Shown here piece by piece: positions 1 through 49,781 of a stretch of 49,781 nucleotides of DNA. This DNA comes from Anaerolineae bacterium (GTDB lineage Bacteria; Chloroflexota; Anaerolineae; Aggregatilineales; Aggregatilineaceae). Location: assembly GCA_023382715.1 (NCBI GenBank), contig JAHDWP010000024.1, forward strand, positions 1-49,781, written 5' to 3'. The stretch's first letter is position 1. Each line of letters starts with the position of its first letter. Both the position numbers and the translations under genes were made by a program. Under the pieces are notes generated by a model, which was given only the letters and a program-made list of their open reading frames with translations, was not told the origin of the DNA and did no database searches.

Positions 1-67
1 ACTCCAGGTTGTTTTCGCGCCCATCCCGTAGTACCTTTGTGGTGACTTTGGACTGCTCACCTTCGGG

Positions 68-2302
68 ATGCCGCGCATGGCCACGCTCAACCCCAATCTG
101 CTCACCAAAGACACGCAAGCTGTCCTCGATGACGCGGTGGACATCATCACCGCCTATGGCAAGACGCTGCTCACGCCGGAAGCGGCGCTGCTGGCCCTTA
201 TCCGCAGCAAGAACACAGCGGCGGCGCGCGTCCTGCGGACTTTCGCCGAGCGGCGCGGCGCCGATCTGGAACGGTTGGAGCGCACGGTCAACCTGGCCGT
301 GCAGAGCCGCCGCGATACCAGCGGCGACCTGATCTACGCCGGGGCGGAGGGGCGCTCGGCGCAGCTCAGCCGGGGGATGGTCATCGCCCTGGACGAGGCG
401 CTCAGCGTCGCCCAGGCGCTCAACGAGCTGACGGTTGACAGCGATCACCTGCTCGGCGTGATGACCGAGCGCGAAGTGGGCACGGCGGGCATCCTCACCC
501 AGTTCGGCATCACCAAGAGCGCCATCCGCGACCAGCTCACCACCTCGGCGACGAGCGCCAGCGTCATCCGCCGCACCGACACCGCGATCAGCGCCGACAT
601 GGTCGCGGCGGCGCAGGCGGGGTCGCTGCAGGCGGTCTATTTCCGCGAGGGCCTGCTGCGCGACCTGATCCAGATGCTCAGCCAGACGGTCAACCGTCAC
701 GTGATCCTGGTGGGGCCGGACGGGGTGGGCAAGCGGGCGCTGGCTTACAGCCTGGCCCTGCTCATCGCCGAAGGCAAGGGGCCGCAACGCCTGCGCAACC
801 TGGTGCAGATTGACGAGCGGGCGCTGCTCGATCAGCAGGACAAGGCGGTAGACAGCGGCCTGCGCCGGGCGAAGGGCGGCATCCTCTTCATCCCACACAT
901 TCACCGCTTCTTCGGCGGGCAGCTCAAAGCGGAGTTCTTCAAGGCGGCGCCGCTGCTGCAAAAAACCTTCCTGGGCGACGACCCGGTGATCATCGGCTCG
1001 ACGACGCAGGCCCTGTGGGAGGAGCGGCTGCGCGGGATCAGCGCCATCGCCGAGAATTCCCAGCTTCTGCACGTGCCCCCGGCCACCGTCGAGGAGACGA
1101 TCGAAGTCCTCAAAGTGCACGCGCCGCACATCGCCGCCGATTACGGCATTGAGGTAGAAGAGAGCGCGCTGAAGGTCGCGGCGACGCTGGCCCGGCGCTA
1201 CCTCAGCGGGACGGCGCTGCCGCTCAGTGCCGAGCACCTGATTCACCGCGCCGCCTCGCTGGTCAGCCTGAGCGAGCAGACGCACCTGGCCTTCCGCCAG
1301 GAAGTGGCCGACTCTGCGCTCGACGCCGAAGACGTGACTCTGGCCGCCGCGCAGATGACCGGCATCCCCGTCAGCAAGCTGGGCCAGGATGAGCGCACCA
1401 AGTATGCCAGCATGGTCGAGCACCTGCACGAGCGGATCATCGGCCAGGACGAGGCCGTGATGGCGCTCAGCCGGGCGGTGAAGACGGCGCGCGTGGGGCT
1501 GAAGGACCCCCGGCGCCCGATCGGATCGTTCCTCTTCCTGGGGCCGACGGGTGTGGGCAAGACGGAGCTGGCCAAGGCGCTGGCCGAATTCATGTTCGGC
1601 AGCGAAGATGCCATGCTGCAACTGGATATGTCCGAGTACATGGACGAGAACACGGTCAGCCGGCTGATCGGCGCGCCGCCCGGCTACGTGGGCTATGAGG
1701 GCGGCGGGCAGCTCACCGACCGCGTGCGCGAGCAGCCCTACATCGTCGTCGTGTTCGACGAGGTGGAGAAAGCGCACCGCCGCGTGCTCGACGTGCTGCT
1801 GCAGGTGATGGAAGAGGGCCGCCTGACCGACGGGCAGGGCAACGTCGCCAACTTCAGCGAGGCGGTGATCATCATGACCAGCAACGTGGGCGCGCCGCTG
1901 CTGGCTACGACGACGATTGACGACGAGACGCGCGACGAGGTGATGGAGGAGGTACGCGAGTCGTTCCGCCCCGAATTCCTCAACCGCATTGACGAGATCG
2001 TGCTCTTCCACCCGCTCAACGACGAGCACCTAGCGCAGATTCTCGACTTGATGCTCAGGAAGGAAAACCAGTTGGCGGCTGAGCGCGGCTTGCCGCTGGA
2101 GTTCACGCCCGACGCCCGGCAGTGGATGCTCGCCCAGAACGATCACCCGGAGTGGGGTGCGCGCCCGCTGCGGCGCATCATCCAGCGGCACGTGCGCGAG
2201 TCGCTGGCCGATTATCTGCTGAAGGAGAATCCCCAGCCGGGCACGACGGTGACCATTGACGCGGATCCGTCCGGCGAACGGCTGGCCTTTGCGGTGAGTT
2301 GA
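68..2302 (+). CDS. Clp/Hsp100-family AAA+ ATPase with degenerate first ATPase module
   Basis: The 744-residue protein has ClpA/ClpC-like architecture: two N-terminal Clp repeats (about residues 5-55 and 95-150), AAA+ module D1, a short linker without the long ClpB coiled coil, and AAA+ module D2. D2 looks active: Walker A GPTGVGKT (K498-T499), Walker B VVVFDEVEKAH (D564-E565), sensor-1 region MTSNVG, arginine-finger region FLNRIDE and sensor 2 GARPLRR. D1 looks inactive: its Walker A reads GPDGVGKR (K222-R223, no Thr/Ser) and the Walker B acidic pair is replaced by Pro276-His277. No ClpP-binding IGF/VGF-like tripeptide is evident in the D2 loop, so it may unfold proteins without ClpP. ATG at 68 opens the frame; ATG at 77 is an alternative, and neither has a clear ribosome site. 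An in-frame TAG at 29-31 shows the gene starts inside the window. Confidence 0.88.
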   Translation: MPRMATLNPNLLTKDTQAVLDDAVDIITAYGKTLLTPEAALLALIRSKNTAAARVLRTFAERRGADLERLERTVNLAVQSRRDTSGDLIYAGAEGRSAQLSRGMVIALDEALSVAQALNELTVDSDHLLGVMTEREVGTAGILTQFGITKSAIRDQLTTSATSASVIRRTDTAISADMVAAAQAGSLQAVYFREGLLRDLIQMLSQTVNRHVILVGPDGVGKRALAYSLALLIAEGKGPQRLRNLVQIDERALLDQQDKAVDSGLRRAKGGILFIPHIHRFFGGQLKAEFFKAAPLLQKTFLGDDPVIIGSTTQALWEERLRGISAIAENSQLLHVPPATVEETIEVLKVHAPHIAADYGIEVEESALKVAATLARRYLSGTALPLSAEHLIHRAASLVSLSEQTHLAFRQEVADSALDAEDVTLAAAQMTGIPVSKLGQDERTKYASMVEHLHERIIGQDEAVMALSRAVKTARVGLKDPRRPIGSFLFLGPTGVGKTELAKALAEFMFGSEDAMLQLDMSEYMDENTVSRLIGAPPGYVGYEGGGQLTDRVREQPYIVVVFDEVEKAHRRVLDVLLQVMEEGRLTDGQGNVANFSEAVIIMTSNVGAPLLATTTIDDETRDEVMEEVRESFRPEFLNRIDEIVLFHPLNDEHLAQILDLMLRKENQLAAERGLPLEFTPDARQWMLAQNDHPEWGARPLRRIIQRHVRESLADYLLKENPQPGTTVTIDADPSGERLAFAVS

Positions 2303-2476
2303 GTTCTGGCGCGGCTGGCAGAGGGCGCTGTGAGTCCGCCTGCGCTCTCCTGCCCCTACCAGTTGCCGGGTTCGGGGTGAGGGGACGTGGTTCCCCGAAA
2401 GGTCTCTTATAACCGTGAACCTTGCTGAAGCGCACCCGCGCCGTGCCTGTCGTTTTCTCTACAGGTTCCCTCACGG

Positions 2477-2482
2477 TATAAT
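2477..2482 (+). promoter_or_regulatory. -10 element TATAAT upstream of the phosphomannomutase gene
   Basis: A perfect TATAAT lies 76 bp before the start codon in the 256-bp gap after the Clp gene. No good -35 is visible. The rest of the gap contains no convincing ORF. Confidence 0.55.
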
Positions 2483-2558
2483 GCGCACAGGGTGAGCGTG
2501 ATTGGCGCTGTCGGCAGGCGGATTTGTGCCCGACCCCGCATGAACTGGAGAGAGGACA

Positions 2559-3977
2559 ATGGCGCAGGTTCCCACAACAGTCTTTCGCAAATACGATATT
2601 CGCGGCACCGTCGAAGGGCCGGACGCGCAGCTCACGCCGGGGCTGGCCCGGCTGGTCGGACAGGCATATGGCACCTACGTGCAGCGCGAGCTGGGCCTGA
2701 GCCAGGTGTTCGTGGGCGGCGACAACCGCCTGTCCACGCCGCCGCTCAAGGACGCCGTCATCGGGGGAGTGCTGAGCACCGGCCTGCGCGTGACCGACAT
2801 CGGCCCGGTGATGACGCCCACCGTCTACTTCGCCTCTTCGGCGCACGAGCGCGCCGGAGGCATTATGATCACCGGCAGCCACCTGACCACCCAGTACAAC
2901 GGGATCAAGATGGCCTATGGCCGCCTGGCGCTGGCTGGGGAGCAGATTCAAGACCTGCTCAGGCTGATCCTGGCCGACGATTTCATCACAGGAGAAGGCG
3001 AGCAGCGCACCGACCTGGCGATGGCCGACCGGCACATGGACGTGATCAAGCACAAGGTGACGATGGGGAGCCGCCGGCTGAAGGTAGTGGTGGACGCGGG
3101 CAACGGCCTCAGCGGCACCTTCGTCCCGCCGGTGATGCGCGACCTGGGCGTGGAGGTGATCTGCCTCTTCTGCGAGCCGGACGGCACCTTCCCCAACCAC
3201 CTGCCCAACCCCGAAGACCCGGAGCTGACCAAAGACCTGGAAGCCGCCGTCATCCAGCACGGGGCGGACTTCGGCATCGGCTTCGACGGGGATGCCGACC
3301 GCTGCGGGCTGATTGACGAGCACGGCCACCACGTGGCTGCCGACCGCCTGCTGGCGATCCTGGCCCGCGATCTGCTCGCGCGGCACCCCGGCACGCCGGT
3401 CGTCTTCGATGTCAAGTCGAGCCGGGTGCTGCCCGATGTCATCCGCGAGCACGGGGGCAAGCCGGTGATGTGGAAGGCCGGCCACAGCCTGATGAAGCAG
3501 AAGATCGCGGAGGTCGGCGCGCTGATCGGCGGCGAAGTCAGCGGGCATATGTTCATCGGCGAGGACTATTACGGCTTCGACGACGCGCCGCTGGTGGCGC
3601 TCAAGGTGCTGGAGCTGTTCAGCAAGACCGACAAGACGCTCTCGCAGATGCTGGCCGAAATTCCGACATTGCTGGCGACGCCGGAGATCATCATGGCCGC
3701 GCCGGACGACGTGAAGTTCAAGATCATTGACGCGGTGCGCGACCGGCTGCAGGACAAGTACGAGGTGATCACGGTGGACGGGGCGCGCGCCGAGTTCGAG
3801 AATGGCTGGGGGCTGGTGCGCGCCAGCAACACGCAGCCGGCGATCACCATGCGTTTCGAGGCGCACACGCGGGCGCAGCTTGTCGAGTACATGCATCGCT
3901 TTGACGATCTGCTGGACGATTACCCCCAGGTGGATCGGAGCGAGCTACACAAGCAGATCGCGGCCTTCAGCGCGTAG
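2559..3977 (+). CDS. Phosphomannomutase/phosphoglucomutase
   Basis: This 472-residue alpha-D-phosphohexomutase interconverts hexose 1- and 6-phosphates and so feeds nucleotide-sugar and envelope polysaccharide synthesis. All four domain signatures are visible: N-terminal FRKYDIRG; the phosphoserine loop TGSHLTTQYNG (catalytic Ser107; the family more often has TASHNP); the metal loop FDGDADRCG (Asp243, Asp245, Asp247); the sugar-binding GGEVSGHMF; and the C-terminal phosphate-binding RASNTQP. Length is normal for the PMM/PGM group. The ATG follows a purine-rich ribosome site (GAGAGGAC). Substrate preference between mannose and glucose phosphates cannot be decided by eye. It stands alone between the Clp gene and mreB, with its own promoter and a downstream hairpin. 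Confidence 0.9.
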   Translation: MAQVPTTVFRKYDIRGTVEGPDAQLTPGLARLVGQAYGTYVQRELGLSQVFVGGDNRLSTPPLKDAVIGGVLSTGLRVTDIGPVMTPTVYFASSAHERAGGIMITGSHLTTQYNGIKMAYGRLALAGEQIQDLLRLILADDFITGEGEQRTDLAMADRHMDVIKHKVTMGSRRLKVVVDAGNGLSGTFVPPVMRDLGVEVICLFCEPDGTFPNHLPNPEDPELTKDLEAAVIQHGADFGIGFDGDADRCGLIDEHGHHVAADRLLAILARDLLARHPGTPVVFDVKSSRVLPDVIREHGGKPVMWKAGHSLMKQKIAEVGALIGGEVSGHMFIGEDYYGFDDAPLVALKVLELFSKTDKTLSQMLAEIPTLLATPEIIMAAPDDVKFKIIDAVRDRLQDKYEVITVDGARAEFENGWGLVRASNTQPAITMRFEAHTRAQLVEYMHRFDDLLDDYPQVDRSELHKQIAAFSA

Positions 3978-4002
3978 GCGCATGGGTGCGGCCCGCAATC
4001 CA

Positions 4003-4050
4003 GGCGGACAGGGTAGCAGGGGAGGGTTGCCAAGCCCTCCCCTGTCCGCG
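4003..4050 (+). terminator. Strong hairpin after the phosphomannomutase gene
   Basis: The arms GGCGGACAGGG and CCCTGTCCGCG enclose a second stem AGGGGAGGG/CCCTCCCCT, so two alternative pairings are possible. There is no T-run after it, so termination would be non-canonical. Confidence 0.4.
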
Positions 4051-4089
4051 CCACCCTTGAGGAAACATGAGCGTTTGATGAGTGCGACC

Positions 4090-4118
4090 CTGGCAAGTGC
4101 CCTGCTGCGTGGTATAAT
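4090..4118 (+). promoter_or_regulatory. Promoter of mreB
   Basis: CTGGCA (4090-4095), 17-bp spacer, TATAAT (4113-4118). The start codon is 35 nt after the -10 with an AGGAG ribosome site between. Confidence 0.6.
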
Positions 4119-4152
4119 GCCGCGCTGACACGAACCGAGGAGAAGCTCACCG

Positions 4153-5217
4153 TTGGTAAGTCCCCTGGACTGGCTGCTGGGCCTGTTTTCGCTCGATATT
4201 GGCATTGACCTGGGCACGGCGAATACGCTGGTCAGTGTGCGCGGGAAGGGCATCGTGATCAACGAGCCGTCCTTCGTCGCCATCGAGCGCAAGACACGCC
4301 GCCCGATCAGCGTGGGGCGCGAGGCCAAGGAAATGTTTGGCAAGACGCCCACTTCCAAGTACATGGTGGTGCGCCCCCTGCGCGACGGTGTGATCAGCGA
4401 GTTCGAGATCACCGAAGCCATGCTCGACTACTTCATCCGCAAGGCCCACGAGCAGAACTGGGTGCCGATCCCGCGCCCGCGCGTGGTGGTGGGCATTCCA
4501 TCGGGCGTCACGGAGGTCGAGAAGCGCGCTGTCTACGACGCGACGATCAGCGCCGGCGCGCGCGAAGCCTTTCTGATCGAGGAGCCAGTCGCGGCGGCCA
4601 TCGGCGCCGGGCTGCCCATTCAGGAAACGCGCGGCAGTATGGTGGTGGACATCGGCGGCGGCACGACCGAAGTGGCCATCTTCTCGTTGGGCGGCATTGT
4701 CATCAGCCGCTCAATTCGTGTGGCTGGCGACGAGATGGACGAGGACATCGTCCAGTACATGCGCTCCAAGTACAACATGCTGATCGGCGAACGCACTGCC
4801 GAGCGCGCCAAGATCGAGATCGGCTCGGCCTACCCGCTGCCGGAAGAGCGCACGATGGTCATGCGCGGGCGCAACCTGGTCAACGGGCTGCCGGAAGCGG
4901 TCGAAGTCTCCTCCATCGAGCTGCGCGAGGCGCTCAATCCCTCGGTGGGCATCGTCATTGACACCATCCGCGACGCGCTGGATGAGACGCCGCCCGAACT
5001 AGTCGCCGACCTGATGGAGTCCGGCATCTGCATGGCTGGCGGCGGCGGCCAGCTCAAGGGGCTGTGCGAGCGCATTGCCGACGAGGTCAATGTGCGTGTG
5101 TGGCTCGCCGAAGACTCGATGACCTGCGTGGCGCGCGGGGCCGGGCGCATCCTGGAAGATTATGACAATCTGCGCTCGCTGCTGGCCGGGCTGGAGCGCG
5201 GCTCGACCCAGCACTGA
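4153..5217 (+). CDS. mreB: Rod shape-determining protein MreB
   Basis: MreB is the bacterial actin that polymerises under the membrane and directs the elongation machinery. The 354 residues show the actin-fold nucleotide motifs: phosphate-1 DIGIDLGTANTLV, phosphate-2 VVDIGGGTTEVA and the adenosine motif GGGGQLKG. The N-terminal VSPLDWLLGLF is a short amphipathic segment suited to membrane attachment. I chose the TTG at 4153 because AGGAG (4138-4142) sits just upstream and the N-terminus then matches the family. It is first in the mreB-mreC-mreD-mrdA series on the plus strand, with its own promoter. Confidence 0.95.
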   Translation: MVSPLDWLLGLFSLDIGIDLGTANTLVSVRGKGIVINEPSFVAIERKTRRPISVGREAKEMFGKTPTSKYMVVRPLRDGVISEFEITEAMLDYFIRKAHEQNWVPIPRPRVVVGIPSGVTEVEKRAVYDATISAGAREAFLIEEPVAAAIGAGLPIQETRGSMVVDIGGGTTEVAIFSLGGIVISRSIRVAGDEMDEDIVQYMRSKYNMLIGERTAERAKIEIGSAYPLPEERTMVMRGRNLVNGLPEAVEVSSIELREALNPSVGIVIDTIRDALDETPPELVADLMESGICMAGGGGQLKGLCERIADEVNVRVWLAEDSMTCVARGAGRILEDYDNLRSLLAGLERGSTQH

Positions 5218-5250
5218 TCGGACGTTCTCCCTTTCCTGTTGCATTCGTCT

Positions 5251-5276
5251 CGCCCCGGATCGCCTGGTTCGGGGCG
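5251..5276 (+). terminator. Possible intrinsic terminator after mreB
   Basis: CGCCCCG (5251-5257) pairs with CGGGGCG (5270-5276), followed by TGTTGTTGG, a weak T-rich tail. It lies just before the mreC -10, so it may only attenuate read-through. Confidence 0.4.
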
Positions 5277-5294
5277 TGTTGTTGGCGGCCTGGG

Positions 5295-5300
5295 TATAAT
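5295..5300 (+). promoter_or_regulatory. -10 element TATAAT before mreC
   Basis: A perfect TATAAT lies 35 nt before the mreC GTG. No convincing -35 is seen. It suggests mreC-mreD can be transcribed apart from mreB. Confidence 0.5.
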
Positions 5301-5335
5301 GGGCCGCTGAAACCAGATGCAGGGAGGAGTTGCTC

Positions 5336-6190
5336 GTGAGATGCGGGGGCCGCATAGTCTCGTTCAGCATCATGCTGCTGGCCGCGCTGCTGCTGATCAC
5401 CTTCAGCATCAGCGGCGCGCTTGGCCCGCTGGAGAGCGTGGTCACTGTCCCCCTCAACCTGATCCAGCGCGTCGTGGGCAGCCCGGCGCGCTCGGTGGGC
5501 GGGCTGGTGGACGACCTGGCCGCCTACCAGCGCCAGAAGCAGCGCATTGACGACCTGGAAGAGGCCCTGGCGGTCTACCAGGCGGAGCTGGCGCAACTGC
5601 GCGAGAAGGGCGAAGACTACGACCGGCTGGCCGCTCTGCTCGACTACAACCGCTTCGGCCCCGAAGACCACGAATACGTGACGTGCGACGTGATCGGCAG
5701 GGGCGCGACCGGCTTTGTGCACTCGCTCCAGATCAACTGCGGGCGGCGCGATGGGGTGAGCCTGCTCGACCCGGTGGTGACCGAGCGCGGGCTGGTGGGG
5801 CGCGTGGCCCAGGTGTCGGCGACTGGGGCGCAGGTATTGCTGCTCAGCGATCCCAAGAGCCGCGTCAACGCGCGCTTGCAGACGACGCGCGACGATGGGG
5901 TGGTGATCGGACAGTTGGCCGGCGACCTGATCATGTCCTTCATCTCTATTGACGCTGCTGTGAGCGAAGGCGATCTGGTGCTGACCAGCGGCCTGGGCCA
6001 GACGCTCCCTGCCGACCTGGTGGTAGGCCAGGTGCTCAGCGCCAGCCTGGCCGAGACGGAGCTTTATCAGGAGGCGCGCGTGCGCAGCCTGGTGGACTTC
6101 GACCGGCTGGAGATCGTGCAGGTGCTGGTCAACTTCGAGCCGGTAGACCTGACCATCTTCCAGGCGCAAGAGGGAGCGGGTGCGCCATAA
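5336..6190 (+). CDS. mreC: Rod shape-determining protein MreC
   Basis: MreC is a bitopic scaffold linking cytoplasmic MreB to periplasmic/extracytoplasmic PBP2. About 284 residues: one N-terminal membrane helix (roughly residues 6-30), a coiled coil (about 55-100, around QKQRIDDLEEAL) and the C-terminal two-barrel beta domain (from about VTCDVIGRG onward, with GRRDGVSLLDPVV and SDPKSRVNA). I prefer GTG 5336 because AGGGAGGAG ends six bases before it; the in-frame TTG at 5330 abuts the ribosome site and is unlikely. mreD follows after 31 nt. Confidence 0.92.
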   Translation: MRCGGRIVSFSIMLLAALLLITFSISGALGPLESVVTVPLNLIQRVVGSPARSVGGLVDDLAAYQRQKQRIDDLEEALAVYQAELAQLREKGEDYDRLAALLDYNRFGPEDHEYVTCDVIGRGATGFVHSLQINCGRRDGVSLLDPVVTERGLVGRVAQVSATGAQVLLLSDPKSRVNARLQTTRDDGVVIGQLAGDLIMSFISIDAAVSEGDLVLTSGLGQTLPADLVVGQVLSASLAETELYQEARVRSLVDFDRLEIVQVLVNFEPVDLTIFQAQEGAGAP

Positions 6191-6221
6191 CGTGCCTGTG
6201 TGGGCATGAGCCGGCGGTGTC

Positions 6222-6725
6222 ATGATACGCTATATTGGACTGCCGATCGTGCTGGTTGCCGCCATCCTGGATGCATCGGTCATGCCGGAACTGCGCATCG
6301 GGGGGGGTGCGCCGGACCTGGTCTTTCTGGTCGTCGTCTCCTGGGCGCTGCTGGCCGATGCCCGTGACGCGATGCTCTGGGCCGTGTTCGGCGGGGCCAT
6401 TCAGGACGCCCTGTCGCTCACGCCGGTGGGGGCATCGGCGCTGGGGCTGGTGGTGGTGGCGTTTATCGCCGACGCGCTGCTCGGTGACGTGCGGCGCACC
6501 AACCTGCTCTTCCCGCCGCTGGTTATGGGCGCGGGCACGGTGCTCTATCACCTGGGATTGCTGATCGCGCTGCGCCTGGATGGGCATATTGTCCCCCTGG
6601 GGGAGGGGTTGCTGGCGGTAACGCTGCCGACGGCAATCTACCACGTCCTGTTGAGCCTGCTGGTTTTCCGGCTGGTAGGGCTGGCTCACGACTGGCTGAC
6701 GCCGCGCCGCGTGGGGCTGGAGTGA
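6222..6725 (+). CDS. mreD: Rod shape-determining protein MreD
   Basis: A 167-residue, almost wholly hydrophobic protein with about five membrane helices, matching MreD in size and position. MreD is an integral membrane partner of MreC in the elongasome. The start ATG follows a weak GGCGG. Identification rests mainly on hydropathy and on the order mreB-mreC-mreD-mrdA, plus the family-like segment APDLVFL. Confidence 0.88.
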   Translation: MIRYIGLPIVLVAAILDASVMPELRIGGGAPDLVFLVVVSWALLADARDAMLWAVFGGAIQDALSLTPVGASALGLVVVAFIADALLGDVRRTNLLFPPLVMGAGTVLYHLGLLIALRLDGHIVPLGEGLLAVTLPTAIYHVLLSLLVFRLVGLAHDWLTPRRVGLE

Positions 6726-6734
6726 GGCTAGCCA

Positions 6735-6755
6735 GGGCGCAGCAGAGCAGCGCCC
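6735..6755. repeat. D-family short palindrome (copy D1)
   Basis: GGGCGC and GCGCCC flank a 9-nt loop AGCAGAGCA. The same 21-mer recurs at 16278, 32860 and 37978. This copy lies between mreD and mrdA. Confidence 0.8.
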
Positions 6756-6804
6756 CCGCCACCTGACCGGGTCTGCACGGCTGGCCGTCTGCAGGGGGAG
6801 ATCG

Positions 6805-6833
6805 TTGGCGACGCGCTGAGATCGGGTGATAAT
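6805..6833 (+). promoter_or_regulatory. Promoter of mrdA
   Basis: TTGGCG (6805-6810), 17-bp spacer, GATAAT (6828-6833). Transcription would begin about 8 nt before the ATG at 6848, giving a nearly leaderless mRNA. Confidence 0.55.
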
Positions 6834-6847
6834 GGACGGGGCCGACC

Positions 6848-9136
6848 ATGAATGAGCGACGCCTTCTCCCCTTCCAGGGCTGGCGGTTGATCCTGTTTCA
6901 GGCGATTGTCGTCTTCTCGCTGATGATCCTGGTCATGCGCACAGGCGAGCTTCAGTTCCTGCGCGGCGATCAGTTCGAGGAGGACGCCCAGGAGAACCGC
7001 CTGCAAATCGCCTTGCAGGCCGCGCCGCGCGGCGCGATCCTCGATCGCAACGGCATCCCCCTGGCCAAGAACGATCCCGCCTACAACATCGCCATCACTC
7101 CGGCAGGCCTGCCCGATGACCCGGCGGCGGTGCTGGCCGTGTACAACCGCGTGTCGGCGCTGGTGGATGTGCCGGCCACGCGCAGCATGGCCGACGCGGC
7201 GGGGCGCTCCGGCGAGCGCAGCCTGGAAGAGATGGTGCGCGAGGGCGCAGGGATCGCGCCGTTCCGCGCCGTCGTCGTCGCGACGGACGTGCCCTACGAA
7301 GTGATGGCCCAGGTGTTGGAGCAGTCGGAACTGCTGCCGGGCGTGTCGGTGCAGGTGGCGTCGGTGCGCGAGTACCCCACCGGCGTGGCCACGACGCACG
7401 TGGTCGGCTACCTGGGGCCGATTGGCCCGGAAGAGGAGCTGCGGCTGCGCGAGCTGGGCTATGATCCGGCCTTTGATCGCATTGGCTACGCGGGCATTGA
7501 GGCGTACTTCGAGACGGAGCTGGCCGGAGTGCGCGGCACTGAGACGTGGATCGTGGACGTGGCTGGCGAGCGGCTGACGCTGGTCAATGAGGTCAAGCGC
7601 GTGCCCGGCAAAAGCGTGCAGCTCACGCTCGACCTGGCCCTGCAGGAAGCCGCCCAGGAAGCGCTCACCCGGCGCATTAACATCATCAACGCGGAGGCGC
7701 AGCGCCTGGTCACTCAGCAAGGCGTGGTCCTCGCCATGGATCCGCGCAATGGCGAAGTGCTGACGATGGTGAGCTGGCCGACTTACGACAACACCCGCTT
7801 CGCCCGCGCCATTGACGGCGAATACTACTTCGACCAGTTCGATGATCCGCTGCGCCCGCTGGTCAATCACGCCATCAGCGCCCTCTATCCGCCCGGCTCG
7901 GTCTGGAAGATGATCACGGCGATTGGCGTGCTGGAGGAAGGCGTCATTGCGCCAGAGACATTCCTATTCTGTCCAGGCCGGCTGGTTCTGCCGGACCAGT
8001 ACGCGCCGCTCGACGTCAGCCGGGGGCAGACATTCGTCTGCTGGCTGCGCAGCGGGCACGAGCGTGTGGACATGCTCAAGGGGATCGCGCAAAGCTGCGA
8101 TGTGTACTTCTACCAGATCGGCGGGGGCAATCCTGAAATCAGCCAGGTGACGCTGCGCCCCGGCGGGCTGGGCATCTTCGATCTGTATCGCTGGGCGACG
8201 GCGTTCGGCATCGGTTCCGAGCTGGGCATCCAGCTTCCCGGCGAGCTGGCCGGGCGTATGCCAGAGAGCCAGTGGAAGCGCCGCAATTACGGCCAGAGCT
8301 GGTCCACTGGCGACACCTACAATGCTGCTTTCGGTCAGGGCTATGTGACTGTGACGCCGTTGCAACTCCTCACCGCAATAGCGGCGCAGGCCAACGGCGG
8401 CACGCTCTACCAGCCGACCATCGTCAGGAACCTGCAAGATTCCAACGGCAACATCCTGCAGGAGTTTGAGCCGCACGTCGCGCGCACGCTGCTCATGCCA
8501 GAGGACGATCTGCCCGTCCTGCTGCTGCAGGAGGATATGCTCATCCAGGGCGAGAACAGCCTGGCCTGTCGCTGCGAAGAGTCCAGCACGTGGTACGACC
8601 CCGACCAGTGCAACCCGGACACGTACCGCGCTCAGTACGACCGCGACCCAAACCCCGACGATGACGCGACCGATCTCGTGGAGTACCGGGTGAATGTGCC
8701 CTACGGCTACACCTTCAACGGGGACGTGTGCGATCAACTGGAGTTTGAAAGCCTGGGCCGCGAGAGCCTGGTGCAGCGTCAGCACCCCTATTTCCCGCCC
8801 TTCGCCACCGAATGGTCCATGAACTGGATGCAGCGTGGGATGCGCGAGGCGGTGCTGACCGGCACGGCGTCCACGGCGGGCCTGCCCTACGTCAACGTGG
8901 CCGGCAAGACGGGCACGGCGGAATACTGTGATGATCTGGCCGCGCCGCTGGGGCTGTGCGTGCCCGGCAACTGGCCCGCGCACGCCTGGTACGTGGGCTA
9001 CGCTCCCTACGAAGAGCCTGAGATCATCGTCCTGGCCTTCGTTTACAACGGCGGTGAAGGCTCGGCAGTGGCCGCGCCGGTGGTCAACGACGTGCTGGAC
9101 GCCTACTTCAAGCTCAAGGCGCAGCGCAGCCGGTGA
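6848..9136 (+). CDS. mrdA: Penicillin-binding protein 2 (peptidoglycan D,D-transpeptidase)
   Basis: PBP2 cross-links peptidoglycan during side-wall elongation and works with RodA, MreC and MreD. The 762 residues contain a short cytoplasmic N-terminus, one membrane helix (about 12-32), the PBP dimerisation region (APRGAILDRNG) and the transpeptidase domain with SVWK (nucleophile Ser351, Lys354), SCD (416-418, the SxD form seen in PBP2) and KTGT (Lys687). It is longer than the roughly 630 residues of E. coli PBP2 because of an insertion before KTG, about residues 565-665. That insertion holds Cys574, Cys576, Cys588 and Cys628, and more Cys follow KTGT (694, 704). rodA, its usual partner, is about 20 kb away on the other strand. 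Confidence 0.94.
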   Translation: MNERRLLPFQGWRLILFQAIVVFSLMILVMRTGELQFLRGDQFEEDAQENRLQIALQAAPRGAILDRNGIPLAKNDPAYNIAITPAGLPDDPAAVLAVYNRVSALVDVPATRSMADAAGRSGERSLEEMVREGAGIAPFRAVVVATDVPYEVMAQVLEQSELLPGVSVQVASVREYPTGVATTHVVGYLGPIGPEEELRLRELGYDPAFDRIGYAGIEAYFETELAGVRGTETWIVDVAGERLTLVNEVKRVPGKSVQLTLDLALQEAAQEALTRRINIINAEAQRLVTQQGVVLAMDPRNGEVLTMVSWPTYDNTRFARAIDGEYYFDQFDDPLRPLVNHAISALYPPGSVWKMITAIGVLEEGVIAPETFLFCPGRLVLPDQYAPLDVSRGQTFVCWLRSGHERVDMLKGIAQSCDVYFYQIGGGNPEISQVTLRPGGLGIFDLYRWATAFGIGSELGIQLPGELAGRMPESQWKRRNYGQSWSTGDTYNAAFGQGYVTVTPLQLLTAIAAQANGGTLYQPTIVRNLQDSNGNILQEFEPHVARTLLMPEDDLPVLLLQEDMLIQGENSLACRCEESSTWYDPDQCNPDTYRAQYDRDPNPDDDATDLVEYRVNVPYGYTFNGDVCDQLEFESLGRESLVQRQHPYFPPFATEWSMNWMQRGMREAVLTGTASTAGLPYVNVAGKTGTAEYCDDLAAPLGLCVPGNWPAHAWYVGYAPYEEPEIIVLAFVYNGGEGSAVAAPVVNDVLDAYFKLKAQRSR

Positions 9137-9208
9137 TGGGCCAGGCACCGCCGTCTCTGGCAGCCTCAGGGAGATCTGCCCGCTGGAGATACAGGCTTGC
9201 GAGCGGGT

Positions 9209-10138
9209 TTAGCGCGGCTCGGCCTGCTGAGCGGCCCGCCACGCCTCATCAAGCGCCCGGTTGACGGGCACCGCCTCGAAGAAGCGCGCCTGCTGCGCCT
9301 CGTCCAGGCCCTCTGCCTGGCGTAGCAGCAGCGCGTGCGCCGCGTCGAGCAACTCCCCGGCGAGGTCTTCCTGGCGCATGGCGCGCAGCGCCCGGTAAGC
9401 CGTCCAGTAGACGCGCAGCGGCTCGTCCAGCCGGGCGGGGCCGCGCTCGCTGAGGTGCTGCAGGATTTCCTCGACCAGCCCGTAGGCGGCAACCGCCTGA
9501 CCCTGGGCCAGCATCACCCGCGCAACTCCCGCTGTGGACTCGATCGCCTCGGCGTGGGCGACCAGCGCGCGCCAGCGCTCTACCGCCGCGCCATAGGCGG
9601 CCAGGGCCGCGTCCCAGTCCTTGCGCGCCTCGTGCAGCAGCCCCAGGAAGTGCTGCGCCTGGCCTGCGCCCCAGTTGTCCACCGCTTGCGCGCTGAGCAG
9701 CAGCGCCTCGTCGAGCAGCGCCGCCGCCCCCTCGAAGTCGCCCTGCTCTGTGCGCACAGCGCCCAGGCAGGCCCGCGCGGTGATTTCGCCGCCGGATAGC
9801 TGCCACTCCTGGGCCACGCCGATGGCCGCGCGATGATCGTCCGCCGCCGCGTCATAGTCGCCCAGCCGCCGGTAGACGCTGCCCCGCGCGTTGCGCGCGG
9901 CGACCTCGCCAGGGCCGCGCCCCAGCCGCGCCCAGACCTCGATGGCCGCCGTCAGCATGGGCAACGCCCGCGCCCAGCGCCAGGCAGCGGCGGTTTGCAC
10001 GCCCTGGCTGTTCGCTTTGGCTGCGACCGAATCCAGCCGCTCGCGCGTGGCGGGATCGTCCAGGTCGGCCAGCTCGAGCGAGACAACGAGCTTGTCCCAC
10101 CAGGGGCCGGGCGCTGCCTGGGTTGGATCATTGGACAA
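9209..10138 (-). CDS. Tetratricopeptide-repeat protein
   Basis: A soluble 309-residue protein of tandem helical pairs with TPR spacing (for example YRRLGDYDAAADDHRAAI and AQHFLGLLHEARKDWDAAL). TPR arrays mediate protein-protein contacts; no catalytic domain or membrane segment is seen, so the partner is unknown. The start is a TTG (10136-10138) behind AGGGGAG; no ATG is available nearby. It converges with mrdA and diverges from the VOC gene at 10218. The 79-bp gap between the two starts holds the operator-like palindrome. Confidence 0.75.
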   Translation of the reverse strand: MSNDPTQAAPGPWWDKLVVSLELADLDDPATRERLDSVAAKANSQGVQTAAAWRWARALPMLTAAIEVWARLGRGPGEVAARNARGSVYRRLGDYDAAADDHRAAIGVAQEWQLSGGEITARACLGAVRTEQGDFEGAAALLDEALLLSAQAVDNWGAGQAQHFLGLLHEARKDWDAALAAYGAAVERWRALVAHAEAIESTAGVARVMLAQGQAVAAYGLVEEILQHLSERGPARLDEPLRVYWTAYRALRAMRQEDLAGELLDAAHALLLRQAEGLDEAQQARFFEAVPVNRALDEAWRAAQQAEPR

Positions 10139-10154
10139 GGGATCGACTCCCCTT

Positions 10155-10183
10155 GACGATTAAGAACATTTGTTCTATCATAA
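10155..10183 (+). promoter_or_regulatory. Promoter of the small VOC gene with an internal palindromic operator
   Basis: TTGACG (10155-10160), 17-bp spacer, TATCAT (10178-10183). The palindrome AGAAC-ATTT-GTTCT (10165-10178) fills the spacer and touches the -10. Its core GAAC-N4-GTTC matches the Gram-positive-type LexA box, though the inner bases fit only partly. A repressor bound here would occlude the promoter. It may also act on the divergent TPR gene. Confidence 0.55.
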
Positions 10184-10217
10184 GCATATCGTCCCCGTTG
10201 GTTGCAGGAGGCTTCCC

Positions 10218-10619
10218 ATGATCACCCCGACCATCAGCCATATTATCCTGACCGTCTCCGATTTCGACAAGGCGCGCGCTTTCTACGGCGACCTGCTCGG
10301 CTTTGAGCTGCACGAGGTGCCCGTCCAAAACGGGAGCCTGCTCTACTTCCAGGTCGAAGGTGGCGCTTCGGTCTGGTTGATCCGGCACGCCCAGACGCCG
10401 CCCGGCGACCGCTTCAGCGAGTTTCGCGTCGGGCTGGATCACCTGGCCTTTGCCGCGCCCAGCAAGGAGTTCCTTGACGCCCTGGCCGACCGGCTGCTGG
10501 CTGCCGGGGTCAATACGAAGGGCGTTGAGCTTTTTCATGGGCGCTGGCACTACATTGCCTTCCGCGACCCGGACAATATCCAGCTTGAATACTGGCTGGA
10601 CGAGCCGGCTGCACCGTGA
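10218..10619 (+). CDS. VOC-superfamily (glyoxalase/dioxygenase fold) protein
   Basis: A 133-residue single-domain vicinal-oxygen-chelate protein made of two beta-alpha-beta-beta-beta modules. It begins ISHIILTVSDFDKARAFY and ends RDPDNIQLEYW. Candidate metal ligands are His8, the His in LDHLAFAA and the Glu in LEYW. Family members include lyases, isomerases, dioxygenases and antibiotic-binding proteins, so the substrate is unknown. ATG 10218 is chosen because AGGAGG precedes it by 6 nt; upstream in-frame extension has no such site. It has its own promoter, which contains an operator-like palindrome. Confidence 0.8.
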   Translation: MITPTISHIILTVSDFDKARAFYGDLLGFELHEVPVQNGSLLYFQVEGGASVWLIRHAQTPPGDRFSEFRVGLDHLAFAAPSKEFLDALADRLLAAGVNTKGVELFHGRWHYIAFRDPDNIQLEYWLDEPAAP

Positions 10620-10620
10620 A

Positions 10621-10702
10621 GCGCCGGGCGCAGCAGGCGGAGCCTGCTCAGGGTGACGGTTCCCGTCACCCTGCTGCGCTGTCCAGCGCAGGCGCCCGGC
10701 GC
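10621..10702. repeat. Cloverleaf palindrome between two convergent genes
   Basis: An 11-bp closing stem (GCGCCGGGCGC 10621-10631; GCGCCCGGCGC 10692-10702) encloses three consecutive hairpins: 10632-10648 (6 bp), 10649-10673 (11 bp, 3-nt loop) and 10675-10690 (7 bp). It fills the gap between the convergent VOC and mutase genes and could be a bidirectional terminator or a mobile palindrome. It is not a tRNA. Confidence 0.75.
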
Positions 10703-10715
10703 GCCCTCGCGCACG

Positions 10716-12395
<1,680 letters not shown>

Positions 12396-12440
12396 TGCAA
12401 GGCAACCTCTCTCACTGATTCGGTGGGGAGTGTTGCTCTG

Positions 12441-12469
12441 ATTGTAGGGATTTTTGTGGCGATAGTCCA
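12441..12469 (-). promoter_or_regulatory. Promoter of the acyl-CoA mutase gene
   Basis: On the minus strand: TGGACT (12469-12464), 17-bp spacer, TACAAT (12446-12441), about 45 nt before the ATG. Confidence 0.55.
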
Positions 12470-12505
12470 GACGGGGCGGGGGTTCACGAGCAGGGCGGCG
12501 GAAGA

Positions 12506-12598
12506 CCCCTGTCCCCCGGCCAAGCCAGGGGCAGGGGAGAGCCGCCTGCCAGATCGCCCCCCTCTAACTCGGCTGGAGGGAGGATTGAGGGGGAGGCG
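12506..12598. repeat. Two adjacent GC-rich hairpins
   Basis: The first stem is CCCCTG/CAGGGG with inner CCCC/GGGG; the second pairs CGCCCCCCTC with GAGGGGGAGGCG. The second resembles sequence at 16189 and 30235, so it is probably a dispersed element. Confidence 0.5.
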
Positions 12599-12667
12599 TT
12601 CAGCGGGCGTGTTCGATCTTCCCCTGGTGACGGGTCGTTCGTGGACCCGACGCGGCCCAGAATGGCA

Positions 12668-12708
12668 CAAAAAGCGGGGGCACCCCGTTGCTGCCGGGCG
12701 TCCCCGCT
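12668..12708 (-). terminator. Intrinsic terminator after the epimerase gene
   Basis: Read on the minus strand, AGCGGGG...CCCCGCT forms a GC-rich stem with extra internal pairing, followed by TTTTT (plus-strand A69-A73 of the 12600 block). It lies 29 nt past the mce stop. Confidence 0.7.
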
Positions 12709-12736
12709 GCGCCTATCTGTACGGTCAGGTGCTCGC

Positions 12737-13147
12737 TCAGCCTGCGCCTGGCTTCTCGTATAGCTCCACCAGCACGCCGGACGCGCTGCGCGGGTGCACG
12801 AAGGCATAGCGCGTGCCGTCCTCATGCTGGCGCGGCGTCTCGTTGATCAGCTCGACACCGTGCGCCGCCAGCCGCGCCAGCGCCGCCTCGATGTCGCCCA
12901 CCTCGACGCACACGTGATGCATCCCCGGTCCGCGCTTGGCCAGGAACTTGCCAATCCCGCTGTCGGCCTCGGTCGGCTGCAATAGCTCGATCTCGCTTTC
13001 GCCAAGGGGCAGGAAGGCGATCGCGACCTGCTCGCGGGCGTTGGTCTCGGTGCGGGTTACGGGCAGGCCGAGCGCGTCGCGCCAGAAGCCGAGCGCCCCT
13101 TCAAGACTCTCCACCACAATCGCCAGGTGGTCTATGCGTTTGATCAT
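12737..13147 (-). CDS. mce: Methylmalonyl-CoA epimerase
   Basis: This 136-residue VOC-fold enzyme interconverts (S)- and (R)-methylmalonyl-CoA between propionyl-CoA carboxylase and the mutase. It starts IKRIDHLAIVVESLEGA, has the second-module MHHVCVEVGDIEAAL and ends GVLVELYEK; the His7, His in HHVCVEV and Glu in VELYE are the expected metal ligands. Length fits the family. It follows the membrane barrel-like gene by 30 nt on the same strand, and ends at an intrinsic terminator, so it is transcribed apart from the mutase gene. Confidence 0.88.
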   Translation of the reverse strand: MIKRIDHLAIVVESLEGALGFWRDALGLPVTRTETNAREQVAIAFLPLGESEIELLQPTEADSGIGKFLAKRGPGMHHVCVEVGDIEAALARLAAHGVELINETPRQHEDGTRYAFVHPRSASGVLVELYEKPGAG

Positions 13148-13177
13148 GCGCCCCTCGTTTCTGGGTCCAGGCCGCTG

Positions 13178-14872
13178 CTACGAGGCCGGCCCCCAGGTGC
13201 GGATCAGTTCCTGCCAGCGCCGCCAGACCTCGGTGCGGCCCTGCAGGTCTACCTTGCCCTGGAAGAGCGTGCCGCCTTCCTGCAGGAAGCAGCCGTAGTC
13301 GTTGGCGAGCACGGTCGTGATGCGCTCCTGGGCGGCGAAGGCGGCCACCGTCTCCAGCCAGGTCGCATCCAGGTCCATGCTGCGCTGCGGGGCCAGGCAA
13401 TAGCCGTACCACGTCTCCAGCAGCCATAGTTCCTTGCCGTGATCGGCGGGATGTCCGCGCTCGTCCAGGACGTCTTCCAGCACGTCGAAGGCCGCCGGCT
13501 GGAAAATGCGCACGCCTACAAAGTCTACGGACTCCAGGGCCAACACCTGCTCGTAGAAATCCAGATCGAAGTCGTCGGAGATGGCGATGGTCACGCCGAC
13601 CAGCGTCTGCGGGCTTTCTTCGCGCACAGCCGCCGCGAGCCGTTCCGTCTGCGCCACCCACTGGCCGATCTCGTCCGCGTCTTCCTGCTCGGCGATGCCG
13701 CTGTACTGAACGTACTGGCCCGGCTCGCTGACGACCTCATAGGCCAGCGGTTGCAGCGCGCGCGCGTAGTGGCGCACACGGTCTTCCTGAATCTGGGAGA
13801 ACTCCTCCCACGGGGTCTTTTCCTCGTCGTTGGCCTTCACCAACAGGTAGGGTGCGTACTGCGCGTCGGACACGATCATGCCCACCCCAAGCTGGCTGAG
13901 CGCGTCCAGATAGGCCGTCTCGTCGTCTTGCTGCCGGGCGATGCGCGCGGCGATCTTCGCCTGCTCTTCGGCGGGGTCTTTGTCTTCGTCCGCCTTGAAC
14001 AGGCGCGGTTGTTCGGCTTCCAGCAGCATGTCACCGCTGGCCGTGACGCGCACCACGCGGGCGCCCGCTTCCGCCGCCGCGCTCAGCTCGGCCAGGCGCA
14101 CGTCGAGCCGGTCATCGTCGTCTTCATCCAGCGTGACGAAGCTGTAGCCCAGCGTCACGTTGGCCGTAGACCCCATGCGCAGCGAGTCGGTGGCAGCCTG
14201 CGCCGTCCAGTCTTTGAGGTGCTCGTCCAGCCAGGCCATGCGCTGCGCCTGCTGGGTGAAGTGGAAGACCAGCGCCCCCGCGACGAGCACGCCAGCCACT
14301 ACCGCCCAGACGATGGCTCCGCGCCGCGTTGCCGGGCCGAGTCGCCGCCAGTAGATCAGGGTGATCACGTCCGAGATCAGAGTCGCGACCAGGACCAGGA
14401 TCATCAGCAGCACAACCATGCCGATCATCATGCCCAGCCCGCTCAGGGGAGCCAGCGCCCCGGCTGCGGGCACGAACGAGTACCAGAAGTAGGCGACGAC
14501 GGCCAACCCCGCGATGACCGCGATGGACACCACCAGCGGCACCTGTCGCCCGCGCCAGACGCCCAGCGTCCCGCCGACGAGCAGCAGCCCCCCGGCCAGC
14601 AGCAGGCCCGGCCCCCACAGGTGATAGCCGAACCACAGCGCCGCCAGGAGCATGACAACCGCCGTCAGGGTCAGCAGCACGCCGCCACAGCCCTGGGCCA
14701 TGCCCCCAACGCGGCTGGAGAAGGGGGGCGGCGGGGCGAACTGGCGCACCTTGTCGTCAAGCTCTTCGACGGCGCGCATCCGCGGGATGCTGCGCATGAC
14801 CTCTACCACTCGATCTTGTTCGTCACCCGCCGGTTTATCGGCGGCCTGGCGCGGGAATTCCTCGTTCTGCAT
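13178..14872 (-). CDS. Membrane-anchored protein with a glycosidase-like C-terminal domain (unknown function)
   Basis: I do not recognise this 564-residue protein with certainty. Residues 1-60 are soluble, about 60-220 hold roughly five to six hydrophobic helices, and the last 340 residues form a soluble domain. That domain has alternating beta/alpha segments reminiscent of TIM-barrel glycoside hydrolases (GMIVSDAQYAPYLLVKAN, GVTIAISDDFDLDFY, VDFVGVRIF, ELWLLETWYGY). No catalytic pair can be assigned by eye. It lies between the acyl-CoA dehydrogenase (54 nt upstream) and mce (30 nt downstream) on one strand. Its link to acyl-CoA metabolism is positional only. Confidence 0.65.
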   Translation of the reverse strand: MQNEEFPRQAADKPAGDEQDRVVEVMRSIPRMRAVEELDDKVRQFAPPPPFSSRVGGMAQGCGGVLLTLTAVVMLLAALWFGYHLWGPGLLLAGGLLLVGGTLGVWRGRQVPLVVSIAVIAGLAVVAYFWYSFVPAAGALAPLSGLGMMIGMVVLLMILVLVATLISDVITLIYWRRLGPATRRGAIVWAVVAGVLVAGALVFHFTQQAQRMAWLDEHLKDWTAQAATDSLRMGSTANVTLGYSFVTLDEDDDDRLDVRLAELSAAAEAGARVVRVTASGDMLLEAEQPRLFKADEDKDPAEEQAKIAARIARQQDDETAYLDALSQLGVGMIVSDAQYAPYLLVKANDEEKTPWEEFSQIQEDRVRHYARALQPLAYEVVSEPGQYVQYSGIAEQEDADEIGQWVAQTERLAAAVREESPQTLVGVTIAISDDFDLDFYEQVLALESVDFVGVRIFQPAAFDVLEDVLDERGHPADHGKELWLLETWYGYCLAPQRSMDLDATWLETVAAFAAQERITTVLANDYGCFLQEGGTLFQGKVDLQGRTEVWRRWQELIRTWGPAS

Positions 14873-14925
14873 GGACGACTCCTCAAAGTTGGTGGCACGC
14901 CCCCGGTCGGGCCAACCGTCGCGGC

Positions 14926-16107
14926 TCAGCGCAGCCCCAATTCGGTACGGGCGATCACCATCCGCTGAATCTCGCTGGTGCCCTCGTAGATTTCGGTAAT
15001 CTTGGCGTCGCGGAAGTAACGCTCCAGGGGCAGCTCCTTACTATACCCCATCCCACCATGAATCTGCACAGCCTGATGGGTCGCAAACATGGCCGTCTCG
15101 CTGGCGAAGAGCTTGGCCATGCTCGCTTCGAGCGTGTAACGCTGGTCGGTCTCGGCTGCGCGCATCTTGGCCAGCGCCGCGTTGAAGGTCAGCAGGCGCG
15201 CGGCTTCCAGCCGCGTCTTCATGTCGGCGATCTTCTGCTGGATCATCTGGAACTGGCCGATCTTCTGGCCGAACGCCTCGCGCTCGCGGGCATAGGCCAG
15301 CGACGCCTCGTAGGCCGCTTCGGCAATGCCCACAGCCTGCGCCGCGATGCCGATTCGCCCCGTGTCGAGCGCAGTCATGGCGATCCTGAAGCCCATCCCC
15401 GGCTCACCGAGCACATTCTCCACCGGGCAGGCGTAGCCGTCAAAGAGCAGCTCGCAGGTGGCGCTGGCGCGAATGCCCAGCTTCGGCTCGGTCTTGCCGC
15501 GCTCCAGGCCGGGCTGGTCTGTCTCCACGATGAAGGCGGTGATGCCGCGATGCCCCTGGTCGGGGTCGGTCAGCGCGAAGACCAGCACCGTCTCGGCGAC
15601 CGGCCCGCTGGTCACCCAGCTTTTGCGCCCGCTGATCAGGTAATGCGTCCCGGCGTCATTGAGGACGGCGCGGGTGCGCATCCCGGCGGCGTCGCTGCCG
15701 CTCTGCGGCTCGGTCAGCGAGTAGGCGCCGATCTTCTCGCCGCTGGCGACCGGCACCAGGTACTTCCGTTTCTGCTCCTCGCTGCCAAAGCGCAGCAGGG
15801 CGAAGTTGACCAGGCTGCCGTTGACGCTCATCACCGTGCTATGCGAGGCGTCCGCTTTGGCGATCTCGATCATGGCCAGCACGTAGGCCAGCGTGTCCAT
15901 GCCCGCTCCGCCGTACTGCTCCGGCACCTCGATGCCCATCAGCCCCATCTCGCCCATCTTGCGCACCGTCGCCAGGGGAAACTCGCCCGTCTCGTCATGG
16001 TGGGCGGCGATGGGTGCGATCTCGCGCTGGGCGAAGTCGCGTACCGCTTCGCGCAGCATGGTGTGTTCCTCGGTGAAGGGAATTCCGTAGCCTGCCAGTG
16101 CACTCAT
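14926..16107 (-). CDS. Acyl-CoA dehydrogenase (short/branched-chain type)
   Basis: This FAD enzyme oxidises acyl-CoA to enoyl-CoA and passes electrons to ETF. The 393 residues show the whole family pattern: N-terminal helical domain (TEEHTMLREAVRDFA), flavin loop AYSLTEPQSGSDA, WVTSG, and C-terminal domain with MQIHGG-like VQIHGGMGYSKE and the catalytic Glu375 in YEGTSEIQ. Length is typical. The ATG follows GGGAGG. It has its own -10 (16148-16153) and heads a likely unit with the membrane barrel-like gene and mce, which suits catabolism of branched-chain or short acyl groups. Confidence 0.92.
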   Translation of the reverse strand: MSALAGYGIPFTEEHTMLREAVRDFAQREIAPIAAHHDETGEFPLATVRKMGEMGLMGIEVPEQYGGAGMDTLAYVLAMIEIAKADASHSTVMSVNGSLVNFALLRFGSEEQKRKYLVPVASGEKIGAYSLTEPQSGSDAAGMRTRAVLNDAGTHYLISGRKSWVTSGPVAETVLVFALTDPDQGHRGITAFIVETDQPGLERGKTEPKLGIRASATCELLFDGYACPVENVLGEPGMGFRIAMTALDTGRIGIAAQAVGIAEAAYEASLAYAREREAFGQKIGQFQMIQQKIADMKTRLEAARLLTFNAALAKMRAAETDQRYTLEASMAKLFASETAMFATHQAVQIHGGMGYSKELPLERYFRDAKITEIYEGTSEIQRMVIARTELGLR

Positions 16108-16147
16108 AGCTCAAACCTCCCGCGCTTTGTCTGCTGCCGGTACCTCG

Positions 16148-16153
16148 ATTATA
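16148..16153 (-). promoter_or_regulatory. -10 element TATAAT for the acyl-CoA dehydrogenase unit
   Basis: A minus-strand TATAAT lies 40 nt before the ATG. No convincing -35 is seen. Confidence 0.5.
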
Positions 16154-16188
16154 CGCCAGCCTGCTGGCGGCGCAGCATCCCGCAGCCC

Positions 16189-16225
16189 AAATCCCCCTCT
16201 CCAGCCGAGCTAGAGAGGGGGATTT
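16189..16225. terminator. Perfect hairpin between aldehyde and acyl-CoA dehydrogenase genes
   Basis: AAATCCCCCTCT and AGAGGGGGATTT pair perfectly around a 13-nt loop. Short T-runs flank it on both strands, so it could end transcription from the aldehyde dehydrogenase gene. Confidence 0.55.
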
Positions 16226-16277
16226 TGACGATGGGACGCTTCCAGGGGGAGAGGTGCTGCGCGGAAGGCTGGGAGCA

Positions 16278-16298
16278 GGGCGCAGCAGAGCAGCGCCC
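16278..16298. repeat. D-family palindrome (copy D2) abutting a stop codon
   Basis: The 21-mer with GGGCGC/GCGCCC arms ends one base before the aldehyde dehydrogenase stop codon. The shared flanking CCCTACC on the plus strand encodes that TAG on the minus strand. Confidence 0.8.
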
Positions 16299-17780
16299 CT
16301 ACCGCTCGTCCACGATCTGGGCTTTCTGCAGGCGGTTGCTGTAGTCCACGAAGACGGTCTTGATCTCGGTGAATTCGTCAATGGCGCTGGTGCCAGCCTC
16401 GCGCCCGCCGTTGCCGGTATTCTTGACTCCGCCGAAGGGCAGGTGCACTTCCGCGCCGATCGTCGGGGCATTGATGTAGGTGATGCCCGTCTCCAGGTCG
16501 TCAATGGCGCGGAAGGCCAGGTTTACGTCGCGCGTGTAGATGGACGACGACAGTCCGTACTCGATGTCGTTGGCGATGCGGATCGCTTCATCGTAGTTGC
16601 GCACTTTGATCACGCTCAGCACCGGGCCGAAGATCTCTTCCTTGCTGATGCGCGTCCCATGCTCGGTGGCGAAGATGGTCGGCTGGATGAAGAAGCCTCG
16701 CTCGTAGAGGTCGCCGGTCAGCCGCTCGCCGCCGGTCAGCAGCGTCGCCTCGCCCTTGCCGATGGCGATGTACTCCATGATCGACTCGCCCGCTGCCTGG
16801 TCCACCACCGGCCCCACGTCTGTGCGCGGGTCGAGCGGATCGCCGATGACCAGCGCCTTCGTGCGCGCCAGCAGCATGGCCAGGAACTGGTCGTAGACCG
16901 CTTCGTGCAGGATCAGGCGGCTGGTCGCTGTGCAACGCTGGCCGGCTGTGCCGAACGCGCCGAAGAGGATGCCGTCCAGCGCCAGCTCCAGGTTGGCGTC
17001 GTCCAGGACGATCTGCGGATTCTTGCCGCCCAGTTCCACCTCGACCGGCTTGAGCAGGCGCGCGGCGGCCTCGTAGATGACCTTGCCGGCGGGCACGCCA
17101 CCGGTGAACGACACCGCCTTGACGCGCGGATGCTCGACGATCTCCATGCCGACCGTGCTGCCCCCGCCGGTGACAAAGTTCCACACGCCGGGCGGCAGCC
17201 CTGCCTCCTCGAAGACCTCAACCAGCGTCGCCACGCACAGCGGGGTCAGCGAGGCGGGCTTGAAGACGATGGTGTTGCCGCTGATCAGCGCCGCGCCGAC
17301 CTTCCACATGGGGATGGCCATCGGGAAGTTCCAGGGCGTGATGCAGCCGACCACGCCTATCGGCTGGCGCACGGTCATGCAGAACTTGCTGGGCAGCTCG
17401 GAGGGGGTTGTCTCACCGAACAGGCGCCGGCCTTCGCCGGCGATGTATTCCAGGAAATCAATGGATTCCTGCACATCGCCCTTGCCCTCGGCGATGACCT
17501 TGCCCATCTCGGTTGTCACCAGCGCACCAAGCTCGTCTTTGCGCTGGCGCATGATCTGGGCGGCGCGCAGCAGGATTTCGCCGCGCCTGGGTGGCGGGAG
17601 GCGTTTCCACGCCGGGAAAGCAGCTTCGGCGGCGTCAACGGCGCGCTGCACGTCACCGCGCGTGCCCTGCGGAAAACGCGCCAGCACCTCGCCGGTCGTC
17701 GGGCTTGTCGTCTCGAACCATCTGCCGCTCTCCGACGGCACCCAGGTGCCATTGATGTAATGCCCATAATCTCGTGTCAC
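16299..17780 (-). CDS. NAD(P)-dependent aldehyde dehydrogenase
   Basis: ALDH-superfamily enzyme oxidising an aldehyde or semialdehyde to the acid. The 493 residues contain TPWNFPMAIP, KPASLTP (cofactor Lys), the glycine loop FTGGVPAGK, the general base Glu in VELGGKNPQ and the nucleophile Cys283 in GQRCTA. The C-terminal PTIGAEVHLPFGG and GNGGREAG suggest the semialdehyde/ALDH7-like part of the family; the substrate is not defined. The GTG start follows AAGGAG. The stop codon lies in the flank of a D-family palindrome, so the natural C-terminus may have been altered. The neighbouring acyl-CoA genes suggest a role in the same catabolism. Confidence 0.92.
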   Translation of the reverse strand: MTRDYGHYINGTWVPSESGRWFETTSPTTGEVLARFPQGTRGDVQRAVDAAEAAFPAWKRLPPPRRGEILLRAAQIMRQRKDELGALVTTEMGKVIAEGKGDVQESIDFLEYIAGEGRRLFGETTPSELPSKFCMTVRQPIGVVGCITPWNFPMAIPMWKVGAALISGNTIVFKPASLTPLCVATLVEVFEEAGLPPGVWNFVTGGGSTVGMEIVEHPRVKAVSFTGGVPAGKVIYEAAARLLKPVEVELGGKNPQIVLDDANLELALDGILFGAFGTAGQRCTATSRLILHEAVYDQFLAMLLARTKALVIGDPLDPRTDVGPVVDQAAGESIMEYIAIGKGEATLLTGGERLTGDLYERGFFIQPTIFATEHGTRISKEEIFGPVLSVIKVRNYDEAIRIANDIEYGLSSSIYTRDVNLAFRAIDDLETGITYINAPTIGAEVHLPFGGVKNTGNGGREAGTSAIDEFTEIKTVFVDYSNRLQKAQIVDER

Positions 17781-17846
17781 GAGTCTTGCTCCTTATCTGC
17801 TCGGCTGGACGGAATGAACGCGCAATGCGATCTTTAATTAAGAATA

Positions 17847-17875
17847 ATTTTAGCACACTAAACGGGTGTTCTCCA
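17847..17875 (-). promoter_or_regulatory. Promoter of the aldehyde dehydrogenase gene
   Basis: Minus strand TGGAGA (17875-17870), 17-bp spacer, TAAAAT (17852-17847). The downstream leader includes the AT-rich TTAATTAA. Confidence 0.45.
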
Positions 17876-17968
17876 GCGAGGGCGAGATTGGGGGATGCAC
17901 TGCAAAATAGCGCAGTCGGCCTGGCTGTGCGCGCTGGCTTCGCAGTGGGTACCGTTCTGCTGCGGCCT

Positions 17969-17993
17969 CGTAGGGCGGCAATACGCCCCTACG
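17969..17993. repeat. E-family palindrome (copy E1, internally deleted)
   Basis: CGTAGGG...CCCCTACG around GCAATAC; compared with the perfect copy at 22601 it lacks part of the left arm. The bases after it (GGAGGCATGTCGCCAAC) resemble those after E2. Confidence 0.65.
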
Positions 17994-18060
17994 GAGGCAT
18001 GTCGCCAACGATATCTCTTGTGAGGGAGGGGTTTGGGATGGTGGCACTCTCTAAAAACCA

Positions 18061-18091
18061 GACTTCCGAAGTTTCCAAAACTTCGGAAGTC
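18061..18091. repeat. C-family palindrome (copy C1)
   Basis: GACTTCCGAAGTTT and AAACTTCGGAAGTC form a near-perfect 31-bp inverted repeat. Related copies are at 22549, 27996 and 41706. Confidence 0.85.
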
Positions 18092-18141
18092 TCTCGGAAG
18101 CCTATGTCGGGGCCGGGCGCAGCGGAGCAGCCCCCCCCACG

Positions 18142-19242
18142 TCAGCTCAGCCCGCTGAGGATCCCACTCAGCAAGCCGCCCAGCGCCCAGTTGCCCAGCG
18201 CGGCGACCACGGCCATGAGCACGCCGCCCAGGAAAATCGCCAGGCAGCCCATCCCGGCTCCGAACTCGTACACCTCGCCGACCAGCTTCGACACGAAGTA
18301 GAGGATCGCAAACGACCCCACGACCGTGATCAGCACGGCCAGCCAGAACATGGTCACCGAGCCGGTCAGTGCCAGGCCGATGAAGAGCAGGGCGAAGACC
18401 AGCATCACGTAGGTCTGGAAGGGCACCAGCCGCCGGTACAGGTGGACGAGCGTGCCATTGCCTGCGAACAGGTAGACGGCCACCACGTGAACAGCCGCTC
18501 CCTGCAGGGCCAGCGTCAGCGCGGAATAGAGGCCGTAGAAAACGCCGAGCACGAACAGGGCCACGGCGCTGGCCTCGAAGAATACGTCGAGGTCCTCGGA
18601 TGTGATCGTGGCCGAGGGAGCCGTGTCAATCAGCTCGCGGATGGTATCCAGCGTGAAGACGAAGATCGCCGCCAGGCTCAGCGCCACGACCAGCGCGTAC
18701 AGCAGAAAGTCAATGGCCACGTTATCCCAGGTGGCCGTCTCTGCGCCCTTGCCGTGCGCCTGGCGTTGCACCGTCCGCTTGCCGCCCATCTTCTCGACGA
18801 GCGCGTGGCGGCGATCCGGGTGCGTGAGCAGGGGCATGGCGTCGGCCACGCTCATGTGGGTCAGCGTCATGACCAGGTTGGCGGCGAACGGTTCTTTGTG
18901 CAGGGCCGGGTTCAGGCTGAGCGCCTTGCCCAGGTTTTCGACCGCGCGACCTTTGTCGCCTTCGAGATGGTAATTCGTGGCTGCGTCCAGCAGCTTCTTG
19001 GCCAGGTCGCGGTCGCGCTCGGCGACTTCGCCCTCGACGACAGACTCCTCGCGCGGATACTGGCGCAGGTAGCGCCCCGCTTTGAGCGCCAGCTCGCGCA
19101 GGGCCGGGTCCGGATCATTCTTGAACGTCTCTGCCAGGGGCCTGAGCGCCGCCGGATCGCGGCTGTTGGCCAGGGCGATAATCGCCGCGCGACGCTGCGC
19201 GGGATCGTCACTGCGGAGCTGGAGCAGGTACGTGTCGAGCAT
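18142..19242 (-). CDS. HEAT-like/Yip1-like membrane protein of unknown function
   Basis: The 366-residue protein has a soluble N-terminal half of helical repeats (HEAT-like QRRAAIIALANSRDPAALRPLAE, then a TPR-like GDKGRAVENLGKALSLNP). The C-terminal half (about 185-366) has roughly five hydrophobic helices, spaced as in Yip1-type membrane domains. The ATG follows AAGGGGGG. No enzyme motif is present. It may be a membrane scaffold; no specific role can be given. It stands alone, divergent from degV. Confidence 0.65.
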   Translation of the reverse strand: MLDTYLLQLRSDDPAQRRAAIIALANSRDPAALRPLAETFKNDPDPALRELALKAGRYLRQYPREESVVEGEVAERDRDLAKKLLDAATNYHLEGDKGRAVENLGKALSLNPALHKEPFAANLVMTLTHMSVADAMPLLTHPDRRHALVEKMGGKRTVQRQAHGKGAETATWDNVAIDFLLYALVVALSLAAIFVFTLDTIRELIDTAPSATITSEDLDVFFEASAVALFVLGVFYGLYSALTLALQGAAVHVVAVYLFAGNGTLVHLYRRLVPFQTYVMLVFALLFIGLALTGSVTMFWLAVLITVVGSFAILYFVSKLVGEVYEFGAGMGCLAIFLGGVLMAVVAALGNWALGGLLSGILSGLS

Positions 19243-19535
19243 GGTCCCCCCTTGCCGGAGACGCCGGCGCTCTGCTGCACGCGGCGCATCTTATTTCTGA
19301 AGCAGGAGATCGTCGCCGGGGCGCAGAGGGCGTGGAGCAAGGTTAGGACTCTTTGTAGTCCTTCTCTGCGCCCTCTGCGTCTCTGCGGTCTGGGAATCTC
19401 GCCCTCGTCGCGAAACTCACCCGTCGCACAATCCTCATATTATCAGCTTCCAAGATGCGGTACAATTCCTGACAGGCGAACGCAGCGGTGCCAGGAAGCC
19501 GGTCGGCGCGCTGCACCCCGTGAAGGAGCATACTC
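19243..19535. other. Divergent gap before degV
   Basis: It contains an imperfect inverted repeat (GCGCAGAGGGCG near 19320; CGCCCTCTGC near 19369) with the dispersed-repeat-like string CCTCTGCGTCTCTGCGGT, and the degV promoter. Confidence 0.5.
19461..19466 (+). promoter_or_regulatory. -10 element TACAAT upstream of degV
   Basis: TACAAT lies 69 nt before the GTG start. The -35 region is unclear. Confidence 0.45.
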
Positions 19536-20396
19536 GTGGTCACTGTTGTCACCGATAGCTGCGCTTCAGTCCCGGAGCCTCTGGTACAGGAGCTGGGCAT
19601 CGAGGTCGTCCATTACCACGTGCATACCGTGCAGGGCACGTATCGCGACGGCCTGGACATGCCCGCCGACGAGTTCTACACGTGGGTGAAGACCGCCCCG
19701 GAGTGGCCGACGACCGCCAATCCCAGCGCCGGCGAGTACCTGGAAGTGTACCGCCGCGCCGCCGAGCGCAGCGATGGCATCGTAGTGATCAGCATCACGG
19801 GCACCGGCAGCGGGGGCTACCAGTCGGCGATGCTGGCCAAGCGCCTGCTGGCCCAGGAAATGCCCGATCTGCCGATCGAAGTCGTGGATACGCAGCAGGT
19901 CGCCATGGCGCATGGCTGGTCAGTCATCCAGGCCGCGCGCGCAGCCTTGCAAGGACTCTCGCTGCCGGACGTGGCGGAGCTGGCGCGCAAGGTGGCCGCC
20001 GAGGCGTTCGTCGGCTTCACCAACGACACGCTCGAATATTTGCAGCGCGGCGGGCGCATCAGCAAGGTGACCGGCATGGTCGGCAGCGTGCTCAGCATCA
20101 AGCCGATCATCGGGATGCGCGGCGGGATGCCCTCTCCGCTGAGCGTGGCGCGCACGCGCGCCGGGGCCTACAGGCGCATTGTCTCGCTGGCGCTCAACCA
20201 CATCGCCGAGGGCAGCACGATTCGCGCCGCGCTGATGCATGTGGCTGCCCGCGAAGAGGTCGAGAAGTTCCGCCCGCTGCTGGAACAATCCTACTCGGTC
20301 GTGGAGTGGGTGGTGGCCCAGCTTTCGCCGGCGCTCGGCGTGCACAGCGGGCCGGGCACGGTCGGAATCGGCATCATCCCCGATCGCGCCCCCTGA
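19536..20396 (+). CDS. DegV-family fatty-acid-binding protein
   Basis: DegV/FakB proteins bind a fatty acid, in many Gram-positive bacteria presenting it to the FakA kinase. The 286 residues start VTVVTDSCASVP (the TDS motif that opens the lipid pocket), with NPSAGEYLEVY, ISITGTGSGGYQSA and VVDTQQVAMAHGW, ending in the head domain with GFTNDTLEYLQRGGRIS. Length is typical. The GTG start is set by AAGGAG seven nt upstream. FakA is not in this window. The gene stands alone. Confidence 0.88.
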   Translation: MVTVVTDSCASVPEPLVQELGIEVVHYHVHTVQGTYRDGLDMPADEFYTWVKTAPEWPTTANPSAGEYLEVYRRAAERSDGIVVISITGTGSGGYQSAMLAKRLLAQEMPDLPIEVVDTQQVAMAHGWSVIQAARAALQGLSLPDVAELARKVAAEAFVGFTNDTLEYLQRGGRISKVTGMVGSVLSIKPIIGMRGGMPSPLSVARTRAGAYRRIVSLALNHIAEGSTIRAALMHVAAREEVEKFRPLLEQSYSVVEWVVAQLSPALGVHSGPGTVGIGIIPDRAP

Positions 20397-20711
20397 TCGT
20401 CCCCTCGTTCACTTTCTGCGGGAGATGGCAGAGGCGCAGGCGATACGCCCCTCCCTGGCTTTGCCGGGGTTCAGGGGCGGACAGCAGCGTGGGAAGCATT
20501 GAGATGGCGTCCGGTTAACCTCGCCCCCTGGCCTCGCTACGCTCGGCCTTTCCCCCGCTCCGTTTACGGAGAGGGGGAGACGAGGCGCGTTAGCGCCGAA
20601 CGGGGGTGAGGTAAAGTGAAGAGCGCCCCAGACCACAGGCCGACCTTATTGCCTGTCCGCCCCTGAATGCTGGAGCGATCGGGCCTCGCCAGGGACTCAG
20701 AGGATCGCGCT
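20397..20711. other. Gap between degV and the URO-D-like gene
   Basis: The 315-bp gap is dominated by a B-family repeat (20516-20613). No promoter or ORF stands out. Confidence 0.6.
20516..20613. repeat. B-family branched palindrome (copy B1)
   Basis: Outer arms TTAACCTCGCCCCC and GGGGGTGAGGTAAA enclose a central CCCCC/GGGGG hairpin, a GGCGCGTTAGCGCC hairpin and a CTCGCTACGCTCGG arm. It is inverted relative to the copies at 25842 and 46689. Confidence 0.8.
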
Positions 20712-21749
20712 ATGTCCGACAGAGCATGGGACAACTTCCTGATCGCGGCGCAGGGCGGCCAGCCGGATCACACGCCGGTGGCGGTGGTGGCGGATTGCGG
20801 CTTCATCGCCAGCGCATTCGGCATGAACACGCTCGACTTCTTCCTGTACCCCGATCGCTGGCTGCGCGCCCACCTTGCCCTGATGCAGCGCTTCCCGGAA
20901 GCGGTGTTCCTGCCGGGATTCTGGGTCGAGTATGGCCCAGCCGTCGAGGCGAGCGCGTTCGGCGCGCCGGCGGTCTGGCGGCAGGACGAAGCGCCCGCTA
21001 TTCGCCCGCTGACCTTGCCCCTGGCGGACTGGCGTCACCTGCCGCGCCCCGATCCTTACGCGGACGGGCTGATGGCCTTCGCGCTGCGCCGCCTTCTGAA
21101 CCTGGAGCAAGGTGGGGAGCTGCCGGAGCCGCACCGCATTCGTTTTGTGGCGGCGCGCGGACCGTTCACCATCGCCACGCACCTTTTCGGCGCGACCAAT
21201 TTCCTGGCCGCCCTGGCCGGGGGGCGCAGCGAGGCGCGCATCGCGGCGGGCGTGCTGGAGAGTCTGACCGAGGGCGTGCTTCGCTTCCTTCAGGCGCAGC
21301 TAGGCTGTCTGCGCGAGCCGTGGGGCGTGATGCTGTTCGATGACGCGGTGGGGATGCTCTCGCCGGGGCTGTTCGAGGCCGTCGCTGGCCCGCTGCTGGA
21401 GCGCATCTTCACCACCTTCGACGGCCTGATCCGCGTCTATCACAACGGCACGCCCTGCGAGCACCTGCTGCCCTACTTCGCCGGCCTGAGCTTCGAGGTT
21501 TTCCACCTCAGCCATCGCATGTCCATCGCCGAGGCGCGCGCGCTGATCGGCCCGGACATCGTGCTGATGGGCAACGTGCCCCCGCAGGAGGTGATGGGGC
21601 GCGGCACGCCGCAGCAGGTGGCAGAGGCGGCGCGGGAGTGCATCCTCCAGGCGGACGGAACCGTCCTCATCCTGGCTCCAGGCGGCAGTCTGAGCGCCGG
21701 CACCCCTGCGCGCAACATTGACGCGCTGGTGAGCGCGGCGCTGTACTGA
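20712..21749 (+). CDS. Uroporphyrinogen decarboxylase-fold protein (methyltransferase-like)
   Basis: The 345-residue protein has the URO-D TIM-barrel pattern and is closer in style to MtaA/MtbA-type corrinoid methyltransferases than to heme-pathway HemE. It has VYHNGTPCEHLLPYF and GPDIVLMGNVPPQEV, and ends GGSLSAGTPARNIDALV. In MtaA-like enzymes His-x-Cys and a later Cys bind zinc. Here the later position reads LAPGGS without Cys, so zinc binding may be lost or changed. ATG 20712 (AGAGGAT upstream) is preferred over the ATG at 20667. The nucleotidase starts 39 nt downstream. Confidence 0.78.
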   Translation: MSDRAWDNFLIAAQGGQPDHTPVAVVADCGFIASAFGMNTLDFFLYPDRWLRAHLALMQRFPEAVFLPGFWVEYGPAVEASAFGAPAVWRQDEAPAIRPLTLPLADWRHLPRPDPYADGLMAFALRRLLNLEQGGELPEPHRIRFVAARGPFTIATHLFGATNFLAALAGGRSEARIAAGVLESLTEGVLRFLQAQLGCLREPWGVMLFDDAVGMLSPGLFEAVAGPLLERIFTTFDGLIRVYHNGTPCEHLLPYFAGLSFEVFHLSHRMSIAEARALIGPDIVLMGNVPPQEVMGRGTPQQVAEAARECILQADGTVLILAPGGSLSAGTPARNIDALVSAALY

Positions 21750-21788
21750 GCGGAGCGCTGCTCAGCCGCGACCCTGACGGAGACCCTC

Positions 21789-22337
21789 ATGCGCATTCTG
21801 GTGGACATGGACGGCGTGCTGGCCGACTTCGAGCGCGGTTTTGAAGAGGCGTGGCAGGCGGCCTACCCTGATCTGCCGGTCGTCCCGGTGGCACAGCGAC
21901 GCCACCCGCTCGTGCAGGACGAGTACCCGCCTGAGCTGCACGGTCACGTGCGCGCCATCTTCCACGCGCCGGGCTTCTTTCGCGCGCTGCCGCCGATTCC
22001 CGGCGGACGGGCGGCGCTTGAGGCGCTGCTGGCGCTGGGCTGCGACGTGCGCCTGTGCACGATGCCGCTGCTCGATTACCGGCACTGCGTGATCGAGAAG
22101 TACGAGTGGGTGGAGCGCGAGCTAGGCCCGGCCTGGCTGGAGCGCCTGATCCTGACCTGCGACAAGACGATCATTCGCGCTGACGCGCTGATTGACGACC
22201 GCCCGCAACTCAATGGGGCCGATGTGCCCACCTGGGAGCACATCCTCTACGACCAGCCATACAACCGCGCCGACCGGGGCAAGCGCCGTCTGACGTGGCA
22301 GACGTGGCGCGAAGTGCTCTTCCCGGACGGGGTGTAA
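21789..22337 (+). CDS. 5'(3')-deoxyribonucleotidase-like HAD hydrolase
   Basis: A 182-residue HAD-fold phosphatase of the NT5C type. The nucleophile loop is ILVDMDGVLADFE (Asp6, acid/base Asp8); ALIDDRPQL is the distal acidic motif and LTCDKTII precedes it with the conserved Lys. Family members dephosphorylate (deoxy)nucleoside monophosphates. Spacing of 39 nt after the URO-D-like gene suggests cotranscription. Confidence 0.82.
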   Translation: MRILVDMDGVLADFERGFEEAWQAAYPDLPVVPVAQRRHPLVQDEYPPELHGHVRAIFHAPGFFRALPPIPGGRAALEALLALGCDVRLCTMPLLDYRHCVIEKYEWVERELGPAWLERLILTCDKTIIRADALIDDRPQLNGADVPTWEHILYDQPYNRADRGKRRLTWQTWREVLFPDGV

Positions 22338-22379
22338 ATTATTCCCAATGCGCCTTGACGACCCTGTTCGGTAGCCGTC

Positions 22380-22411
22380 TGTAGGGGCGGGTTTGCGGGT
22401 CCGCCCCTACA
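22380..22411. repeat. E-family palindrome (copy E3)
   Basis: TGTAGGGGCGG and CCGCCCCTACA form an 11-bp stem with a 10-nt loop. Confidence 0.75.
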
Positions 22412-22414
22412 TGC

Positions 22415-22527
22415 CTCACCCCTCAATCTCTTCTCCCGTGCAAGCGGGATGAGGGGACTTGTTTTCTCTCGCAGGAGCGCTCCCCTTCGCCCGCAGCGCG
22501 GGAGAAGGGGTCGGGGGTTGAGGGGGA
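22415..22527. repeat. Branched GC-rich palindrome
   Basis: Outer arms CCCCTCAATC and GGTTGAGGGG enclose at least two hairpins (TCCCG/CGGGA and CCCCTTC/GAAGGGG). The plan is that of the A and B families but the sequence differs. Confidence 0.55.
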
Positions 22528-22548
22528 CAGTGCATAACACGCTCTGGA

Positions 22549-22580
22549 GACTTCCGAAGTCTCCGGAGACTTCGGAAGTC
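22549..22580. repeat. C-family palindrome (copy C2, perfect)
   Basis: A perfect 32-bp palindrome with arm GACTTCCGAAGTCTCC. Confidence 0.9.
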
Positions 22581-22600
22581 TGCTCGCCGAGCGCCTGCTC

Positions 22601-22628
22601 GTAGGGGCGTATGGCCATACGCCCCTAC
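22601..22628. repeat. E-family palindrome (copy E2, perfect)
   Basis: A perfect 28-bp palindrome with arm GTAGGGGCGTATGG. Adjacent to C2. Confidence 0.9.
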
Positions 22629-22698
22629 GGAAGCATTTCGCTAACAGGATCGCGTGTGGGGTGGGGGTGGCCTCTGACATCACCCCCGACTGTGACTG

Positions 22699-24189
22699 CT
22701 ACAGGCTCGCCACCGTCTGGCCGATGCGCTTCAGCGATTCCTCGCGGCCCAGCACTTCCATCGTCTCGAACAGCGGCGGCGAGACCTGCTGGCCGGTTGT
22801 GGCGGCGCGCAGCGCGCCGAAAAGCTGCCCCGTCTTCAGGCCCAGTTGCCCGGCCAGGGCGCGCATGGCAGCTTCCTGCGTTGCCGCGCCGAAGTCCGGC
22901 AGCGCGGCCAGGACGTCCGCCGCCGCCTGCAAAGCGGCCTGGGTGCGCGGTGCGTCCAGGCCCTTCTGGACGATCTGGTCGGCGGGCGGGGGGACGAACG
23001 AGTCGGTGAAGAGGAAGCCGGCCATGTCCAGCGCGTCGTTGAGCGTCTTGATGCGCACCTTGATCAGCGGCACGACGCGGCGCACCCGTTCCAGGTCTGC
23101 CGCGTAGCCCGCGCCCGTGAAGACGGGCAGCAGCCGCCGGGCCAGCGTCTCATCGCTCATCTCGCGGATGTACACGCCGTTGAGCCAGTCCAGCTTCTCG
23201 ATGGGAAAGGCGCTGCCCGCCGGGTTGACGCGCGCCAGGTCAAAGCGCTCGATGGTCTCCTGGACGGTGAACACTTCGCGGTCGTCGCCGAAGTTCCAGC
23301 CGACGTTGGTCAGGAAGTTGATCACCGCCTCTGGCAAATAGCCACCCTCGACGAACTCGTGCAGCAGCACGGGCACCCTGCGCCCGCCTTCGGCGAAGGC
23401 GACGCTGCGCTTGGAGAGCTTGCCCTTGCCGCTGGGGTTAAGGATTACGGGCAGGTGAGCGATGAGCGGCATTGGCCAGCCGAAAGCGCCGTACAGGTTC
23501 CTGTGCACCGGCGCGGTGGAAATCCATTCCTCGGCGCGCAGGATGTGGCTGATGGCCATCAGGTGATCGTCCACCACGTTCGCCAGGTGGTACGTCGGGA
23601 AGCCGTCCGACTTGAGCAGCACCAGGTCTTGAAGCTGGCGGTTGTCGAAGGTGATGTCGCCGCGCAGCAGATCGTGGACGGTCGTCGTGCCTTCCAGCGG
23701 CATCTTGAAGCGAATCACATACTGCCCGCCCGTCTCCTCGTGCAGCCGGGCGCGCTCTGCGGGCGTCAGGTGGCGACAGTGACGGTCGTAGCCGGGGTCT
23801 TGCCGGGCGGCAAGCTGCTGCTGGCGCAGCGCGGACAGTCGCTCCTCGGTGCAATAGCAGCGGTAGGCGTGCCCCCCCTCGACCAGCCAGTGCGCCCACT
23901 GCTGGTAGAGGGCCGTCCGCTCGGACTGGAAGTACGGCCCGTAGTCGCCGCCGACCTCCGGCCCTTCGTCCCAGTCCAGGCCCAGCCAGCGCAGCCCGTC
24001 GGTGATCAGGCGCAGCGCATCAGGGTCGTAGCGTTTCTGGTCGGTGTCTTCGATGCGCAGGATGAACGTCCCGCCGTGGTGGCGAGCGAACAGCCAGTTG
24101 AACAGCGCCGTGCGCGCTCCGCCGATGTGCAGCGGCCCGGTGGGGCTGGGCGCGAAGCGCACGCGCACGGGAACGTTCTGCTCGGTCAC
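22699..24189 (-). CDS. gltX: Glutamyl-tRNA synthetase
   Basis: Class I aminoacyl-tRNA synthetase charging tRNA-Glu. The 496 residues show APSPTGPLHIGG (HIGH motif), RIEDTDQKR, the zinc-type region YRCYCTEERL with a later DRHC, FPTYHLANVVDDHLM and the KMSKS equivalent GKLSKR, then an all-helical anticodon-binding half. Length is typical. The GTG start follows GGAGAGAG. A separate GlnRS gene lies 2 kb away. It is transcribed alone from its own promoter. Confidence 0.95.
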   Translation of the reverse strand: MTEQNVPVRVRFAPSPTGPLHIGGARTALFNWLFARHHGGTFILRIEDTDQKRYDPDALRLITDGLRWLGLDWDEGPEVGGDYGPYFQSERTALYQQWAHWLVEGGHAYRCYCTEERLSALRQQQLAARQDPGYDRHCRHLTPAERARLHEETGGQYVIRFKMPLEGTTTVHDLLRGDITFDNRQLQDLVLLKSDGFPTYHLANVVDDHLMAISHILRAEEWISTAPVHRNLYGAFGWPMPLIAHLPVILNPSGKGKLSKRSVAFAEGGRRVPVLLHEFVEGGYLPEAVINFLTNVGWNFGDDREVFTVQETIERFDLARVNPAGSAFPIEKLDWLNGVYIREMSDETLARRLLPVFTGAGYAADLERVRRVVPLIKVRIKTLNDALDMAGFLFTDSFVPPPADQIVQKGLDAPRTQAALQAAADVLAALPDFGAATQEAAMRALAGQLGLKTGQLFGALRAATTGQQVSPPLFETMEVLGREESLKRIGQTVASL

Positions 24190-24233
24190 AATGCTCTCTC
24201 CTCGCTGCTGCTGCCGCAGGTGCGGCGGGGAGG

Positions 24234-24262
24234 ATTATAGCAGAGGACTCGCGTGCTATGAA
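24234..24262 (-). promoter_or_regulatory. Promoter of gltX
   Basis: Minus strand TTCATA (24262-24257), 17-bp spacer, TATAAT (24239-24234), 45 nt before the start codon. Confidence 0.6.
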
Positions 24263-24302
24263 CGGGGAACCCGAATTCAGATGAAGAGCATTGCCTTCAG
24301 CG

Positions 24303-24308
24303 TACAAT
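24303..24308 (+). promoter_or_regulatory. -10 element TACAAT before the small ORF at 24343
   Basis: TACAAT is followed at 24331-24336 by a perfect AGGAGG and at 24343 by ATG, the same arrangement as before the genes at 32988 and 35117. No clear -35. Confidence 0.5.
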
Positions 24309-24342
24309 GGAGTCGTGCAGTGGTATTACGAGGAGGTTGCCA

Positions 24343-24660
24343 ATGTCACATGTCTTCGAAGGAACTCATCTTGTCAGAGGCCTTTTGAGAAGCTGTTTTC
24401 CCCCACCCCAAACCTCTCCCCCACAAGGAGGGAGGGGCTTAGGGCCGGCGCGCTTCTCCCTGGGAAACAGCGCCCAAACAGAACTCGCCTTTTCGCTGTC
24501 TCGTCGGATTCGGGATTGGGAGGCTGAGGGTTTCTATGTGTATGCTGCACGTGTGAAGCGAACACTGCAATTCAGGGGGGCCACTCTGCTCGATGCAGAA
24601 CTGCTGGTCGTCGTAGTAACGAGACAACTTGTCGACTTTCTCGATGTGGTACTCACATGA
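24343..24660 (+). CDS. Small protein of unknown function, interrupted early by an A-family repeat
   Basis: This 105-residue ORF has well-formed expression signals: TACAAT, AGGAGG six nt upstream, and ATG. The first 12 or so codons read MSHVFEGTHLVR; then a truncated A-family element (24379-24472) is read in frame as a Pro/Gly-rich stretch (SPPQGGRG). The frame then continues as RRIRDWEAEGFYVYAARVKR and ends in a Leu/Val-rich tail. I recognise no domain. It could be a gene remodelled by repeat insertion or a remnant. A minus-strand frame across 24439-24720 is a competing but less supported reading. Confidence 0.45.
   Translation: MSHVFEGTHLVRGLLRSCFPPPQTSPPQGGRGLGPARFSLGNSAQTELAFSLSRRIRDWEAEGFYVYAARVKRTLQFRGATLLDAELLVVVVTRQLVDFLDVVLT
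24379..24472. repeat. A-family element (copy A1, truncated)
   Basis: It begins GGCCTTTTGAGAAGCTGTTT and runs through CCCCACCCCAAACC and GGAGGGAGGGGCTTAG, inverse to copies A2-A4, but lacks the second inner hairpin and the far end. Confidence 0.75.
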
Positions 24661-24692
24661 GTGCAGGACGTAACGCCAGCCCAGCCCGCCCA

Positions 24693-25643
24693 CTACCACC
24701 AGCGGAAGCGCGCCCGGCACGGCTTTTCGAGCAGGCCCTCGCCCTCGCCATGCCCGCCCCAGAAGCAGTCGCCCCAGGCGTCTTCCCCCACGAAAACTTC
24801 GTTCTCCAGGATCGTGGGCGAGGTTTCGAAGATGTTGACCGGGTTCGAGCTATCGCCCACGTTGAACTCTGGCGACGTGGTGAGGTAGTAAAGCTCCCCG
24901 ATGCTGCACTGCTCCGCGATCAGGTGCAGCCCTTGCCTCTGGGCGACGCTGGAATGGTTGCATTCCTGCAGCGACGGATACATGGCGTGCTTGCCCCGGC
25001 TGACGTACAGAATGGGAGAGTCGCGGAAGCAGCGCAGTTGGTTGGGGCTGTAACCATTGCCGTTGCCGTGTGGGAAGATGACGAGGCGGTCAATCTCCCA
25101 GTACCCTTCTTCGGCGGCGGGCCTGAGATACAGCTCGAACATCTCCACATCGCCGTAATGCGCGTCTACGTCCGCGAAGCCGAAGACCGATCCCAGGACT
25201 CTGATCACCGACTTCGACAGCGAAAAGGAGCGGCCCTCCGCCCCAAAGCCGATGCGGATGCTGGACGCCGACGCCCCGTAGTCAATGGAGTAGGCGACAG
25301 CTCCCCGCCACACGTAGCGGCCCGCGTTCTCCCGGTCCGGGACGATCTGGTAGGGGACGACGATCTCATCCTTCAGGTCGGTGGGTTCGCCCAGGGAAAA
25401 GACCAGGGTGGGGGCGAACTCGGTCACAAGGCGCTGCTTCAGCTCTTCGTCAGTCTCTGCGCCAATGAAGCGCGGCGTGCAGACAGTCTCCGAAAGCCCG
25501 GTATATTTGGAATTCCAGTTGTCGAAGAGCACTGCGGTCAGCGTATAGAGCACGCAGTAGATCAGGAACCAGCGCAGCGCGAGCGTCCGCAGCCGGGCCA
25601 GAGATGGCAGGCGCCTCTTCCGAGCGGTATGATCTTTGGTCAT
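24693..25643 (-). CDS. Membrane-anchored or secreted protein, possibly Vps62/DUF946-like
   Basis: A 316-residue protein with basic N-terminus and one hydrophobic helix (about residues 22-42), probably a signal anchor. The exported part has AHYGDVEMFELYL and, later, LYVSRGKHAMYPSLQEC. Paired GD(W/V)E and H-A-Y-P motifs are reminiscent of Vps62/DUF946-type proteins; I cannot confirm this by eye. It ends with several Trp/Cys. A -10 (25723-25728) lies 80 nt upstream; the ribosome site is weak. It converges with the small ORF at 24343. Confidence 0.6.
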   Translation of the reverse strand: MTKDHTARKRRLPSLARLRTLALRWFLIYCVLYTLTAVLFDNWNSKYTGLSETVCTPRFIGAETDEELKQRLVTEFAPTLVFSLGEPTDLKDEIVVPYQIVPDRENAGRYVWRGAVAYSIDYGASASSIRIGFGAEGRSFSLSKSVIRVLGSVFGFADVDAHYGDVEMFELYLRPAAEEGYWEIDRLVIFPHGNGNGYSPNQLRCFRDSPILYVSRGKHAMYPSLQECNHSSVAQRQGLHLIAEQCSIGELYYLTTSPEFNVGDSSNPVNIFETSPTILENEVFVGEDAWGDCFWGGHGEGEGLLEKPCRARFRWW

Positions 25644-25722
25644 GGATTATGCTTTGTCCCTGAGCGCCGGCTCTCACCCTGTGCCACCCGGCACAGGCGC
25701 TCATCCCAGCAGCCAACCGCCC

Positions 25723-25728
25723 ATTATA
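25723..25728 (-). promoter_or_regulatory. -10 element TATAAT for the gene at 25643
   Basis: Minus-strand TATAAT, 79 nt before the start codon; no clear -35. Confidence 0.45.
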
Positions 25729-25841
25729 GCAGAACTCGCGCGGCGTATGGGGACGGGGGCCTTCGACCACTGCCTGACAACTCGTTCATGACCCCCCTTC
25801 GCCAGGGTAATCGCAGCAAAAGACGCTGGGGCTGCGCGGGT

Positions 25842-25937
25842 TGACCTCACCCCCGCTCGGCGCTGACGCGCCTCGTCGCCCCCTCGCCGACGCGGAGAGG
25901 GGGCAAGCCAAGCGTAGCGCGGCTGGGGGTGAGGTCA
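25842..25937. repeat. B-family branched palindrome (copy B2)
   Basis: Perfect 13-bp outer arms TGACCTCACCCCC / GGGGGTGAGGTCA. Inside: GGCGC/GCGCC hairpin, CCCCCTC/GAGGGGG hairpin and an AGCC/GGCT arm. This is the cleanest copy of the family. Confidence 0.88.
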
Positions 25938-26007
25938 CTGCCCTGCACCCGGCGAGTCGCTGTCGGCCTTTGCACGCACCCCCGTACCCATTCCCCGCGC
26001 GATCTGG

Positions 26008-26013
26008 TACACT
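26008..26013 (+). promoter_or_regulatory. -10 element TACACT upstream of glnS
   Basis: TACACT in a context like that at 32945. If used, the glnS leader would be about 220 nt and include the A2 palindrome. Confidence 0.4.
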
Positions 26014-26058
26014 AGCGCACCAGAGCGGAAATGAGCATCCAGTCTGGCCTGGTTCGGC

Positions 26059-26156
26059 TCCCCATCCCCGGCCCTTCCCCCACGAGGGGGAAAGGGAGAA
26101 GAGCGCCTCCGCTGAGCTTCCCCCTCCTTGTGGGGGAGGGGTTTGGGGTGGGGGGC
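26059..26156. repeat. A-family element (copy A2)
   Basis: CCCCATCCCCGG...GGGGTTTGGGGTGGGG outer pairing with inner CCTTCCCCC/GGGGGAAAGG and CCCCCTCC/GGGGGAGGGG hairpins. The distal TTTGAGAAG ends are absent. Confidence 0.8.
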
Positions 26157-26240
26157 AGCGAGTAGCTACCGGCGGACTTCCGCCAGCCTGTACTAGCGCG
26201 CGATCATCGCCAACCCACCACGATGTGAGAGAGCAACGAT

Positions 26241-27980
26241 ATGTCCAGCGAACCAGAAAGCGGCATTCGCGCCCCGGCGGACAGCGCCGCCGACGCCTCT
26301 AACACCCCGGCCAACTTCATCCACGCGCTCATTGACGAGGATATGCGCAGCGATCGCTTCGGCGGGCACGTGCACACCCGTTTTCCGCCGGAGCCGAACG
26401 GCTACCTGCACATCGGTCACGCCAAATCCATCTGGCTCAACTATGGCACGGCCCTGAAGTATGGCGGCACGTTCAACCTGCGCTTCGACGATACCAACCC
26501 CACCAAAGAAGAGCAGGAATACATTGACTCGATCATCGCCGACGTGCGCTGGCTGGGCGCGGACTGGGAAGATCGCCTCTTCTACGCTTCCGACTACTTC
26601 CAGCAGCTTTACGAGTGGGCCGTCCTGCTGATTCAGCGGGGCCTGGCCTATGTGGACGACCTGAGCGCCGAGGAGATTCGCGAGTATCGCGGCACGCTGA
26701 CCGAGCCGGGGCGCAACAGCCCCTATCGCGACCGCTCCGTCGCCGAGAATCTCGACCTGTTCGAGCGCATGAAGCGCGGCGAGTTCCCCGATGGCACGCG
26801 CGTGCTGCGCGCCAGGATTGACATGGCCGCGCCCAACCTCAACCTGCGCGACCCGGTGCTCTACCGCATCCTGCACGCCGAGCACCCGCGCACTGGCGAC
26901 GCCTGGTGCATCTACCCGATGTACGACTGGGCGCACGGGCAGTCGGACTCGATTGAGGGCATCACTCACTCGATCTGCACGCTGGAATTCGAGGATCACC
27001 GCCCGCTGTATGACTGGTTCCTGGACGCGCTGGGCATCTACCATCCGCAGCAGATCGAGTTCGCCCGCCTCAACCTGACCTACACGGTGATGAGCAAGCG
27101 TCGCCTGCTGCGCCTGGTCCATGAGGGCTACGTGCGCGGCTGGGACGACCCGCGCATGCCGACGCTCAGCGGCTTGCGGCGGCGCGGCTATACGCCGGAG
27201 GCCATTCGCGACTTCACCGAGCGGATCGGCGTCTCCAAAGCCAACAGCGTGGTGGACATTCAGCTTCTGGAACACTGCCTGCGCCAGGACCTCAACAGGC
27301 GCGCCGAGCGGCGCATGGCTGTGCTCAGCCCGCTGCGCGTGGTCATCGAGAATTACCCGGATGATCTGGTCGAGCAGATGCAGGCGGTCAACAACCCCGA
27401 AGACGAGAGCGCCGGGACGCGCCCGGTGCCCTTCTCGAAGGTGCTCTACATTGAGCGCGACGACTTCATGGAAGACCCGCCCAAGAAGTTCTTCCGCCTG
27501 GCTCCGGGGCGCGAAGTGCGCCTGCGCTACGCCTATTTCGTCACCTGCACGGGCGTCGTCAAGGACGAGCGCGGCGAGATCGTCGAGCTGCGCTGCACTT
27601 ACGACCCGGCCACACGCGGCGGTGACGCCCCCGATGGGCGCAAGGTCAAGGCGACGCTGCACTGGGTCTCCGCCGCGCACGCGCTCGACGGCGAAGTGCG
27701 CCTGTACGATCACCTGTTTAGCGCCCCAGACCCGTCCGACGTGCCGGACGGCCAGGACTTCACCGACCTGCTCAACCCCGACTCGTTGCAGGTATTGGCG
27801 AGTTGCAAGCTGGAGCCGTCATTGAGCGAGGCGCGCCCCGGCGATCTGTTCCAGTTCGAGCGGCAGGGCTATTTCTGCGCCGACCCGGACGGCGCGCCGG
27901 GAGAGCCGGTGTTCAACCGCGCGGTGACGCTGAAGGACACCTGGGCCAGAATTCAGCAGAAGGAGCAGGGCGGGGAGTAG
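26241..27980 (+). CDS. glnS: Glutaminyl-tRNA synthetase
   Basis: Class I enzyme charging tRNA-Gln directly. The 579 residues have [14 protein letters not shown] (HIGH at 57-60), [28 protein letters not shown], and the KMSKS-like VMSKRRL, then the two-barrel anticodon domain ([13 protein letters not shown] through [10 protein letters not shown]). The GlnRS-specific beta barrels separate it from GluRS. Length is typical. A B12-free housekeeping gene, it has a repeat-bearing upstream region and is followed by the C3 palindrome and dam. Confidence 0.95.
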
Positions 27981-27995
27981 GGGTGGCGAACTCAG

Positions 27996-28026
27996 GACTT
28001 CCGAAGTCTGCCAGGCTTCGGAAGTC
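27996..28026. repeat. C-family palindrome (copy C3)
   Basis: GACTTCCGAAGTCTG and GGCTTCGGAAGTC form the inverted repeat in the short glnS-dam gap. Confidence 0.85.
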
Positions 28027-28052
28027 TGATCTTGCTTACGGCGGGTGAGAGC

Positions 28053-28919
28053 GTGGTAGATAGGGAGAGGACTATTCAGGCGGCAACGCCCTTCCTCAAG
28101 TGGGCGGGGGGCAAGGGCCAGTTGCTCGCCCAGTACGAGCCATTTTTTCCCACCGAGCCGGTGCGCCGCTACTTCGAGCCGTTCGTCGGCAGTGGCGCGG
28201 TGTTCTTCTACCTGCAGGCCAGGGGCCTGTTCGAGCGCGCGCACCTGTCCGAAGTCAACGCCGAGCTGATCACCTGCTACCTGGCCGTGCGCGACCATGT
28301 GGACGACCTGATCGCCGCGCTCCGGGAACACGCCCGCGAGCACGCCGAAGGCGGAGCGGCGCATTACTACGCCGTCCGCGCCTGGGATCGCGCGCCCGAC
28401 TGGGCCGACGCGCCGCTTGTCCAACACGCCGCGCGCATGATCTACCTCAACAAGACCTGCTACAACGGGCTGTGGCGAGTCAACAGCCGGGGGCACTTCA
28501 ACGTGCCGATGGGCCGCTATCGCCGCCCGGACATCCTCAACGAGGGGCGGCTGCGGGCCGCGTCGCGGGCATTGCAGGGCGTTGAGGCCGCCGTCGCCGG
28601 GTTCGGAGGGGTGCTTGAGCGGGCCGAGGCCGGGGATTTCGTTTACTGCGATCCGCCCTACGTCCCGCTGAGCGCGACCGCCAATTTCACCAGCTACTCC
28701 GCCGCCCCTTTTGGCGAGGACGAGCAGCGCCGCCTGGCCGAGGTCTTCGCCGGGCTGGATCGCAAGGGGTGCCGCGTCATGCTCAGCAACTCGGACACGC
28801 CGCTCGTGCGGCAGTTGTACCGCGCCTTCCGCATCGAGACGGTCAGCGCACGGCGCAACATCAACTCGATGCGGCACAAGCGGGGGGCTGTCAGCGAAGT
28901 GGTTGTGCTGAATTACTGA
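28053..28919 (+). CDS. DNA adenine methyltransferase, Dam/D12 class
   Basis: N6-adenine methyltransferase of the alpha (D12) class, which includes Dam and DpnIIA and usually acts on GATC. The 288 residues show motif X FLKWAGGKGQLL, motif I FEPFVGSGAVFF, and motif IV DPPY (200-203), followed by SNSDTPLVRQLY. Target GATC is inferred from the family, not shown. GTG 28053 is chosen (GGTGAG upstream); TTG 28032 in the same frame is an alternative. No restriction endonuclease lies beside it, so it appears solitary. It converges with rodA. Confidence 0.88.
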   Translation: MVDRERTIQAATPFLKWAGGKGQLLAQYEPFFPTEPVRRYFEPFVGSGAVFFYLQARGLFERAHLSEVNAELITCYLAVRDHVDDLIAALREHAREHAEGGAAHYYAVRAWDRAPDWADAPLVQHAARMIYLNKTCYNGLWRVNSRGHFNVPMGRYRRPDILNEGRLRAASRALQGVEAAVAGFGGVLERAEAGDFVYCDPPYVPLSATANFTSYSAAPFGEDEQRRLAEVFAGLDRKGCRVMLSNSDTPLVRQLYRAFRIETVSARRNINSMRHKRGAVSEVVVLNY

Positions 28920-28920
28920 A

Positions 28921-28988
28921 GGTGATTGGTTTCTGGTTCTTGGTTTGGGGTGGGGGCGCCCCGCTCTGGTTGAGTTCTCCCAATCACC
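28921..28988. repeat. Inverted repeat between convergent dam and rodA
   Basis: GGTGATTGG (28921-28929) pairs with CCAATCACC (28980-28988); GGGGCGCCCC forms an inner hairpin. A similar GGTTGG/CCAACC pair flanks A4 near 47720/47980. It could serve as a bidirectional terminator. Confidence 0.6.
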
Positions 28989-28992
28989 AGAG

Positions 28993-30099
28993 CTAGGCGA
29001 ACTCCCGCGCGCGGCGGCGCATGATCACGCTCTCCACCAGGCCGATGCCCATCATCATCGTGATCAGCGACGACCCGCCGGAGCTGACGAAAGGCAGAGT
29101 CAGGCCCGTGACCGGCAGGATGCTGAGGTTCATGCCGATGGAGACCATCGTCTGGAAGAAGATCATCCCGCCGACGCCGTAGCAGATCAGGCTGCCCAGC
29201 GCGTCGGCAGCCCTGGCCGCCCCGCGCAGGCAGCGCCAGACGACGATGCCCATCAGCGCGATGACCGTTGTCGCGCCGACGAAGCCCGTCTCCTCGGCGA
29301 TGACGCTGTAGATGAAGTCTGTGTGGCGCACGCGCAGGAAGCGCCCGCGCGTCTGCGAGCCGTTGGCGTAGCCCTTGCCCACCACGCCACCAGAGCCGAT
29401 GCTGATCAGCGCCTGGTCAATGTTGTACTGGGCGTCTTTGTCGGAGCCGGGGAAGGCGAAGGAGATGATGCGCTGGCGCTGGTAACCTTCCATGCCCTGC
29501 CAGAGGATGGGCAGCATCAGCAGGCCGACGAGCACGAACAGGCCCAGGTGCCGCAAGCGCAGCCCCGCCGCCCAGACCATCACGAACCAGACGAACATGA
29601 TCACCGTGGCGATGCCCAGATCGGGCTGGATGAAGATCATGGCGGTGGGCAGAGCCACGTAGCCCAGCGAGAGCAGTACTGTGCGCAGCCGACCCATCTC
29701 CTCGTAGCGATCCGCCAGGAACTGGCCGAGCGTCACCACCAGCAGAATCTTGGCCAGCTCCGATGGCTGCACCTGCAGGCCGACGTTCAGCCAACTCTGC
29801 GCGCCGGCTGCACCTACCGCGCCCAGGCCGGCCACCAGCCCCAGGATGAACAGGATGAACCCATAGAGGAAGCCGTGAATGCTGCCCAGCAGCCGGTAGT
29901 CAATGGACGCCACGATGAGCAGGACGGCCACGCCGACAATCGCGTATTGAATCTGGCTGGGCACGCGGTTGATCAGGTCGGGGTCAACGGCATCGAGCGT
30001 GGCGCTGCGGATGAACAGGATGCCGATGATCATCAGCAGCACGATCACGCCCAGGAGGACGAAATCAAAATCGCGCCAGAGGCTTGGCTTGGCCTGCAT
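28993..30099 (-). CDS. rodA: Rod shape protein RodA (SEDS peptidoglycan glycosyltransferase)
   Basis: SEDS-family polymerase that extends glycan strands with PBP2 during elongation. The 368 residues have about ten membrane helices, QPSELAKI, the QPDLGIATV segment with the essential Asp, and the C-terminal TGLTLPFVSSGGSS typical of FtsW/RodA. The short N-terminus and position with cell-shape genes favour RodA over FtsW. It has its own strong promoter and follows the minCDE terminator, so it is uncoupled from min transcription. Confidence 0.93.
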   Translation of the reverse strand: MQAKPSLWRDFDFVLLGVIVLLMIIGILFIRSATLDAVDPDLINRVPSQIQYAIVGVAVLLIVASIDYRLLGSIHGFLYGFILFILGLVAGLGAVGAAGAQSWLNVGLQVQPSELAKILLVVTLGQFLADRYEEMGRLRTVLLSLGYVALPTAMIFIQPDLGIATVIMFVWFVMVWAAGLRLRHLGLFVLVGLLMLPILWQGMEGYQRQRIISFAFPGSDKDAQYNIDQALISIGSGGVVGKGYANGSQTRGRFLRVRHTDFIYSVIAEETGFVGATTVIALMGIVVWRCLRGAARAADALGSLICYGVGGMIFFQTMVSIGMNLSILPVTGLTLPFVSSGGSSLITMMMGIGLVESVIMRRRAREFA

Positions 30100-30148
30100 A
30101 CAACACTCACCCGCTCACCCAATACAACACAACGCATTCGTCGAGCCG

Positions 30149-30176
30149 ATTATAGCGATCTCTGCCGGGCGGTCAA
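30149..30176 (-). promoter_or_regulatory. Promoter of rodA
   Basis: Minus strand TTGACC (30176-30171), 16-bp spacer, TATAAT (30154-30149), about 50 nt before the ATG. The best promoter match in the window. Confidence 0.7.
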
Positions 30177-30296
30177 CTGCGCGATCCAAAGGGGGCTACG
30201 AACGAGTTATCAGGCGGTGGTCGAAGGCTCTCTGGCCCGGCTGGAGAGGGAGATTGAGGGGGTGAGGCGTGCGCAGCCAGGCTTAAGTTGCTGCAT

Positions 30297-30322
30297 GTGG
30301 GGCGTATCGCCATACACCCCTG
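30297..30322. repeat. E-family palindrome (copy E4, diverged)
   Basis: GTGGGGCGTATCGC / CATACACCCCTG, a diverged relative of E2. Confidence 0.6.
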
Positions 30323-30336
30323 CCTGGGCACCCCCA

Positions 30337-30368
30337 CAAAAACGCAGGGGTGCCCCAGCACCCCTGCG
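30337..30368 (-). terminator. Intrinsic terminator of minCDE
   Basis: On the minus strand CGCAGGGGTG and CACCCCTGCG form a perfect 10-bp stem with a 6-nt loop, followed by TTTTTGT. It lies about 43 nt past the minE stop. Confidence 0.82.
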
Positions 30369-30410
30369 CGCGCCTGCCCTGTGCCACAGCCGCTGCGAGC
30401 GGCGGCTCCC

Positions 30411-30815
30411 TCATTCCTTCTCCGGCTCGGTCTCGTCTTCCTCTGGCTGCTCCTCGACCTCTGCTTCGTCCTCTGGCTCGGCGGCTGCTTCGGGCGGCTC
30501 GCCCTCTTCCTCCGCTTCACCTTCGCCGGCAGGCTCCGCAGCAGCCAGCGCCTCGTAGGCGCGCTCACGCTGCAAGGGAATGTCGGCGACCAGGTAGTTC
30601 TTGCGGTCGCGCTGCTCGAACTTGATCTGCACTTCCATCTCGTCAATGTGGATGTAGCGCTTGATCACGTCAATGATCTCGCTCTGCATCTCGTGGAGTT
30701 TTTCTGGGGCGAGATCGCTGCGGTCGGCGACGAGCACGAGCTTCAGCCGCTCTTTGGCGATTTCGGCGCTTGTCGGCTCGCGGCGTCCTTTGAGACGTTC
30801 AAATAGTGAGGTCAT
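30411..30815 (-). CDS. minE: Cell division topological specificity factor MinE with acidic C-terminal tail
   Basis: MinE stimulates MinD ATPase and confines MinC/MinD to the poles. The start MTSLFERLKGR (ATG at 30815) gives a membrane-targeting N-terminus, then AKERLKLVLVADRSDLAPEK (MinD-contact region) and the dimer domain VEVQIKF-like MEVQIKFEQRD through LVADIPL. That core is about 88 residues, the normal MinE length. A further 45 or so residues, almost only Glu, Ala, Pro, Gly and Asp, follow and are unusual. It is 22 nt downstream of minD. Confidence 0.9.
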   Translation of the reverse strand: MTSLFERLKGRREPTSAEIAKERLKLVLVADRSDLAPEKLHEMQSEIIDVIKRYIHIDEMEVQIKFEQRDRKNYLVADIPLQRERAYEALAAAEPAGEGEAEEEGEPPEAAAEPEDEAEVEEQPEEDETEPEKE

Positions 30816-30837
30816 CGGCAGCCCCCCAACGCCTGCA

Positions 30838-31650
30838 TCATGCTTTGGATCGGCGGAACAATCTGGCCAGCCTGCGGAACAGCCCGCCCTTCTTGCGCTC
30901 CAGCTCGCCAATCGGGACCTTTGCGCCGGTGATGCGCCTGGCGATGTCGCGGATCGCTTCTGAGGCAGGAGTCTTCTGGTTGTCGAGCGTCAGCGGGTTG
31001 CCTCGGTTCGACGAGACGATGATCTGCTCATCGTCCGGAATCACACCCAGCAACGGTGTGGAGAGAATGTCCAGCACATCGTTGACCGACAGCATATCGC
31101 CCCGGCGAATCATGTCCGGCTTGGCGCGATTGATGACCAGGCTGGTGGGAATCTTGCGCCCCTCTGCTTCCACCAGCCCGATGATGCGGTCGGCGTCGCG
31201 GACGGCAGACGCTTCCGGGTTGGTGATGATGATGACTTCGTCTGCTGGGGCCAGCGCATTGCGGAAACCCCACTCGATGCCTGCCGGGCTGTCAATCAGA
31301 ATGTAGTCGTAGTCGCCGCGCAGTTGGCTGGTCAGTGCGACCATATCCTGCGGGCTGACGGCGGTTTTGTCGCGCGTCTGGGCTGCCGGCAGCAGATAGA
31401 GATCGGGCACCCGCTTGTCCTTGACCATTGCCTGGCGCAGCTTGCAGCGCCCCTCGACCACATCTACCAGGTCGTAGACGATGCGGTTCTCCAGCCCCAT
31501 GACGACATCCAGGTTGCGCAGCCCGATGTCGGCGTCAATGCAGACGACTTTTTTGCCCAGATTGGCCAGCGCCACGGCCAGGTTCGCCGTCGCGGTCGTC
31601 TTGCCAACCCCACCCTTGCCGGAGGTAATGGTGATAACTCGTGCCCCCAT
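30838..31650 (-). CDS. minD: Septum site-determining ATPase MinD
   Basis: MinD is a deviant-Walker ATPase that dimerises on the membrane and recruits MinC. Residues begin MGARVITITSGKGGVGKTT (deviant Walker A), then CIDADIGLRNLDVVMGLE, DYILIDSPAGIE (Walker B) and VINRAKPD. The C-terminus GGLFRRLARLFRR is the amphipathic membrane-targeting helix. I take ATG 31650 (GAGAGG upstream), not the GTG at 31680, because the family starts here. Second gene of minC-minD-minE. Confidence 0.95.
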   Translation of the reverse strand: MGARVITITSGKGGVGKTTATANLAVALANLGKKVVCIDADIGLRNLDVVMGLENRIVYDLVDVVEGRCKLRQAMVKDKRVPDLYLLPAAQTRDKTAVSPQDMVALTSQLRGDYDYILIDSPAGIEWGFRNALAPADEVIIITNPEASAVRDADRIIGLVEAEGRKIPTSLVINRAKPDMIRRGDMLSVNDVLDILSTPLLGVIPDDEQIIVSSNRGNPLTLDNQKTPASEAIRDIARRITGAKVPIGELERKKGGLFRRLARLFRRSKA

Positions 31651-31758
31651 CCGATAGCCTCTCGTTCTCAAGAACTGCACCCCGCCTGACTTCGGGCAGC
31701 GGGTCTATTTCAGTGTGCTCCCCAGTCTGCCGCGCTCCCGCTCAGCGGCAGGATGCCC

Positions 31759-32454
31759 TCACTCCCAGGCGACCGCCTCAATGCGCCCGTTGCGCACCAG
31801 AGCCTTTTCGGGACGCGGCTTGCGCTGCTTGTCGTCGGGCGAGATGGTGATATAGCCGGCAATGCGAAGCTGCGTCGGGGCCAGGTGCAGCGCGCACACG
31901 ACCGCCGATTCATCGCCCCCTGCGCCCGCGTGGACGATGCCGCGCAGCCGCCCCCAGACGATGATGTCGCCGCCGGCGACGATCACCGCGCCGGCGTTCA
32001 CGTCGCCGAGCACCACCACGTGCCCTTCGCTGTGAATGGTGCGCCCGTTGCGCAGGGTGCGCTTGACCATCACGCCGGGCGAGCCGTATTCTTCGGGGTC
32101 AATGGGCGGCGGGCGCAGCTCCAGCGCCTCGCTCTGTTCTTCGGCCAGCTCGGTGACGTGCAGCGCAGTGCGCAGCTCCAGCTTGCGCGCGGCTTCCAGG
32201 GTGGCGGTGCTGTCGCTCAGCACCGCTTTGAGGATCACGCCGCGCTCGTCGAGCTGCTTGCGCACGTTGGCCAGCTCGTTCTGACGCAGTTCGCGCGGCC
32301 CCAGCGAGAGCGTGACCTGCGCGCCGCGAAAGAAGCTGCCCTGCGCGTCAATCAGCGTGACCAGCCGCCCCGACAGATCAGACCAGCGGCCTTCCGGCTT
32401 GACCGTGACCAGCAGCCCTTCTTTAATGCCCTTCAGCGTGATCGAATCATCCAT
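31759..32454 (-). CDS. minC: Septum site-determining protein MinC
   Basis: MinC blocks FtsZ polymerisation away from midcell. The 231 residues have the variable N-terminal FtsZ-binding domain (about 1-105) and the C-terminal beta-helix domain that binds MinD (HSEGHVVVLGDVNAGA, AGGDIIVWGRLRGIVHAG, LRIAGYITIS). Length is normal. It heads minCDE; a 108-nt gap separates it from minD. Confidence 0.92.
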   Translation of the reverse strand: MDDSITLKGIKEGLLVTVKPEGRWSDLSGRLVTLIDAQGSFFRGAQVTLSLGPRELRQNELANVRKQLDERGVILKAVLSDSTATLEAARKLELRTALHVTELAEEQSEALELRPPPIDPEEYGSPGVMVKRTLRNGRTIHSEGHVVVLGDVNAGAVIVAGGDIIVWGRLRGIVHAGAGGDESAVVCALHLAPTQLRIAGYITISPDDKQRKPRPEKALVRNGRIEAVAWE

Positions 32455-32525
32455 AGGAATGTGCTAACCCGTGCGATTCCTGCGCGCTGCCCGCCCCGCC
32501 AAGTGTGACGCCAGACTCTGCTACT

Positions 32526-32531
32526 ACTATA
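32526..32531 (-). promoter_or_regulatory. -10 candidate TATAGT for minC
   Basis: Minus-strand TATAGT, 72 nt before minC; no convincing -35. Confidence 0.35.
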
Positions 32532-32587
32532 CTCGATTTCTACAGTCCTGCTATCGGCGGCTGCGAAGGGGGAGGCAGAGCAACTCA

Positions 32588-32734
32588 GGGCCGTTTGAGA
32601 AGTTGTGCGCCAGCCCTTGCCCCCCATCCCCGGCCCTTCCCCCGCGAGGGGGGAAGGGAGAAAAGCGCGCTTGCTAAGCCCCTCCCTCCCTGTCAGGGGG
32701 TTTGGGGTGGGGGAAAACAGCTTCTCAAAAGGTC
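32588..32734. repeat. A-family element (copy A3, full length)
   Basis: Ends GGCCGTTTGAGAAG and CTTCTCAAAAGG; inner CCCTTCCCCC/GGGGGAAGGG and CCTCCC/GGGAGG hairpins and a CCCCATCCCC/GGGGTGGGGG stem. About 147 bp. Confidence 0.85.
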
Positions 32735-32760
32735 TCTTACATCTTGGTGCGCAGGGCTTC

Positions 32761-32853
32761 ACCTCACCTCCTGGCTTCGCTGCGCTTGGCTTGCCCCCTC
32801 GCCGCGCGTGGAGAGGGGTGGCGCGGCGCGCCAGCGCCGGGCGGGGGTGAGGT
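32761..32853. repeat. B-family branched palindrome (copy B3)
   Basis: Outer arms ACCTCACCTCC and GGGGGTGAGGT; TTCGCTGCGCTTGG arm, CCCCCTC/GAGAGGGG hairpin and GGCGCGCCAGCGCC hairpin. Same orientation as B1. Confidence 0.82.
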
Positions 32854-32859
32854 CGAAGG

Positions 32860-32880
32860 GGGCGCAGCAGAGCAGCGCCC
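32860..32880. repeat. D-family palindrome (copy D3)
   Basis: Identical 21-mer to D1, D2 and D4, seven bases after B3. Confidence 0.85.
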
Positions 32881-32944
32881 CATCCTGACAGGCTTTGCGC
32901 GCACCCAGGGCCACAGTCCTATTTCGGATCGCCCCGCTGCGCGG

Positions 32945-32950
32945 TACACT
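32945..32950 (+). promoter_or_regulatory. -10 element TACACT of the propeller-like gene
   Basis: TACACT, 37 nt before ATG 32988 with AGGAGG (32975-32980) between. Confidence 0.45.
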
Positions 32951-32987
32951 CGCGGCACATGGCAAGGCGAACCCAGGAGGTGTGCCC

Positions 32988-34232
32988 ATGAACCCGCGTT
33001 TGCGCTGGCTGGGTGTGCTGTGGGCGGTGGGGAGTGCGCTGGCGCTGCCACTGGTGGGCGTGGCGCGCGGCCAGCCAGGCGAGGTGACCCTGGCCTACGT
33101 CTGGCAGAACACGGTCACCCTGGCCGATTCCGCCGGGCAGCCGCTGGAGCAGACCGGCCCCACGTTCACCTATGGGCAGGGCGCGCGCCTGTTCTGGACT
33201 GCGGACGGGCGATTGCTCTACATCGCCCGCGACGACGGCCTGTACGCGACCGGCGCGACCGGCGGCGCAGCAGTGCAGGTGCCCGGCTTCTACGGGCGCA
33301 CGCTGACGCTCGCGCAGGACGGGCAGACGCTCTACTACCTGGAGACCGTCTCCCCGCAGCAGGCCGGCGAGCAGTTCCCCGACCGCGTCTCCTTCCCCTT
33401 CCGCGACCTGGACTTCAGCGCCGCTGCCGGCGGCACCGGGCGGCTGACCGGCTACTTCGGGCGTTTCCAGGCGGGAGCGGCGCAGGCAGCGGTCACCTTT
33501 GCGGCGGCGCTCTACGTGCGCGACGGGGGCTTGCTCGGCCCTGGTCGCCCGAATCTGTGGCCCACTTATGGCAGCAACGTGTTCGGCACATGCTGCTTCC
33601 CCGATCCTGGGCTGGCGCTCTACAGCATCGGCACGGGCGAATTCACGGTCTACGATGCCGACTTCCTGCCCGGCGCGGCGACGACCAATGCGGCGCGCAC
33701 GCACCTGGCCGGACCGACCGTCAACAGCGTTTTGCGGGTGATTGACCTGATCACCGGCGGCGTGCGCGACTATGAGATCGCCATCGCGGGCGGCCTGGGC
33801 GTCATCGAGCGCGTGGCCTGGTCGCCGGACAACGCCTTCCTCTACTTCATCGCCCGCTACGCTCCCACCACGCCGCTGGCGCTGGACCGCGAGCCGACCT
33901 TCTCCGTTGACCTGCGCAGCGCCGACATCGTCCTCTACCGCCTTAACCTGGTCACCGGGGTCATCCGCGAGCTGGCGCGCCGCCCCGATGTGTACGGCGT
34001 CAGCTCGCTGGCGGCGACCGAGCGCTATGTCTTCGCGGTGGTGGTGGACCCCAACACGCTGCTGGTCAATGACCTGAACGCGCGCCGTGTCTGGCCGGGC
34101 GCGCAGCCGACCGACCCGGAGATGCGGGTCTACATGCCCGCCACGCATCTCTGGCGCGTCCCGGTCGAAGGCGGCGCGGGAGAGGACATCGCCGAGGACG
34201 TGTGGGGGCTGGCTGCGCGATCCGTGCGCTGA
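32988..34232 (+). CDS. Secreted beta-propeller-like protein
   Basis: 414 residues starting with a signal peptide (MNPRLRWLGVLWAV, probable cleavage after the Ala/Gly run near residue 28). The rest has repeated strand motifs like those of WD40/PD40 propellers (ARLFWTADGRLLYIARDDGLYA, LTLAQDGQTLYYL, RVAWSPDNAFLYFIARYA). No catalytic signature is visible. Start set by AGGAGG seven nt upstream. The SDR gene follows after 28 nt, so the two are probably cotranscribed. Confidence 0.75.
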   Translation: MNPRLRWLGVLWAVGSALALPLVGVARGQPGEVTLAYVWQNTVTLADSAGQPLEQTGPTFTYGQGARLFWTADGRLLYIARDDGLYATGATGGAAVQVPGFYGRTLTLAQDGQTLYYLETVSPQQAGEQFPDRVSFPFRDLDFSAAAGGTGRLTGYFGRFQAGAAQAAVTFAAALYVRDGGLLGPGRPNLWPTYGSNVFGTCCFPDPGLALYSIGTGEFTVYDADFLPGAATTNAARTHLAGPTVNSVLRVIDLITGGVRDYEIAIAGGLGVIERVAWSPDNAFLYFIARYAPTTPLALDREPTFSVDLRSADIVLYRLNLVTGVIRELARRPDVYGVSSLAATERYVFAVVVDPNTLLVNDLNARRVWPGAQPTDPEMRVYMPATHLWRVPVEGGAGEDIAEDVWGLAARSVR

Positions 34233-34260
34233 CCGTCTCATCCGGCAGAAAGGCACCGCT

Positions 34261-35070
34261 GTGCAACTTCTCCGCAAGACACTGCTTCCCGCTGACGCGC
34301 CGCGCGCGCTGCTGATCACCGGCGGGTCGTCGGGCATTGGTCGGGCGGCGGCCTTGCTCTTCGCCGCCCTGGGCGACCGCGTGACCGTAACCGGGCGCCG
34401 CGCCGACCGCCTGGAGGCGCTGCGCCGCGAGGCCGAGGAGCGCGAGCTGCCGGGAATGATCCTGCCTGTCGTTGCCGATGTGACCGACGCCGAGGCCATG
34501 CGCCGCGCCGTCGCCCTGGCGCTGGCCGAGTTCAACCGGCTCGATGTGCTGGTCGCCAACGCCGGCATCGGGCATCGCGGCCCGCTGGTTGAGGCGGAGT
34601 GGGCGGACATCGAGACGGTGCTGCGCACCAACATTGACGGCGTGATCCACAGCGTGCGGGCAGCGGTGCCGGCGATGCGCGCCAGCGGCGGCGGGCATAT
34701 TGTGCTCGTCTCGTCGGTGCTGGGGCCGCTGCCGGGGCCTTACGTCAGTGTGTACAGCGCCAGCAAAGCGGCAGCCGACGCGCTGGGGCGCGCGCTGCGC
34801 GGCGAATTGCGCGCCGACCACATCCACGTCTCGGTGTTGTGGGTGGGACAGACGCACACCGAGTTTGCCGAGCGGCGGCTGGGACAGCCGGGGCGCGTCG
34901 CCCGGCGCTGGCCGCCGATGACGCCGGAACAGGTCGCCGGGGGCATCGCCCGCGCGCTGGAGCGCAAGCCGCGCACGATGACTCTGCGCTGGCGCGACAG
35001 CGCCCTGCTGTGGGCGGGGCGGCACTTCCCGGCGCTGGCCGAACGCCTCCTGGCGCGCATCTACGGTTGA
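34261..35070 (+). CDS. Short-chain dehydrogenase/reductase
   Basis: NAD(P)-dependent oxidoreductase of the classical SDR type. The 269 residues show the cofactor motif TGGSSGIGR, the NAG motif (VANAGIG), catalytic Ser in VLVSS and YSASK (Tyr and Lys). The Arg after TVTG (GRRADR) hints at NADPH preference. The substrate is unknown. GTG 34261 follows AAAGG; longer in-frame starts would overlap the upstream gene. Confidence 0.88.
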   Translation: MQLLRKTLLPADAPRALLITGGSSGIGRAAALLFAALGDRVTVTGRRADRLEALRREAEERELPGMILPVVADVTDAEAMRRAVALALAEFNRLDVLVANAGIGHRGPLVEAEWADIETVLRTNIDGVIHSVRAAVPAMRASGGGHIVLVSSVLGPLPGPYVSVYSASKAAADALGRALRGELRADHIHVSVLWVGQTHTEFAERRLGQPGRVARRWPPMTPEQVAGGIARALERKPRTMTLRWRDSALLWAGRHFPALAERLLARIYG

Positions 35071-35086
35071 TGGGCGCGGACGCTGC

Positions 35087-35092
35087 TACAAT
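35087..35092 (+). promoter_or_regulatory. -10 element TACAAT of the two-domain VOC gene
   Basis: TACAAT, 24 nt before ATG 35117, with AGGAGG between. Confidence 0.5.
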
Positions 35093-35116
35093 CTGGCAGG
35101 CACAGGAGGACTGCGC

Positions 35117-35992
35117 ATGGACGTCTACACACTGCCCGCCGCCACCCACATCGCTCACGCCCGTTTGCGTGTTGCCGATCTTGAGCGCGCGCTGACTTTC
35201 TATCGCGATCTCCTCGGGCTGCGCGTGATCGCAGCCGACGACGCGAGCGCGACGCTCTCCGCAACCGGCGCGCTCCCACCGCTGATCGTGCTGGAGGCGC
35301 ATCCCGGTGCGCGGCCCAGACCGCCGCACACGACCGGGCTGTATCATGTGGCGATTCGCCTGCCAGACCGCGCGGCGCTGGCGCGCACGCTGCGGCGGCT
35401 GGTAACCGAGGGATGGCCGCTGTACGGAGCGGCGGATCACGGCGTGAGCGAGGCGCTCTACCTGGGCGACCCCGACGGCAATGGCCTGGAGCTTTACACC
35501 GACCGCCCGCGCGAGGTATGGCCCTGGGCGATGGGGCAGGTGGCCATGGTCAGCGAGCCGCTCGACGTGCGCGCCCTGCTCAGCCTGGCCCGCGAACCGG
35601 CAGAGGCGATTGACCCGCGCGCCGACATCGGCCACATGCATCTGCAGGTCTCCGATCTGGCGCGCGCCGAAGCGTTCTACTGCGGGCTGCTGGGCTTTAC
35701 GGTCACGCAGCGCGCTTATCCGGGCGCGCTGTTCGTGGCGGCGGGCGGCTATCACCACCACCTGGGGCTGAACATCTGGGCCGGGCGTGACGCGCCCGCG
35801 CCGCCGCCGGACGCTGCCGGGCTGGTAGCCTTCGGCGTGCGCCTGCCCGATGCAGAGAGTTGGGCGGCGCTGCTGGCACGGCTGGAAGGCGCGGGCGTTG
35901 CGCTCGATGCTCAGGGCGACGAGGATGGGTCGCGTCGCGCTCGCCTGCGCGACCCGGACGGCACGGGCGTGGTGTTGCTGGCTCCGCGGTAG
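35117..35992 (+). CDS. Two-domain VOC protein (catechol 2,3-dioxygenase/CatE-like)
   Basis: A 291-residue protein with two VOC domains (about 10-130 and 165-285). Conserved features are HIAHARLRVADLERALTFY, GLYHVAIRLPD, GDPDGNGLELYTD, then GHMHLQVSDLARAEAFY and GYHHHLGLNIW, typical of CatE-like extradiol dioxygenase relatives. Likely metal ligands are His in HMHLQV, His in YHHHLG and a C-terminal acidic residue. In the last segment GTGVVLLAPR the usual Glu is not obvious, so activity is uncertain. It converges with dnaE. Confidence 0.82.
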   Translation: MDVYTLPAATHIAHARLRVADLERALTFYRDLLGLRVIAADDASATLSATGALPPLIVLEAHPGARPRPPHTTGLYHVAIRLPDRAALARTLRRLVTEGWPLYGAADHGVSEALYLGDPDGNGLELYTDRPREVWPWAMGQVAMVSEPLDVRALLSLAREPAEAIDPRADIGHMHLQVSDLARAEAFYCGLLGFTVTQRAYPGALFVAAGGYHHHLGLNIWAGRDAPAPPPDAAGLVAFGVRLPDAESWAALLARLEGAGVALDAQGDEDGSRRARLRDPDGTGVVLLAPR

Positions 35993-36008
35993 TGGCTTGC
36001 TCCCCGTT

Positions 36009-39000
36009 TCACTCCACGACGACGTTCTCCGCGCCGAGCATGTTGGCGGCGAAGGTCAGGATGTCCTCGTTGATCCGGATCAGGTTGTTCGGGAACTCCA
36101 GGCAGGCCCGCTTTCCCTCGCCCTCCAGGATGAAGCGGAACCGATCCCGGCCCGGATACTGCGTCAGGAAGCCGTGCAGCCGGCGCAGCTTGCGGCGGTC
36201 GGCGGTGGAGTCGCCGGAACGAGCGATGGTCAGGGTCAGCAGGCGGCTGGCGGCGGGCGCGGTGCCGTGCGCTGGCTCGGTGGGCCGCTGGCGCCGCATC
36301 GGGACGGGCGGCAGGGCGTCGGCATCGGCGGGCGTCGCCGGCGGTTGGACGGGGGCCGGCGGGCGCACGCGCCCCAGCTCGTCGAAGGCGGATTCGCGCC
36401 GCGAGGCTTTCTCCCCGTCCGGCGGGCGGACTTTCGTCGTCGGGTCGGTCGCCTCCTGAGCGTCGCCGTATGGCTCCGGCGACCAACTGCCCGCCCAGTC
36501 TTCTTCCAACCAGCCGGGCATCTCGCGATCGGTAAGCAGCCCCGAAGGCGGCGCGCTGTGCGCGGGGGAAGGGGGAGTGATCGGCGGCGTGTCGGGCGCG
36601 CTGGCCCCGGCTGAGGCCGGGATGCCCGGCTCGGTCACCGGCGTGGGCTGCTCGTTTTCGTGGGCAGCGGCCATCTCGCCGGTCTCCTCGTCAAAGGGGC
36701 CGTCGTCTTCGCCGTCGGCGTCCTCATCGAGGGCCGCCGGACTTTCGTCGGCGATCCACGATAGCTGCAGGTCGTCCAGGCTGGGTGGGCGTTCGGCGGC
36801 GGCGATCACGTCGAAGTTCTGCGTCGCCGAATCCACGATGACCTGTATATCGCCGCGCGAGGTGTCCGCTTTGCCCTTGACGACCAGCATGACGTCTTCG
36901 CCCACGATGTCCTGATACTGCGTCCAGATGCGCGGGAACATGACCGCGCTGATCGTGCCGGTGATGTCCTCGATGGTCAGGACGGCCATCGCGTCGCCAC
37001 GCTTGGTGAAGAAAGTGCGCAGACTGGTGATCAGCCCGGCGATAGTCACCAACTGGCCGTTGACCGCTTCGCCCGCCCCGATCAGCTCGGCGTTGGTGTG
37101 GGTGATGATCTGCTGAAGTTGACCCGTCACCGACTTGAGCGGGTGATCGGTCACGTAGAGGCCGACCAGCTCGCGCTCCCAGTTGAGCATCTCGCGCGGG
37201 GAGATCGGGTCCACGTCGTGCAGGCTGGCCAGGATGCTCTCCTGCGCGCCGAAGCTGACGCCCGTCCCCGCGCCGAAGAGACTCATCTGCCCGGCGTCTT
37301 TGGCTTTGTGGTGGTCGGCGGAGAAGCTGACAATGCGATCCAGCGCGGCCAGCAGGGCGGGCCGGTTAGCGAATTCGTCCAGCGCGCCGACCTTGATCAA
37401 CGACTCCAGCGCGCGCTTGTTGACGATGCGCGCGTCCACGCGCCGGCAGAAATCGTCCAGATCGCGGAAGGGGCCGCCCTCGGCGCGGGCGTTGAGGATG
37501 TGCTCCAGCGGCCCGACGCCCACGTTCTTGATCGCGCCCAGCCCGAAGCGGATGGCGCGTTGGCCGTCCGGCTGCACCTGGATGCTGAAGTCCAGCTCGC
37601 TGCTGTTGACGGTGGGCGGCAGCACGGCGATGCCCATGCGAGTGCAGTCGGCGGCGAAGAGGCCGATCTTGGTGGAGTCGGCGCGGTGCACGCTCATCAG
37701 GGCGGCCATGTACTCGTGCGGATAGTGGCACTTCAGGTATGCCGTCTGGCAGGTGAGCACGGCGTAGTCGGCGGCGTGGGAGTTGTGCACGAGGATGTCG
37801 TTGGCGACGAAATTGTGTGTATCCGGCACGGTCAGGTCGTAGGTCTGCGCTTCACCCGCGTACTCGATGGCGGCGATCTTGTCCCAGTACACGTCGCTGG
37901 CGGCGAGGGCCGGATCGCTGCTGGCCGGCATTTCTTCTCCAGCCATCGGTAGGGGCGTATTGCAATACGCTCCCACAGGGCGCAGCAGAGCAGCGCCCCT
38001 ACCTGATCGGCGCAGCGGAGATTCACCGGCGGTCTCCCGATCTTGATACGGAACAGCAAACACTGTCTGCGACTCCTGCTCAAGATCGAAGCGCACTCCC
38101 TCTGCTGGTTGGCTGAGGCATGTGATAGTGGACGTGCTTTCTGCGCACTGTACGCGGCAGAGGACGCCCAGCCGCAGCCATAGATGCCGAAGTTGCTGTG
38201 CCAGGGGGTGAGAAGCTGTCGTCAGTTGGCCGCCGGTCGCGCTGTGATCCCACAGCCGCGCAAGCAGATGATCAATGTATGAGTTCGCCAGCCCGAAAAC
38301 CTCGCCGGGCAGAGCGGTTGTCGGACAGTCCAGCATCAGCGAATCGGCGAGGGCGTTGATTACCTGCACCGGCCATTCCTCCCGACCCTCCACCGGAATG
38401 CGGCGGGGCACGGCGATGGCGTCGCCGGCGCTCAGCTCGCCCAGCCGCCGCCAGCCGTCGAACGTGTAAAACGGATGGTTGGCGGTCGCTGTGATCTGGC
38501 GTCCGAGTTGGGTCGTCAGGCGGTAGACCGGCTTGACGCCGTTCGCCACCACCTGCGTGACCGGGCCGGGCCGAAGCGCAAGCTGATCCAGGTCGCAGGT
38601 GAGCGTATGCTCGACCGTGGCGGTCCCCTGGGCCAGATCGCCCACGCACACCAGTCGCCCGCTCGCTGCGTCCACGATTTCGGTCTCGCCCACGACGCAC
38701 TTGTTAAACCCATAGCGCGCGAAGTATTCGATGTCGTCGAAAATGGCGTTGGCCGTGTCGGGGTCTACGCCGTGCTGCGGGCCGCGCTCGATGAAGATCG
38801 TGCGGTGCTGGAGCAGGTCTTCCTTCTTCTTCTTGGACACAGCGCGGCGCATCAGGTCGGCTTCGCCGAGCGAGTAGCCGAAAAGCTCCGCGCCGATCTG
38901 CATGATCTGCTCCTGGTAGACGATGATGCCGTAGGTCTCTTCCAGGATGGGCTTGAGCTTCTCGTGCTTATACTCGATGGCCTCGCTGTTGTGCAGGCGG

Positions 39001-41015
39001 CGATTGTAGGCGGGAATGTTTTCCATCGGGCCGGGGCGGTAGAGCGCGATGCCGGCGACGATATGCTCGAACTTCTGCGGGCGCATGTCGGTCAACATGC
39101 GCCGCATCCCCTGCGATTCCAGTTGGAAGACGCCGATCGTCTCGCCGCGCCCCAGCATCTCGAACATCGCGGCCATCCTGCGCGAGATCTCCGGATCGTC
39201 GGAATCGGAGCGGTAGGGGATGTTCGACAGATCGTAGCGAACGCCGTGATACTGCTCGATCATCTCGCACGCTCGGCGCATGATGGTCAGCGTGGACAGG
39301 CCGAGGAAGTCCACCTTCAGCAGCTTGATGAACTCGCAGGTCTCCATCGGAAACTGAGTGACCATTTTCACCGGCGCATCTTCTGGCGAGCCTTTGGTGG
39401 GCCGGTGCAGGGGGATGTACTCGACCAGCGGCTTGTCGGCGACGATGATGCCGGCGGCGTGCGTGCTGACGTGGCGCGTCACGCCCTCAAGCTGGCGCGC
39501 CGTGTCAATCAATCGGCGCGCAGTCTTGTCGGTTTCGTAGGCCGTTTTCAGGTCGGGCAGCGCTTTTTCCGGATCGTCGCCCAACGCATCCTTGAACTTG
39601 ATCGGCTTGCCCGCGCCGGGGATCAGGCGGGCGATGCGGTCCACCTCGGTTGAGGGCAGGTCGAGCACGCGGCCCACATCGCGGATGGCCGCTTTGCTGC
39701 CCAGCGTCCCGAAGGTGATGATGGCGGCGACCTTGTCTTCGCCATACTTCTGCGCGCAGTACTGGATCATCTCGGCGCGGCGGTCTTCGGGGTAATCCAG
39801 ATCAATATCGGGCATAGAAACGCGGCCCGGAGTGAGGAAGCGCTCGAAGAGCAGGCCGTTGGCCAGCGGCTCAATATTGGTGATGCCCAAGCAGTAGGCG
39901 GCCACGCTGCCCGCGCCGGAGCCGCGCACGTTCCACCAGATGTCGGCGTGGCGGGCGAACTCGCACAGATCCCACACGATCAGGAAATAGGTGTCGAAGC
40001 CCATCTCGTGGATCATGCGCAGTTCATAATCCAGCCGCGCGCGGATCACAGGCTCGCTGGCCCGCGCGCCGTAGCGCCAGCCCAGGCCGCGCTCGCACAG
40101 GTAGCGCAGATACGTCTCGGCGCTGTGCCCCGCCGGCACCGGGAAGATGGGCAGATGGTAGTCGTCCGAATCCAGGTTCAGGTTGCACATCTCGGCGATG
40201 CGCAGCGTGTTGGTCAGCGCCTCTGGTATCTCGCCGAACAGCCGCCACATCTCCTGAGCGGTGCGCAGGTGAAAGGTCTGGCTCTCGAAGCGCAGCCGGT
40301 TCCGTTCGGCCTTGACGTTGCCCGTCTGGATGCACAGCAGGGTATCGTGCGCGTCGTAGTCCTCTTCGAGCACGTAGTGCACGTCGTTGGTGGCCACGAG
40401 CGGGACCTGGCCATAGCCCTGCCGCTCCAGCAGCCAGCGGTTGAGGACGTGCAACTGCTCGATGTGGTGGTGTTGCAGCTCCAGGAAGAAGTTCTCACGC
40501 CCGAAGACATCCTGGTACCAGCCGATGCGCTCCAGGGCTTCGGCCTCGCGGCCCTGCTCGACCAGGCGCGGAATCTCGGCGGCCAGGCAGCCAGAGGTGG
40601 CGATCAGCCCTTCGGCGTGCTGGGCCAGCAGGTCATGATCCACGCGCGGGCGGTAGTAGTAGCCTTCGAGCTGGGCTGCCGAGGCCAGCCGCAGCAGGTT
40701 CTTATAGCCGGTCTGGTCGCGCGCCAGCAGCAGCAGGTGATAGGGCTTGCTGTCCAGCTCGTTGTCGCGGTCGAAGCGGGCGCGGCCCCACGGGGTGAGG
40801 TACGCTTCCATGCCGATGATCGGCTTGACGCCCTCGGCGCAGCAAGCCCGGTAGAAATCAATCACGCCGAACATCGCCCCGTGATCGGTGATGGCCAGGG
40901 CGGGCATGTCCAGCTCTTTGGCCCGTCCGACCAGCCGGTTGATCTGGCTCAGACCGTCGAGCAGGCTATATTCGGTATGGACGTGCAGGTGGACGAAGTT
41001 GGGCGCGTCCGGCAT
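36009..41015 (-). CDS. dnaE: DNA polymerase III alpha subunit with an intein
   Basis: Replicative polymerase precursor, 1668 residues. PHP domain HLHVHTEYSLLDG and ITDHGAMFG; palm motif PDIDLDYPEDRR (Asp403, Asp405); YGFNK motif interrupted by the intein at residues 773-1078; then SHAADYA, helix-hairpin-helix region and OB fold (GQLVTIAGLITSLRTFFTK). A Pro/acid-rich linker of about 160 residues (roughly 1425-1588) precedes a C-terminal domain (TLTIARSGDSTADRRKLRRL). After splicing the enzyme would be 1362 residues. ATG 41015 gives the family N-terminus. No exonuclease domain is fused, as in DnaE1-type enzymes. A TATAAT lies upstream at 41073. Confidence 0.96.
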   Translation of the reverse strand: MPDAPNFVHLHVHTEYSLLDGLSQINRLVGRAKELDMPALAITDHGAMFGVIDFYRACCAEGVKPIIGMEAYLTPWGRARFDRDNELDSKPYHLLLLARDQTGYKNLLRLASAAQLEGYYYRPRVDHDLLAQHAEGLIATSGCLAAEIPRLVEQGREAEALERIGWYQDVFGRENFFLELQHHHIEQLHVLNRWLLERQGYGQVPLVATNDVHYVLEEDYDAHDTLLCIQTGNVKAERNRLRFESQTFHLRTAQEMWRLFGEIPEALTNTLRIAEMCNLNLDSDDYHLPIFPVPAGHSAETYLRYLCERGLGWRYGARASEPVIRARLDYELRMIHEMGFDTYFLIVWDLCEFARHADIWWNVRGSGAGSVAAYCLGITNIEPLANGLLFERFLTPGRVSMPDIDLDYPEDRRAEMIQYCAQKYGEDKVAAIITFGTLGSKAAIRDVGRVLDLPSTEVDRIARLIPGAGKPIKFKDALGDDPEKALPDLKTAYETDKTARRLIDTARQLEGVTRHVSTHAAGIIVADKPLVEYIPLHRPTKGSPEDAPVKMVTQFPMETCEFIKLLKVDFLGLSTLTIMRRACEMIEQYHGVRYDLSNIPYRSDSDDPEISRRMAAMFEMLGRGETIGVFQLESQGMRRMLTDMRPQKFEHIVAGIALYRPGPMENIPAYNRRLHNSEAIEYKHEKLKPILEETYGIIVYQEQIMQIGAELFGYSLGEADLMRRAVSKKKKEDLLQHRTIFIERGPQHGVDPDTANAIFDDIEYFARYGFNKCVVGETEIVDAASGRLVCVGDLAQGTATVEHTLTCDLDQLALRPGPVTQVVANGVKPVYRLTTQLGRQITATANHPFYTFDGWRRLGELSAGDAIAVPRRIPVEGREEWPVQVINALADSLMLDCPTTALPGEVFGLANSYIDHLLARLWDHSATGGQLTTASHPLAQQLRHLWLRLGVLCRVQCAESTSTITCLSQPAEGVRFDLEQESQTVFAVPYQDRETAGESPLRRSGRGAALLRPVGAYCNTPLPMAGEEMPASSDPALAASDVYWDKIAAIEYAGEAQTYDLTVPDTHNFVANDILVHNSHAADYAVLTCQTAYLKCHYPHEYMAALMSVHRADSTKIGLFAADCTRMGIAVLPPTVNSSELDFSIQVQPDGQRAIRFGLGAIKNVGVGPLEHILNARAEGGPFRDLDDFCRRVDARIVNKRALESLIKVGALDEFANRPALLAALDRIVSFSADHHKAKDAGQMSLFGAGTGVSFGAQESILASLHDVDPISPREMLNWERELVGLYVTDHPLKSVTGQLQQIITHTNAELIGAGEAVNGQLVTIAGLITSLRTFFTKRGDAMAVLTIEDITGTISAVMFPRIWTQYQDIVGEDVMLVVKGKADTSRGDIQVIVDSATQNFDVIAAAERPPSLDDLQLSWIADESPAALDEDADGEDDGPFDEETGEMAAAHENEQPTPVTEPGIPASAGASAPDTPPITPPSPAHSAPPSGLLTDREMPGWLEEDWAGSWSPEPYGDAQEATDPTTKVRPPDGEKASRRESAFDELGRVRPPAPVQPPATPADADALPPVPMRRQRPTEPAHGTAPAASRLLTLTIARSGDSTADRRKLRRLHGFLTQYPGRDRFRFILEGEGKRACLEFPNNLIRINEDILTFAANMLGAENVVVE
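37782..38699 (-). mobile_element. DnaE intein with decayed homing-endonuclease region
   Basis: The 306-residue insertion starts at Cys773 directly after YGFNK and ends ILVHN before Ser1079, so splice chemistry residues Cys1, His-Asn and Ser+1 are present. Hint blocks: N-terminal CVVGETEIVDAASGRLV; block B ATANHPFYTFDGWRRLGEL; C-terminal TYDLTVPDTHNFVAND. The middle (about 110-190) keeps a faint DOD-endonuclease pattern (ARLWDHSATGG, LWLRLGVL) but lacks the acidic LAGLIDADG residues, so homing is probably lost. Residues about 233-251 derive from a palindromic repeat. Confidence 0.92.
37948..38003. repeat. Composite E+D palindrome inside the DnaE intein (E5/D4)
   Basis: Outer arms GGTAGGGGCG (37948-37957) and CGCCCCTACC (37994-38003) enclose the E palindrome TATTGCAATA and the D 21-mer (37978-37998). 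On the coding strand it is read as GRGAALLRPVGAYCNTPL without a stop. Confidence 0.88.
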
Positions 41016-41072
41016 GGTGCGTATTCCCCGCTCCCCGCGTGGCAGTCGAACAAATAAGCGAGACCTGCGGCC

Positions 41073-41078
41073 ATTATA
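41073..41078 (-). promoter_or_regulatory. -10 element TATAAT of dnaE
   Basis: Minus-strand TATAAT, 57 nt before the dnaE ATG, back to back with the Nudix gene -10. Confidence 0.5.
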
Positions 41079-41119
41079 ACACCGTCATCCAGCGCCGGGC
41101 CTTAAATTTCCTGATCGCG

Positions 41120-41125
41120 TACAAT
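41120..41125 (+). promoter_or_regulatory. -10 element TACAAT of the Nudix gene
   Basis: TACAAT, 28 nt before ATG 41154, with GAGGGAGA between. Confidence 0.45.
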
Positions 41126-41153
41126 GGGCACAGGAACATCAAGAGGGAGACTC

Positions 41154-41669
41154 ATGAGCCAGACCCCGCCGTACTCGCCCGATTCTCCGCCGCGCATGAC
41201 GCTGTGCGTGGGCGCGGTCGTGCGGTGTGGCAATGCCGTGCTCTTCGTCCGGCAGACCTATGGCGAGGGGCTGACCGGCGTGTGGACGCTGCCCTGGGGG
41301 TTCGTGCAGGGGGCGCTGCCGGACGGCGCGCCAGACCCGCCGCACCTGGCGGCGCTGCGCGAGACGCTCGAAGAGGGCGGCGTGCGCGCAAGCGTTGACG
41401 GGCTGTTGGGCGTGCAGAATCACGCCAGCCGGTCTGGTGAGCCGCGCGTGTACCTGCTGTTCCTGTGCCAGCACGTCGCCGGCGAGCCTGCTCCTGATGG
41501 CGCGGAGACCGATCGCGCGGCGTACTTCTCGCTGACCGACCTGGAAGCGCTGGACGAGCCGGTAGATGCTTTCTGCCTGTGGCTGGCCCGGCGCGTGCTG
41601 CGCGGCGACTATCACCTGATTCCGCTGGAGGCGGCGAATCCCTACGCCCCGCACGAGGCGTTCTTCTAG
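41154..41669 (+). CDS. Nudix hydrolase
   Basis: A 171-residue Nudix-fold hydrolase, cleaving some nucleoside diphosphate linked to X. The fold opens MTLCVGAVVRCGNAVLFVRQ, and the Nudix helix carries RETLEEGG, the metal-binding REUxEExG. The loop before it is longer than in the consensus Gx5E (GFVQGALPDGAPDPPHLAALRE), so the first Glu is missing or shifted. Substrate unknown. ATG 41154 follows GAGGGAGA. Divergent from dnaE. Confidence 0.85.
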   Translation: MSQTPPYSPDSPPRMTLCVGAVVRCGNAVLFVRQTYGEGLTGVWTLPWGFVQGALPDGAPDPPHLAALRETLEEGGVRASVDGLLGVQNHASRSGEPRVYLLFLCQHVAGEPAPDGAETDRAAYFSLTDLEALDEPVDAFCLWLARRVLRGDYHLIPLEAANPYAPHEAFF

Positions 41670-41705
41670 CGGGCGCTGTTTCTCGCGTCGCCTGGGGGCG
41701 ACGAT

Positions 41706-41739
41706 AGACTGCCGAAGTTTCCGGAAACTTCGGCAGTCT
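41706..41739. repeat. C-family palindrome (copy C4, perfect)
   Basis: A perfect 34-bp palindrome with arm AGACTGCCGAAGTTTCC. Relative to C1-C3 it has a compensating C-to-G change in both arms, so the pairing is kept. Confidence 0.9.
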
Positions 41740-41822
41740 GCTTTCAGATCGGGCAGCGCCTCTGCCTGACGACCTCTTCACACGCGAACGCATTCCCGAC
41801 TTTCGCAATTGCAAAGTTTGAT

Positions 41823-41828
41823 TATACT
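41823..41828 (+). promoter_or_regulatory. -10 element TATACT of the membrane protein gene at 41962
   Basis: TATACT follows the near-palindrome CTTTCGCAATTGCAAAG (41800-41816), which occupies the -35 region and could be an operator. Confidence 0.45.
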
Positions 41829-41961
41829 AACCATTAGTCGCCTGCTTGCCTGGGCGACGGGTGGGCCGGGCGCGCTCGCCTGGCTCCTCCAGCCCGCGCC
41901 GCTGCCCTTACTTGCGGCTGATCGCTGACGGCTGACGGCTTGTTTCGAAGGAGAGTGACCC

Positions 41962-42870
41962 ATGTCTGCGCGAACACGTCGGGCTTTTCGGATAGCGATG
42001 CTGGCTGGCTGGCTGATCGTGGCGCTGCTGATGGTCGCGCCGGCCCTGGCCCAGGGCGAGGAGAGCACCCCGCCGGTGGAAGGAGAAACGACCGGTTCTG
42101 CTCCCGGCGATTTGAGCGAGGCCGCCGCGCGCCTGGTGCCGTTGCTGGTCGGCGCGGCGTTGATCGAGCGCACGCTGGAATTCATCTTCGCCTGGTCGCA
42201 ACGCGCAGCGCTGGACGCCACCAGCTCCATGCGCGGCATCGCCACGCGCATCACCGGGCTGGTCAAGGTGGACTTCCGCCAGGCCTACAACCAGCTTGAC
42301 GAGCTGAGCGCCGCGCTGCTGCGCCGTCAGAGCGCCGGCACGCACGCCGAATACGGCGATCCCACGTCGAAAGACCCCGCCGACTGGCCGCTTCACCAAC
42401 TGGAAGAGCAGCTCACTGCCGTTGAGAGCTTGCTGACCACCACTGAGACCAAGCTCAAGCAGATTCTGGACTCGCCGCTCTACAAAGAGCGCAAGAAGAT
42501 GGTCGCTGGGGTGCTGAGCATCATCATGGGCGTGCTGCTCGCCTTCGCCACCGGCCTGCGCCTGTTCGAGCCGCTGGACGTGCGGGTTACTGGCTGGTTC
42601 GAGGGCACGTTCAAAATCATTGACATCGTCCTGGCCGGCGTGCTGATGGGCCTGGGCACCGACTGGGTGCACCAGGTGATCAGCGTGCTGACCAAAGGCC
42701 AGCGGGCGCTGGGCCGCGCCGGGGAGAGTGTCAAGTTCGATCCCGAAGAGATCAAGAACCTGGCTGCCGAAGCCATCCAGGAAGAGTTCGATGCGCAGTG
42801 GCGAGCGCTGCGCGAGCACATGCAGGCGGAGATCGCCTCTTCGGTGCGCTCGGAGCTGGAACCCGGCTGA
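41962..42870 (+). CDS. Membrane protein of unknown function
   Basis: 302 residues: a signal-peptide-like N-terminus (about 10-30, ending APALAQG), a hydrophobic segment near 55-75, a coiled-coil-prone stretch (QLEEQLTAVESLLTTTETKLKQIL), two membrane helices (about 172-195 and 212-235) and a soluble helical tail rich in Glu. No family recognised. ATG is well placed behind GAAGGAGAG. Its TGA stop is in the same frame as the M23-like ORF downstream, separated by a structured palindrome. Confidence 0.75.
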   Translation: MSARTRRAFRIAMLAGWLIVALLMVAPALAQGEESTPPVEGETTGSAPGDLSEAAARLVPLLVGAALIERTLEFIFAWSQRAALDATSSMRGIATRITGLVKVDFRQAYNQLDELSAALLRRQSAGTHAEYGDPTSKDPADWPLHQLEEQLTAVESLLTTTETKLKQILDSPLYKERKKMVAGVLSIIMGVLLAFATGLRLFEPLDVRVTGWFEGTFKIIDIVLAGVLMGLGTDWVHQVISVLTKGQRALGRAGESVKFDPEEIKNLAAEAIQEEFDAQWRALREHMQAEIASSVRSELEPG

Positions 42871-42871
42871 A

Positions 42872-42943
42872 GGGGGACGCCGCAGGCGGCGCTTCCACCT
42901 GATACAGCGGGCGCGCTCCCGCTGCTGCGGACGAGCGTCCCCC
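42872..42943. repeat. Branched palindrome between the membrane and M23-like ORFs
   Basis: GGGGGACGC (42872-42880) pairs with GCGTCCCCC (42935-42943). Inside are CGCCGC/GCGGCG and CAGCGGG/CCCGCTG (42905-42924) hairpins. Confidence 0.7.
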
Positions 42944-42945
42944 GC

Positions 42946-44247
42946 GTGCGGCGGGCGGCGGTGTCTTTGCCCGCGCTGCCCGACAGCGCCATCCCCCTGC
43001 GCGATGTGACTGTGACCGCGCGGCCCGGCGGCACCACCGTCTTCGCTGCGCCGGACAGCCGCGCCGAGGCTGTGGGCGAGCTGGCGACGGGCACGCCGCA
43101 GGAAGTGCGCGCGGCGCTGTTCGGCGAATACACGTGGCTGAGCCTGCCCTGGGCGTCTGGCAGCGCGTGGATTCCCGCCGAGGATACGGACTTCGCCCGC
43201 TCCCCGGCCTATAACCAGGTCGCCGCCGCGTGGTACGAGTCGGCGTCGGTGCTGGCGATCCGGCGGGCGGTCGCCGCCGATCTGCTGCGCCTGCGCGGGG
43301 CGGATGAGGAGCAATTGGCCAGGCTGGAGACGCTGGGCGGCGAGGCGCTGCGCCAGTTGGAAGAGGCGCTCAGCCGCCAGACCATGCCCGCAGCGGCGCT
43401 TCAGATGTCCGATCTGGCCACGCGGCTGGGTCTGCCCGCGCCGTTTGAGTATCTGCCGGTGCACGCTTCGCCGCCAGCGAACCTGGCGATGCTGGAGTTC
43501 CAGGGCTTCGGCCCCACGACCATCGCCTTCGAGCAGTGGCCGTTCTTCTACGAGGGCACGCGCGGCATGAACCCCGGCGTGGATTTCTTCGTCCCCGAAG
43601 GCTCACCGCTGATCGCCGTCGCCGATGGGGTGATCGTGGACTTCCGCTTCCTGGCGCACGCGCAGGATCGCTCGCTGGCCCTGCGTCCCTATCTGCCCGA
43701 TCCGTACCGCGCGCCCGATGGATCGCGCGTGCTGTCCAATGTCATCGTCGCCTACGGGCACCTGACCGGCGACCCGACGGCGGAATTGGTGCGTATCGGC
43801 GACGAAGTGCGCGCCGGGCAGATCATCGGCACGTCCGGCTGGCCCATCTACGTAGACGATGAAGGCGACGTGCTCGTGCAGGGCAACAACGCGCACCTGC
43901 ACCTGGAAGTGCACCTGGTCACCGATGGCGAGCGCAGCTTTGGCAGCCGCCAGCCCTGCAACCCGCTGCTGTTCTGGTCGCCGCGCCTGGTGGCGCTGCA
44001 GGCCCGGCTGGCAGCCAACAGCGCCTTCCCGCCCTATCCCCTCGGCGGGCAGCCCTGGGGTCGGCTGGGCTTCTTCACCATCGGCTGCTTCCGCACCGGG
44101 CCGGCGGATGTTGTGTGGCATTACGAGCCGAGCGCCGAAGCGCAGTGGCCGGCGGACGTGTACGACCTGAGCGCGACGCTGGCCTACCTGCAGACGTTCA
44201 AGCCGTACCTGCCCGGCGGGGACGAGGGCGACGAAGACGAGGAGTGA
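42946..44247 (+). CDS. M23/LytM-fold protein with an altered zinc site
   Basis: About 433 residues. The N-terminal part resembles an SH3-like domain (VTVTARPGGTTVFAAPDSRAEAVGEL), a helical stretch follows, and the C-terminal part is an M23 (lysostaphin/LytM) domain. M23 ligands are normally His-x3-Asp and His-x-His. Here the first motif is NPGVD (Asn209, Asp213), so the first His is Asn; YGHL (His272) and HLHLEV (His317, His319) remain. It may be a non-catalytic LytM regulator. The start is doubtful: GTG 42946 has no ribosome site and no signal peptide follows. The frame continues upstream to the TGA at 42868-42870. Confidence 0.72.
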   Translation: MRRAAVSLPALPDSAIPLRDVTVTARPGGTTVFAAPDSRAEAVGELATGTPQEVRAALFGEYTWLSLPWASGSAWIPAEDTDFARSPAYNQVAAAWYESASVLAIRRAVAADLLRLRGADEEQLARLETLGGEALRQLEEALSRQTMPAAALQMSDLATRLGLPAPFEYLPVHASPPANLAMLEFQGFGPTTIAFEQWPFFYEGTRGMNPGVDFFVPEGSPLIAVADGVIVDFRFLAHAQDRSLALRPYLPDPYRAPDGSRVLSNVIVAYGHLTGDPTAELVRIGDEVRAGQIIGTSGWPIYVDDEGDVLVQGNNAHLHLEVHLVTDGERSFGSRQPCNPLLFWSPRLVALQARLAANSAFPPYPLGGQPWGRLGFFTIGCFRTGPADVVWHYEPSAEAQWPADVYDLSATLAYLQTFKPYLPGGDEGDEDEE

Positions 44248-44272
44248 GCGCGGCCTGAGCAGAGGCGGCTTT

Positions 44273-44707
44273 ATGCGCACCTATAACGATCCCCCGCCCA
44301 ACCTGGCGCAGGGGATTCACCTCGTGCAGTCCGGGGACAAACGGGCGGCGCTGGTTTTGCTGCGCCGCGCAGCACAGGACGAGCCGCTCACGGCGGAAGG
44401 CTGGCTGTGGCTGGCCGCAGCCACCGACGATCTGGCTGAATACCGCCAGGCGGTGATGCGGGCGCTGCGCCTGGACCTGCATCACCCGGTCGCGCGGCGA
44501 ATGCGCGCAGAGCTGGAGCGCCTGGACGGTGCAGCGGCCCACACCGCCCCCTGGCTGGCCTCTGCTGACACGCCTTCCCCGCCGCGCGCGCACGCTGTCA
44601 CCCCCCTGCCTGGAACAGGGCGGCGCGTGCTGTGGGCGGCTCTGGCGCTGCTGGCGGCGGCGGGGCTGTGCGCGCTGTTCGCAGGCGTGTTGGCAGTGTT
44701 TTTGTAG
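44273..44707 (+). CDS. TPR-like protein with a C-terminal membrane helix
   Basis: 144 residues: an N-terminal helical region with TPR character (AQGIHLVQSGDKRAALVLLRRAAQ and WLWLAAATDDLAEYRQAVMRALRLD), a Pro/Ala-rich linker and one C-terminal membrane helix (about 122-143). This suggests a tail-anchored adaptor. ATG follows AGAGG. It begins 25 nt after the M23-like gene and is probably cotranscribed with it. Confidence 0.7.
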   Translation: MRTYNDPPPNLAQGIHLVQSGDKRAALVLLRRAAQDEPLTAEGWLWLAAATDDLAEYRQAVMRALRLDLHHPVARRMRAELERLDGAAAHTAPWLASADTPSPPRAHAVTPLPGTGRRVLWAALALLAAAGLCALFAGVLAVFL

Positions 44708-44786
44708 GGGCGCAGCCGGACGGCGCTTCTACGCGCCGCGATGGCAGGCGCGGCAGCCCGCTGGCCTGCATGGGCGCGCCGCCGAA

Positions 44787-45785
44787 TCAGTGGCTTTCTT
44801 CCCACCTGCGCACGACGGCCACCAATGCCGCACGGACTTCCTCATCCTCGATGTCGCCCACGCCTTCGTAGAACTTGCCGTCCACCTCAATCTGCACGCC
44901 GCCGCTGAGCGCGGGCCGGACGTGAATCTTGCGCCCGGCGAATCCCGGCGTTTCGCGCAGGTGCTCTTGCAGCAGTTCTTCGATCTGGTCGGCGATGGAC
45001 AGCGCGGGCTGTTCCTGGGGGGGTTCTGCTGGCTGGCCTATCGCCACGCGCGTCATCTGGCGCAGCATCGAGCGGTCGCGCGGTGAGGTGATCTCGTCAT
45101 CGGCTTCATCACGATCCTGGCTGGCGCGCAGTGGGGCGGCTGGCTGCGGGTGGGCCAGGGCGTCCAGGTCGCGCATCACAATCTCGAACCGCCGGGCCAG
45201 CTCGGCGCTGCGCAGTTCGTCCAGCGAGCGGAACGCCCGGTCGCCGATGGCCACGATCAACCCGCCATCGGCCAGGTCGCGATACACGCGCAGCAGCTCG
45301 ATCACGTCGCCCGGCGGCGCACCGGTGGGCGGCTGCTCGTCCTGCGGGGCCGTGAAGGGCATCTCGTCGGCGGAATCGTCCCCAGGCAACGGGGCGGGCG
45401 CTGGCTGCGCCGGTTGTGGCGGGGTTGGATTGGCGGCGCGGACCGGGCGTGCGCGCTCGCCCGGCAGCTCGCCGGTGAGCATCCCCACGTCTGGCAGCGG
45501 CATGGCGGCGGCGGGCTGCTGGGTCGGGGCGGGACGAGAACCCCTGGAGCCGGTCAGCCGCTGGTAGAAGGCGGCCGGCAGGCTGGGCAGCGGCTCAAGC
45601 CCCTGGGCGGCGCGCCGGCGCCGCTCGGAGGCGCGCATGAACACCAGCGCCATCAGCGCCACCCAGATGGCGCCCGCCACACAGGTGAGGATGAGCAGCC
45701 CGCCCACCTGGCCCAGAAAGTCCGTCGCCCCGGACGATTCGGTCAAGGCAAGCGTATGGGGCAGAGAACTGAATGCAGCGGCCAT
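44787..45785 (-). CDS. Single-pass membrane protein of unknown function
   Basis: 332 residues: one membrane helix near residues 25-50 (GGLLILTCVAGAIWVALMAL), a basic stop-transfer RASERRRRAAQG, a Pro-rich linker (about 80-155), and two soluble segments with the ordered-looking IADQIEELLQEHL and the C-terminal GGVQIEVDGKFYEGVGDIEDEEVRAAL. No family recognised. The ATG follows GAGAGGG. It starts 51 nt after mutM on the same strand, so may be cotranscribed with it. Confidence 0.68.
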   Translation of the reverse strand: MAAAFSSLPHTLALTESSGATDFLGQVGGLLILTCVAGAIWVALMALVFMRASERRRRAAQGLEPLPSLPAAFYQRLTGSRGSRPAPTQQPAAAMPLPDVGMLTGELPGERARPVRAANPTPPQPAQPAPAPLPGDDSADEMPFTAPQDEQPPTGAPPGDVIELLRVYRDLADGGLIVAIGDRAFRSLDELRSAELARRFEIVMRDLDALAHPQPAAPLRASQDRDEADDEITSPRDRSMLRQMTRVAIGQPAEPPQEQPALSIADQIEELLQEHLRETPGFAGRKIHVRPALSGGVQIEVDGKFYEGVGDIEDEEVRAALVAVVRRWEESH

Positions 45786-45836
45786 AGCACCCTCTCAGGA
45801 GAACTCGCTGGACAAAGGCCGCTTTCAGTATCGTCC

Positions 45837-46658
45837 TCATCGGCGCGCTTGGCAAGCCGGGCAATAGTGCGTGCTGCGCCCGCCGACCAGCGTGCGCTCG
45901 ATGGGCTGGCCGCAGCGCGGACAGGGCTGGTCGGCGCGCCCGTAGACGTTCAGGGCCGTCTGCGCCGAGCCGCGCGTCCCGTCCGGCTTGCGGTACCAGT
46001 TGACGCTCGCCCCTTCGCGGGCAATGCCGGCGATCAGTGCGGTGCGGATGGCCGCGTAGAGACGCGCGATCTCCTCGTCGGTCAGCGTGTCGGCGTGGCG
46101 CAACGGGTGCAGCCTGGCGGTGAAGAGCGCCTCGTCCGCGTAGATGTTGCCCACGCCCGCGATGAACGCCTGGTTGAGCAGCAGCGGCTTGAGCAGGCCC
46201 GAACGCCCGGCCAGGCGCGCACGGAACGCCGCCAGGGGGAAGGCGTCGTCGAGCGGCTCCGGGCCGAGCTTGCCGACGACCTGGGCCGGGTCTTCGACGA
46301 GGTAGACGCGCCCGAACTTGCGCGCGTCAGAGAAGCGCAGTTGGTGAGCGTTATCCAGTTGAAAGGTGAAGTGCACCCAGCGATCGGCTTCGTCCGCCGC
46401 GCTGTCCGGGGCTACGTACAGCCGCCCGGTCATCTTCAGGTGGATGATCAGCGTGTCCGGGTCGAGTGCGATAAGGATGTACTTGCCGCGCCGGGTTACG
46501 CCGCGCACCGGCTGCCCGGCGATGCGCGCGGTGAAGAGCGGGCCGTCCGGCGTGACCAGGCAGTTGGGCCAGTCATAGGCGGCGCTGACGATGGTGCGCC
46601 CGGTCAGCGGATCGCGCAGCGCCCGCACGACGGTTTCGACTTCGGGCAGTTCGGGCAT
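45837..46658 (-). CDS. mutM: Formamidopyrimidine-DNA glycosylase
   Basis: Bifunctional base-excision enzyme removing 8-oxoguanine and formamidopyrimidines. The 273 residues begin MPELPEVET (catalytic Pro2, Glu3), carry MTGRL, the helix-two-turn-helix NQAFIAGVGNIYADE, and end with the zinc finger CPRCGQ...CPAC (four Cys). Length is typical. ATG 46658 is chosen because Pro2 must be N-terminal after Met removal and AGAAGGAG lies upstream; the frame is open farther back but is not coding there. Confidence 0.95.
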   Translation of the reverse strand: MPELPEVETVVRALRDPLTGRTIVSAAYDWPNCLVTPDGPLFTARIAGQPVRGVTRRGKYILIALDPDTLIIHLKMTGRLYVAPDSAADEADRWVHFTFQLDNAHQLRFSDARKFGRVYLVEDPAQVVGKLGPEPLDDAFPLAAFRARLAGRSGLLKPLLLNQAFIAGVGNIYADEALFTARLHPLRHADTLTDEEIARLYAAIRTALIAGIAREGASVNWYRKPDGTRGSAQTALNVYGRADQPCPRCGQPIERTLVGGRSTHYCPACQARR

Positions 46659-46688
46659 GAGGCTCCTTCTTTCTGGCGCTGGCGAGTT

Positions 46689-46786
46689 TACCTCACCCCC
46701 GTCTCGGCGCTGACGCGCCTCGACATCCCCTCTCCATGCATGGAGAGGGGGAAAGGCCGAGCGCAGCGAGGCTGGGGGTGAGGTCA
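46689..46786. repeat. B-family branched palindrome (copy B4)
   Basis: Outer arms TACCTCACCCCC and GGGGGTGAGGT; GGCGCTGACGCGCC hairpin, CCCCTCTCCATGCATGGAGA central palindrome with GGGG, and GGCCGAGCGCAGCGAGGC arm. Same orientation as B2. Lies between mutM and the MBL gene. Confidence 0.87.
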
Positions 46787-46833
46787 ACGCAGCGCCTTCT
46801 TCCCTTGCCGGATGTGCACGTTCATAGCACGTT

Positions 46834-47694
46834 CTAGGCGTACTCCACCGCGACCGGTTCCAGCACGCGCCCGCCGCGCTCGTTTTCGACGAAATGCGCG
46901 GCGGCGACCTGCGTATCGTGCTGGAAGATGAGCAGCCCGCCGGTGTCCAGCGCCCACTGCTGCCAGCGCCGTTTCGTCTCCAGCGTGACCAGCGGCTCGA
47001 CATCGTAGGCGGTCATCCAGCCCAGCCGCTCGAAGTGGACGGCGTAGCTGGCGAGATCGGCGACGAACAGCGCCGACTCCCCGCCGCTTTCGAACAGCAC
47101 GGACTGGTGACCGGGCGTGTGGCCGGGCGTGACGACCGTCCGCACGCCGGGGAGCAGAGTCGTGTCCCCGTCGAGCAGACGAAGCTGCCCGCGCTCGTGC
47201 AGCGGGGCGTAGTTGTCCGCGAAGTAGGTGGCGCGCGTGCGCTCGTTGGGGCGCAGGGCGTCTTCGAACTCGCGGCGCTGCACGACATATTCGGCGTTGG
47301 GGAAGGTGGCGGCGACCGCCTCGCCCGGCGCAAGGCGCGTGTTGCCTGCGCAGTGATCGGCGTGCAGGTGCGTGTTGATCACCAGGTTCACGTCCTGCGG
47401 GGCGACGCCCAGCCGGGCCAGCCCGTCGAGCAGGCCGCCGCGCGGGCGCTCCAGGCCCCACAGCTCGATCATGCGCCGGTTGAGCTTGTCGCCCAGGCCG
47501 GTGTCCACGACGAGCGTCTTGCCGGCGGCGCGCACCAGCAGGCAGGTGAGCACCATTGGCACGCGGCTCTGCTCGTCGGGCGGCAGGTAGCGGCTCCACA
47601 GGGCGCGCGGTACCAGCCCCCATGCGCCGCCGGAGTCGACCCAGACAACGCCATCGCTGACCAGGTGAATCTGAATATCGCCGAGGGTGAACAT
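46834..47694 (-). CDS. Metallo-beta-lactamase-fold hydrolase (lactonase-like)
   Basis: 286 residues with the dinuclear zinc motif NTHLHADHCAGN, GHTPGHQSV (later His), the bridging Asp in FVADLAS and the C-terminal FQHD. The overall plan resembles AiiA/AhlB-type N-acyl-homoserine lactonases and related esterases, but the group is functionally diverse and no substrate can be given. No signal peptide. It is upstream of mutM, separated by B4. Confidence 0.85.
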   Translation of the reverse strand: MFTLGDIQIHLVSDGVVWVDSGGAWGLVPRALWSRYLPPDEQSRVPMVLTCLLVRAAGKTLVVDTGLGDKLNRRMIELWGLERPRGGLLDGLARLGVAPQDVNLVINTHLHADHCAGNTRLAPGEAVAATFPNAEYVVQRREFEDALRPNERTRATYFADNYAPLHERGQLRLLDGDTTLLPGVRTVVTPGHTPGHQSVLFESGGESALFVADLASYAVHFERLGWMTAYDVEPLVTLETKRRWQQWALDTGGLLIFQHDTQVAAAHFVENERGGRVLEPVAVEYA

Positions 47695-47766
47695 GAGGCT
47701 GTCCTATCTTGTGGGAAGGTGGTTGGTGGTTGGTTATTGGTTTTCAGTGATCGGCAGGCGGTTTTC

Positions 47767-47919
47767 AAAGGCCATTCGAGAGGTCGCGCGTCTGCCTTTG
47801 TCCCCCCATCCCCGGCCCTTCCCCCACGAGGGGGGAAGGGAGAAAAACGCGCTCGCTAAGCCCCTCCCTCCTTGTGGGGGAGAGGTTTGGGGTGGGGAGA
47901 ACAGCTTCTCAAATGGCCT
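47767..47919. repeat. A-family element (copy A4, full length)
   Basis: Ends AAAGGCCATTCGAGAGG and CTTCTCAAATGGCC; inner CCCTTCCCCC/GGGGGAAGGG hairpin and CCTCCC/GGGGGAG hairpin. Near identical to A3 in the centre. Confidence 0.87.
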
Positions 47920-47989
47920 CGATTGAGGCAGGATCGTGGTGATTCTCGGAGTGGCGCACCCGGATAACCCACTACCAACCACCAAATCG

Positions 47990-48018
47990 TTGCATTCGCC
48001 GCCGAATTGTCGTATAAT
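47990..48018 (+). promoter_or_regulatory. Promoter of the SRAP gene, leaderless, with an operator-like site
   Basis: TTGCAT (47990-47995), 17-bp spacer, TATAAT (48013-48018). The ATG is at 48026, so transcription would start at or next to the start codon. CGAACGCATGTGCG (48019-48032) matches the LexA-type CGAAC-N4-GTTCG with one mismatch. Confidence 0.55.
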
Positions 48019-48025
48019 CGAACGC

Positions 48026-48706
48026 ATGTGCGGACGATTCGCGCTCACCGAACCCGATCCTGTCGCCCTCGCCGAGGCGTTCGGCCTGCTGGACGTGCCT
48101 GACCTGCCGCCGCGTTATAATATCGCGCCTACCCAAGCGGTGGCAACTGTCGTGCGCGATGCCGAGGGCGGGGCGAACCGGTTGGCGATGATGCGCTGGG
48201 GCCTGATCCCCTCGTGGGCCAAAGACCCCACCATCGGCAGCCGGCTGATCAACGCGCGCGGCGAGACCGTCCACGAAAAGCCGAGCTTTCGCAGCGCCCT
48301 GCGCCGCCGCCGCTGCCTGATCCTGGCGGACGGCTTCTACGAGTGGCAGGCGCGGCCCGATGGCCCCAAGCAGCCCATGTTCATCATGCTCCAGGGCGGC
48401 GGGCTGTTCGCTTTCGCCGGGCTGTGGGAACGCTGGACGGAGCCGGAGAGCGGCGCGGCGCTGACGACCTGCACGATCATCACGACGGCTCCCAATGAGC
48501 TGATGGCCGAACTGCACAACCGAATGCCGGTCATCCTCCCCCGCGCCGACTACGACGCCTGGCTCGACCCGGCGCGCAGCGATCCGGCGCAGATCATGCC
48601 CCTGCTGCGCCCGTACCCCGCCGAAGACATGACCTATTACCCCGTGTCGCGCCTGGTCAACGACGTGCGCCACGACAGCCCACGCCTGATCGAGCGGGCA
48701 AATTAG
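48026..48706 (+). CDS. SOS response-associated peptidase (SRAP/YedK/HMCES family)
   Basis: SRAP proteins form a stable thiazolidine crosslink with abasic sites in single-stranded DNA through Cys2, protecting them during replication. The 226 residues start MCGRFAL (Cys2) and carry INARGET (Asn76), GFYEW (Glu106) and LHNRMP (His164), matching the YedK active site Cys2-Asn75-Glu105-His160. ATG 48026 is certain because Cys2 must be N-terminal. There is no ribosome site; the mRNA appears leaderless. Confidence 0.94.
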   Translation: MCGRFALTEPDPVALAEAFGLLDVPDLPPRYNIAPTQAVATVVRDAEGGANRLAMMRWGLIPSWAKDPTIGSRLINARGETVHEKPSFRSALRRRRCLILADGFYEWQARPDGPKQPMFIMLQGGGLFAFAGLWERWTEPESGAALTTCTIITTAPNELMAELHNRMPVILPRADYDAWLDPARSDPAQIMPLLRPYPAEDMTYYPVSRLVNDVRHDSPRLIERAN

Positions 48707-48789
48707 GCAAGCCCTCTCTTTGCGCTTCACCGCTGCCAGCGACAGGCCCTCTACGGGCGATGCGCCCGGCAAATACCCTCTTCCTGCAC

Positions 48790-48795
48790 TATACT
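48790..48795 (+). promoter_or_regulatory. -10 element TATACT of the final gene
   Basis: TATACT, 39 nt before ATG 48835; no clear -35. Confidence 0.4.
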
Positions 48796-48834
48796 CTGGA
48801 TGGATGAATCTTTGTGGAGAAACGGGGTGCAACG

Positions 48835-49725
48835 ATGAGTCGTCGTCTCGTGGCGATGCTGCTGGTTATTACCGTGATTCTGCTGGCTGCCGTGCCAGCA
48901 GGCGTTTCCGCAGGCGGATCGATCGGCCCGCGCGCCATGCTGTACGCTTACTACGGCCTGATCAACGCGCGCAACTACTGGCCGGCGTACCAGCAATGGG
49001 TCAGCCCGCCGCAGACCTACGCGCAGTTCGTCGCCGGCTATGGCGATACCGCATCGGTGACGGCATATTTTGGCGGATTCCAGCCGGGCGCGATCACGGC
49101 CATTGAAGGGCGTGTGCCGGGCGTGCTGATCGGCTACCGCACCAACGGCGCGGTCGTCGCCTTCAGCGGATGCTACAGCGTGCGCTACAACCCGGCGGCG
49201 TCCGGCATGGCCCAATGGCTGATCACGGGCGCGAACTTCGAGCCGATGCCCGCCGTCCCGACCGACACGGCGACGATCTGGCAGCAGACGCTCGACAGGT
49301 GGTGCTATGGCGATCCGGGCTTCGCCGGATCGTACAGCAGCGTGCAGCAGATGCTCCTGGACTACATCGAAGCGGTCAATCGCGCCGACTACGGCGACGC
49401 TTACGCGCTGTGGGCCAATCCGCCGCAGACCTACGACCAGTTTGCGACGGGGTGGGCGGATACGACGGAGACCGTCCTGTTTTACGGGGCGTACCAGTAC
49501 AGCGGGGCCTATGGCGTGGGCGAGACCGGGCGCGTGCCGGTGGTGATGCTGGGCTATCACACCGACGGCAGCCTGGTCGCCTATCAGGGCTGCCTGGGGG
49601 TCAGTTACGACGCGACTCTGCTGCGCCGCTGGAGCCTGTGGCGGACGTACCTGCGCCCGCTGGCCTTCAGCACGACGCCGGACGCCTACGCCGTCTTCAA
49701 CGCGCTGGCCGCACCGTGCTACTGA
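48835..49725 (+). CDS. Secreted protein with two copies of a novel-looking domain
   Basis: 296 residues: signal peptide (about 1-25, MSRRLVAMLLVITVILL), then two related halves. Copy 1 (about 32-140) has YYGLINARNYWPAYQQWVSP and PPQTYAQFVAGYGDT; copy 2 (about 180-290) has YIEAVNRADYGDAYALWANP and PPQTYDQFATGWADT. Each copy also ends in a Gly-Tyr-x-Thr(Asp)-Gly-x-(L/V)VA motif followed by a Cys. I recognise no family; the plan recalls small ligand-binding NTF2-like folds but that is guesswork. ATG 48835 is preferred to GTG 48814. Confidence 0.78.
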   Translation: MSRRLVAMLLVITVILLAAVPAGVSAGGSIGPRAMLYAYYGLINARNYWPAYQQWVSPPQTYAQFVAGYGDTASVTAYFGGFQPGAITAIEGRVPGVLIGYRTNGAVVAFSGCYSVRYNPAASGMAQWLITGANFEPMPAVPTDTATIWQQTLDRWCYGDPGFAGSYSSVQQMLLDYIEAVNRADYGDAYALWANPPQTYDQFATGWADTTETVLFYGAYQYSGAYGVGETGRVPVVMLGYHTDGSLVAYQGCLGVSYDATLLRRWSLWRTYLRPLAFSTTPDAYAVFNALAAPCY

Positions 49726-49737
49726 GCTGGAAACCCC

Positions 49738-49781
49738 TCACCCCTGCACCCCTCTCCCTCACCGGGGCGAGGGGAAATCCT
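49738..49781. repeat. Start of another GC-rich palindrome at the window edge
   Basis: CCCCTCACCCCTGCACCCC followed by CTCACCGGGGCGAGGGG; the element is cut by the end of the window. Confidence 0.4.

Follow-up and report, generated by a model that had tools for sequence, protein, structure and literature searches.

The DNA analyzed here, referred to below as the window, is a stretch of 49,781 nucleotides from an Anaerolineae bacterium of the family Aggregatilineaceae (GenBank assembly GCA_023382715.1, contig JAHDWP010000024.1). Its minus strand carries a dnaE gene for DNA polymerase III alpha, the open reading frame of which contains an intein, and within the coding part of that intein lies a composite of two palindromes, E and D, relatives of which are found elsewhere in the window (Table 1). 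G and L numbers are our labels for genomes and loci.

Table 1. Positions in the window of dnaE, its intein, the composite repeat and the copies of the two halves of the repeat.
Feature	Positions	Strand	Basis or remark
dnaE ORF (DNA polymerase III alpha, intein included)	36009..41015	-	1668 aa; NCBIfam PRK05673 and TIGR00594 above cut-offs
DnaE intein, flanked by YGFNK and SHAAD	37782..38699	-	306 aa; Pfam Intein_splicing 8.6e-22; NCBIfam TIGR01445 and TIGR01443 (both intein ends); Foldseek to solved inteins
N-terminal Hint part, intein residues 1-107	38379..38699	-	pLDDT about 96-98
Residual half of LAGLIDADG endonuclease, residues 108-195	38115..38378	-	Alignment; Pfam LAGLIDADG_3 weak, below cut-off; ordered in model
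Disordered linker with the repeat inside, residues 199-255	37935..38105	-	pLDDT <50 at residues 199-247 and 251-255
C-terminal Hint part, residues 262-306, end ..FVANDILVHN/S	37782..37916	-	Sequence and model
Composite repeat, two GTAG-tagged palindromes head to head (E + D)	37949..38002	.	54 bp; copies, folding
E palindrome, GTAGGGGCGTATTGCAATACGCTCCCAC	37949..37976	+	28 bp, 12/14 pairs kept
D palindrome, GGGCGCAGCAGAGCAGCGCCCCTAC, GTAG plus 21-base hairpin	37978..38002	-	Copies, folding
D copy, exact 21-mer	6735..6755	+	21-mer search of window
D copy, exact 21-mer	16278..16298	+	21-mer search of window
D copy, exact 21-mer	32860..32880	+	21-mer search of window
E relative, GTAGGGCGGCAATACGCCCCTAC	17970..17992	+	Window search
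GTAG-tagged palindrome of E type	22381..22410	+	Window search
E copy, GTAGGGGCGTATGGCCATACGCCCCTAC	22601..22628	+	Window search
Decayed E relative	30297..30323	+	Window search

The splicing residues of the intein are all present (C1, T72-A-N-H75, H305-N306 and Ser+1), which we take to be the Cys1, block B TxxH, C-terminal HN and Ser+1 motifs of a Hint fold. Alignment shows that the first half of its homing endonuclease (HEN) is absent, about 70 amino acids being missing, which makes it a mini-intein, a term used here for inteins in which the HEN has been lost or halved; at 306 aa, versus 420–427 aa in 17 full-length inteins of the same order, it does not hold an intact LAGLIDADG endonuclease. 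Fold prediction without an alignment gave a pLDDT of 31, and the AlphaFold model made from an alignment of 36 inteins was used instead (pLDDT 84, pTM 0.80). In this model residues 1–107 together with 262–306 form the Hint fold and residues 108–195 an ordered residual endonuclease lobe, while the residues encoded by the repeat fall within a predicted disordered linker that has the residual lobe on one side and the last Hint block on the other, in agreement with an earlier, sequence-only reading which had placed the repeat in the variable region just before the C-terminal Hint block. Foldseek returned the Ssp DnaB and Npu DnaB mini-inteins as the best matches, along with homing inteins.

An intein-free dnaE allele at the same site is found in G004 (L288), a member of the same genus whose extein DNA is about 90–92% identical to that of the window, and a full-length intein is found in the close relative G001 (L064, L289), the N-terminal Hint DNA of which is 90% identical to the window's. 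The window and G003 (L062) have a mini-type centre in common where G001 is full-length. The centre and the ends of these three inteins seem, from their sequences, to have had separate histories, the endonuclease having been regained or the centre exchanged.

The sequence-only reading had reported a palindromic repeat at 37948–38003 that is read through without a stop in the DnaE intein, and this sequence is indeed there, the unit proper being two bases shorter and read on the minus strand as GRGAALLRPVGAYCNTPL, intein residues 233–251, stop-free within the dnaE frame. One base separates E from D, and GTAG tags stand at both outer ends of the unit. D is composed of GTAG and a GGGCGC..GCGCCC hairpin, while E, an imperfect palindrome, is tagged at both ends with its inner tag altered to GTGG. 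Folded as single-stranded DNA, the 56-mer forms two hairpins (z = -4.15). An unpaired GTAG tag beside a short stem-loop, many dispersed copies and inverted head-to-head dimers, by which GTAG REPs are recognized, are all found, dimers of about 49–50 bp being present also in G009, G013 and G008. Judged by its tags, short stems and head-to-head dimer form, the 54-bp unit most nearly resembles the GTAG superfamily of REPs.

Copies of both halves are dispersed in the window. Besides the intein copy at 37978, the D 21-mer is exact at each of the three positions that had been listed (6735, 16278 and 32860), and a fifth copy with 2 mismatches lies at 18115, versus a chance mean of 0.09 for matches with up to 3 mismatches. 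The E relatives reported at 17969, 22380, 22601 and 30297 were likewise recovered, at the positions given in Table 1, and GTAGGGGCG has 9 occurrences in the window where 0.47 are expected. A genome-wide BLAST search with a 64-mer (3.88 Mb, 82 contigs) yielded at least 57 places, a lower bound because 40 of the 295 candidates were scored, and at least 29 of these, the intein copy included, span most of both halves with an identity of at least 80% (query start at or before 6, end at or after 51). Thus the genome search that had been proposed as a check found at least 28 further composites rather than none, in support of the claim that a dispersed palindromic element has entered the gene in frame. 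Allowing up to 2 mismatches, the E core has 77 forward and 76 reverse matches in the genome versus 1 and 0 for a reversed control, and exact tag pairs GTAGGGGC..GCCCCTAC number 29 in the source genome with 0 in the control. GTAG tag pairs occur in 104 of the 154 order genomes. As sources of the palindrome, a HEN remnant, low complexity and chance are ruled out by its copy number and by the full-length relatives.

Three other repeats were noted in the window. A palindrome family of about 95 bp, CCTCACCCCC..GGGGGTGAGG, lies at 25839–25936 and 46686–46788 and has many copies; it probably breaks the assembly, since several of the copies sit at contig ends of the source genome. Another palindrome, AGACTTCCGAAGTCTCCGGAGACTTCGGAAGTCT, lies at about 22549–22582, with a relative near 18060 and a similar one near a Y1 locus (L118). 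Direct repeats of 101 nt lie at 26053–26153, 32615–32715 and 47797–47897, the second and third being 70% and 86% identical to the first.

The coding context of the genomic copies was compared by a codon score over 30 loci (26 composites plus 4 partial copies, the intein copy among them), in which only the intein copy was positive in a spanning-frame flank; the score is coarse because it was trained on dnaE exteins alone, and the intein's own upstream flank was itself negative. Among 10 long frames spanning copies at 9 loci, Pfam found domains in 3, each time on the downstream side of the copy alone, as expected if these copies lie ahead of the true start, and found none with domains on both sides. 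By this rough codon score and Pfam on the 10 spanning frames, there is no clear in-gene case among the 29 other loci.

Searches for this intein covered 61 relatives, the family (18 genomes) and the order (154 genomes); 38 of the 154 order-mates gave a match with an E value of 1e-24 or lower. All of the 36 complete inteins in the order are stop-free, 17 being full-length (420–427 aa, with a LAGLIDADG endonuclease) and 19 minis (141–341 aa). The inteins of G002 and G150 run off their contigs; that of G002 was counted as a mini, its linker and element being visible, and that of G150 was left unclassified and uncounted. The linkers of G038 and G110 (7 and 15 residues) fell outside the dispersal search, and these two were counted as minis without a repeat. 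A named set of records was also compiled, with 80 kept of at least 531 candidate loci, 21 of the 80 being dropped as lacking an intein at the site by pattern; 62 relatives from viral contigs were left out of the analysis. Metagenome assemblies underlie the named records and probably the others as well.

In related minis, other palindromes are seen in the DNA immediately ahead of the last Hint block. The inteins of G003 and G002 hold a 95-bp palindrome of the CCTCACCCCC..GGGGGTGAGG family, which as a query gave 92, 54 and 52 matches in G000, G003 and G002, on both strands. The G011 intein holds GTAGGGGCAATTCATGAATTGCCCCTAC, identical to three listed copies on another G011 contig and to copies in G008, G012 and G014. 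Two CCCCCTCTCC-type palindromes with dozens of matches among those listed are present in the G014 intein, together with one GTAG hairpin that has one further place at 90% among the matches listed. Two GTAG elements lie in the G015 intein (eight further places listed for the first, one for the second), two GTAG hairpins, both spanned by three further places, in that of G069, and a GTAG palindrome, with an identical 30-mer elsewhere in the genome, in that of G089. In G067 (L101) the whole linker between the Hint halves, residues 98–148, is a MITE-like element of roughly 135 bp with inverted ends, of which there are three near full-length copies at 68–69% identity and 33 further, partly overlapping, matches. 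The stretch from G066 found only itself in its own genome; it seems to hold a repeat spread among relatives, because it has 6 places in G073, 3 in G102 and 1 in G091. As a separate observation, the G002 intein (L063) has two in-frame stops, in and after its 95-bp palindrome and at a contig end, which may be an assembly effect or mark a broken dnaE.

Dispersal in the host genome was made the main test since a gapless hairpin score misses the window element, E being decayed and D having an inner mismatch. A repeat dispersed in the host genome was found in 9 of 20 minis (the window's own, G002, G003, G011, G014, G015, G067, G069 and G089) versus 0 of 17 full-length inteins (Fisher p = 0.0015). 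When G066, with its repeat dispersed in relatives, is added, the counts become 10 of 20 versus 0 of 17 (Fisher p = 0.0006), and by genus, with genus labels assigned by hand, 6 of 14 versus 0 of 11 (p = 0.02). In about half of the DnaE minis no repeat was found. No second place in its own genome was found for the stretch from any of the 17 full-length inteins (105 nt each) or 9 other minis (120–150 nt), in a search that scored at most 11 candidates per genome versus 40 in the positive searches. In the same control, 26 of 26 stretches found themselves in 26 host genomes, and one weak match in G073 fell on another genome's full-length segment. The 105 nt are those before the last Hint block, and the remainder of each full-length intein was covered by a strict hairpin rule (GTAG plus a perfect 8-bp stem, applied over whole inteins). 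Under this rule a hairpin is present in 5 of 19 complete minis of the order versus 0 of 17 full-length inteins (21,669 nt), with 0 in 79,452 nt of flanks, and in 2 of 15 minis versus 0 of 44 full-length inteins of the named set, which overlaps the order set; the rule misses the window's own decayed element, and both it and the division into full-length and mini were chosen after the first cases had been seen.

Other inteins of the family were also searched. Among its 30 intein loci, 13 others were examined, 5 partial matches (L307, L317–L320) were left out, and the rest are the DnaE intein itself. None of the 13 has a hairpin of score 10 or more, and no GTAG tag was seen in them apart from a lone GTAGGG in L294, so that a tolerant linker alone does not predict insertion.

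How old the insertion is can be approached through G003, the intein of which aligns with that of the window over its full length at 72% identity, while the dnaE exteins of the two genomes differ by about 16–18% in DNA. The sequence-only reading had expected an alignment of related inteins to show a gap in all others at the place of the repeat; this holds for the full-length inteins, which are without the repeat, but not for the congener G003, which has a related, decayed E at the matching place. There E encodes the peptide VGAYRNTAL and keeps 10 of 14 pairs, close to the case of a shared peptide without a nucleotide palindrome that the reading had named as counting against it. Both copies of E share the same change at palindrome base 6 and a similar downstream flank, and the D half is not seen in G003. 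The shared variant base and flank, and the presence of GTAG pairs in the G003 genome (5 pairs), lead us to read E as one old insertion common to both genomes, which on these few sites would have stayed in frame while its palindrome decays.

A tree (INDEPENDENCE) was built for the 36 complete inteins from 135 columns of their splicing parts. Full-length status needs 12 changes on it, at least 5 of them forced by well-supported branches, and repeat-bearing minis (G066 included) need 8, at least 4 of them so forced; the tree as a whole is modestly supported, 7 of its 33 inner branches being starred. The repeat-bearing inteins are scattered over the tree, and this scatter, together with the fact that different genera carry different repeats, supports separate insertions.

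GTAG REPs have been hypothesized to be moved by RAYT transposases, and a RAYT gene with flanking repeats (a REPtron) is described as missing in some species (PMC3733652). Two Y1 loci were found in the source genome, a complete transposase and a domain within a frame of 1256 aa, and no exact GTAGGGGC tag lies within 1.5 kb of either in this incomplete assembly. One tag each, which may be chance, lies within 1.5 kb of the Y1 loci of G011 (L116) and G001 (L126), and no RAYT gene flanked by the same repeats was found in the search for a mobilizing transposase. We presume that the repeat is mobilized as single-stranded DNA by a Y1 (HUH) transposase. As a side observation, a Y1_Tnp domain inside open frames of about 1000–1260 aa recurs across the family (L129 at G000 C26:8655-8939, L123–L126, L130, L131 and L134); frames of the L129 type are perhaps a large fused protein.

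We consider it highly probable that REP and MITE insertions survive in this essential gene because loss of the HEN leaves a tolerant linker and protein splicing removes it. In the window, a gene-free, GTAG-tagged REP dimer of 54 bp would have entered the dnaE mini-intein without breaking its frame, most likely once half of the homing endonuclease was already gone, and come to rest in the flexible linker that leads from the residual endonuclease lobe to the last Hint block. Its 18–19 added residues would leave the splicing fold intact and, with splicing presumably continuing, depart with the intein, and mature DnaE would never carry the insert because the two are removed together. In other lineages this linker, freed of constraint by HEN loss, would have taken up and kept other REP or MITE families; what counts may be that the endonuclease was lost recently and that the linker is still long. 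Against this explanation stand the 13 other intein loci, the half of the DnaE minis in which no repeat was found, the search that yielded no REPtron and the in-frame stops of G002. The larger proposition is that HEN loss makes the mini-intein a recurrent safe harbor: palindromic repeat families unrelated to one another would repeatedly refill the place left by the endonuclease within an essential replication gene, splicing would shield the peptides they encode from selection, and at one fixed position in the protein selfish elements of different kinds would follow each other; this we regard as evenly balanced between true and false.

A serious contender, to which we give just under an even chance, is that the mini-intein linker is no more favored than any unconstrained coding stretch, the excess of repeats reflecting relaxed selection together with the many repeats per genome. 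The predicted disorder of the linker and the abundance of GTAG pairs across the order agree with this, and it is in fact a quieter form of the explanation that we prefer, so that both can hold together; however, with 0 of 29 other loci clearly in a gene by our coarse test, tolerated in-gene copies look rare. That the insertion came first, the repeat striking the endonuclease domain of a full-length intein and inactivating the HEN, after which the rest eroded, appears unlikely. It would account for G014, where much of the second HEN half is retained ahead of the repeats, and for G067, where the repeat occupies the entire gap between the Hint halves, but the expected intermediate is unseen, with a GTAG hairpin in none of the full-length inteins of the two overlapping sets (0 of 17 and 0 of 44), and several minis have neither the first HEN half nor any repeat that we could find. 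Rather improbable as well is a repeat put to use and kept by selection, as the word 'domesticated' in the sequence-only reading would imply if it stands for a benefit to the host, its hairpins or peptide tuning dnaE mRNA, translation pausing or splicing speed: the hairpins are stable, and E, seemingly common to two genomes as diverged as the source genome and G003, has lasted, yet it is decayed in both (12/14 and 10/14 pairs), the peptides are not the same from genus to genus, half of the minis do without a repeat, and the region is predicted to be disordered. A misjoining of the repeat into dnaE during assembly, for which one might cite the metagenomic origin of the named records and the frequency of such repeats at contig ends, is very hard to credit given a frame open across both halves and a G003 intein that aligns along its full length and repeats E with its flank.

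Our preferred explanation, survival in a linker vacated by the endonuclease and removed by splicing, links two selfish elements that were previously studied separately. If it is true, it indicates where tiny non-coding repeats can turn coding harmlessly, it supplies a natural set of tolerated intein inserts that would be useful for placing tags or switches, and it offers a natural experiment in which one protein site can be compared with and without an endonuclease across genera. It also carries a warning, in that short peptides such as VGA..N.PL common to unrelated proteins may be translated repeats rather than homology.

Several known systems invite comparison. GTAG REPs are described as having a terminal GTAG, a stem of 6–13 bp and a short loop, and as dispersed, mostly extragenic and forming head-to-head dimers, with some copies within ORFs (PMC3733652, Di Nocera et al., 2013). 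The window repeat is like them in its end GTAG, short stems, dispersal, head-to-head dimers and in-ORF copy, and unlike them in that its E is tagged at both ends, the comparison being made at the level of the superfamily and not of the 24 numbered families of that paper. The same paper records a REP in the dnaE gene of R. conorii and others in DnaE2 genes, and different REPs at about the same site in recB of X. campestris and X. oryzae, and its main text does not mention inteins (PMC3733652). The sequence-only reading had compared the behavior of the repeat to that of Rickettsia palindromic elements (RPE). As far as their description goes, the likeness stands for behavior, both being palindromic repeats in frame within protein genes, and probably fails for kinship, for the intragenic CGTC repeats, most of which are in R. 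conorii, are equated with RPE-4 and RPE-6 (PMC3733652), which places the Rickettsia elements in the CGTC superfamily while the window repeat is GTAG-like. Furthermore, unlike the RPE, the window repeat has as its host segment an intein, which is removed by protein splicing.

The MITEtron, a MITE carried by a group I intron in the dsrA gene of Thiomargarita (PMC4853749), is also a small mobile repeat housed in a self-splicing element; that is one case in an intron, at the RNA level, whereas the present type is an intein, at the protein level, with several cases. Our literature search of open-licence papers turned up no intein described as containing a REP or MITE, in line with the sequence-only reading, to which none was known. 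The window intein is like mini-inteins without a full HEN, such as the Ssp DnaB mini-intein (PDB 6frg), in its Hint fold and its best Foldseek matches. It differs from the Ssp DnaB mini-intein in retaining half of the endonuclease lobe and a linker derived in part from the repeat. The Trichodesmium DnaB intein has tandem repeats in place of its endonuclease, and it is thus likewise a case of repeat DNA at a former endonuclease, but of tandem repeats and not of dispersed palindromes. REPs in genes were already known, and what we rate as the new part is a self-splicing host segment colonized repeatedly after loss of its endonuclease.
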